From contig JAFUZD010000120.1 in assembly GCA_017476785.1 (NCBI GenBank), forward strand, positions 1-37,083: a stretch of DNA of 37,083 nucleotides, given 5' to 3'. The position numbers and the translations under genes were made by a program. The notes under the pieces are model-generated. The model searched no databases and was not told where the DNA came from. It worked only from the letters and a program-made list of their open reading frames with translations. The stretch is from Prevotella sp. Its GTDB lineage: Bacteria; Bacteroidota; Bacteroidia; Bacteroidales; Bacteroidaceae. This document shows, one piece after another, positions 1 through 37,083 of this stretch (the first letter of the stretch is position 1; the number at the start of each line of letters is the position of its first letter).

Positions 1-493
1 CTTCGCGCTCATACCATCCGATGAGCGGCTGCGTCTGCGAGTGATACACCACAAGACGCTTCTTTATCGTCTCTTCGTTGTCATCGGCGCGACCGCTTTC
101 CTGACCACGCTTGATGAGCCGCGTCATCAGTTCATCCTCCGGCACATCCAGCTCAATCATTGCTGCCACCGTGTCGCCACGCTCATTGAGCATCTGCTTC
201 AGGGCCTCGGCTTGCGGGATAGTGCGGGGGAAGCCGTCGAAGATGACACCCCGGTGCGCACGGCCGAAGCCGTCGTACACACTGGCAAGAATGCTGACCA
301 TCAGCTCGTCGGGAATCAAGTTGCCCCCGTCGATATAGCGCTGGGCCGTGCGTCCCAATTCTGTCCCTTTCTTAATCTCACTGCGCAGCACGTCACCGGT
401 TGAGATATGTTCCAGTCCGTACTTCTCTATCAGCAAGTCACTCTGCGTGCCCTTACCTGAGCCGGGCGCACCAAATATTACTATATTCTTCAT
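1..493 (-). CDS. adk: Adenylate kinase, 3' part cut by window edge
   Basis: Adenylate kinase interconverts ATP + AMP and 2 ADP in the cytoplasm. The minus-strand frame starts at the ATG at 493 and stays open to base 1, giving the first 164 residues; the C-terminus lies outside the window. The N-terminus MKNIVIFGAPGSGKGTQ contains the P-loop GAPGSGKGT (residues 8-16). HISTGDVLR (about 29-37) is the AMP-binding helix, and FDGFPRTIPQA (about 84-94) is the family signature with the catalytic Arg. RLIKRGQESGRADDNEETIKKRL matches the start of the LID region. It lies 52 nt downstream of hpt on the same strand, so both are probably one purine-salvage/nucleotide operon. A short inverted repeat (GGAGT/ACTCC, 517-529) sits in the gap. 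Identity is secure; only the end is missing. Confidence 0.97.
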   Translation of the reverse strand, partial: MKNIVIFGAPGSGKGTQSDLLIEKYGLEHISTGDVLRSEIKKGTELGRTAQRYIDGGNLIPDELMVSILASVYDGFGRAHRGVIFDGFPRTIPQAEALKQMLNERGDTVAAMIELDVPEDELMTRLIKRGQESGRADDNEETIKKRLVVYHSQTQPLIGWYERE

Positions 494-545
494 TTTGTTC
501 GGTTTTTCTATTTTTAGGAGTGTCACTCCCCAAATGCCATTTCTT

Positions 546-1082
546 TCACTCTACCAACGTGTAAATCTCTTTCAGCTGCCGTCCCTGCTGGTCGTAGTCC
601 AGCCCATAGCCCACGATGAACTCGTTGGGAATGCGGAAAGCGGCGTAGTCGATGTCGAGCTCCACCTGCAACTTGTCAGGCTTTACCAGCAGCGTGCAGA
701 TGTGCACCGATGCCGGATGGCGCGTGCCGAGCGACTCTATCATCCGCTTCATCGTCAGTCCTGTATCCACGATGTCTTCCACGATGATGACCGTGCGGTC
801 GGTCAAGTCCTCATTGATACCGATGACCTCTTTTATCTTGCCCGTCGACGTGGTACCCTGATAGCTGGCCAGTTTGACGAACGAGATTTCACAGGGGATG
901 GTCAGTTCGCGCATCAAATCGGCGGCAAAGACAAACGAGCCGTTGAGCACGGCCAGCAGCAATGGATTCTTGCCGGCCATATCGCGGTTAATCTGCTCGG
1001 CCACTGCTTTCACACGCTCCTTAATCTCTTTCTCGGTAATCGACGTCTTGAACGTCTTATCCTTAATCGTTACAATGCTCAT
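546..1082 (-). CDS. hpt: Hypoxanthine (guanine) phosphoribosyltransferase
   Basis: This enzyme salvages hypoxanthine or guanine with PRPP to make IMP or GMP in the cytosol. The 178-residue length is normal for bacterial Hpt. The PRPP-binding loop VIIVEDIVDTGLT lies at residues 98-110, with the two acidic residues and the DTG core intact. LNGSFVFAADL (46-56) is the N-terminal PPi loop. The C-terminal FIVGYGLDYDQQGR is the usual purine-contact and metal-binding segment (D-x-x-x-R). The gene has its own -7 box 31 nt upstream of the ATG and is followed by adk, so the two probably share a transcript. Start choice is straightforward because MSIVTIKDKTF matches the typical short N-terminus. Confidence 0.95.
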   Translation of the reverse strand: MSIVTIKDKTFKTSITEKEIKERVKAVAEQINRDMAGKNPLLLAVLNGSFVFAADLMRELTIPCEISFVKLASYQGTTSTGKIKEVIGINEDLTDRTVIIVEDIVDTGLTMKRMIESLGTRHPASVHICTLLVKPDKLQVELDIDYAAFRIPNEFIVGYGLDYDQQGRQLKEIYTLVE

Positions 1083-1112
1083 AGCCTACGATGGTTTATG
1101 TTTATAACGCTG

Positions 1113-1120
1113 CAAAGTTA
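1113..1120 (-). promoter_or_regulatory. Bacteroidota -7 box for hpt-adk
   Basis: On the minus strand this reads TAACTTTG, a match to the Bacteroidota -7 consensus TAnnTTTG, 30 nt before the hpt ATG. No clear TTG is seen at the expected -33 spacing, so the call rests on the -7 box alone. Confidence 0.6.
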
Positions 1121-1282
1121 ATCATTTTCCGCCAAATGACGGCCACTTGCCTCCTAATTTTACAAGTAGGCCGCCAAAATGGCACCCAGCCTTTTCGCCC
1201 AAACAGCCCTACCGAAACGACATCCACTTTTTCCTCGACGAGCCGGTACGTGAAGAAAATGATAAAATTGCGTCTCTGTACC

Positions 1283-1313
1283 TTTGCATACTAAAATAAT
1301 TTACGTATCTTTG
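1283..1313 (+). promoter_or_regulatory. Promoter of the NAD(P)H-hydrate repair gene; near-leaderless
   Basis: A -33 TTG (1283-1285), a 20-nt spacer and a -7 TATCTTTG (1306-1313) match the Bacteroidota promoter. Only 7 nt separate the -7 box from the ATG at 1321, so the transcript should begin about 3-5 nt before the start codon. A second TAnnTTTG (TACCTTTG, 1279-1286) overlaps the -33 element and could start a slightly longer mRNA. Confidence 0.7.
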
Positions 1314-1320
1314 CAGGCGT

Positions 1321-2835
1321 ATGAAGATATTTACCAGCAATCAGATACACGAGCTCGACCGCTACACGATAGAGCACGAACCCATACAGAGTATCGACCT
1401 GATGGAACGCGCAGCCAAGACGCTGACACGGGCCATCACTGAGGTTTGGAACAATGCCACGCCTGTCGTCGTCTTTGCCGGGCCGGGCAACAACGGTGGC
1501 GATGCGCTGGCCGTGGCGCGAATGCTCTGCGAGCAGGGCTACGACGTCAGTGCCTATCTGTTTAACATCACGGGCCGCCTCTCGCCCGAATGCGCTACCA
1601 ACAAGCAGCGACTGCAAGAGCAGAAGCGCGTCAGGCAGTTTATAGAGGTGACACAGGAGTTCGACCCGCCCCGATTAGAAAGTGGGATGCTGGTCATCGA
1701 CGGTCTTTTCGGCTCGGGCATCAACAAGCCATTGGCTGGCGGTTTCTCCTCGCTGGTGAAATATATCAACGCTTCGGCAGCCGAGGTGGTTGCCATTGAT
1801 ATTCCCTCGGGCCTGATGACCGAGGACAACACCTACAACGTACGGGCCAACATCATACGCGCCCGGATGACGCTCACTATCGGACAGCCCAAGCTGAGCT
1901 TCCTCTTTCCCGAGAACCAGCAGTTCATCGGTCAGCTGCGCGTGCTCGACATCCGCCACAGCCGCGAAGGCATAGAGAGTATCGACGCTAACTACACCAT
2001 CGTTGAAGAGCAACTGGTACGCCAGCTAATGCCCCGCCGCGCTCCCTTCGCCCACAAAGGACAGATGGGCAACGCGCTGCTCATAGCGGGCAGCTTCGGT
2101 ATGGCTGGGGCGGCGGTGCTGGCCGCACGAGCCAGCCTGCGCAGCGGAACGGGGAAAGTGACGGTGCACACACCGAAGAAGAACTGTCAGATACTACAGA
2201 CGGCCATCCCCGAAGCCATCGTCCATCTGGATCCGGAAGAGACACAGTTCTCTGAGCCCGTAGACACTGAGCCCTACACCGCATTGGGCATCGGCCCCGG
2301 ACTGGGACTGAGCGAGACGACGGCCATTGCGCTGATTGCACAGCTACGACGGGCGCAATGCCCCATCGTGGCCGATGCCGACGCACTGAACATACTGGCC
2401 AACCACCGCGCGTGGATGCAGCAGTTGCCTAAGGGCATCATCCTCACACCCCATCCGAAAGAGTTCGACCGCATAGAAGGTCATTCGGCCGACAGCTATG
2501 AGCGTCTGAGCAAAGCACGCCAACTGGCGGAGCGACTGCAGGCCTACGTCATCATCAAAGGCCACTACTCAGCCCTCTGCCTGCCCGACGGCCATATCCT
2601 TTTCAATCCCACGGGCAATGCAGGAATGGCCACCGCGGGCAGCGGCGATGTGCTGACAGGCATCATCACGGCCCTGCTGGCTCGCGGACTGGAGCCGCGC
2701 GACGCTGCCATCGTGGGAATGTATGTCCACGGATTGGCAGGCGACCTCGCCATACGCGACCTCGGCGAAGAGAGCCTCATCGCCAGCGACATCATCAACT
2801 ATCTGCCACGGGCATTCAAGCGCCTGCAGGAATAA
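1321..2835 (+). CDS. nnr: Bifunctional NAD(P)H-hydrate epimerase / ADP-dependent NAD(P)H-hydrate dehydratase
   Basis: This enzyme repairs damaged NADH and NADPH: the N-terminal domain epimerises R- and S-NAD(P)HX, and the C-terminal ribokinase-like domain dehydrates S-NAD(P)HX using ADP. The 504 residues show both domains. In the N-terminal part, GPGNNGGD (54-61), IDGLFGSG (126-133) and AIDIPSG (158-164) are the epimerase (YjeF_N) motifs. In the C-terminal part, KGQMGNALLIAGS (246-258), GPGLG (325-329), DADALN (352-357), LTPHPKEF (375-382) and the signature NAGMATAGSGDVLTG (433-447) mark the dehydratase. The N-terminus MKIFTSNQIHELD is typical, which fixes the ATG at 1321 even though the promoter is only 7 nt away. 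DUF4831 follows after 27 nt, probably in the same operon. Confidence 0.95.
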   Translation: MKIFTSNQIHELDRYTIEHEPIQSIDLMERAAKTLTRAITEVWNNATPVVVFAGPGNNGGDALAVARMLCEQGYDVSAYLFNITGRLSPECATNKQRLQEQKRVRQFIEVTQEFDPPRLESGMLVIDGLFGSGINKPLAGGFSSLVKYINASAAEVVAIDIPSGLMTEDNTYNVRANIIRARMTLTIGQPKLSFLFPENQQFIGQLRVLDIRHSREGIESIDANYTIVEEQLVRQLMPRRAPFAHKGQMGNALLIAGSFGMAGAAVLAARASLRSGTGKVTVHTPKKNCQILQTAIPEAIVHLDPEETQFSEPVDTEPYTALGIGPGLGLSETTAIALIAQLRRAQCPIVADADALNILANHRAWMQQLPKGIILTPHPKEFDRIEGHSADSYERLSKARQLAERLQAYVIIKGHYSALCLPDGHILFNPTGNAGMATAGSGDVLTGIITALLARGLEPRDAAIVGMYVHGLAGDLAIRDLGEESLIASDIINYLPRAFKRLQE

Positions 2836-2862
2836 GAGAGCAGAGAGAGGAGACACCAAGAA

Positions 2863-3972
2863 ATGAGAATACACAACCATTCTAACCACCTTATCAGACA
2901 GACGATGCGAACAGCACTGGTGCTCATTGCCAGTCTGACAGCCTTTGCCACAGCAACGGCACAGACCTCCATCGTAAAGGCTCAGCCGGGCATCACGGCC
3001 GACGGAGCCGTCTATTATCTGCCCAAGACACAGTTACGCATCGCCCTGCTCGTTGAGCGGACCACGTTCACACCGGGCGAGTTCCAACCTTATGCCGACC
3101 GCTACCTACACTTGAAGGACACGGGCAGCGAGCCACAGACCACCTACCGATTGGCCGGGGTCAGAATGGATGCCGTCGGCATTGCCGACACGTCGAAGTG
3201 CTTTTCCGTCAAGCTGAAAGGCAAGAGCGTGGGCTCCAACATCATACTGAGCGATGAGGGCATCCTGCTGGCAGTCAACACAGACGCACCACAAACAACG
3301 GCATTTGTCCCTTTCCGCCCGGCTCCCAAGCCCAAAGCCGAGAATCCACGCAAATACTTCACGGCCGAGATGCTGGCTGCAGGCAGCCGTGCCAAAACGG
3401 CCGAGCTCATCGCCCAGACCATCAGTGAGCTGCACGAGAGTCGGCAACAGCTCATCAGCGGGCAGGCGGACAACCTGCCGAAGGACGGCGAGCAGCTGCG
3501 GCTGATGCTGGACAATCTGGAACGGGCAGACGATGCACTGACGGCACTCTTCACGGGAACCACCGTCAGCGACACCACAGAACACGTGCTCTACTTCACG
3601 CCCGAGAAAGAGACGGAGCGGCAAGTGCTGTTCCGGCTGTCGCAACGGCTGGGGCTGGTGGATGCCGACGATCTGGCCGGAGCCCCCTACTACATTACCA
3701 TCAACGACCTGCACCGCACGCCGAAAGCCGAAGAGCCGCTGCCCGACGGCAGTAAAGACGGGGGCATCTACGTCAATGTGCCGGGAAAGATACGCGTCAC
3801 GCTTCGCAGCGGCACTGAGACCATCACGTCCGAAGAGCTCTACGCAGCGCAGTTCGGTTTCCTCGACCTACTGGGCGGGCAACTGTTCCGCCGCTTCACC
3901 ACCCACCTGACGCTCCATCCGGCCACCGGCAGCGTAGACAAGCTGCACGCCGATATGCCAGAGAAGAAATAG
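2863..3972 (+). CDS. DUF4831 family secreted protein
   Basis: I recognise this as the Bacteroidales DUF4831 family (start of the mature region: SIVKAQPGITADGAVYYLPKT), whose function is unknown. A signal peptide is clear: MRTALVLIASLTAFATATAQ at residues 15-34, so the product is exported, probably to the periplasm. The frame from 2863 adds 14 residues before this. The alternative ATG at 2905 would begin exactly at the signal peptide and may be the true start. AGGAGA 10 nt before 2863 favours the longer form, so the choice is open. The gene lies 27 nt after the NAD(P)H-hydrate repair gene, with no promoter seen between them, and ends just before a strong bidirectional terminator. Total length of 369 residues is near the family norm. 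Confidence 0.8.
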   Translation: MRIHNHSNHLIRQTMRTALVLIASLTAFATATAQTSIVKAQPGITADGAVYYLPKTQLRIALLVERTTFTPGEFQPYADRYLHLKDTGSEPQTTYRLAGVRMDAVGIADTSKCFSVKLKGKSVGSNIILSDEGILLAVNTDAPQTTAFVPFRPAPKPKAENPRKYFTAEMLAAGSRAKTAELIAQTISELHESRQQLISGQADNLPKDGEQLRLMLDNLERADDALTALFTGTTVSDTTEHVLYFTPEKETERQVLFRLSQRLGLVDADDLAGAPYYITINDLHRTPKAEEPLPDGSKDGGIYVNVPGKIRVTLRSGTETITSEELYAAQFGFLDLLGGQLFRRFTTHLTLHPATGSVDKLHADMPEKK

Positions 3973-3992
3973 ACAAGAATGAGAGAAAACAT

Positions 3993-4029
3993 AAAAGGAG
4001 GCTTCCCCTAAGCGAGGAAGCCTCCTTTT
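3993..4029. terminator. Bidirectional Rho-independent terminator
   Basis: A perfect 14-bp inverted repeat (3993-4006 with 4016-4029, core GGAGGCTTCC) encloses a 9-nt loop. It begins with AAAA and ends with TTTT, so it can end transcription from both sides. It lies between the convergent DUF4831 and aldolase genes. Confidence 0.9.
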
Positions 4030-4048
4030 GTTGTTAAGCGACTTATCA

Positions 4049-5059
4049 TCAGTCGAGCTGACCGAGCTTGTTGTCCGAGCCAAGCACTTCGAGAATCTTG
4101 TGACGATACATCTTCTCCATCTCGTCGCGGGCAGGACCGCAATACTTACGCGGATCAAACTCTCCGGGCTTCTCTGCCAGCGTCTTGCGAACGGCTGCGG
4201 TGAAGGCCAGACGAGAGTCAGAGTCGATGTTAATCTTGCAGACTGCGCTCTTAGAAGCCTTACGCAACTGCTCCTCGGGAATACCGACAGCATCGGGCAG
4301 TTTGCCACCAAACTCGTTGATCATATCGACATACTCCTGAGGAACCGACGAAGAGCCGTGGAGCACGATGGGGAAGCCGGGCAGCTTGACCATAATGGCA
4401 TCGAGCACATCGAATGCGAGGGGCGGCGGAACGAGCTTGCCCGTCTTCGGGTCGCGCGTGCACTGCTCCGGAGTGAACTTGTAAGCACCGTGGCTGGTAC
4501 CAATCGAGATAGCCAGCGAGTCAACACCCGTGCGGGTAACGAAGTCAATCACCTCTTCGGGCTTGGTGTAGTGGCTCTCAGCTGCTACCACCTCGTCCTC
4601 AACACCTGCCAAGACGCCGAGCTCACCCTCCACAGTCACATCGAACTGATGGGCATACTCTACAACGCGCTTGGTCAGGGCGATGTTCTCCTCGTAGGGC
4701 AGCGAGCTACCGTCAATCATTACTGACGAGAAACCCATATCCACGCAACTCTTGCAAAGCTCGAAGCTATCGCCGTGGTCCAAGTGGAGTGCAATCTCGG
4801 GATGCTTGCAGCCCAGCTCCTTTGCATACTCTACGGCACCCTGTGCCATATACTCGAGCAGCGTCTGGTTAGCATAGTTGCGGGCACCCTTCGACACCTG
4901 CAGGATGACGGGCGACTTCAGTTCCGAAGAAGCCTTAATAATAGCCTGCAGCTGCTCCATATTGTTGAAGTTGAATGCAGGAATAGCGTAACCGCCGTTG
5001 ATGGCACGTGCAAACATCTCTTTGGTGTTCACGAGGCCTAATTGCTTGTAACTTACCAT
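4049..5059 (-). CDS. fba: Class II fructose-bisphosphate aldolase
   Basis: This zinc-dependent aldolase cleaves fructose-1,6-bisphosphate to DHAP and glyceraldehyde-3-phosphate in glycolysis, and runs in reverse in gluconeogenesis. The 336 residues match the class II family. GYAIPAFNFNN (23-33) is the N-terminal substrate strand. ALHLDHGDS (90-98) carries the catalytic Asp (D94) and a zinc ligand (H95). VEGELG (143-148) is the acidic motif. SIGTSHGAYK (185-194) and IVLHGSSS (231-238) supply further His and phosphate-binding residues. It is a single-gene unit with its own -7 box, and it converges on DUF4831 across a shared terminator. A typical high-expression housekeeping gene. Confidence 0.95.
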   Translation of the reverse strand: MVSYKQLGLVNTKEMFARAINGGYAIPAFNFNNMEQLQAIIKASSELKSPVILQVSKGARNYANQTLLEYMAQGAVEYAKELGCKHPEIALHLDHGDSFELCKSCVDMGFSSVMIDGSSLPYEENIALTKRVVEYAHQFDVTVEGELGVLAGVEDEVVAAESHYTKPEEVIDFVTRTGVDSLAISIGTSHGAYKFTPEQCTRDPKTGKLVPPPLAFDVLDAIMVKLPGFPIVLHGSSSVPQEYVDMINEFGGKLPDAVGIPEEQLRKASKSAVCKINIDSDSRLAFTAAVRKTLAEKPGEFDPRKYCGPARDEMEKMYRHKILEVLGSDNKLGQLD

Positions 5060-5109
5060 AATTTTTTGTTTATATTTACTGAATTGATAATTTAATCCGT
5101 TCTTCGTGC

Positions 5110-5117
5110 AAAGGTAA
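5110..5117 (-). promoter_or_regulatory. Bacteroidota -7 box for fba
   Basis: The minus strand reads TACCTTTG, 50 nt before the aldolase ATG, giving an A/T-rich leader of about 45 nt. No convincing -33 TTG is seen. The rest of the 201-nt gap between 5059 and 5261 shows no other feature I can support. Confidence 0.65.
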
Positions 5118-5260
5118 GAAAAAGTTAGGAGTTAAGGATGGGGCGAGTGGAGTTTTTTCGAAAGACGGCAACTATTTTTTCATTGATTAACATATCCTTT
5201 CTGCCAAACAGACGGAAATGCAAAATGAAGTTTACAAATATTGTCGTGCGCCCCGATGGC

Positions 5261-6931
5261 TCACTGCGGCATACCCAATGCCTTCACTTGCCGTTCGAAG
5301 GCCTCGCGGTTGCCGACGGCCCCATTCTTGATGCGTGCCCGGTAGTTGTAGATGGTATTGACCGAGTAGTGCAAGAACTCTGCAATCTTCGAGGAGTCGT
5401 CGATGCCCAGTCGGATGAGGGCAAAGATGCGGATGTCTGTCGTCAGCGTGTTCTCCTCCTTAGGATGCACCTGCACTTCGGGTTGCAGCAGCGAGTTGAA
5501 ATCGTCGATGAAGTTGGGGAACAGATGGAGGAAGACGGAGTCAAAGTTCTGGTAGAGTTCTTCGATCTCCTTCTCCTTAAACTCGGTCGACTTCGAAATG
5601 CGGAACAGTTCGTCCAGTTCTTTGTTCTTCATCTTCTTATTCACCATCTTGCGGTAGTCGTCGAGCTTGTCGACATACTGCGAGCAGAGCGAGAGGAAGC
5701 GTCCGATATACTCCTCCTTCACCTGATTGGCCTCTTTCAGCTGCGAGTTGAGAATGGCAAACTGGGCATTGGTGTCAGAGAGCTGATGATTGGCATCTTG
5801 GAGCTCCCCGTTCAGCGTCGCCAGCTGGTCGTTGGTCTGATGCAGCTGCTTACGCGCAGCGTCCAATTGTTTGTTGCGGCGATGCAGGAAGAACAACACC
5901 CCCATCAGCAGCAACGCCAGAATACTGATAGCGCCCAGCATCACCCACAGCTGCGTGGTGGTGCGTTCGCTCTTCGCCTTATAGTTATCGGCTATCTCCG
6001 ACATCAGCGGTGCTATCTGCCAGCGGCGCTGCCGCGAGCCGTAGTGATTGGCACAGTCGCTCGTAAAGCTGATGTAGCGGTAGGCACGGTCTATATCGCC
6101 CTGCAGCATCAGTTGGTTGGCCAGTTCCCACAACGACCCCTGATCCATCACAGCATTGTTGAGGTCGGCCAGCACCGACTCGCACAGCCAATCCATCATA
6201 TTCGGCTCGTCGTTCAGCATCTTGAACTCCAAGTAGCGAAAGAGGGCCACCATTGCATAGGGGCGGCTGCCTTTCTCCACCAGTCCGAGCCACTTGTCGT
6301 TGACACGCATCGACTCGGCCAGCTTACCCACGTTCATCAGGCTCAGTTCCTTACGCATCAGATACGCCTCGCAGGTATCGGGCAACGTCTCGAACATCAG
6401 TGCCTCATAGTGCCCGGCCCGCTCGTAATAGATCTGCTGCATATCGCGCAGCTGCGTATAATAGGCCAGTTCGTCGTAGACATTATTATAAGACTGGTAG
6501 TAGATGCCCTGCAGTTCGCGACTGATGTCTTCCGGCCGGATGGAGTCTAAGATGACCTGTGCCTCGTCATACATTCCCGTACTGGAGCATCGCTGAGCCA
6601 GCAAGATGCGGCAGCGCACACTCTCGGAGCGGTTGCCCAGTTCATCGGCCACACGAATCCCTTCGCGCAGACAGAACATTGCCGAGTCGTTCTTGAATGG
6701 CTTATACAGTTCATACAGCCGCATCAGTCCGCGGTAACGCTCTTCGGGCGAGCCGGCGCGCTCGTAATCGTGCTGAGCCTCGGCCAGCCGCAGTCTATAC
6801 TGTGCCACGTGTTCGGGGAATTGTGCAATCGCTTGGTCAATCTGTTGTAGTCTGACAGACAGTGGTTTACGCTCTTCGGCTGGTGCTACCAGCACTGCCC
6901 AAGCCACCAAGAAAGTAAGTAGGTATCTCAT
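5261..6931 (-). CDS. DUF6377-type membrane-anchored TPR/HTH regulator
   Basis: This 556-residue protein has the layout of the Bacteroidales DUF6377 regulators. An N-terminal signal/anchor (MRYLLTFLVAWAVLVAPA) is followed by a helical TPR-like region (about 25-320), a single transmembrane helix (about 328-349), a coiled coil rich in Gln, Leu and Asn (about 351-405), and a cytoplasmic C-terminal part. That part ends in a probable helix-turn-helix (about 500-540: IFALIRLGIDDSSKIAEFLHYSVNTIYNYR). It would sense something in the periplasm and act on DNA in the cytoplasm; the ligand and targets are unknown. It is a single gene with its own promoter, and no partner can be named from context. Homologues are often annotated simply as transcriptional regulators. 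Confidence 0.82.
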   Translation of the reverse strand: MRYLLTFLVAWAVLVAPAEERKPLSVRLQQIDQAIAQFPEHVAQYRLRLAEAQHDYERAGSPEERYRGLMRLYELYKPFKNDSAMFCLREGIRVADELGNRSESVRCRILLAQRCSSTGMYDEAQVILDSIRPEDISRELQGIYYQSYNNVYDELAYYTQLRDMQQIYYERAGHYEALMFETLPDTCEAYLMRKELSLMNVGKLAESMRVNDKWLGLVEKGSRPYAMVALFRYLEFKMLNDEPNMMDWLCESVLADLNNAVMDQGSLWELANQLMLQGDIDRAYRYISFTSDCANHYGSRQRRWQIAPLMSEIADNYKAKSERTTTQLWVMLGAISILALLLMGVLFFLHRRNKQLDAARKQLHQTNDQLATLNGELQDANHQLSDTNAQFAILNSQLKEANQVKEEYIGRFLSLCSQYVDKLDDYRKMVNKKMKNKELDELFRISKSTEFKEKEIEELYQNFDSVFLHLFPNFIDDFNSLLQPEVQVHPKEENTLTTDIRIFALIRLGIDDSSKIAEFLHYSVNTIYNYRARIKNGAVGNREAFERQVKALGMPQ

Positions 6932-6964
6932 CGCTCTTTAGGTTCTAATCCGTTGGTTATGCTG

Positions 6965-6972
6965 CAAAGGTA
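6965..6972 (-). promoter_or_regulatory. Bacteroidota -7 box for the DUF6377 regulator
   Basis: The minus strand reads TACCTTTG, 33 nt before the ATG at 6931. A TTTG lies 23 nt further upstream (6996-6999), slightly further than the usual spacing, so the -33 element is uncertain. Confidence 0.6.
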
Positions 6973-7018
6973 GTAAAAACTATTGAGAAAACACACAAAC
7001 AGGACACCATAAACAACG

Positions 7019-7076
7019 AAAAATAGCTTAAATTCATCCAAGTCAAGTGCTGATGGAATGAGTTTAAGCTATTTTT
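7019..7076 (-). terminator. Long inverted repeat, terminator of feoAB
   Basis: Arms at 7019-7039 and 7055-7076 pair over about 20 bp: AAAAATAGCTTAAA pairs perfectly, followed by a G-U wobble and a one-base bulge. The loop is about 15 nt. It lies 27 nt beyond the feoB stop, and the minus-strand transcript ends in a U-run. Its outer arm resembles that of the hairpin at 27800-27851 (shared AGCTTAA). Confidence 0.8.
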
Positions 7077-7102
7077 CCATATACCCACATACGGCCTACG
7101 GG

Positions 7103-9508
7103 CTAAAAGAGCTGCCCTATCTGGCTAACGGCGGCCGAGACGAGCCAAGCAACGGCCGTGGTATAGAGTGCGGCAAACAATGCCCAGCGCCACGACCCTG
7201 TCTCGTTCTTGATAGCCACGATGGTCGCAATGCAGGGGAAGTAAAGCAAGATGAACAGCAGATAGCAATAGGCCACGAGCGGAGTGATGCCTTCGGCCGC
7301 CATCAGCTGGTGCAGACGGCTGTACTTCTCGCTGTCATCGCTGAACGAGTCATCGTCGCCAAACGAGTCGTCACCGCTATACAGCACCCCCATCGTCGAA
7401 GCCACAATCTCCTTAGCCCCCACGCCCGCTATCAGACTGACATCCAGTTTCCAGTTGAAGCCCTGCGGGAGGAATACCGGCTCAATGGCCTTGCCCACAC
7501 GGCCAATGTAGCTCTGCTCCTGCTGTTGCTGCTGCGACAGCTGGTCGTCGTGCGGGAAATACTCGAGTGCCCAGACGATGACGGAAGCCACGAGAATGAT
7601 GCCACCCATCTTCTTCAGGTATTCCTTTCCTTTCTCCCACGTATGGCGGCCGATGGCCTTAGCCGTAGGCCAGCGATAGGGCGGCAGTTCCATCACGAAG
7701 GGGGTGTCCTCGCCCCGTATCACCAGCGACGAGAACAGCTTGCTCACTATCACGGCGATGAGGATGCCCACCACATAGAGCGAGATCATTACCAGTGACC
7801 GCTGCTGTGCGGCAAAGAACGTACCCACTATCATTATATAAATAGGTAAGCGAGCCGAGCAACTCATAAACGGCAGGATGAGCATCGTGATGAGCCGTGA
7901 GCGCCGACTCTCTATGGTGCGTGTAGCCATCACGGCCGGCACGTTGCAGCCAAATCCCATTATCAGCGGGATGAACGACTTGCCGTGCAGCCCCATCTTG
8001 TGCATCAGCTTGTCCATAATGAAAGCGGCCCGCGCCATATAGCCCGAGTCTTCCATCAGCGAGATGAAGAAATAGAGTATCAGTATCTGCGGCAGAAACA
8101 CGATGACAGCCCCCACACCACCGATAACGCCGTCGACCAGCATCGACCGAAGTGGGCCGGCGGGCAGCGCAGCTCCCACCTTCTCGCCTATCCACGCCAC
8201 TCCCGCTTCAATCCAGTCCATCGGGTACTGGCCGAGCGAGAAGGTCATCTCGAACATCAGGTAGAGCAACAGGAAGAAGATGGGGAACCCCAGATAGCGG
8301 TGCGACAGCACATTGTCGATGAGATGGGTAGTGCGGTAGGTGTCCTGCACGTTGCCTTCGGCAAATCCCGCCTCTTTCAGTGCGCCGTGTATGAAGCCGT
8401 ACTTGGCATCCATAATGGCCGTCTCGCTGTCGGTGTTGGTCTCCTCCATCACGCGGTGGGCAGCGATGTCACGTGCCTCCACCACCTCGTCGGCGTTGGG
8501 CAGTGTTGCCACAAAGTGCTCCACGTCACTGTCGTTCTCCAGCAGCTTAATGGCCAGATAGCGTGTGGAGAACCGCTGGCGAATGCCCTCATCGTCGCGC
8601 AGATGGCTTTGGATGTGGGCTATACCGTTTTCTATCTCGTGGCCGTAGTTGATGTGGATGTGGCGCTCGGTGGGGTTGATGTCTTCGTAGACCGAGATGA
8701 CCGTGCTGAACAGGTCGCCCACTCCCCAGCCGCTTTTGAACGAAGTGGGCACCATCGGTGCGCCAAAGAGCGTGCCCAGCGTCTCGATGTCCAGCCGGTC
8801 GCCGCGCTTCTCAAACTCGTCGTACATATTCAGGGCGCACACCATTCGGATATTCATATCCACCAGCTGCGTGGTCAGATAGAGGTTGCGCTCTATGTTC
8901 GAGGCATCGATCACGTTGATGACGATGTCGGGCGTCTGCTCTATCAGGTGACGCCGCACGTAGAGCTCCTCGGGACTGTAAGCCGAGAGCGAGTAAGTGC
9001 CGGGCAAGTCTATCAGGTTGAACTCATAGCCGCCATACGAGGCGTGCGCCTCCGAGGCATCAACCGTCACGCCGCTGTAGTTGCCCACCCGCCCGTGAGC
9101 ACCCGACGCATAGTTGAAGAACGACGTCTTACCGCAGTTAGGGTTGCCGATGAGAGCCACGTTGATGGTATTGGCGGCCCCTGCAAAAGCACCGGTTCCC
9201 TGCGGCTGGCCGTCGGCCGACGGTCTGCTTTCGCCCACGACCACATCCACAGGCGTCCCATCCCCATTTATGGTGATGTCACTGTCTGCACTGACCACCT
9301 CTATCAAGTCGGCTTCGTCGTGCCTCAGCGACACTTCGTAGCCCATCAGCTTGTACTTCACGGGATCTTGCAGCGGAGCATTCAGCAACGACTCCACCAC
9401 CTTTCCTTTTATAAATCCCATTTCAATGATGCGCTTGCGGAAGCCTCCGTGGCCCATCACCTTTGCTATTACTGCTTTCTCGCCGGTTTTCAGTTCAGAT
9501 AGTCTCAT
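7103..9508 (-). CDS. feoB: Ferrous iron transporter, FeoA-FeoB fusion
   Basis: Inner-membrane Fe(II) uptake protein. It carries an N-terminal FeoA (SH3-like) domain (about residues 1-74), a linker, the cytosolic GTPase domain and the C-terminal membrane domain with two Gate segments. Counting from the ATG used here, GTPase motifs are visible: G1 GNPNCGKT (121-128), G2 VTVD (147-150), G3 DLPG (167-170) and G4 NMYD (227-230). FIPLIMGFGCNVPAVMATR and GVGAKEIVASTMG mark the Gate/Cys regions. The fusion is common in Bacteroidales. An in-frame TTG at 9520 would add four residues, but that codon is part of the promoter -7 box, so I chose the ATG at 9508 (801 residues). The gene is divergent from a putative metal-linked TonB receptor operon. 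Confidence 0.95.
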   Translation of the reverse strand: MRLSELKTGEKAVIAKVMGHGGFRKRIIEMGFIKGKVVESLLNAPLQDPVKYKLMGYEVSLRHDEADLIEVVSADSDITINGDGTPVDVVVGESRPSADGQPQGTGAFAGAANTINVALIGNPNCGKTSFFNYASGAHGRVGNYSGVTVDASEAHASYGGYEFNLIDLPGTYSLSAYSPEELYVRRHLIEQTPDIVINVIDASNIERNLYLTTQLVDMNIRMVCALNMYDEFEKRGDRLDIETLGTLFGAPMVPTSFKSGWGVGDLFSTVISVYEDINPTERHIHINYGHEIENGIAHIQSHLRDDEGIRQRFSTRYLAIKLLENDSDVEHFVATLPNADEVVEARDIAAHRVMEETNTDSETAIMDAKYGFIHGALKEAGFAEGNVQDTYRTTHLIDNVLSHRYLGFPIFFLLLYLMFEMTFSLGQYPMDWIEAGVAWIGEKVGAALPAGPLRSMLVDGVIGGVGAVIVFLPQILILYFFISLMEDSGYMARAAFIMDKLMHKMGLHGKSFIPLIMGFGCNVPAVMATRTIESRRSRLITMLILPFMSCSARLPIYIMIVGTFFAAQQRSLVMISLYVVGILIAVIVSKLFSSLVIRGEDTPFVMELPPYRWPTAKAIGRHTWEKGKEYLKKMGGIILVASVIVWALEYFPHDDQLSQQQQQEQSYIGRVGKAIEPVFLPQGFNWKLDVSLIAGVGAKEIVASTMGVLYSGDDSFGDDDSFSDDSEKYSRLHQLMAAEGITPLVAYCYLLFILLYFPCIATIVAIKNETGSWRWALFAALYTTAVAWLVSAAVSQIGQLF

Positions 9509-9517
9509 ATTCGTTGA

Positions 9518-9548
9518 CAAAATTACGGATAATCCGCCTATCGGCCAA
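9518..9548 (-). promoter_or_regulatory. Promoter of feoAB; decides the start codon
   Basis: On the minus strand a -33 TTG (9548-9546), an exact 20-nt spacer and a -7 TAATTTTG (9525-9518) form a full Bacteroidota promoter. The end of the -7 box is 9 nt before the ATG at 9508, so the mRNA leader would be only about 4-6 nt. The TTG at 9520-9518 cannot be the start because it lies upstream of the transcription start. Confidence 0.75.
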
Positions 9549-9603
9549 TACTAAGAAATGGTGATTTGTGAGCCGCGGCCGATGCCGTTTCAGAATTATT
9601 GTG

Positions 9604-9611
9604 TACCTTTG
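9604..9611 (+). promoter_or_regulatory. Bacteroidota -7 box for the Cys/His-rich protein and TonB receptor
   Basis: TACCTTTG lies 23 nt before the ATG at 9635. No clear -33 TTG is at the expected distance. It is divergent from the feoAB promoter, with about 55 nt between them, room for a shared operator, although I see no obvious Fur-like palindrome. Confidence 0.6.
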
Positions 9612-9634
9612 CAGCACTTGTCATTTAAGAAACA

Positions 9635-9985
9635 ATGAAGCTGCAGACCAAGCGACATATCAGTTCCATTTTGCTGTTGGCCGTGTTCGTGCCAATGCTG
9701 ATAGGGTCGTCGCTGCACCTCCACAGGGCAGAGGCATCGGTCGCCGACAGCTGCACCGAATGCGTGCATCATACCCCCCACGCCGGTCACTTCGGCACTT
9801 CCACTCCTACGATTCACGCCTGCGTCCTCTGCCAGTTCCTACAATACGACTATCTGGCTGCACCCCTGTTGCTGGCGGCCGCAAGCGTTGCCCTCAGCAC
9901 CATTTGCCCTGCCACCCGCTCCCGTCGGAATGTGGGCAGGACGTATGACAGCCATCCGCTACGGGCTCCCCCGGCTTTTCATTAA
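9635..9985 (+). CDS. Small secreted Cys/His-rich protein next to a TonB receptor
   Basis: A 116-residue protein with a hydrophobic N-terminal signal or anchor (about 11-25) and a second hydrophobic stretch (about 72-92). Between them is a dense metal-ligand-like region: HLH (28-30), CTECVHH (40-46), H49, H52, H61, C63 and C66 (HACVLC). The paired C-x2-C motifs with flanking His suggest binding of a soft or transition metal in the periplasm or at the membrane, resembling DUF2946-like small proteins. That assignment is inference. The C-terminus is Arg/Pro-rich. It has its own -7 box and is followed 106 nt later by a TonB receptor with metal-receptor features, so the two probably act together. 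Small proteins of this kind upstream of TonB receptors recur in Bacteroidales. Confidence 0.75.
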   Translation: MKLQTKRHISSILLLAVFVPMLIGSSLHLHRAEASVADSCTECVHHTPHAGHFGTSTPTIHACVLCQFLQYDYLAAPLLLAAASVALSTICPATRSRRNVGRTYDSHPLRAPPAFH

Positions 9986-10005
9986 GTCCGTTGATTGGTT
10001 TCAGT

Positions 10006-10045
10006 TGCGCACAGCGTGTCCCAGAGTATAGGGACAGGTTGCGCA
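10006..10045 (+). other. Two-tier hairpin in the leader of the TonB receptor
   Basis: Outer arms TGCGCA (10006-10011 and 10040-10045) and inner arms TGTCCC/GGGACA (10017-10022 and 10031-10036) can pair, separated by a 5/3-nt internal loop, with an 8-nt apical loop. It is in the 106-nt gap between the Cys/His-rich gene and the receptor. A short pyrimidine-rich tract follows but no strong U-run, so it may be an RNA-stability or attenuating element. Function is not shown. Confidence 0.4.
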
Positions 10046-10091
10046 TCTTTATCTGCTTCATCATTTCAGTCATTACAATCATCCAAAGACA

Positions 10092-12236
10092 ATGAAAAGA
10101 ACACTTATCATCCTTATCGGCTGCTGTCTGACGCTAACGGCAGCCGCCCAGCATACGGCCGACTCAGTGCAACGCCACTTGAACCTGAACGAGGTAGTGG
10201 TGACAGGACTGACCGGCACCACCCGCCTGCGCCAGTCGCCCGCGCCGGTCACCGTGGTCAGCAGTGCACAGCTACAGCAGAACGCCTCGACCAACATCAT
10301 CGATGCGCTGGCCCACCAGCCCGGCATCTCGCAAGTGACCACCGGCAGCGGCATCTCCAAGCCTGTCATCCGCGGACTGGGCTTCAACCGCGTCGTTGTC
10401 GTCGACGACGGCATCCGACAGGAAGGACAGCAATGGGGCGACGAGCACGGCATCGAGATTGATGCACAGCGCATCCACTCCGTAGAGATTCTGAAAGGAC
10501 CGGCCAGTCTGATGTATGGCAGCGACGCGATGGCGGGCGTGCTCATAATGCACGATGCACCGTCACCGCTCGACGGCATCCTGCGGGCTGACATCGGCGC
10601 CGAATACCAGACCAACAATGGGCTCATTGGCTACACAGCCCACCTCGGAGCCAACCACGGCGGACTGGTATGGGACGCGCGGTGGAGCCAGAAGACCACT
10701 CACGCCTATACCAACAAGCGCGACGGCTACGTCTACGGCTCGCAGTTCCGCGAGCGGGCGGCCAGCGGAATGCTGGGACTGACACGCCGCTGGGGCCACT
10801 CGCACCTGAAGCTGTCTTTCTACCAGCAGACACCGGGCATCGTCGAGGGCGAGCGCGACGAGGAGACCGGTGCCTTCGTCAAGCCCATCATCATCAATGG
10901 TGAGCCCGACGAGGCCATAGCCACCAACCGCGACTTCCACTCCTACGGGCATCCGCTGCCCTATCAGCAGATACGCCACTATAAGGCCGTCAGCGACAAT
11001 GCCGTCCGCATCGGCGACGGAATGCTGAAGGCCATCGTCGGCGTCCAGCAGAACCGACGGCAGGAGTACGAGGCCGAAGGGCTGGAACTGGACTTCCGAC
11101 TGACCACACTGAACTACAACGTGCACTACATTATGCCCGGAGGCCACCACTGGAAGTATGCTACCGGACTGAGCGGAATGGTGCAGCACTCTGAGAACCT
11201 CGGCGACGAGTTCCTCATCCCGGCTTACCGGCTGGCCGACATCGGCTTCTTTGCCTCGGCCACCCACAGCGACGGACCACTGACGCTGAGCGGTGGTGCC
11301 CGCATTGACTACCGCCGCCTGCACAGCGATGGCAACGAGCAGCGAGAGGACGAGCGGGCGGCAGCAGTGTTCACACGCCACTTCACCGGACTGACATTCA
11401 GCGCAGGTGCCATCTACAACGTATGCCGCCACCTGAACATACGCCTGAACCTGTCGCGCGGCTTCCGTGCACCCAACATCAGCGAACTGGGCTCCGACGG
11501 CATTCACGAAGGCACCTTCCACTACGAGCGGGGCAATGCTCGGCTGCGCCCGGAGTTCAGCTGGCAGGCCGATGCGGGCATCGACTATTCGTCGGAGCAC
11601 TTCTCAGCCCAGTTGGCACTCTTCTGCAACCACATCGAGAACTATGTCTTCCTGATAGGAACAGGCAACGTCATTGCCAGCCAGCCGGGCGAGGCGGCGA
11701 CGGCCGAGTATCGCTACACACAAGGGACGGCACGCCTGTGGGGCGGCGAGCTGATGCTCGACCTGCACCCCGTCGAGGCACTCCACTTTGAGAACACATT
11801 TGCAATGGTCAATGCCGTACAGCTGCACCAGCCACGCGAGACGCGCTACCTACCGATGACGCCTGCACCGCGCTGGACCTCCAGCCTGCGCCATACGCTC
11901 ATCGGCCACACGCGCCACCTCCAGCACGCCTATGTATCGGCCGGCATCGAGTGTTACCTGCGCCAGAATCACTACTATGCAGCCGACGGCAGCGAGACGG
12001 CCACACCGTCGTACACGCTGGTCAACGCGGCCGCCGGTACAGACATCGTGCACCGTGGCCGTCGGTTGCTCACCGTCACACTGGCTGTCAACAACCTGAC
12101 CAACAGGGCCTATCAGAGTCACTTGAGCCGACTGAAGTATGCGCCCGTGCATCCGCTGACGGGCTATCGCGGCGTCTGCAACATCGGGCGCAACGTCAGC
12201 ATCAAGCTGGCCATCCCGCTGGAGGTCGAGATGTAA
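10092..12236 (+). CDS. TonB-dependent outer-membrane receptor, probable metal or metal-chelate uptake
   Basis: A 714-residue outer-membrane transporter. A signal peptide (MKRTLIILIGCCLTLTAAAQ, 1-20) is followed by a TonB-box-like LNEVVVTG (32-39), a plug domain (about 45-155, with IRGLGFNRVVVVDDGIRQEG and VEILKGPASLMYGSDAMAGV) and a beta-barrel (about 170-714) with the conserved LSRGFRAPNISELG segment. It lacks the N-terminal carboxypeptidase-like extension of SusC proteins and has no SusD partner, so it is not a glycan importer. The QQWGDEHG motif after the plug's DDGIRQ resembles zinc/copper/haem-type receptors. The neighbouring Cys/His-rich protein and divergent feoAB support a metal role. 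The substrate is not determinable from sequence. A strong bidirectional terminator follows. Confidence 0.88.
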   Translation: MKRTLIILIGCCLTLTAAAQHTADSVQRHLNLNEVVVTGLTGTTRLRQSPAPVTVVSSAQLQQNASTNIIDALAHQPGISQVTTGSGISKPVIRGLGFNRVVVVDDGIRQEGQQWGDEHGIEIDAQRIHSVEILKGPASLMYGSDAMAGVLIMHDAPSPLDGILRADIGAEYQTNNGLIGYTAHLGANHGGLVWDARWSQKTTHAYTNKRDGYVYGSQFRERAASGMLGLTRRWGHSHLKLSFYQQTPGIVEGERDEETGAFVKPIIINGEPDEAIATNRDFHSYGHPLPYQQIRHYKAVSDNAVRIGDGMLKAIVGVQQNRRQEYEAEGLELDFRLTTLNYNVHYIMPGGHHWKYATGLSGMVQHSENLGDEFLIPAYRLADIGFFASATHSDGPLTLSGGARIDYRRLHSDGNEQREDERAAAVFTRHFTGLTFSAGAIYNVCRHLNIRLNLSRGFRAPNISELGSDGIHEGTFHYERGNARLRPEFSWQADAGIDYSSEHFSAQLALFCNHIENYVFLIGTGNVIASQPGEAATAEYRYTQGTARLWGGELMLDLHPVEALHFENTFAMVNAVQLHQPRETRYLPMTPAPRWTSSLRHTLIGHTRHLQHAYVSAGIECYLRQNHYYAADGSETATPSYTLVNAAAGTDIVHRGRRLLTVTLAVNNLTNRAYQSHLSRLKYAPVHPLTGYRGVCNIGRNVSIKLAIPLEVEM

Positions 12237-12264
12237 AGGATGCGAGCAGCCACAGCAACCACGC

Positions 12265-12299
12265 AAGAGCCCCTTCCGAGTGAATCGGAAGGGGCTCTT
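12265..12299. terminator. Bidirectional Rho-independent terminator
   Basis: A perfect 14-bp inverted repeat (12265-12278 with 12286-12299, core GAGCCCCTTCC) has a 7-nt loop and A/T flanks on both sides. It separates the convergent TonB receptor (plus) and GH3 (minus) genes. Confidence 0.9.
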
Positions 12300-12344
12300 T
12301 GAATAGGTATCTATTGTATTCGTTAGCCTGCGTATGGAGCAGCC

Positions 12345-14633
12345 TTACTCCACGGTCAGCTTCACCGACTTCACGTCGCGGCTGTTAGGACCCGTCATCA
12401 GCTGGAACTCGCCGGGCTCGAGCACCCATTGCAGGTTGTAGTTGTAGAAACTGAGCAGGTCGGGCGTGATGTCGAAGGTTACTTTCTGCGACTCACCCGC
12501 CTTCAGATGGATGCGGCGGAATCCCTTCAGCTCCTTCACTGGCCGCGAGAGCGAGGCTATCACGTCGTGAATGTAGAGCTGCACCACCTCGTCGGCCTCG
12601 CGCTGCCCCGTATTGGTCACCGTCACGGCCACCTGAACCCGGCCGTCGCGCTTCATCGTGGCCGAGCTGATGGTCGGTTCACTGTAACTGAACGTGGTGT
12701 ACGACAGGCCATAGCCGAAGGGATAGAGCGGGTCGTTGCGCACGTCAAGATAGTTGCTGGTGTACTTGGCAAACTTGGTCATCCCGTCGGGAAGCGGCCG
12801 CCCCGTGGGCAGATGGTTATAGTAGAGGGGCACCTGTCCCGTAGCCTGCGGCATCGTCATCGTCAGGCGTCCCGTGGGCACTTTGTCTCCAAAGAGCACG
12901 TCGCAGATGGCATCGGCAGCCTCAGAGCCTCCAAACCACACGTTGAGGATGGCATCCACGTGCTGCTGTTCCCACGTAAGCACCGTAGGACGGCCGGAGA
13001 AGTGGAGCAGCACGACGGGCTTGCCCAGCTGCACCAGTTCGCTGAGCAGCTCGGCCTGCACGTCGGGCATCGTCAGGTCGGTGCGACTGGCGCACTCGCC
13101 GCTGAAGTCGGCACACTCGCCCATCGCACACACGATGACATCGGACTCACGGGCAATGCGCAAGGCCTCAGCCTTCAGCTGCCCGTCGTCGCCGCGCGGC
13201 ATCGTCTTTCCAAACTCGGCAGCGCGCTGCAACGCCTCGTCGCGCACCAGATTAGAGCCCTGCGCATAGAGCACCTCGGCCTGCGAGCCCACGGCACGCT
13301 GCATTGCCTCATACAGCGTGGAATAGCGCTCGGGCGTCATCGCCACGCACCACGTACCGGCCATATTGGCGCGGTCGTTGGCCAGCGGGCCGATGAGGGC
13401 TATCTTGCCCTGCTTCTTCAGCGGCAATACGGCCTCGCCGGCCGGCGAACCCGCACGGGAACCGTTCTTCAGCAGCACGAAGGTCTCAGCGGCAATGCGG
13501 CGCGCCTCGGCACGGTTCTCGGGCGTGAAGATGTCGCGCTGGCGGCGCGAGGCATCGCAGTATTTGTAAGGATCGGCAAAGAGCCCCAGCTTGTACTTGG
13601 CCTCCAGCACCCGCCGGCAGGCGGCATCGATGTCGGCCACGCTCACCAGTCCCTGCTCCACCGACTGCTCCAGCGTGCGGATAAAGCCTTCGGAACACAT
13701 ATCCATATCCGTGCCGGCGTGCAGAGCCTGTGCCGACGCGCTCTCGAGCGTGCCCACGCCGTGGGGAATCATCTCGCCGATAGAGCCGTAGTCGGTCACC
13801 ACGAACCCATCGTACTGCCACTCATCGCGCAGCAGGTCGTTCATCAGCCAGCGGTTGGCCGTGGCCGGGATGCCGTCGACGAGGTTGAACGACGACATAA
13901 ACGAGCCTGCGCCAGCCTCAGCCGCAGCCTTATAGGGAGGCAGATACTGGTTGTACATCCGCTGGCGGCTCATATCCACCGTGTTATAGTCGCGTCCGGC
14001 TTCCACGGCACCGTAGAGTGCGAAATGCTTGACGCAAGCCATTATCTGGTCGGCACGGGAGTAGTCGCCCTGATAGCCGCGCACCATTGCCGCCCCAATC
14101 AGGCTGCCGAGGAACGGGTCCTCGCCATTTCCCTCGCTGACGCGGCCCCAGCGCGCATCGAGCGCAATGTCGACCATCGGCGAGAACGTCCAGCAGATGC
14201 CGTCGGCCGAGGCTTCTTTCGCCGCAATGCGGGCACTCTGCTCAATGGCATCGAGGTCCCACGAGCACGAGAGTGCCAGCGGAATGGGGAAGATGGTCTC
14301 ATAACCGTGAATCACGTCCATACCGACGATGAGCGGAATGCCCAGTCGCGAGCGTTCTACGGCAATCTGCTGAAGGGCGCGAATCTTGTCGGCTCCCTTC
14401 AGGTTGAACACGCCGCCCATCTCGCCCGCAGCAATACGGCCGCTCACCTGCGTATCCTGCGCCTGACCGGTCGTGATGTCGCCGGCCACTTGCAGATTGA
14501 GCTGCCCTATCTTCTCGTGCAGCGTCATCTTGCCCATCAGCTCGTCGATGAACGGCTTCATCGGTTTGATGGGTTTCGCTTCTACTCCGACGGCCAGCAG
14601 CAGTGCGGCCATCATCATTGTCATCTTCTTCAT
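12345..14633 (-). CDS. Glycoside hydrolase family 3, BglX-like beta-glucosidase
   Basis: This enzyme releases terminal beta-linked glucose from oligosaccharides, probably in the periplasm. At 762 residues it is close in length to E. coli BglX. The signal peptide (about 1-19) has no lipobox Cys. The family layout is complete: a TIM barrel (about 25-330) with the KHFALYG loop (202-208) and the nucleophile in FVVTDYGSI (D281), then an alpha/beta sandwich containing FSGECASRTDLTMPD, and a C-terminal fibronectin-III-like domain starting near PLYPFGYGLSYT. It is the last gene of the GH3-GH3 unit, 118 nt after the other GH3, with no separate promoter seen. It probably finishes degradation of glycans imported by the adjacent SusC/D system. 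Exact linkage preference is not readable. Confidence 0.93.
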   Translation of the reverse strand: MKKMTMMMAALLLAVGVEAKPIKPMKPFIDELMGKMTLHEKIGQLNLQVAGDITTGQAQDTQVSGRIAAGEMGGVFNLKGADKIRALQQIAVERSRLGIPLIVGMDVIHGYETIFPIPLALSCSWDLDAIEQSARIAAKEASADGICWTFSPMVDIALDARWGRVSEGNGEDPFLGSLIGAAMVRGYQGDYSRADQIMACVKHFALYGAVEAGRDYNTVDMSRQRMYNQYLPPYKAAAEAGAGSFMSSFNLVDGIPATANRWLMNDLLRDEWQYDGFVVTDYGSIGEMIPHGVGTLESASAQALHAGTDMDMCSEGFIRTLEQSVEQGLVSVADIDAACRRVLEAKYKLGLFADPYKYCDASRRQRDIFTPENRAEARRIAAETFVLLKNGSRAGSPAGEAVLPLKKQGKIALIGPLANDRANMAGTWCVAMTPERYSTLYEAMQRAVGSQAEVLYAQGSNLVRDEALQRAAEFGKTMPRGDDGQLKAEALRIARESDVIVCAMGECADFSGECASRTDLTMPDVQAELLSELVQLGKPVVLLHFSGRPTVLTWEQQHVDAILNVWFGGSEAADAICDVLFGDKVPTGRLTMTMPQATGQVPLYYNHLPTGRPLPDGMTKFAKYTSNYLDVRNDPLYPFGYGLSYTTFSYSEPTISSATMKRDGRVQVAVTVTNTGQREADEVVQLYIHDVIASLSRPVKELKGFRRIHLKAGESQKVTFDITPDLLSFYNYNLQWVLEPGEFQLMTGPNSRDVKSVKLTVE

Positions 14634-14751
14634 AGTTGTATCTGGTTTTTAGTTTGACTCTTCTTTCCGGCTTTCGCCCTCGTTTTGACGGATAAAAGGA
14701 CGTATGCTCACGCACGCGCCCTTCGCCTAAAAAAACGAACTCTATTACTAA

Positions 14752-16983
14752 CTACTTAAGTGTGAATGTTAATTTAGAAACTATATGATTTGATGAAAAA
14801 CCTATTCTTGCTTCAAATTCACCCGGCTCTGCCACCCACTTCTGACGGGCATCGTCGTAGAAGCTGAGGGCGCGACGGTCGAGCGTCAACGTTACCTCGC
14901 GGCTCTCGCCGGGCTGTAGGTACACCTTCTGGAATCCTTTGAGTTCTTTAAGCGGACGCGGCAGTGAGCTCTGGCAGTCGCTGACGTACAGCTGTACGGT
15001 CTCGGCACCGGCCCTCTTGCCTGTATTCTTAACGTTGACCGTGACGGTTATATTGTCATCGGCGGTGATTTCTTTCTTGTCAATCCGCGCGTCGCTCAGC
15101 TTGAAAGTGGTGTAGCTCAGCCCATAGCCGAAGGCGAAGAGCGGCTTTACCTGATGCTTGTCGGCCCAGCGATAGCCCACGAAGATGTCTTCGGCATAGG
15201 TCTCGTCGATGACCTGATGGTCGGCTCGCCACGTGCCGGGATAGGAGCCTGTGGCGTGGGCACCCACGTCTTCCAGCCTGACCGGCCACGTGAAAGGCAG
15301 CTTACCGCTGGGATTGACGGCACCGGTCAGCACGTCGGCCAGCGCATTGCCGGCCTCGGAACCGAGGAACCAGCCCTGCACGACGGCAGGCACCTGCTTG
15401 AGCCACGGCATTGCCACGGCATTGCCCGAGATGTTCACGACAATCAGATTGCGGTTGGCACGTGCCAATGCCTCGATGACGCGGTCCTGCCCGTAAGGCA
15501 GCGCATAGTCTTTGCGGTCGTGCCCCTCGCAGTCCTGATAGTCGCTCTTGTTCAGTCCGCCGATGAATATTACGTAGTCGGCGTCCTTCGCAGCTTCCAC
15601 GGCCTCGGCAATCAGTGCCTCCGGCGTACGGTTGTCGGCCAGTTGCTGGCCCGTGGTCACTCCATTGTAGTCTCCTGTGACATCGCCCACATAGCCGCGG
15701 GCATACTTCAAAACAATCTTTTCACCCAGACGGGCTTTCAGGCCGTCCAGCGGCAGCACCTCGCGCTGCACTTTCAGCGACGACGAACCGCCACCTACGG
15801 TCATCATCTTGATGGCGTTCTCGCCTACTACCAATACCTTCTTGGGGCCAGAAGCGGTGTCGATGGGCAGGATGCCACGCTCGTTCTTGAGCAGCACGAT
15901 GCCCTCGCCGGCCACGCGGCGCGCCGTAGCATAGTGAGCCTCGGAGCACATCGACCCATAGGGACGCTGGCGGTTCATCGTGGTGCGGAACATCAGTCGC
16001 AGCACGCGGCGCACTTTCTCGTCCAGCTCCTGTGTAGTGTACTTTCCTTCGGTTATCAGCCGTTTGTAGGGCTGGGCCAAGTAATAATTGTCGTAAGCAT
16101 TGCTGGCGCCCTCGCTCAGGCCGTTGGTCCACGAACCGAACTCCATATCCAGTCCGTTGCGGATGGCCTCTTCCGTATTGTGCGTGCCGCCCCAGTCGCT
16201 GACGACCACGCCGTCGAAGCCCCACTCCTGCTTCAGAATCCGGTTGAGCAGGATGTTATTATGACAGTTGTGTTGGTTCTGATAAAGGTTGTAGGCACCC
16301 ATTATGGCCCACGCCCCACCCTCGCGCACGGCAGCCTCGAAGGCCGGCAGGTAGATTTCGCGCAGGGCACGGTCGCTCACGATGACGTTGACCTGATGGC
16401 GATACTCCTCGTCGTTGTTCAGCGCATAGTGCTTCACGCAGGCAGCCACGCCGCGCGACTGCAGGCCTTTAATGTAAGGTACGACCATCCGACCAGCCAG
16501 ATAGGGGTCCTCGCCCATATACTCGAAGTTGCGTCCACCCAGCGGCGTGCGGTAGATGTTGACACCCGGGCCGAGCATCACGCTCTTGCCCCGATAGAGT
16601 GCCTCCTCACCCAGACTGATGCCGTAAGCCTCCGAGAGGGCGGGATTCCACGTTGCTGCCAAGCAGGTGAGTGCAGGGAATGCCACGCACGAGTCGTTGG
16701 TCTGTCCGGCCTGCTCCCATTCATCCCACAGCACATCGGGGCGCACGCCGTGAGGGCCGTCGTCGGTCCACACGTCGGGAAAGCCGAGGCGCTTGATACC
16801 GGCCGAAGAGAACTTGCTCTGAGCGTGGATGACGGCAATCTTCTCGTCGAGTGTCATCCGGCTGAGGGCATCCTCAATGCGCAGTTCGATGCTCTTACTC
16901 TCGTCCAGATAGACGGGCAGTTGCTGTGCCATAGCCGAAAGGATGGCGAGCAGGGCAATGAATGTAAAGGTCAGTCGTTTCAT
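14752..16983 (-). CDS. Glycoside hydrolase family 3, beta-glucosidase/xylosidase-like
   Basis: A second GH3 enzyme of 743 residues, from a different branch than its neighbour. It has a type I signal peptide (MKRLTFTFIALLAILSAMAQ) and no lipobox, so it is likely periplasmic. KHYALNN (184-190) and the nucleophile motif VVSDWGGTHNTE (D263) mark the barrel. IFIGGLNKSDYQDCEGHDRKD is the second-domain active-site loop, and FAFGYGLSYTTF begins the FnIII-like domain. It opens the GH3-GH3 transcription unit with a -7 box 173 nt upstream and a long leader that contains a tandem 20-nt repeat. Activity on beta-gluco-oligosaccharides fits the neighbouring GH16/GH5, but family 3 also includes xylosidases, so the substrate is inference. 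Confidence 0.92.
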   Translation of the reverse strand: MKRLTFTFIALLAILSAMAQQLPVYLDESKSIELRIEDALSRMTLDEKIAVIHAQSKFSSAGIKRLGFPDVWTDDGPHGVRPDVLWDEWEQAGQTNDSCVAFPALTCLAATWNPALSEAYGISLGEEALYRGKSVMLGPGVNIYRTPLGGRNFEYMGEDPYLAGRMVVPYIKGLQSRGVAACVKHYALNNDEEYRHQVNVIVSDRALREIYLPAFEAAVREGGAWAIMGAYNLYQNQHNCHNNILLNRILKQEWGFDGVVVSDWGGTHNTEEAIRNGLDMEFGSWTNGLSEGASNAYDNYYLAQPYKRLITEGKYTTQELDEKVRRVLRLMFRTTMNRQRPYGSMCSEAHYATARRVAGEGIVLLKNERGILPIDTASGPKKVLVVGENAIKMMTVGGGSSSLKVQREVLPLDGLKARLGEKIVLKYARGYVGDVTGDYNGVTTGQQLADNRTPEALIAEAVEAAKDADYVIFIGGLNKSDYQDCEGHDRKDYALPYGQDRVIEALARANRNLIVVNISGNAVAMPWLKQVPAVVQGWFLGSEAGNALADVLTGAVNPSGKLPFTWPVRLEDVGAHATGSYPGTWRADHQVIDETYAEDIFVGYRWADKHQVKPLFAFGYGLSYTTFKLSDARIDKKEITADDNITVTVNVKNTGKRAGAETVQLYVSDCQSSLPRPLKELKGFQKVYLQPGESREVTLTLDRRALSFYDDARQKWVAEPGEFEARIGFSSNHIVSKLTFTLK

Positions 16984-17079
16984 CTTACTGTTTTTTAATG
17001 TTTGCCGCGTGTCGGTTTGCTGTGTCCCCTTCCCGCGAGGTTCTCTTTTTCTTTTTTGCTAATTTGCTGAATTGTTGAT

Positions 17080-17121
17080 GTTGATAATAAGTTAGTCAGA
17101 CGTTGATAATAAGTTAGTCAG
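17080..17121. repeat. Tandem 20-nt direct repeat in the GH3 leader
   Basis: GTTGATAATAAGTTAGTCAG occurs identically at 17080-17099 and 17102-17121, a 22-nt period. Both copies lie downstream of the GH3 -7 box, within the predicted 5' leader. A degenerate copy (TTGATA followed by AAGTTAGT) lies at 27577-27592 in the susC leader. Confidence 0.9.
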
Positions 17122-17155
17122 CTCACGCCGATGTCGGTGTTTCTTTCCGACGATG

Positions 17156-17306
17156 CAAAGGTATATCATTTTTGAACGTCCTCAAAGAGGATATAAACTG
17201 AAAAGTGGCATCGGGGGAATACGTCAAAAACTCAAACGTCTGGATTCCAGAGGATTAGAGCAATATCGGTTTCGCCGAAAAGTGGACTGGGTATAGAGGT
17301 GTTTTC
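17156..17306 (-). promoter_or_regulatory. Promoter and conserved upstream elements of the GH3-GH3 unit
   Basis: The minus strand reads TACCTTTG at 17163-17156. Upstream, AAAAGTGG (17201-17208) and AAAAGTGGAC (17278-17287, followed by TATAGAGGTGTTTTC at 17292-17306; plus-strand spelling) match the susC promoter region in sequence and spacing: the AGTGG cores are 77 bp apart in both. The 16 bases 17149-17164 around the -7 box are identical to 27635-27650. This points to a shared activator site; no binding protein is identified. Confidence 0.65.
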
Positions 17307-17431
17307 TGTACACGAAAGGCCTTTTCCCGCTACTTTGGTGCCACTGCTACCGCGCTCGCTGCGGATGGAGGGGCCGCCGGCAGCCCGCCAGACTGGCCTT
17401 ACCGTCATCACGCTGCCGACAGCCGGGAAGG

Positions 17432-17489
17432 AATTCTCGCGAGAATTTCGGAAATTTTCGCGAGAATTTCAAAAATTCTCGCGAGAATT
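17432..17489. repeat. Phased palindrome array 1 (three TTCTCGCGAGAA units, 21-bp period)
   Basis: Three palindromes centred on CGCG at 17438-17441, 17459-17462 and 17480-17483 are spaced exactly 21 bp. Units 1 and 3 are perfect 16-bp palindromes (AATTCTCGCGAGAATT); unit 2 is a 20-bp palindrome with one mismatch. The spacers are also A/T-rich and partly symmetrical. It lies about 50 nt past the kinase stop and 270 nt upstream of the GH3 -7 box. A second array of the same design is at 32292-32350. Confidence 0.9.
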
Positions 17490-17538
17490 CTCAATGGCCC
17501 CACCCGTACGGCAGGGAGAGAGGCGCCGTTCGGACTGC

Positions 17539-18774
17539 TCAAGCCACATCGTCGACGAAGTCAAGTCCCTGATGTGAGTGGCAGATGAATGAGCAGAACG
17601 TGTCCTTATACTGCGGGAACGCCGACAGATAGTCGGCCGTCACCTGCGTACGCACTGCATCGGCCTGCTGCACGTCGATCAATGCCACGCACGAGCCGAT
17701 GAAGCCGGCACCGCTGAAGCGCGCCCCATAGACGCCCGCGGTGTGGCGCAGGCTCTGATAGAGCGAGATGAGCTCGGGCGAACCGCACTCGTAATTGTGG
17801 ATGGAACTCTCACAGCTCTCGAACATCAGCTGCCCAAAGTGCTCTATGTCGCCCTGCTGCCAGAGCTCTACACCCCGCTGCACGCGCTCGTTCTCCTCGT
17901 AGAAGTGGCGGGCACGGCGGAAAAAGCGCGGAGGCATCATCGGGGCATAGCGGTCGTAAAGCTGCCGGTCTACGTGGCGCAGGTGTACATTCTCCAACCG
18001 TCCTAACTGACTGTCGCCGTAGGCCTGCAGCATCCAGCCGGCCGCACGGCATTCCTGCACACGCAGGTTGTAGTCGGTATTGGTCAGCATCCGCGAAACG
18101 CCGCTGTAAAAGATACCGATGCAGAAAGGCAGGTTCTCGTCGGGTGCATCGGCACCGAACGTACCGAAAGGCAACGTCTGGTGCTCCGACGTCTCGGTAT
18201 CGATGAAAAGCAGATGATGGCGTTCGCCCAGCGTCACGCACGACTGGTCGAGGATGCCGTTGGTCAGTCCGATGAACATCCGCTCGGCGCGCGAGGCCAG
18301 CGTCACCATCTGGTCGCGCGTCAGCAACAGATAGTTGGCCTTTGCCAGTGCTGCGATGAATCCGCACAGCAGCGCTGCCGACGAGGCCACGCCGCCCGAA
18401 GGGATGGAGCCACGGATAATGCCGCGCACCCCTTTCTTCAGCTGGAACTCTTTCTGCATCACCCATACGGCACCACGCAGGAAGTCGCCCCAGTTGAAAT
18501 GCTTCTCGTAGATGGGGGCCTCCACGTGGAAGATGGTGGGGTCGGCAAACGACAGCGACACCATCTCTATAAGTCCCGTTTCGGTAGGTTGGAAGAGAAT
18601 GTCGATGCCCTTATCCACGGCAAAGCCCGTCACCAGTCCGTGCTGGTGGTCGACGTGGGCTCCCAGCGGACTGACGCCGTAGGGAGCAAAGACGTGGTAC
18701 AGGTCGTCACCCGGGCCGAAGTGACGCTCATAGTGTTGATATAACTCTTTCATTGCTGTATCTTTACTTATCAT
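17539..18774 (-). CDS. GHMP sugar-1-kinase, galactokinase-like with a galacturonokinase-type substrate loop
   Basis: A 411-residue GHMP kinase that would phosphorylate the anomeric hydroxyl of a sugar with ATP in the cytosol. The ATP loop IPSGGVASSAAL (124-135), catalytic Asp motif GILDQSC (D176) and C-terminal GARFSGAGFIGS (350-361) are intact. The substrate loop reads PYGVSPLGAHVDHQHG (31-46) where galactokinases have GRVNLIGEHTDYN: the sugar-contacting Glu is Ala and the Tyr after the Asp is His. From memory, plant galacturonokinase has PLGAHIDHQ here, so galacturonic acid or another sugar is as likely as galactose. It overlaps the GH5 stop by 4 nt (ATGA), implying translational coupling and PUL co-expression. 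Met8 is an alternative start. Confidence 0.82.
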   Translation of the reverse strand: MISKDTAMKELYQHYERHFGPGDDLYHVFAPYGVSPLGAHVDHQHGLVTGFAVDKGIDILFQPTETGLIEMVSLSFADPTIFHVEAPIYEKHFNWGDFLRGAVWVMQKEFQLKKGVRGIIRGSIPSGGVASSAALLCGFIAALAKANYLLLTRDQMVTLASRAERMFIGLTNGILDQSCVTLGERHHLLFIDTETSEHQTLPFGTFGADAPDENLPFCIGIFYSGVSRMLTNTDYNLRVQECRAAGWMLQAYGDSQLGRLENVHLRHVDRQLYDRYAPMMPPRFFRRARHFYEENERVQRGVELWQQGDIEHFGQLMFESCESSIHNYECGSPELISLYQSLRHTAGVYGARFSGAGFIGSCVALIDVQQADAVRTQVTADYLSAFPQYKDTFCSFICHSHQGLDFVDDVA

Positions 18775-20003
18775 TTATCCTTCAGTCCCATTGAGCGGAT
18801 GTAGCCTGACTGCGGGATGCAGTGCTCATAGCGGCTGTTGGCCACATACTGCATCAGCAGGCGCAGGGCCTCGCGCTGGTCGGGACGGGCCTCGCGCCAC
18901 TCTTGGAACGAGCCGCGCGGAGCCTCGGAAAACCTGACGATGATGCTGTCCCACGCCTCGGGACGCGGAATGGCCATCATACAAGAGCCGTCAATCTTCT
19001 TGTAAGGCCAGAAGGTGTAGCCAATGCCGTTGGCACGCATCACCTCTACGAAGTCGGCCTGCCACTGGTCGGTGTTGTGACCTATCTCGCCCATATACAT
19101 CGGCAGTCCCGTACGATTGCGGAAGTCGATGAAATGGCGGATGGCATCGGCCGTGGCATCGCCGCCGTAGCGATGGCACGTGAACATCAGGTTAGAGTCG
19201 AAGGTCCAGTCGGCGAACATCGAGAAGTTGCTGTTCCACTGGGCACCGCCCAGCAGGATGATGTGGTTGCGGTCCACGGCACGGATGGAACGGACGGCAC
19301 GCTTATAGAGCGGCTCCAGCAACTGGTTGAGTGTATCCTTATTGCTGAAGAAGTGGGCTATAGGCTCGTTCATCAGTTCGTAGCCGAGGATGACGGGCTC
19401 GTCGCAGTAGCGGCGGGCTATCTGCTGCCAGATGTCGCAGAAGAGCTGCTGACTGCGCTCGCTCTCAAACAGCCACGGATAGCCGTAGCCATCGTCGATG
19501 TTGTCGCCGGTCTGACCGCCGGGGCAGTCGTGCATATCGAGAATGAGGTGCAGGCCGCTGGCGCGACACCACGTCACCACACTGTCAATGCGGGCAAAGC
19601 CGTCCTTACGTCCAGTCTGCCCCATATAGTCTTCGTCGGTGAACAGCTTGTAGTTGAAGGGCAGCCGGATGGTATTGGCACCCGTACGGGCTATGAAAGC
19701 GATGTCGGCACGCGTGATGTAACTGTCCTTGAAAGCCTGCCAGAAGTCGGCCGCCGCATCGGGACCTACCAGCTGGCGCACCATCTGGTCAATCATCCAC
19801 GCGGAGTTGGTACGCGTCAGCCCGAACATATAGCCTTCGGGGTTCAGCCAGTTGCCCAGATTGGTACCCACGATGCGGTAGGGGCGGCCATCGGGCTGCA
19901 GCACCTCAGTGCCAGCCACATACAAAAACTTGCCACCGGTCTGCGCCTGCAGACCAGCAGCAAGTGTCACGATGAGTAAGAATGTGATAATAAATCGTTT
20001 CAT
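18771..20003 (-). CDS. Glycoside hydrolase family 5 (cellulase-like)
   Basis: A 410-residue endo- or exo-acting beta-glycanase of the GH5 clan, with a type I signal peptide (1-20) and no lipobox, so probably periplasmic. The motifs are in order: GTNLGNWLNPEGYM (46-59), IRLPFNY (112-118), LDMHDCPGG (155-163), YELMNEP with acid/base Glu E213, TCHRYG (H277) and the nucleophile Glu E306 in MYMGEIGH. The size suggests a single catalytic domain. The gene lies 18 nt after GH16 and overlaps the kinase by 4 nt, so it belongs to the susC operon. With GH16 and GH3 neighbours a beta-glucan substrate is likely; the GH5 subfamily cannot be assigned by eye. Confidence 0.88.
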   Translation of the reverse strand: MKRFIITFLLIVTLAAGLQAQTGGKFLYVAGTEVLQPDGRPYRIVGTNLGNWLNPEGYMFGLTRTNSAWMIDQMVRQLVGPDAAADFWQAFKDSYITRADIAFIARTGANTIRLPFNYKLFTDEDYMGQTGRKDGFARIDSVVTWCRASGLHLILDMHDCPGGQTGDNIDDGYGYPWLFESERSQQLFCDIWQQIARRYCDEPVILGYELMNEPIAHFFSNKDTLNQLLEPLYKRAVRSIRAVDRNHIILLGGAQWNSNFSMFADWTFDSNLMFTCHRYGGDATADAIRHFIDFRNRTGLPMYMGEIGHNTDQWQADFVEVMRANGIGYTFWPYKKIDGSCMMAIPRPEAWDSIIVRFSEAPRGSFQEWREARPDQREALRLLMQYVANSRYEHCIPQSGYIRSMGLKDK

Positions 20004-20021
20004 CGATTATTCATTTTCCAT

Positions 20022-21206
20022 TTAGTTCTTCTGATAGACACGCACGTAATCCACCTTCATCTGTACGGGCAGCGCGCTCTCGTCCGTACCGGCATAGCCG
20101 CCCCAAGAGCCACCCCACGCGAGGTTGAGAATCAGGTGGAAGGGCTTATCGTAGGGGAAGTTGCGCACGGTGTGGTCGCTGGAGTATGACAGCAGTAGCT
20201 GTCCGTCCACGTAAGTCTTGATGTAGTCAGTCGTCCACTCCAATGCATAGATGTGGTACTCTGACTCAGCCGTGCCAATGTTGCGGGCTACCGTCACCTG
20301 TGTATTGTTGACGTGGTAATGTCCCTCGGCGTGCAGGCTGCTCGACACCACGTTGGCATCAACGCCCACCTCTTCCATAATGTCTATCTCGCCGCACTTC
20401 GGCCAGCCCTCGCTGACCCAGTCCACTGAGATGGGCATCATCCAGAAGGCAGGCCACGTGCCCTTGCCCTTAGGCAACAGGATGCGCGCCTCGAAATAGC
20501 CGTACTGCCAGCCTTTGCCGCCGTTCTTGGCGTTGACGCGGCCCGAGTAGATCTTGCCGTCGCTGGCTTTGAAGCAGTTGATGACCAGCCGGCCATTCAC
20601 CTGCTCGGTGGTGTTAATGCCGTTGCGGGCACCTTTGATGTAATATTGCTCCTCGTCGTTGACCTGTGTGGCCATTCCCGGCCCCCAGTTGGTCTCCCAC
20701 TCCCAGTCGCTGCTGTTGAGCTGATCGCCCTGATTGAACTCGTCGGCCCATACCTTTGTATAGCCGGCAGGTACATAGCCCGACTCTGCTGTCACCTCGG
20801 CGGGCTCCTCTGTGATGAAGGCTTCCTGCGTGACGACGACGTCAAGCCGCTGGCCGGCTGACTGCACGACGATGTGGCCTGTACGCTGTGCCGAACGGGT
20901 GTTGGCCGCCACGCTCACGCTAATGCTGCCCTCGGAGTGCTGGGCATTCTGCGTGGTGATGCTCAGCCACGCCTTGGCACTCTCTTCCGGATAGGCTGCC
21001 CACGACGTTCCTGTGGTATGGATTTGCAGCTGATAGGTGCCACCCTCGGCCTGAACATTCAACTGGGCGGGCGTACTGGTCAGCGTGGCCGCCGTCGTTC
21101 CGCCGCCGCCTCCATTGTCGTCAGCATCGTCACCGCCGCAGGCCGTCAGCGTTGTGGCAGCCAAGAGCAGCAGTGTGCTCAATAATAATTTCATTGTCTT
21201 CTCCAT
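20022..21206 (-). CDS. Glycoside hydrolase family 16 lipoprotein with BACON domain, laminarinase/lichenase-like
   Basis: A surface endo-beta-1,3 or mixed-linkage glucanase. The N-terminus has a lipobox (LTAC, C23) followed by an acidic/Gly-rich tether (DDADDNGGGGG), typical of lipoproteins exported to the cell surface in Bacteroidota. A BACON domain spans about 38-130. The catalytic domain (about 145-394) carries GEIDIMEEVG: nucleophile E273, D275 and acid/base E278, plus the substrate-binding WPAFWMMP (251-258). The EIDIME spacing with the extra Met is the form found in laminarinase-like GH16 enzymes. The start may be Met1 or Met5. It probably makes the first cut of the polysaccharide before import by SusC/D. 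Two hairpins separate it from the SGBP gene. Confidence 0.93.
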   Translation of the reverse strand: MEKTMKLLLSTLLLLAATTLTACGGDDADDNGGGGGTTAATLTSTPAQLNVQAEGGTYQLQIHTTGTSWAAYPEESAKAWLSITTQNAQHSEGSISVSVAANTRSAQRTGHIVVQSAGQRLDVVVTQEAFITEEPAEVTAESGYVPAGYTKVWADEFNQGDQLNSSDWEWETNWGPGMATQVNDEEQYYIKGARNGINTTEQVNGRLVINCFKASDGKIYSGRVNAKNGGKGWQYGYFEARILLPKGKGTWPAFWMMPISVDWVSEGWPKCGEIDIMEEVGVDANVVSSSLHAEGHYHVNNTQVTVARNIGTAESEYHIYALEWTTDYIKTYVDGQLLLSYSSDHTVRNFPYDKPFHLILNLAWGGSWGGYAGTDESALPVQMKVDYVRVYQKN

Positions 21207-21248
21207 AGCGGTTTTGTCATTTGCTTGTTATTCATTTGTATCGAAAGA

Positions 21249-21304
21249 ACAGGTGCAACCGAGGTTGCACCTGTCTTGCTGTAGCGTGCTGACAGCCAGC
21301 ACGC
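21249..21304 (-). other. Two tandem hairpins inside the PUL operon
   Basis: Hairpin one has a perfect 11-bp stem (ACAGGTGCAAC at 21249-21259 with 21264-21274) and a 4-nt loop. Hairpin two has a perfect 8-bp stem (GCGTGCTG at 21284-21291 with 21297-21304) and a 5-nt loop. They fill much of the 110-nt gap between the SGBP and GH16 genes. Transcription meets hairpin two first; hairpin one is then followed by a short U-containing tract (TTCTTTCG). They probably lower expression of the downstream enzymes or stabilise the susC-susD-SGBP mRNA. Confidence 0.7.
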
Positions 21305-21316
21305 GAGATGTAATCA

Positions 21317-22759
21317 TTATTTCGGATTGTGCTTCTGGATGACGATGTCGCTCAGCTTCACTTCAGCACCCACAGGAGCACCTCCGAGATCGAGGATGAA
21401 CTTGGCTTGGTCGAAAGCTATCGGATTGCCATTGTTGTTGGCCATCACCTTAGCAAAGCGCACCACGTTGTCTCCCTTCTTCAGTGCCACGGCCCCGTTG
21501 TAGTACAGGGCATTCGGGTCGCCACTCTCATCGGGATCCTTGTTCACCTTGATGGTGACGCGATCGATGGCTTCGCTGGCCGTCAGCTTGCAGGAGATGT
21601 CGTAGAAAGCACCCTCCTCAATCGGCAGTGCCACCTCGGGGATGGTGCACTGCGCCTGCCATTCGCCACCGCCATTGTCGGTGACCGTGATGGTGTAGAC
21701 ACCATTGGCATAAGAGAAGTCGGGGTCGCCAATCTGAGCCCATCCGGCATTGGCCCACCAGAAGTTCATCGTGCCTTTGGTGTTGAAGCCTGCACCGATG
21801 TTCTCGGGAGCGTCAACGGCAGCCCAGTTCACGTTGTCGGGATCGAAGTCCTCTTCCACGGCCTCATCGTCGCCGTTGATGAAGATGAACTGCCAGCTGA
21901 TGCCGGGAAGATTGAGTACGACGGTCATCGTCTTGTCAGTGAGGTCGGTGATGTAGTATTCCGTAGCATTGTTGAACTGTGCGTCGTCGGCCAGATAGGG
22001 GAAGAGCGACTTGGCGGGCAGGGTGAACGTCACCATATCGTTGTCGCCATCGTAGCTCAAAGCTGCCGTACCCTCGGCCACGGCACCGGCATTGCCCACG
22101 GCAGGAGCGTCGAAGTCGTTGTCGCCGTCAGAGCCGGGGAATACGGTGATGCCCTTGTTCATAAACGTATAGCCATCCTCGCCGGCACTGTAGCTGAACC
22201 GAATGCTGCCGCCGTCGTCCGTCTTGGTAAACGTCAGACGGTCGTCGTAGATGCAGTTGGCTTCCTTATCGTTAGGACCGGCACTCCACCACTCCGAGGG
22301 AGAGGCCAGCGACGAGCCGCAGCCCATATGACTCTTCTTCGAGGCGTAGATGCGCCATTCCTTCGAGCTGCCGCCAGTCAGTTTCTGAATGGCGCTGGTA
22401 AAGTCGTAGCGGGTCTCGTCGATGGTCACCGAACCCGAGTAAGAGCCCTCGGCCACACCATTGCGGTTGGCCAGCTGCACGGAGTAGTTGTAGGTTCCGG
22501 CCACGATGTAATTCTTCACCAGACCGTTGGTGGTGGGATGTCCGCTGACACCGTCGATGGTCCAGATGGGGTAGCATCCGGGATTGTCGATGGCAAACGT
22601 CACGTTATTGGTCTCCTGATCGACCACGATGGCAGGCTTGAGGTCTTCAATCTTAGGGATACCAGCCTCGCTGGCACCTTCGAATTCCTCTGGAGAGCAA
22701 GCAACCAATGCTGTCAGCATCAGGCTTGCCAGACTGAACATTCTGAATATCTTGTTCAT
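21317..22759 (-). CDS. PUL surface glycan-binding lipoprotein (SusE/SGBP position)
   Basis: A 480-residue lipoprotein directly after susD. The lipobox LVAC (C21) is followed by SPEEFEGASE, an acidic surface-export-like tether. An Ig/PKD-like domain is likely at about 40-115, followed by beta-rich segments. The C-terminal region (about 320-480, aromatic-rich: MNFWWANAGWAQ) looks like a carbohydrate-binding module with a jelly-roll pattern. No catalytic motif is seen. By position and architecture it would capture the polysaccharide at the cell surface for the GH16 enzyme and for SusD. The sequence is not specific enough to name the ligand. Its stop is followed by two hairpins before GH16. Confidence 0.8.
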   Translation of the reverse strand: MNKIFRMFSLASLMLTALVACSPEEFEGASEAGIPKIEDLKPAIVVDQETNNVTFAIDNPGCYPIWTIDGVSGHPTTNGLVKNYIVAGTYNYSVQLANRNGVAEGSYSGSVTIDETRYDFTSAIQKLTGGSSKEWRIYASKKSHMGCGSSLASPSEWWSAGPNDKEANCIYDDRLTFTKTDDGGSIRFSYSAGEDGYTFMNKGITVFPGSDGDNDFDAPAVGNAGAVAEGTAALSYDGDNDMVTFTLPAKSLFPYLADDAQFNNATEYYITDLTDKTMTVVLNLPGISWQFIFINGDDEAVEEDFDPDNVNWAAVDAPENIGAGFNTKGTMNFWWANAGWAQIGDPDFSYANGVYTITVTDNGGGEWQAQCTIPEVALPIEEGAFYDISCKLTASEAIDRVTIKVNKDPDESGDPNALYYNGAVALKKGDNVVRFAKVMANNNGNPIAFDQAKFILDLGGAPVGAEVKLSDIVIQKHNPK

Positions 22760-22782
22760 ACGTAATCTTTTGTTAATGGTGA

Positions 22783-24342
22783 TTAGTAATTAGGATTCTG
22801 CTTCAATGCAGGGTCCGAAGCTAACTCTGTATAGGGAATGGGCAGATACTTGCGAGCCGAAGTCCAAGCACGGGTACGCTCAGAGTTCTCCACATTAGGC
22901 TCAGCCACCAGCACCTGAGCAGCACGACCCGTGCGGACGAGGTCGAAGTATCGCTTGCCTTCGCCAAAGAACTCGTGGCGGCGCTCGGCGAGCAGGGCAT
23001 CCTCAGTAGCAGCGCTCAAGTCGTTCAGACCGGCACGGCGACGCACCTCGTTCAGGTAGTTCTTGGCCGTAGTGGCATCACCACCCGTCTTCAGCAGCAG
23101 CTCGGCAGCGTTGAGCAGCGTCTCGGCATAGCGGTAGACGCGCAGATTCTGTCCGTAGCTCATCTGCTTGTCACCCGTGGCGCGCTCGCAGAGGGCGGCA
23201 TAGGCATAATGTTTGTTCAGCCAGAGGTTGGTATTCTGATAACGGGGAGCAAAGTCGGCCGTCAAATAGGGCGTCACGTCAAGAATGCTCACGTCGCGAC
23301 GCGTGTCGCCGGCTTGGAACGTGGCATAGGCATCGGTGCGGACGGGTGCAAAGCCCCAGCCATCGTTGGTGCCAATCTCACCGAAAGGAGCGGGAGCCGA
23401 GCAGAGGCGCGGAACCACCGTGCCACCGGCAAGAATAGCATCACCAGTACCCCAGCCGCGGGCCGTCTTGTTGTCGGAGTAGTTGACCTCAAAGATAGAT
23501 TCCTGTCCCCATTCGCCTTCAACGGTGAAAAGGTGCTCATAGCTGGGATCCAGCTGATAGTGGCTGTCGCCGATAATCTTCTGCATATAGCCGAGAGCCT
23601 TGGCGTAGCGGCTCTGATCTTGCTGATAGAGCACCCAGTCGGCATACAGCATATAGGCAGCAGCCTGCGACATACGACCGAGGTTGTCCTCGTCCCAGTA
23701 CATAGGCAGGGCGTTAGTCTCGATAGCTTCTTCAAGATCGGTGATGACGCGGTTGTACACCTCGGTGGCACCCTCGTCCCAGTCGGCAGCCAGCTGCGGG
23801 TACTGATAGTCACCCGACACACGCTCGAAAGTGAAGGGTACGTTACCCCAGAACTTCCACAGCCAGATGTAGTAGTAAGCACGCAGCACGCGCTCCTCAG
23901 CATTCAACGCTTTGTACACCTCGGGACGGATGGCACCAGCCTCGATGTTGTTCTCCAGATAGGCCAGCGCGTCATTGCAGCGCTTAACACCCGAATACAT
24001 ATTGCTCCATATACCCGTCATACCCTCCAACGGAGTCGACTCGTAGTTGGCCATCAGATGCCAGAACTTGTTGTCGCCAGGGCCGCTGCCGCCCACGAAG
24101 ATGTCGTCGGCCATAATGTCGGCCATAATATGCTGCGGGTTATACTGTACGCCGTTCCAGTCGTTCCACTGCACGGGGCTGTACGAAGCCACCACCGACT
24201 GCAACATCACCTCCTCGCCAGTGTAGTATTCGTCGGCAGACTGCTGGGTCTTCGACTGCTCCTCGAGGAAAGAATCAGAGCAACCGGTCAGTGCCAATGC
24301 ACCGGCCATCAGGCCCATTACTAATATATTGGTCTTTTTCAT
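22783..24342 (-). CDS. susD: SusD/RagB family outer-membrane glycan-binding lipoprotein
   Basis: SusD proteins sit as a lid on SusC and deliver oligosaccharides to it. The 519 residues begin with a lipoprotein signal (LALTGC, C21) and the typical CSDSFLEEQSKTQQSADEYY start. The C-terminal half has the family hallmarks: NYLNEVRRRAGL, LLAERRHEFFGEGKRYFDLVRTGRA and the closing KYLPIPYTELASDPALKQNPNY. The helical (TPR-like) fold is consistent with WNDWNGVQYNPQH near the start and conserved Trp/Tyr residues that often stack on sugars. It lies 38 nt after susC and 23 nt before the SGBP gene in one operon. The name is by family; the substrate is not starch by context. Confidence 0.96.
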   Translation of the reverse strand: MKKTNILVMGLMAGALALTGCSDSFLEEQSKTQQSADEYYTGEEVMLQSVVASYSPVQWNDWNGVQYNPQHIMADIMADDIFVGGSGPGDNKFWHLMANYESTPLEGMTGIWSNMYSGVKRCNDALAYLENNIEAGAIRPEVYKALNAEERVLRAYYYIWLWKFWGNVPFTFERVSGDYQYPQLAADWDEGATEVYNRVITDLEEAIETNALPMYWDEDNLGRMSQAAAYMLYADWVLYQQDQSRYAKALGYMQKIIGDSHYQLDPSYEHLFTVEGEWGQESIFEVNYSDNKTARGWGTGDAILAGGTVVPRLCSAPAPFGEIGTNDGWGFAPVRTDAYATFQAGDTRRDVSILDVTPYLTADFAPRYQNTNLWLNKHYAYAALCERATGDKQMSYGQNLRVYRYAETLLNAAELLLKTGGDATTAKNYLNEVRRRAGLNDLSAATEDALLAERRHEFFGEGKRYFDLVRTGRAAQVLVAEPNVENSERTRAWTSARKYLPIPYTELASDPALKQNPNY

Positions 24343-24380
24343 TGCTTTCTTTGATTAATACGTATAATTATTTTGTTCCA

Positions 24381-27300
24381 TTAGAATCCGAGATTGAAGC
24401 CAACGGTCCACGTGCGGGCCTGCGGATAGACACCGTAGTCAACACCTAAGGAGGTGGCACCCGACGAGATTTCCGGATCCATTCCGGCATACTTGCTGAT
24501 GGTCAGCAGATTCTCGGCAGCCACGAAGACGCGCAGGCGGTCAATGCCAATCTGCCGCAGGATGTTCTTCGGCAGCGTATAGCCCAGCTGGATGTTCTTC
24601 AGGCGCATATAAGCACCGTCGGTCAGATAGAGGTCGGACGCAGCCCAGTTCTGCGTCTTGTCACCATAGACGAAGCGCGGATACTTGTTGGACGTGCCCT
24701 CGCCGGTCCAGCGGCCCAGCATCCAAGCCGGCAGATTCTGCTTCTCCACGTCCACACGGCGGGTGGCATCGAAGATGTCGTTGCCCCATACACCCTGCAG
24801 CATTGCAGAGAAGTCGAAGCCACGCCACTCGGCGGCAATATTGATACCGTAGGTCCAGTCGGGCGTACCCTTACCGATGCGCACGCGGTCGTTCTCGGTG
24901 ATGACGCCATCGCCGTCCGTATCCAAGAAGCGTACGTCGCCCGGTACGGGATTGGCATTGACGGTGTGCGTCTTGCCATCGGTCTGGCGGGCCAGATACT
25001 CGTCCACCTCGGCCTTATTCTGGAAGATTCCGTCGGTCTTGTAGCCATAGAAGTAGGGGAACGGCTCGCCGTTCTTGGCGGCAGTGATGGTACCTGTGCC
25101 TTGGAAACCGTCCAACTCTTGGAAGCCGGTCTCGTTGCCGTAGTTCACCAGCTCGTTCTTCAGATAAGAGAGGTTGCCGCTGACGCGGAACTTGGCATCG
25201 GCAATACGGAACTTGTAGGAAGCCTCAAACTCAACGCCCGAGTTCTTCATCTCGCCGACGTTACCCCAAGGCTTAGCCTCGCCGATGTAGGTCGGGATGG
25301 GCATCTGCAGCAGCATACCGTTAGTCTTCTTGATGTAATAGTCTACCGTGAAGGTCAGTTTATTGTTGAAGAAGCCGAAGTCCAGTCCGAAGTCGGTCTG
25401 CTCGCTCTCCTCCCACTTCAGCTTGGAGTTGGGCAGATGCGAAGCCTTCGAGCCCGTGGCCGGCAGCTCCTCGCGCCCGAGCAGATAGTTGTTGTTGCCG
25501 CCCGTGGCAGCATTCACCGTGTAGAGGAAGTTGGGGATGGCCTCGTTACCGTTCTTACCCCAAGAGAAGCGAACTTTGAAGTTGGTCAGCCAATTGCGGG
25601 TGGGCTCCATAAACTTCTCGTTCATCACGTTCCAACCGAGCGAGAAAGAGGGGAAAGTGGCATACTTGTTGTCGGGGCCGAACTTCGACGAACCGTCACG
25701 ACGGACGGTCACCTCGGCCATATAGCGCTCGTCGTAGTTGTAACTGATACGACCGAAGAGCGAAGCCAGCGTAGAAACGTCGTAGGGTGCACCGCTGACG
25801 CTCTGCTTACCCTCGACAGAAGTACCCGTAGAGGCGTCAATGTAGGGACGATTCAAGCCGATGATGTCGTGGCGGTTGCCATACAGATAGGAGCCGTACG
25901 ACTTCTTGGCCGACTGGCCGAGCACGACGTTGAACGAGTGGCCGTCAATCTCTTTGGCAAACGACAGCGTGTTCTCTATCTGCCATACCGTGTTGTCACC
26001 CTTAGTGCTGTAAGCAGCCGTGTGGTCGGACTCCGTACCGACACGGATGAAGTAGATGGGCGTATAGCCGTCGCTGCCCCAGAAGCTCTGGTCAGCACCA
26101 TAGCTGAAGTGATAGGTCAGCCCGTCGTAGAGCTGCAAGTCTGCGGCTACGTTAGCCACCAGCTTGTGGCTCCAGCCCTTGTCGCCGGGCAGAGCCAGCA
26201 TAGCCAGCGGGTTGCCGAACTCGTGGTAGTCGGTTCCGGGCGTCATATAGATCTGTCGTATGCCGTTGGCATCGGTACGGCCGGTGTAGAACGGCACATA
26301 GTTGGCAATGTTGGCGGTATTGTAGTCAATCTCGTCCAATGCTTCCTGCCCGTCCTTATAGGGCTTCAAGATGGGAGGCAATGCCAGAGCCGAACCCAGC
26401 ACAGAGCCTTGCCAAGCATTGGCGTCGATAGACTTGCTGTGGATGCGGGCATAGGAGAGGTTGACCGCTACGTCGAGCTTGTTGAGCCACTTGCGGTCCT
26501 TCGTCTTGTCAAAGATGTTGTACTTCGTATTCGAACGCAGCGTCAGACGATTATAGTTCGAACGGTCCCAGTTGCCGCCGATGATACCCTCGGAGGTATA
26601 GTAGCCCAGCGACAGATAGTAGTTCACCTTCTCCGAAGCGCCACTCACGCTCAGTTCGTGGTTCTGCACGGGTGCATTGTCATTGAACACAAGGTCCTGC
26701 CAGTCGGTACTCTCAGCGAAAGCGTAGGGATTGGCATAAGGAGCAGCCTGTCCGGCATTGATGTAACCCTCGTTAATCAGCACGGCATAGTCGGTAGCAT
26801 TCAGCACATCGCGGTGCTTCCAAGCTGACTGCCAGCCCTGCGAGAAGTTATAGTTGACACTGACCTTGCCTTCCTTGCCTTTCTTAGTAGTGACTAGTAC
26901 CACACCGTTGGCGGCACGGGCACCATAGATAGCACCAGATGCCGCATCCTTCAGCACTTCCAAGCTCTCAATATCACTGGGGTTCAGATAGTCCAGTCCA
27001 CCCTCAATGGGCATACCGTCGACGATATACAGCGGGTCGGAACCGGCATTCATCGAGCCGACGCCACGGATGCGGACGCGGGCGGCAGCACCGGGCTGGC
27101 CGGATGACGACGTCACCTGCACACCAGAGGCCAAGCCCTTCAGGGCATTGTCCATACGCAGCGGAGCCGTCGAGGCGAGGTCTTCGCTGTTGACCTTTGC
27201 GATTGAAGCGGTCACCACGCTCTTTTTCTGCACACCGTAACCGACGACCACTACCTCGTCAAGCAGCTTGTCGTCAGTCTGCAACGTGATGCGCAGATTG

Positions 27301-27560
27301 TCCTGTGCCTTCACCTCCTGCGTCTGATAACCGATGTAGGAGATGACCAACGTAGCACCCGGCTGGACCGAAACGCTGAAGTTTCCGTCGAAGTCGGTCA
27401 CAGAACCATTGCTGGTTCCCTTCTCAACTACAGAGGCACCGATGACGGGTTCGTTGCTGTTGTCCACCACAACACCCGAAATCGTACGCTTCTGTGCAAG
27501 AGCAGTAGCTGACATTATTATAAATGACAGCAACAAGAATAAAAACTTGCTTCTTTTCAT
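24381..27560 (-). CDS. susC: SusC/RagA family TonB-dependent glycan importer
   Basis: Outer-membrane transporter for oligosaccharides, energised by TonB. The 1059 residues comprise a signal peptide (1-22), an N-terminal carboxypeptidase-regulatory-like domain (about 26-95: ISGVVVDNSNEPVIGASV), the family segment DEVVVVGYGVQKK (101-113), a plug (about 115-230, with IRGVGSMNAGSDPLYIVDGMP) and a beta-barrel ending RTWTVGFNLGF with the terminal Phe typical of outer-membrane barrels. First gene of the PUL operon: its leader is about 77 nt, and its upstream region shares spaced elements with the GH3 unit. There is no STN domain, so control by an anti-sigma pair is not expected. Family assignment is secure; the substrate, probably a beta-glucan, is inferred from the neighbouring GH16/GH5/GH3. 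Confidence 0.97.
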   Translation of the reverse strand: MKRSKFLFLLLSFIIMSATALAQKRTISGVVVDNSNEPVIGASVVEKGTSNGSVTDFDGNFSVSVQPGATLVISYIGYQTQEVKAQDNLRITLQTDDKLLDEVVVVGYGVQKKSVVTASIAKVNSEDLASTAPLRMDNALKGLASGVQVTSSSGQPGAAARVRIRGVGSMNAGSDPLYIVDGMPIEGGLDYLNPSDIESLEVLKDAASGAIYGARAANGVVLVTTKKGKEGKVSVNYNFSQGWQSAWKHRDVLNATDYAVLINEGYINAGQAAPYANPYAFAESTDWQDLVFNDNAPVQNHELSVSGASEKVNYYLSLGYYTSEGIIGGNWDRSNYNRLTLRSNTKYNIFDKTKDRKWLNKLDVAVNLSYARIHSKSIDANAWQGSVLGSALALPPILKPYKDGQEALDEIDYNTANIANYVPFYTGRTDANGIRQIYMTPGTDYHEFGNPLAMLALPGDKGWSHKLVANVAADLQLYDGLTYHFSYGADQSFWGSDGYTPIYFIRVGTESDHTAAYSTKGDNTVWQIENTLSFAKEIDGHSFNVVLGQSAKKSYGSYLYGNRHDIIGLNRPYIDASTGTSVEGKQSVSGAPYDVSTLASLFGRISYNYDERYMAEVTVRRDGSSKFGPDNKYATFPSFSLGWNVMNEKFMEPTRNWLTNFKVRFSWGKNGNEAIPNFLYTVNAATGGNNNYLLGREELPATGSKASHLPNSKLKWEESEQTDFGLDFGFFNNKLTFTVDYYIKKTNGMLLQMPIPTYIGEAKPWGNVGEMKNSGVEFEASYKFRIADAKFRVSGNLSYLKNELVNYGNETGFQELDGFQGTGTITAAKNGEPFPYFYGYKTDGIFQNKAEVDEYLARQTDGKTHTVNANPVPGDVRFLDTDGDGVITENDRVRIGKGTPDWTYGINIAAEWRGFDFSAMLQGVWGNDIFDATRRVDVEKQNLPAWMLGRWTGEGTSNKYPRFVYGDKTQNWAASDLYLTDGAYMRLKNIQLGYTLPKNILRQIGIDRLRVFVAAENLLTISKYAGMDPEISSGATSLGVDYGVYPQARTWTVGFNLGF

Positions 27561-27641
27561 ACGTTAATTGTTTGTTATTGATATTATTAAGTTAGTTTTT
27601 CCTGTTTCAGGTTTCTCCCTCCCTTTGAGGGACTGACGATG

Positions 27642-27792
27642 CAAAGGTATTTAAAAAAAGGTCAAAACGATAGGCCTTTGGGCTAAAAAGTGGACGATTT
27701 TAGCGACATTAGAAAAGCAAACCTTTGTTTTTCAGTTGGTTAACAATTAGCTCCCTCGCCAAATGAGTGGACGCAATATAGAGGTGTATTTC
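27642..27792 (-). promoter_or_regulatory. Promoter and conserved upstream elements of the susC operon
   Basis: The minus strand reads TACCTTTG at 27649-27642. Upstream (plus-strand spelling) lie CTAAAAAGTGGACG (27683-27696), itself flanked by GCTAAAA/TTTTAGC arms (27682-27688 and 27698-27704), and GAGTGGAC (27765-27772) followed by TATAGAGGTGTATTTC (27777-27792). The AGTGG cores (27689 and 27766) are 77 bp apart, as in front of the GH3 unit. Distances to the -7 box differ by only 1 bp between the two promoters. Confidence 0.65.
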
Positions 27793-27799
27793 AAACAAT

Positions 27800-27851
27800 T
27801 TAAGCTAAAATTCACCCATTTTAAGTGTTTTCTGGGTGAATTTTAGCTTAA
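27800..27851 (-). terminator. Perfect 19-bp inverted repeat, aquaporin terminator
   Basis: Arms 27800-27818 and 27833-27851 are perfectly complementary (TTAAGCTAAAATTCACCCA) with a 14-nt loop. It is 29 nt beyond the aqpZ stop. Its sequence shares AGCTTAA with the feoAB terminator. A classic U-run is weak, so termination may rely on stem strength. Confidence 0.75.
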
Positions 27852-27880
27852 CTTTCAGCTGTTCTGCGTGGCGCAGCTGC

Positions 27881-28555
27881 TTACTTCTCCTCGGTGTCAA
27901 TCACCTTCCAGATGCAAGCTGCCAGTGCACCGCCCACCAGCGGACCTACGATGAACACCCACAGGTCTGCCAATGCCTGACCGCGCTCGAAGAGAGCCGG
28001 GCCGATGGAACGGGCGGGATTCACCGACGTACCGGTGAAGTTGATGCCCACGAGGTGAATCAGAATGAGGCTCAGACCGATAGCCAGACCGGCAAAGTTG
28101 TTGGTTGCACCATTCGTCTTGGCCGTAGCGCCCAGCACCACGAGCACGAAGAGCGTGGTCAGCACCACTTCGACAAGCAGGCCGTTGGCCACACCGCCAG
28201 CACAGGAGTTGGCACCTGTCGTAGTGCCTGCAGCCAGACCCGGAGCCGTAGCTACGATACCAGCCAGCACGGCAGCGGCCAGAATGGCACCGATGACTTG
28301 GAATACGATGTACATACCGCAGTCCTTAGCGTTGATGCGACCGCTGAGGAACACGCCCAGCGTGATGGCGGGATTGATATGGCAACCGCTGATGCCGCCG
28401 ATGGTATAGGCCATAGCGACTACCGAGAGGCCAAAAGCAATGGCCGTACCCACTACCGATGCTGCGTCGTGACCGCAATTCAGGCTGACAGCTGCGCCGC
28501 ATCCTAACAATGTAAGCACGAACGTGCCCACCAATTCTGCTAAATACTTTTTCAT
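27881..28555 (-). CDS. aqpZ: Aquaporin, AqpZ type
   Basis: A 224-residue MIP-family water channel in the inner membrane, with six hydrophobic helices and two half-helices. Both NPA motifs are present: HINPAIT (N61) and SVNPARS (N179). The aromatic/arginine filter can be read by alignment to E. coli AqpZ as F41, H167, T176 and R182, the water-selective set, so glycerol transport is unlikely. The N-terminus MKKYLAELVGTFVLTLLGCG is typical. The gene has a complete promoter and its own terminator, so it appears to be a single-gene unit. Its place between the PUL and the GH43 gene does not by itself imply a role in glycan use. Confidence 0.95.
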   Translation of the reverse strand: MKKYLAELVGTFVLTLLGCGAAVSLNCGHDAASVVGTAIAFGLSVVAMAYTIGGISGCHINPAITLGVFLSGRINAKDCGMYIVFQVIGAILAAAVLAGIVATAPGLAAGTTTGANSCAGGVANGLLVEVVLTTLFVLVVLGATAKTNGATNNFAGLAIGLSLILIHLVGINFTGTSVNPARSIGPALFERGQALADLWVFIVGPLVGGALAACIWKVIDTEEK

Positions 28556-28599
28556 AATGCTTTGTTTTTAGATTGATTATTTAAGTGATTAATTTGTCG

Positions 28600-28630
28600 C
28601 AAATATAGGCAAAATATTTGAAAACCACAA
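28600..28630 (-). promoter_or_regulatory. Promoter of aqpZ
   Basis: A -33 TTG (28630-28628), an exact 20-nt spacer and a -7 TATATTTG (28607-28600) on the minus strand. The leader is about 40 nt. Confidence 0.8.
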
Positions 28631-28634
28631 GCAA

Positions 28635-28677
28635 AAAGGGGCGAAATCATCACTTTTGAGGATGATTCCGCCCCTTT
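28635..28677 (-). terminator. Terminator after GH43
   Basis: Arms AAAGGGGCG (28635-28643) and CGCCCCTTT (28669-28677) form the base, and after one mismatch AATCATC/GATGATT extends the stem; the loop is 8 nt. It lies 5 nt after the GH43 stop and directly upstream of the aqpZ -33 element. U-rich flanks follow on the minus strand. Confidence 0.75.
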
Positions 28678-28682
28678 CTGCC

Positions 28683-30227
28683 CTATTTCTCCTGATAGTC
28701 AAAGTAGTAGAAGTCGGCATAGCCGCCTCCTTCTTTCCCCTCTGCCATCATTCCGATGGTCACGCCCGTGAATCCGCCGGCCACCTCGGTGCTCACCAGC
28801 GAGCAGTCTACGTCGCCAACGTGGAGCCAGTCCCGTGCGTCGGTTGCGGCATAGAAGCGGTAGAACTGCCCGTCGCTCGTGATGCGCAGACGGACGCGCT
28901 CGGGCACCTGCTCCCACTCGGTGCTGCCGCAGCAGGCGTTGAGCGACTTCAGCGCGCACATCAGCCGGATGCCGTTCTGCGTGGCGTAGAGGTCGATGTG
29001 GCCGTTGTTGATCTGGAAGACCGACAGTCCGAAGGTGCCTGTCTGCGTACTGTCAGCCCCGCCGTGCAGGCTCAGCTGGGTCTCCACCTCGATGCGCTCG
29101 CTCTCCTGTCGCCGTCCTACAAACGTGGGGCGGTCGTTCTCGTTCAGCGAACTGTGGGGATAGAGCCGCAGCCGGCCGTCAGCCTGCTCGTAGTTCTTTG
29201 CAATGGGATTCTGCTGATACACCCACTCAGGGCCCAGCTTATTATTAAATAAGGTACGCGTGAGCGACTTCTGTACGGGAACGGCGGGCAGCGTGTTCAC
29301 CTGCATCAGCGTGTCGATGGGGTTACCGCCGTTCACAACCGGCCATTTCCCCTTTTCCCACGTCACGGGTGCCAGATAGGTCTCGCGCCCCAGATGGTGG
29401 TACGAACCGCCGAAGTTGCGGTAGGCAAGAAACACCATCCACCACGAGCCGTCGGCCGCCTGCACCAAGTCGCCGTGCCCCGTGCCCTGTATCTGCATCC
29501 CCTGTCCGGCCATCGAGCAGTTAGTCAGCAGCGGATTGGCGGGATTGGACACGTAGGGGCCGCCTATCTTGCGGCTGCGGGCGATGGTCAGCTTGTGGGC
29601 CAGCTCGGTGCCGCCCTCCGAGATCAACAGATAGTACCAGCCATCCTTCTTGTAGAGGTGCGGTCCCTCGGGATAGCGCCCGCCCGTTCCGCGCCACAGC
29701 GGCTGGCTCTCGGAGAGCTGTTCGCCCGTCTGGGGATTGATTTCGCAGAGCATTATCGTGTTGTCGGGATTGCTCACCATATAGCAATGGCCGTCCTCGA
29801 AATAGAGCGAGGGGTCAATGCCCTGCTGCTTCAGCCATACGGGCTCGCTCCACGGACCGCGCGGATCGGTGGCCGTGACGAGGAAGTTGCCCCCGTTGCC
29901 CACGTTGGTAGTTATCATATAGTAGGTGCCGTCGTTATAACGGATGGTGGGGGCGTAGATGCCCAGCCACGACGTGGCTCCCTTCAGCGGCAGCTGGCTC
30001 TCGCGATCGAGCACATTGCCGATGAGTTCCCAGTTGACCAAGTCTTTCGAGTGGTAGACGGGCACACCGGGAAAATACTGGAACGACGAGTTGACCAGAT
30101 AGAAGTCACTGCCCACCCGACACACCGAGGGGTCGGGATGGAAACCGGGGACGACGGGGTTGCGCAACTGTGCCGAAGCACTCAGCACGGCCACGAGCGT
30201 CAAGAGAAGAAGAAGATGCTTTTTCAT
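28683..30227 (-). CDS. Glycoside hydrolase family 43, beta-xylosidase/arabinofuranosidase-like
   Basis: A 514-residue secreted enzyme with a type I signal peptide (1-20, ending ASAQ) and no lipobox. The N-terminal five-bladed propeller (about 22-320) begins NPVVPGFHPDPSVCRVGSDFYL with the catalytic base D32. D139 in GIDPSLYFEDG is the pKa modulator and E187 in YPEGPHLYK is the general acid. The C-terminal region (about 330-514) is a beta-sandwich typical of the long GH43 xylosidases. Likely substrates are xylo- or arabino-oligosaccharides, which differ from the beta-glucan suggested for the PUL. It has its own promoter and terminator and so is independent of that locus. Confidence 0.92.
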   Translation of the reverse strand: MKKHLLLLLTLVAVLSASAQLRNPVVPGFHPDPSVCRVGSDFYLVNSSFQYFPGVPVYHSKDLVNWELIGNVLDRESQLPLKGATSWLGIYAPTIRYNDGTYYMITTNVGNGGNFLVTATDPRGPWSEPVWLKQQGIDPSLYFEDGHCYMVSNPDNTIMLCEINPQTGEQLSESQPLWRGTGGRYPEGPHLYKKDGWYYLLISEGGTELAHKLTIARSRKIGGPYVSNPANPLLTNCSMAGQGMQIQGTGHGDLVQAADGSWWMVFLAYRNFGGSYHHLGRETYLAPVTWEKGKWPVVNGGNPIDTLMQVNTLPAVPVQKSLTRTLFNNKLGPEWVYQQNPIAKNYEQADGRLRLYPHSSLNENDRPTFVGRRQESERIEVETQLSLHGGADSTQTGTFGLSVFQINNGHIDLYATQNGIRLMCALKSLNACCGSTEWEQVPERVRLRITSDGQFYRFYAATDARDWLHVGDVDCSLVSTEVAGGFTGVTIGMMAEGKEGGGYADFYYFDYQEK

Positions 30228-30248
30228 ATCAGAATAGTTTAGACTTTA

Positions 30249-30280
30249 CAAAGATACGCATAATCCCTCAAAGTACCAAA
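30249..30280 (-). promoter_or_regulatory. Promoter of GH43
   Basis: A -33 TTTG (30280-30277), an exact 20-nt spacer and a -7 TATCTTTG (30256-30249). The box is 21 nt before the ATG, giving a leader of about 17 nt. Confidence 0.8.
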
Positions 30281-30291
30281 CCTATGGGCAT

Positions 30292-30354
30292 AAAAAAAGG
30301 GACTACGCTTAGTCCCAACCTTGTTAACCTTAAATCTAATACTATGAAAAACAC
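30292..30354 (-). ncRNA. Candidate small RNA (about 63 nt) with own promoter and terminator
   Basis: On the minus strand a -7 TACATTTG (30366-30359) with TTG 19 nt upstream predicts a start near 30354. The transcript would run through an A/U-rich part (CATAGTATTAGATTTAAGG) into a perfect terminator: GGGACTA at 30316-30310 (minus spelling), loop AGCG, TAGTCCC, then seven U (30298-30292). The unit sits in the gap between the MutS-like and GH43 genes. I recall similar A/U-rich-plus-terminator units recurring in Bacteroidales intergenic regions (compare the Rfam Bacteroidales-1 type), but identity is not verified. The end could also serve as the terminator of the MutS-like gene. Confidence 0.6.
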
Positions 30355-30358
30355 ATTG

Positions 30359-30388
30359 CAAATGTACGCATTTTCAGAACAATGGCAA
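30359..30388 (-). promoter_or_regulatory. Promoter of the candidate small RNA
   Basis: TTG at 30388-30386, 19-nt spacer, TACATTTG at 30366-30359, all on the minus strand. Immediately upstream the plus strand reads GTCCACTTTTTAG (30396-30408), the same 13 bases (opposite strand) as the susC-proximal AGTGG element. Confidence 0.6.
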
Positions 30389-30431
30389 GCAAAACGTCCA
30401 CTTTTTAGTGTCAATCCTACTATTAATTGAC

Positions 30432-32240
30432 TTAAATCAAGCCGCCTTTGTCCAACAGTTGCTTCAGCAGGAACGTTGCGTTCTGGTTGCGAGCCACGCC
30501 CGGTGCTATCTTGTAGGTATAGGTTACAGTGTCTGACAACTCTATCTCGAAGCAGTAGTTGTGGAACTGTCCGGGCCGCTCGTCGGCCATCCGCGACAGC
30601 TCAAGGTCGTGGGTGGCAACGATGCCGCTGACGGTCTGGCGCGCAATGGCCTCCAGAAACATCCGCGAGCCGTTCAGCTTGTCGAGCGAGTTAGTGCCCT
30701 TCAATATCTCGTCGAGGATAATCAGATGGCGGCGGCCGGGCGTCAGCCGCCCGAGCAACTGCTGCAGGCGCAGCAGCTCGGCATTGAAGTAGGAGATGCC
30801 GCTGGCCAGACTGTCGCTGGTGCGCATACTGGTAAACAGCGCAAAACGGCTCACCGTCAGCTGCCCGGCAGCCACGGGCAGCCCCGCCCACGCCGCCAGA
30901 CAGCTGACGCCCACCGAGCGCAGGAACGTGCTCTTGCCTGCCATATTGGCCCCGGTGACGATGTAGTAGTGCCCGTCGGCTATCTCGAAGTCGTTGCCTA
31001 CGGCCGCCGCGCCCAAGAAAGGATGGCGCAGGTCGCGCGCGCGATATATTATAATAGGTGAATCCACGACCTCGGCGTCGGTGTCCGTCGGGTGATTGTA
31101 GCGATAGGTGCCCATCGACACCAGCATATCCAGCTGACTGACCAGCTCCACCCACTGGCTCAGCCGGTCGCCGTAGCACTGCTGCCAGCCGAGGAAGCGG
31201 CGCAGCAGGAACACGTCGCTCAGGAAGAGCGCGTTGGCCAGCTGCCCGCCGAGCAGGTTGCCGCGGCGGTCGAGCCCCCGCAGGATGCGCTCCAAGCGGC
31301 TGAAGGAGAGGACGGCCGGGCGCAGCTGTTCTTGCATCTGTCCCAGCAGGCCGTCGCTGCCGAAGGGGGCGTCGGTGAAGTGGCGAGTCAGGCGGACGTA
31401 GACTTGCAGCTGGCGGTGCAGGCGGTCTACGGCCGAGGCTACGGCGCGCAGCGGGAGCGACGTCAGCAGATAGGCTGCTGCCAGATGGAACAGTCCCCAC
31501 CAGATGGGCACGCTGGCCGACACATAACCGGCCAATGCTGCTATCAGACTGCCGAAGAAACCGGCGATACACAGGCCGCACACGACGGGCACCAACGGGC
31601 TCAGCGGCCACAGGCCGGTCTCCAGCTCTCGGGCACGCGCCACGGCCTCCTCCAGCTGGCGGGTGTCAACGCGTTGCCGCTGCCCCATTGCGAGGAAAAC
31701 GGCTCGCCACGGCTCAGCCTCAGCCAGCACGCCGACGGCCTCGCGCCGCCGCGCTATCTCGTCGCACCCGTCGGGCATCTCGCTGCTGAGCAGGGCGGCC
31801 AGCGCGTCGGCTCCCCCACTGCTGACGGCACGGCAGAGGTGCTGAAAGAGCGACTGCGGCCCGAAGACGTCGAGGTCGAACGTATAGGGATGGCGCGGGT
31901 CGGCATAGCGCTGCCCGTCGTCGAATGGCTCTAAGTGGCCTGCCAGATACTGCAGCTCGTGCTGATAGACGCGGTGCAGGTCTTCCAGCTGCTCCGTCTG
32001 CGCGCTGTTCTGCCCGTCTTTCCAGCGCACCGCCAGATAGGCGGCGAGCATCAGGGCGGCCATCCACAGCCACGCCACGCCCGCACTGTCTGCCACCGTG
32101 TAGGTCGCCAGTGCTGCCAGCATCAGGCCGAACGTGGCCAACTGCCCCGCTAAGAAGAGGCGGTTGCGACGCCGCAGCCGCGCGAGGGCGGCAGCCAGCT
32201 CGTCGGCGCGGTGCTGATAATAGGAGGGTCGGTCGGTCAT
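30432..32240 (-). CDS. Membrane-anchored MutS-like ATPase
   Basis: A 602-residue protein with the C-terminal MutS ATPase but none of the DNA mismatch-recognition domains of MutS. Two hydrophobic regions (about 28-72 and 215-265) predict a membrane anchor. The ATPase has Walker A TGANMAGKST (429-438), the switch region SMRTSDSLASGISYFNAEL, Walker B HLIILDEILKGTNS (D510, E511) and VSGIVATHDLELS. A coiled-coil/lever region precedes it. Such proteins are found in Bacteroidota and usually annotated as mismatch repair, but their role is not established; a function at the membrane is inferred. The start at 32240 is fixed because the next Met lies inside the first hydrophobic region. The promoter box is only 8 nt upstream. 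Confidence 0.88.
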   Translation of the reverse strand: MTDRPSYYQHRADELAAALARLRRRNRLFLAGQLATFGLMLAALATYTVADSAGVAWLWMAALMLAAYLAVRWKDGQNSAQTEQLEDLHRVYQHELQYLAGHLEPFDDGQRYADPRHPYTFDLDVFGPQSLFQHLCRAVSSGGADALAALLSSEMPDGCDEIARRREAVGVLAEAEPWRAVFLAMGQRQRVDTRQLEEAVARARELETGLWPLSPLVPVVCGLCIAGFFGSLIAALAGYVSASVPIWWGLFHLAAAYLLTSLPLRAVASAVDRLHRQLQVYVRLTRHFTDAPFGSDGLLGQMQEQLRPAVLSFSRLERILRGLDRRGNLLGGQLANALFLSDVFLLRRFLGWQQCYGDRLSQWVELVSQLDMLVSMGTYRYNHPTDTDAEVVDSPIIIYRARDLRHPFLGAAAVGNDFEIADGHYYIVTGANMAGKSTFLRSVGVSCLAAWAGLPVAAGQLTVSRFALFTSMRTSDSLASGISYFNAELLRLQQLLGRLTPGRRHLIILDEILKGTNSLDKLNGSRMFLEAIARQTVSGIVATHDLELSRMADERPGQFHNYCFEIELSDTVTYTYKIAPGVARNQNATFLLKQLLDKGGLI

Positions 32241-32248
32241 AATGGCGG

Positions 32249-32256
32249 CAAAGGTA
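32249..32256 (-). promoter_or_regulatory. -7 box of the MutS-like gene; near-leaderless
   Basis: The minus strand reads TACCTTTG, ending 8 nt before the ATG at 32240, so the leader would be about 4 nt. No clear -33 TTG is seen at 20 nt. Confidence 0.6.
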
Positions 32257-32291
32257 CGTAAAAAGCGTGAGAAACGGGCGGGGCAGAAATG

Positions 32292-32350
32292 AATTCTCGC
32301 GAAAATTTCCGGAATTCTCGCGAGTATCCGGAAAAGTCTCGCGAGAATTT
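32292..32350. repeat. Phased palindrome array 2 (three CTCGCGAG-type units, 21-bp period)
   Basis: CGCG centres at 32298-32301, 32319-32322 and 32340-32343 are spaced exactly 21 bp, as in array 1. The palindromes are slightly degenerate (TTCTCGCGAAAA, TTCTCGCGAGTA, GTCTCGCGAGAA). The spacers carry TTTCCGGAA and ATCCGGAAA, a second symmetrical element out of phase by half a period. The array lies between the divergent MutS-like and hydrolase promoters. Confidence 0.9.
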
Positions 32351-32363
32351 CTCCACGGGCGTC

Positions 32364-32394
32364 TTGGCCGTCTGCCTACTTTTGGTTATCTTTG
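32364..32394 (+). promoter_or_regulatory. Promoter of the YqiA-like hydrolase
   Basis: A -33 TTG (32364-32366), an exact 20-nt spacer and a -7 TATCTTTG (32387-32394). Transcription would start near 32398, which rules out the upstream in-frame ATG at 32267 and supports the start at 32420. Confidence 0.8.
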
Positions 32395-32419
32395 CATCTC
32401 AAACCATACGAACAAGACA

Positions 32420-33421
32420 ATGACAATGGACAATCCATACATCAAACAATATCCCGAGCTGATGGCGGGAAAGACCGTACTCTATGTCCACGGCTTCGCT
32501 TCGAGCGGTCAGTCGGGCACGGTAGGCCGGCTGCGCGAGGTGATGCCCGAGGCTAACGTGATAGCCCCCGACCTGCCACTCCACCCTGCCGAGGCACTGG
32601 AACTGCTGCGGCAGACGTGCGCCAGCGAGCAGCCCAGCCTCATCGTAGGCACCTCGATGGGCGGAATGTTCACCGAGAAGCTCTACGGCTACGACCGCAT
32701 CTGCGTGAATCCGGCGATGCAGATGGCCGAGACGATGAAGGAGCACGGGATGATGGGGGCACAGACGTTTCATAACCCGCGGCGCGACGGCATTCAGGAC
32801 TTCATCGTGACAAAGGCACTGGTGAAGGAATATAAGGCGATAACCGAGCTGAACTTCAGCGGCACCGACGACGGGGAGCAGCGACGCTGCTGGGGACTCT
32901 TCGGCGACGAGGACCCGCTGGTAGACACCTACGAGCTGTTTCGCCAGCACTATCCGCAGGCCATCCGCTTCCACGGCGAGCACCGGATGAGCGACCAGAG
33001 CTTTATGCACTCGGTGCTGCCCGTCATTCGCTGGATCGACGATGCCCAGCAACGCCGCGAGCGACCCGTGGTCTACATCTGCACCGAGACACTGGCCGAC
33101 GGCTGGCAGAAGCCCACCAGCTCGATGCTGAAGGCCGTCAGGATGCTCATCGAGCACTATCAGGTCTACTTCGTTGCGCCTGCGCGGTCGGCCGAGCCCG
33201 AGCGCTACGCCGAGGTGACGGCGTGGCTGGAGCAGTATGTCAACGTGCCGGCGTGGGGACACACGGTGTTCACCAACCAGCGCCACCTGCTCTATGGCGA
33301 CTACCTGATTACGGCCGACGACCTGCCTGAGGCAATGGCCACCGTCGTCCGCTACGGCAGCGACACGTTCAAGACGTGGGAGGAGGTCATCGAATACTTC
33401 GACCGGCTGGGCGGTCAGTAA
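32420..33421 (+). CDS. YqiA/YcfP-like alpha/beta hydrolase with a C-terminal HAD-like tail
   Basis: A 333-residue cytosolic protein of two parts. Residues 1-212 are an alpha/beta hydrolase of the YqiA type: VLYVHGFASSGQSGT (20-34), the nucleophile elbow VGTSMGG (S79), an acidic loop GDEDPLV (162-168) and H188 in GEHRM. Residues 214-333 resemble the C-terminal part of the cytosolic 5'(3')-nucleotidase/HAD fold (FTNQRHLLYGDYLITADD, 284-301). The expected DxD nucleophile position reads YICTETLAD, so that half is probably not a phosphatase. The substrate is unknown; an esterase role is inferred. The frame is open from 32267, but those 51 residues translate the palindrome array and the promoter, so the ATG at 32420 (or 32426) is the start. 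Confidence 0.8.
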   Translation: MTMDNPYIKQYPELMAGKTVLYVHGFASSGQSGTVGRLREVMPEANVIAPDLPLHPAEALELLRQTCASEQPSLIVGTSMGGMFTEKLYGYDRICVNPAMQMAETMKEHGMMGAQTFHNPRRDGIQDFIVTKALVKEYKAITELNFSGTDDGEQRRCWGLFGDEDPLVDTYELFRQHYPQAIRFHGEHRMSDQSFMHSVLPVIRWIDDAQQRRERPVVYICTETLADGWQKPTSSMLKAVRMLIEHYQVYFVAPARSAEPERYAEVTAWLEQYVNVPAWGHTVFTNQRHLLYGDYLITADDLPEAMATVVRYGSDTFKTWEEVIEYFDRLGGQ

Positions 33422-33428
33422 ATCAAAA

Positions 33429-33462
33429 GCGGGGCGATGTCAGCATTCTGACATCGCCCCGC
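33429..33462. terminator. Terminator between convergent genes
   Basis: A perfect 15-bp stem (33429-33443 with 33448-33462, core GGGGCGATGTCAG) and a 4-nt loop. The U-run is on the minus-strand side (TTTTG), so it best serves the sigma-factor operon; it can also slow the plus-strand transcript. Confidence 0.88.
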
Positions 33463-33494
33463 ACTGGTTTTCTATGTATAGAGAGAGTTGGATG

Positions 33495-33998
33495 CTAATC
33501 GTTCAGGTCCAAATGGCGGTCCAGATTGAGGAGCATACTGTCGGGCAGCATCTCCGACAGGCTGTCGAGCAGCCCATTGATGACAGCCCCCACCTTACCA
33601 CTTTTGATGATGATGTTGAGCTCTACCTCGGGGTTGGGCTTATTACGCTCCACCTCGATGCTATAAATCATCGTCTTATCGCCCTTCTTGAAGATGAGTG
33701 TGCGCTCCTCTTCGTCGTCCTCCAAGTCGGAGGTCTCGGTGACGGCATTGGGAGCCTCCTCGTCGAAGGCTTTGAGCAGCCGCTTGGCATAGGTCCCGTT
33801 CTTCGAGCGGAACTCAAATGAGCGAATGACGCTCACCACCTTACGCGTCTTGGGGTCGCGGTTCACCACTTTGCTCACGTCTACGCCCTGTGCTTCCAGT
33901 TCGTCGGCGATGCGGTCTATTTTCTCTTGCGCCATCAGCGCACAGCTGCCCGCCATCAGCAAGACAGCCATTCCTATCATTCTCAGTCTGCTTATCAT
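33495..33998 (-). CDS. Small secreted protein of an ECF sigma operon (DUF5024-like)
   Basis: A 167-residue exported protein with a signal peptide ending ALMAQ (about 1-24). The mature part, EKIDRIADELEAQG followed by RDPKTRKVVSVIRSFEF and a C-terminal beta-rich LNIIIKSGKV segment, resembles the DUF5024 proteins of Bacteroidales; this is recalled rather than searched. No catalytic residues are evident. It is the third gene after an ECF sigma factor and a membrane anti-sigma-like protein, 20 nt downstream of the latter, so it is probably in the sigma regulon, perhaps an envelope-stress output. A related family in similar operons is DUF4252, which is an alternative label. Confidence 0.6.
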   Translation of the reverse strand: MISRLRMIGMAVLLMAGSCALMAQEKIDRIADELEAQGVDVSKVVNRDPKTRKVVSVIRSFEFRSKNGTYAKRLLKAFDEEAPNAVTETSDLEDDEEERTLIFKKGDKTMIYSIEVERNKPNPEVELNIIIKSGKVGAVINGLLDSLSEMLPDSMLLNLDRHLDLND

Positions 33999-34018
33999 CT
34001 TTGTTACGTTTTGTTAGG

Positions 34019-34477
34019 TTATATCAGCGGTAGTTCTTTCTTCTCGCGCGGCCGCCCGTTGAGCAGGTCGTCCAGCCGTTGCTGTCGCTGCTGCGCGTTG
34101 CGGACGGTCTGCTGCAGCTCGGGCATTATCACGCTGAGGTCGGTCAGCTTCTGGCCGTTGCGTATGATGTAGCTGCCTTCGTAGCGGGCATACGTGTCGT
34201 CGGTCTGCCGATATCGGTGCCAGCCGAAGCCGATGCCGAAGAGCAAGAGGACGGTTGCCGCCACTGCAAGTCCCTTCATTCCGGGACGCAGACGTATGCG
34301 GCGGGCCGGTTTTTCGGGCATTCCCTCGGCATACCAGCGGAACATCGGCTGGTACTTCTGCCACTGCGGGGCCACCTCGCCCGCAAAGTAGCGGTAGAGC
34401 TGCTGCTCCTCGGCATTGGTGGTCTGTCCGTCGAGGAAACGGTCAATGAGTGCTTGTAGGTTGCGATTGTCGGTCAT
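34019..34477 (-). CDS. Probable membrane anti-sigma factor
   Basis: A 152-residue single-pass protein. The N-terminal cytoplasmic part (1-60, starting NLQALIDRFLDGQTTNAEEQQLYRYFAG) is the kind of helical region that binds sigma factors in Bacteroidota. A transmembrane helix lies at about 68-86, and the C-terminal periplasmic part is short and Gln/Arg-rich. There is no zinc HxxxCxxC motif and no FecR domain. The ATG overlaps the sigma-factor stop by 4 nt (ATGA), strong evidence of translational coupling and thus of partnership. Function is inferred from layout, not from a named family match. Confidence 0.7.
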   Translation of the reverse strand: MTDNRNLQALIDRFLDGQTTNAEEQQLYRYFAGEVAPQWQKYQPMFRWYAEGMPEKPARRIRLRPGMKGLAVAATVLLLFGIGFGWHRYRQTDDTYARYEGSYIIRNGQKLTDLSVIMPELQQTVRNAQQRQQRLDDLLNGRPREKKELPLI

Positions 34478-34953
34478 ATCTTAAACTGTTTCATTATCTG
34501 GCGGCGGGCACGGGAGAGGTTCTGACGCACAGCCTCGGCCGTGGAACCGATGGTGCGGGCTATCTCGGCCACCTCCATTCCTTCGAGGTGCTTCATTCGG
34601 AGAACGGCCTGCTGGGCATCGGGCAGCCGCTCCATCAGTCGGAGCAGCCGCGCTTCCTCTTCGTGCGAGATGAGTTCTGCCTCGGGCGTGTAATGGCTGA
34701 CCGTCTCTTGTTGAACAGAAGGTCTGCTGCCACGCAGCCGGTTGAGGCACAGTCGGCGTACGATGGTGAGGGCCAGTGCGTCGGGCGAGCGATAGTCGCC
34801 CAATTGCTGCCGCATAGCCCACAGCTTCAGTGCGGTCTCCTGCACAACATCCTCGGCTTCGTCGGTGCTCTTCAGCAGAGCCGCCGCCGTATCAACCAGC
34901 CGCGGGCGCAGCTCCCAGACCCATTGTTCAAACGCTTTCTGTTCCATCTTCAC
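34474..34953 (-). CDS. ECF-type RNA polymerase sigma factor
   Basis: A 159-residue sigma-70 family factor with only regions 2 and 4. Region 2 (about 10-75) includes DEAEDVVQETALKLWAMR, the -10 recognition/core-binding helix. Region 4 (about 98-157) includes LPDAQQAVLRMKHLEGMEVAEIARTIG with the helix-turn-helix for -35 recognition and ends AVRQNLSRARRQI. It heads a three-gene operon with an anti-sigma-like protein and a secreted DUF protein. Met3 is an alternative start. I find no TAnnTTTG box in the 87 nt upstream, so the operon may be autoregulated through its own promoter type; this is inference. Confidence 0.9.
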   Translation of the reverse strand: MKMEQKAFEQWVWELRPRLVDTAAALLKSTDEAEDVVQETALKLWAMRQQLGDYRSPDALALTIVRRLCLNRLRGSRPSVQQETVSHYTPEAELISHEEEARLLRLMERLPDAQQAVLRMKHLEGMEVAEIARTIGSTAEAVRQNLSRARRQIMKQFKI

Positions 34954-35040
34954 TTATCAGACACTGACAGAAACCGCAACGTGACATTCGCTTAAGATTG
35001 TTTAACAATTCCCTCAGTCTGCGGGAATGGAAGCGGAAGG

Positions 35041-37083
35041 TCAGTCTTGCGGCAGGATGACCACGCCCTCCTGCTTCTTGCCGTCCATCATCACTCGCAG
35101 CGGGCGGTCGAAGCGCACGTGGCGCACATACTCCGTCTCCTGAATGGCAGGCATACGGTCGAGCACGTCGCGCTGGAAGATGCCATCGCCGGTATAGGTG
35201 TTCACCGTGAAGTAGCCCACGCCAAACGACGTGAGGTTCTGGAAGAAGTGGGTGCCTTGCGAGGGGTCTACGTGATAGTTCTTCAAGCCCGACTCCACGA
35301 TGACGCGGGCGGCCGAGATATGAGGCCACTTGACGGGGATGCCGAGCCAATAGTCGCTCGAGCCCCAACGCCCGGGGCCGATGAGGACGTAGTTCTTGTC
35401 GGCATCGAGGAACTGGCGGTTGATGCGCTCGATATGTTCGGCAATGGTGGGGTTGTTGGCTGCGGTGAAGTCGTCGGAGGTCTTGACGTAGACCACGTCG
35501 ACCACGTCCTCCGAGATGCCGTGCCCCAGTGAGTTGTGCGAGCGCAGCAGGCACTGCTCGTCGGGAATGGCGGCGAGGTCGGCATCGAGCACCTGCTTCG
35601 AGTCGACGATGGGCCGTATCTGCAGCAGGTACAGTTCGCCCGTGCGGTCGGCATTGAGGTTGCAGGCGAACTCAATCTCCACGGGGCGCTTCATCTCGTC
35701 GGCACCGAGCTTCTGCGTCAGCTGCAACAGCTCGGGCAACGGGAAGATGCCCTGCTGCAGCACGCCGCAGAAGGAGATAATCTTGCGCCCGCCCTCGTAG
35801 ATGCCGTCGCGGATTACTTGGTCGTAGGGGTCGTAGGTCGAAGCGATATACTGCAGTGCGCCATCCTTATCGGCCTCCTTCACACGGAGGTTCTGGATGT
35901 TGAAGCCGTCGTCGACCTTAAACTCGCTGTCTACGCAGCTCATATCCAGCGCGTAGAAGCGGGTCTGCGTCTCGCGCAGGGCCGTCTCCATCTCGCTGGT
36001 CTGCAGCACTTGGCGCGGATGGTGGGGCGACACACGGAGCGTCTGCCCACCGTCTACGATATACTTGCCCAGTCCCAGTGCCAGCGAGGCGATGCCCTCT
36101 TCGGCCGTCTCGTCGCCGATGGGATAGTAGTTGAGCGAGCGCAGCACGCCGCTGAACGTAGGATAGTAGCGCGTGCCGTACTGCCGCCCCACCACCTCTT
36201 GCAGGATGACGGCCATCTTCTCTTGGTCGATGACGTTGCTGGTGGCTGTCATATAAGCCTTCGAGTCCTTATAGTAGACCGAGGCGTAGACGCCCTTAAT
36301 GGCGCAGGCCAGCATCCGCAGCATCTCGTACTTATCGTCCAGATAAGGAATCATATAGGTGGAATAGATGCCTGCGAAGGGCTGATAGTGGGAGTCTTCG
36401 AGCAGCGAGCTGGAACGAATGGCGATGGGCGACTTCACAGCATCGAAGAATGTGAAGAAGTCGGCTATCAGTGTGTCGGGCAGCTGGGCGTGCAGGAAGT
36501 GGCGCAGTATCTCGTCGTCCGAGGCATCGCTCAGGGCAATGCCCCAGAGGTTGTTCTTGTCCATAAACTCGTCGAAGAAGTCGGTGCAGAGCACCACGGT
36601 CTTCGGGATGGTGACGGTAGCATTGTCGAAGTGGTTGAGCTCGGGATGGCGCTTGATGATGTTGTCGAGGAAGGCCAGACCGCGCCCCTTACCACCCAGC
36701 GAGCCCTCGCCGATGCGGGCGAAGTGGGCGTAGCGGTCGAACTTCAGACGGTCGAACACGGCCACGATACCGACATTCTTCATCCGCCGGTACTGCACGA
36801 TGGCGTCGAAGATAATCTGCCGGTGGGCATCGACGTCCTGCAGCTTGTGCCACGTGACGGTCTTGAGGAAGGCCGACACGGGGAAGATGGCGCGGGCACA
36901 GAGCCAGCGGCTCATATGGTTGCGCGAGATGTGGTAGAGCATCGAGTCGCGCGGTATCTTGAAGATGTTGTCCTGCAACTCCTTCAGCGACGACACGCGC
37001 ATTATCTCCTCGCGCGTCTTGGGGTCGCGGAAGATGAAGTCGCCGAAGCCCATATGCTCCTCAATGAGATGGCGCAGGTCCAC
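35041..37083 (-). CDS. PEP synthase/pyruvate phosphate dikinase-like ATP-binding protein, 5' end missing
   Basis: The C-terminal 680 residues or so of a larger protein; the frame is open at the window edge and the GTG at 37083 is not its start. It has the PPDK N-terminal-type ATP-binding domain: GEGSLGGKGRGLAFL (about 124-138), IPKTVVLCTDFFDEF, AIRSSSLLEDSHYQPFAG and TFSGVLRSLN. The ends ELYLLQIRPIVDSKQ and VLIGPGRWGSSDYWLGIPV follow. The usual phosphohistidine swivelling domain (GGxxSHA) and the PEP-binding TIM barrel are absent from the visible part, so it cannot be a complete dikinase. Similar long Bacteroidales proteins annotated as PEP/pyruvate-binding exist; function unknown. Confidence 0.8.
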   Translation of the reverse strand: MDLRHLIEEHMGFGDFIFRDPKTREEIMRVSSLKELQDNIFKIPRDSMLYHISRNHMSRWLCARAIFPVSAFLKTVTWHKLQDVDAHRQIIFDAIVQYRRMKNVGIVAVFDRLKFDRYAHFARIGEGSLGGKGRGLAFLDNIIKRHPELNHFDNATVTIPKTVVLCTDFFDEFMDKNNLWGIALSDASDDEILRHFLHAQLPDTLIADFFTFFDAVKSPIAIRSSSLLEDSHYQPFAGIYSTYMIPYLDDKYEMLRMLACAIKGVYASVYYKDSKAYMTATSNVIDQEKMAVILQEVVGRQYGTRYYPTFSGVLRSLNYYPIGDETAEEGIASLALGLGKYIVDGGQTLRVSPHHPRQVLQTSEMETALRETQTRFYALDMSCVDSEFKVDDGFNIQNLRVKEADKDGALQYIASTYDPYDQVIRDGIYEGGRKIISFCGVLQQGIFPLPELLQLTQKLGADEMKRPVEIEFACNLNADRTGELYLLQIRPIVDSKQVLDADLAAIPDEQCLLRSHNSLGHGISEDVVDVVYVKTSDDFTAANNPTIAEHIERINRQFLDADKNYVLIGPGRWGSSDYWLGIPVKWPHISAARVIVESGLKNYHVDPSQGTHFFQNLTSFGVGYFTVNTYTGDGIFQRDVLDRMPAIQETEYVRHVRFDRPLRVMMDGKKQEGVVILPQD

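Follow-up and report, generated by a model that had tools for sequence, protein, structure and literature searches.

Two intergenic arrays of short palindromes in Prevotella DNA raise the question of what might recognize a site of this shape, and whether such sites are peculiar to one locus or belong to a larger set. Both lie in the window, by which we mean the whole stretch of 37,083 nucleotides that was analyzed. Each array unit consists of a 16-bp palindrome, AATTCTCGCGAGAATT, which reads as AATT-CTCGCGAG-AATT, and a variable 5-bp spacer; the period is therefore 21 bp, and the array measures 58 bp in total. In agreement with the initial annotation, which had described three palindromes per array at an exact 21-bp period, the TCGCGA cores start at 17437, 17458 and 17479 in array 1 and at 32297, 32318 and 32339 in array 2, so that all four spacings (4/4) are exactly 21 bp. 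The arrays also differ in detail, as had been claimed, the outer halves of array 2 being less perfect than those of array 1. The arrays, their flanks and the adjoining genes are as follows.

17432-17489, no strand: array 1, three palindromes (17432-17447, 17453-17468, 17474-17489) with 5-bp spacers
17356-17431, no strand: left flank of array 1, 22-bp phased zone; the A at 17382 is the mirror of the T50 preference
17490-17565, no strand: right flank of array 1, in the phased zone, with the T50 base at 17539; runs into the end of the gene at 17539-18774
17539-18774, minus strand: neighbor gene of array 1, 3' end 49 bp away; putative galactokinase (by eye)
32292-32349, no strand: array 2, three units (32292-32307, 32313-32328, 32334-32349), outer halves imperfect
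32216-32291, no strand: left flank of array 2, phased zone; the A at 32242 is the mirror of T50
32350-32425, no strand: right flank of array 2, in the phased zone, with the T50 base at 32399
30432-32240, minus strand: divergent neighbor gene of array 2, start 51 bp away
32420-33421, plus strand: divergent neighbor gene of array 2, ATG 70 bp away

The window holds no further array, again as first described: of its ten TCGCGA hexamers six are in the arrays, and none of the other four is paired. Since 17.4 would be expected, the bare hexamer is rarer than expected rather than enriched. Elsewhere in the window, a 20-bp repeat, gttgataataagttagtcag, occurs in two copies 22 bp apart (17080-17121), upstream of the gene at 14752-16983, and is perhaps another class of phased site. 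The minus strand at 30289-30354 matches the Rfam family BTncRNA_FopS (RF04319, 76.1 bits), a Bacteroidetes family of paralogous sRNAs.

The genome to which the window belongs, labeled G000 (G-numbers denote genomes and L-numbers loci of this analysis), measures 2.72 Mb in 139 contigs. The whole genome has 95 TCGCGA pairs at gaps of 5-35 (control 2) and 61 triples with at most two mismatches (control 1), which leaves little room for chance, as the initial annotation had argued. It had also held that the array idea would fail if copies lacked a 21-bp phase or an intergenic bias; among the pairs listed, 47 of 50 have the 21-bp gap, and 3 of 49 arrays lie inside an open frame. The latter figure comes from the 49 of 61 triples that were listed and fetched with full frame, on which the gene-context and flank analyses of this genome are based. 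By a rough gene call, these comprise 21 tandem, 15 divergent and 8 convergent arrays (44/49 between two genes), two at locus edges and the three in frames. As every orientation occurs, a promoter or terminator role for all arrays was rejected. One array (L053, G000:C31:15460) is located about 580 bp from a gene resembling dnaA, the protein having been read by eye.

The copy number of three is likewise maintained: none of 98 array ends in G000 has a core with at most one mismatch one step further out, and the same test in G346 gave 0/78 and 1/60. Runs beyond three units occur in G279 (overlapping matches) and G351 (4-5 units). The second symmetrical series that had been seen in the spacers can be confirmed, though it is weak: positions 17-21 prefer T,T,C,N,G.

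The regularity extends beyond the palindromes. Outside the 58 bp, the flanks in G000 are unrelated, the best pair being 47% identical over 75 bases. Across 98 sides there are single-base preferences at A22 (46/98), T28 (49/98), A44 (46/98) and T50 (68/98, z 11), and further out at A66 (50/98) and T72 (53/98), which recur in 22-bp steps for about 75 bp on either side of the array; from p=100 to 240 one column passes. Mean identity between flanks peaks at shifts of 0, 22 and 44. The T50 preference is present in all four flanks of the two window arrays (4/4) and persists in coding DNA (18/30 coding, 45/58 noncoding). Mirror positions in these flanks show no covariation (1406 matches observed vs 1396.6 expected), and a single-base phased pattern of this kind, without hairpin covariation, therefore points to protein-DNA contact. 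Flanks in G346 use other bases (TT..AA) at the same centers, 25, 47 and 69 bp from the array end, and those in G351 have GTATAAATATAC and GTATAAACATAC near 25.5 and 47.5 (by eye). The flank pattern is not the same everywhere: G008 has a period of 21 bp (5 arrays), and in G023/G110 the 22-bp signal is weak (11 arrays). In G346, moreover, eight pairs of an AGCT and a GGCC array are exactly 151 bp apart, by arithmetic the distance that would let paired arrays share the three middle flank sites. Judged from sequence, flank phasing and 151-bp pairs are the trace that a regular protein assembly would be expected to leave.

Two further loci of G346 may be mentioned here. At L136 (G346:C1:3040627-3042471) a transposase-like gene (by eye) lies between AGCT and GGCC arrays 1844 bp apart, such as an insertion into a 151-bp pair would produce. 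At L141 (G346:C1:about 394150) there are free-standing 22-bp tandem repeats with TTCTATTG, like the array flank motif.

The initial annotation had proposed looking for the same cores in related Prevotella genomes. What recurs there is the 58-bp architecture, but the TCGCGA core itself matched in only 4 of 150 genus genomes, its own included, with a clear second set only in G145 (5, core TTTCGCGAAA). A search with the AATT frame (at most three mismatches) matched 72 of 398 genus genomes, 20 of them with at least four matches and up to 77, and the reversed control gave at most three. The cores within the frame include ATAGCTAT and TTGGCCAA in G346, G023, G110 and G155, AACTAGTT in G181, G372 and G134, TGCTAGCA in G008, TATGCATA in G062 and CTCTGGAG in G279; looser frame matches are found in G247, G360 and G383. 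G145 holds frame arrays of both the TTCGCGAA type and the TATGCATA type (L118, L033). G351 has no frame match and instead carries odd palindromes at 22 bp, with 24 lag-22 places in a 400-kb sample (25 by a looser count). Because the core varies by species (CGCG, AGCT, GGCC, CTAG, TGCA), one conserved methylase target in the arrays, which had been raised as an option, is unlikely.

Arrays with different cores can occupy corresponding places. A comparison of 292 neighbor proteins gave 20 cross-genome pairs, and at three loci both neighbors are homologous across genomes while the cores are different: L029 of G000 (CGCG) vs L250 of G346 (GGCC), with neighbor identities of 38% and 85%; L158 of G346 (GGCC) vs L035 of G145 (TTTCGCGAAA), with 84% and 92%; and L189 of G181 (AACTAGTT) vs L204 of G008 (TGCTAGCA), with 91% and 95%. 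The additional pairs have one common neighbor, and the gene end facing the array is not always the same. Single-neighbor matches between G000 and G346 were seen at four loci, with about one expected by chance (an estimate), and are suggestive of shared array places, the cases with both neighbors being stronger. Within G346, L119 and L137 look homologous by eye, yet hold an AGCT and a GGCC array, respectively. For array 2, an empty-site comparison found no close relative: among the 398 genomes, identity in the coding part reached 74% at best, and a palindrome scan of the 29 loci fetched found no triple.

One protein family adjoins arrays of three core classes, the HU-HIG protein of 127-130 aa (PF18291). 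All three proteins searched match PF18291 (66.4, 73.1 and 71.1 bits, cut-off 26.2; E 3e-18 to 3e-20), PF00216 is above cut-off in one of the three, and a search for a solved-structure relative of the array-linked protein returned only two weak HU matches (best E 0.0017). HU proteins usually bind DNA with little sequence specificity. To our knowledge, the HU-HIG family is known mainly as a domain name; HU-superfamily clades are reportedly the subject of a paper by Burroughs and others from 2017. In open papers we found no description of these arrays or of HU-HIG targets, and none on HU-HIG together with Bacteroidetes.

In G000 the HU-HIG gene (G000:C82:2855-3235) has an array 50 bp upstream. 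Relatives occur in 20/20 genomes that were profile-searched (84 matches), and the best HU-HIG genes, one each from 12 genomes, are preceded without exception by an AATT-frame triple, at a distance of 28-203 bp (12/12); two paralogues, in G372 and G181, have a CGGTACCG triple there. Wherever the two were compared, upstream and dispersed arrays of a genome have the same type of core, except in G008, where the upstream array is of the AACTGGTT type vs TGCTAGCA in five dispersed arrays. More broadly, a 21/22-bp repeat lies within 600 bp upstream of 38 of the 69 HU-HIG genes examined (of 84 matches; 31/69 without), and of 24/55 when the 14 array-linked genes are left aside, compared with 8/193 and 13/207 ordinary genes; simple repeats of short period account for at least two of the 38 (L287, L320). 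The HU-HIG gene L294 of G351 is preceded by a repeat of the AAATTCACTGAATTT type, which is also found at three dispersed places of the 400-kb sample; of the five HU-HIG genes examined in that genome, none has an upstream array matching the genome's main family (AAAAGTTNAACTTTT). The HU-HIG paralogues L306 (G062) and L310 (G145) have a common upstream 22-bp triple repeat, ACAAAGTCGACGAGTTTGT.

Core and protein vary together. Over 15 genes, core distance tracks protein distance (Mantel r 0.749, 0/20,000 permutations), and the two distances share phylogeny as well. The HU-HIG proteins of G023 and G155 are 91% identical, with upstream cores AGCT vs GGCC, on which ground one HU-HIG protein may accept TRGCYA; such a tolerance would account for the two array classes in G346.

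A 14-row HU-HIG profile run on 398 genomes (E <= 1e-36, with up to ten candidates per genome scored) matched in 73 genomes, and loci were taken from the best 30 of these 73, 18 of them new genes. An upstream array was absent in 17 of the 18 new homologues. The remaining one, in G054, has three perfect 21-bp repeats upstream, and a forward test with this repeat gave 16 matching triples in G054 (control 0), the upstream copy being one of them, and none of this type in 23 other genomes searched. A TATAGCTATA unit occurs once in most of the 16 triples, a few of which are nearly identical to one another and lie at the start of contigs. In a quick tree the 17 array-less genes form one branch (support 94), joined to the array-bearing gene of G279 (support 90), and the array link is thus confined to some HU-HIG branches. 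Of the 20 genomes with at least four frame matches, 12 have a gene of the array-linked set and eight have none (G100, G110, G145, G219, G247, G278, G360, G383); four of these eight are 55-84% complete, G278 and G247 are 99% and 97% complete, and in six of the eight more distant HU-HIG genes bear other upstream repeats. The four frame matches of G278 are perhaps a relic.

The distribution along the chromosome was assessed in G346, a single contig of 3.73 Mb and the one single-contig genome with many frame arrays. Core searches gave 39 AGCT and 30 GGCC arrays, 69 in all after one frame-less match was dropped from each list; the frame search counted 77, of which up to eight weaker matches have no position on the contig assigned. 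The 69 arrays form 55 loci, and the largest gap between them extends from 1,453,122 to 2,336,596 (883 kb). A gap of this size or larger occurred in 4/100,000 random sets and, by family, in 4/20,000 for AGCT and 242/20,000 for GGCC. The sampled GC skew flips sign between 1.73 and 1.90 Mb, inside the array gap. No parS, looked for as a marker of the origin, was found in a sampled 400 kb of G346. The suggestion of a nucleoid site in the initial annotation gains some support from this terminus gap, but the gap is absent in the 400-kb sample of G351, which weakens it as a general rule.

Taken together, we consider it likely that the arrays are dispersed, specific HU-HIG binding sites, one copy being for self-control and the others for marking the chromosome, with a specificity that would change along with the protein. 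Three HU-HIG dimers would bind the three palindromes from one side of the helix, two helical turns apart, and the assembly would continue in both directions for about 75 bp along the weaker flanks, which are phased at 22 bp. This is in line with the cooperative dimeric protein that had been postulated, which fits our measurements and for which HU-HIG is now a specific candidate. Because an array copy precedes its gene, the HU-HIG protein probably controls its own synthesis; in G000 and G346 the upstream array is positioned between a promoter-like box and the start codon (by eye). The remaining arrays would mark the chromosome between genes. Protein and sites would shift specificity together, the 8-bp core differing by species or paralogue and the architecture and some positions being kept.

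Dimers of HU and IHF introduce two kinks into DNA, spaced by about 9 bp. Such dimers would be well matched to units in which AATT arms enclose an 8-bp core, and the bends of in-phase units would add up to loop or wrap about 210 bp of DNA, flanks included; binding, dimers, bending and function are what we infer here from sequence. At the dispersed copies, local bending or wrapping would likely serve chromosome organization or division control and not the control of neighboring genes. The mixed orientations and the terminus gap of G346 are the reasons for favoring such a chromosome-scale role, similar to that of Noc or SlmA.

Other explanations have to be weighed against HU-HIG-bound chromosome marks. 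If the arrays were operators of a large regulon, their binder, whether HU-HIG or another protein, would mainly switch neighboring genes. Several arrays do adjoin promoter-like boxes or lie in 5' leaders (array 2 and the HU gene, by eye), and the HU gene has its upstream array in 14/14 cases. Yet all orientations occur, convergent ones making up, by raw count, 8/49 arrays in G000 and 13/69 in G346, and the neighbors in both genomes look like mixed housekeeping genes (named by eye), which makes a regulon unlikely. Somewhat less probable still is that a different, unlinked protein binds the arrays and that the HU-HIG gene is merely one of its targets. Were HU-HIG an ancient target, linkage and co-variation would be expected as well; however, the paralogues in G372 and G181 bear two different upstream cores, matching the cross-genome paralogy, and since paralogues of the same genome differ in this way, a single outside binder is not a simple explanation.

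We would give about the same low weight to non-autonomous mobile elements, MITE- or REP-like, which spread and then diverged. The case for them comes from G351, where the MITE-like elements L209-L228, about 214 bp long, repeat 4-5 odd palindromes every 22 bp, have conserved flanks and spacers and occur at 24 places in 400 kb; from L119, L128 and L137 of G346, which look like homologous copies (by eye); and from Porphyromonas, where BrickBuilt is a repeat inside a MITE (PMC4596501). In G000, however, the near-perfect units stand between unrelated flanks and have variable spacers, orthologous places can hold arrays with different cores, phage and plasmid records contain no match for array 1, and viral contigs none for two exact frame patterns. 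A phage or plasmid origin was rejected on these last two results. A recombination site, as first considered, found nothing in its favor, given that arrays can persist at orthologous places, that array 1 lacks a phage or plasmid match and that viral contigs lack the two frame patterns. That the arrays act as RNA, as hairpins or terminators, is very improbable. The palindromes would fold, some arrays adjoin terminator-like sequences, and the flanks in G346 show slightly more mirror matches than expected (951 vs 926.1, homologous copies included); but the G000 flank mirrors do not covary, at spacer position 20 the count is 10 where 17.9 was expected, and no Rfam family was found at the window arrays or at 11 loci searched. 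The RNA hairpin was rejected on the G000 flank covariation and Rfam results.

The closest parallels to the proposed HU-HIG sites are those of nucleoid occlusion. There are about 70 NBS of 14 bp for Noc in B. subtilis and 24-52 SBS for SlmA in E. coli, and both are distributed non-uniformly and under-represented in a region that the neighboring text identifies as the terminus (PMC4726725). The arrays are similar in being tens of dispersed palindromes (61 in G000, 69 in G346) and in the terminus gap, the latter in G346 only and not in the G351 sample. In contrast to Noc and SlmA sites, which are single palindromes bound by ParB or TetR proteins, they are 21-bp triples with phased flanks, linked to an HU-HIG gene and with a core that varies by species. 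The HU protein PG0121 of P. gingivalis belongs to the same HU superfamily as the candidate binder and is described, in a heading of the paper, as binding DNA in a non-discriminatory manner (PMC3969353), whereas here the family is tied to specific triple arrays.

Like the arrays, the BrickBuilt repeats of P. gingivalis, from the same bacterial order, are intergenic and species-limited tandem repeats. They are described as 23-nt direct repeats without spacers, in 19 copies, with leader and tail bearing inverted ends, and the part of the paper seen describes no paired protein gene, unlike the HU-HIG link of the arrays (PMC4596501). The arrays lack the 23-nt direct repeat without spacer and the inverted ends, being 21-bp palindromic units with variable spacers and unrelated flanks. 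REP elements have a RAYT transposase as their partner. REP palindromes are likewise short, intergenic and present in many copies, but in the excerpt available they are 20-40 bp long and GTAG- or CGTC-tagged (PMC3733652); the arrays are fixed triples, and on inspection neither tag occurs in AATTCTCGCGAGAATT.

A more far-reaching reading is that HU-HIG is a large sequence-specific architectural family with private triple sites chromosome-wide, which are recoded in concert with the protein at speciation and spare the terminus, and that the system would serve as the missing nucleoid-occlusion device or arm organizer of the Bacteroidota. We put this forward only tentatively and think it rather doubtful; the concerted recoding would resemble, in bacteria, a centromere or PRDM9-type arms race.

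In summary, the arrays would represent a dispersed site set with its own candidate architectural protein, set apart from known kinds by its triple units, its phasing and its rapid recoding. The data suggest a fast-changing protein-DNA recognition code, which may organize the chromosome. If this is true, HU-HIG would gain a function and a DNA code, and high sequence specificity would be shown to be within the reach of HU-superfamily proteins. A set of dozens of sites that change together with a protein, with some of their places conserved, would be a rare natural experiment on co-evolution, and if the terminus gap is general, chromosome protection during division in the Bacteroidota would become directly testable.
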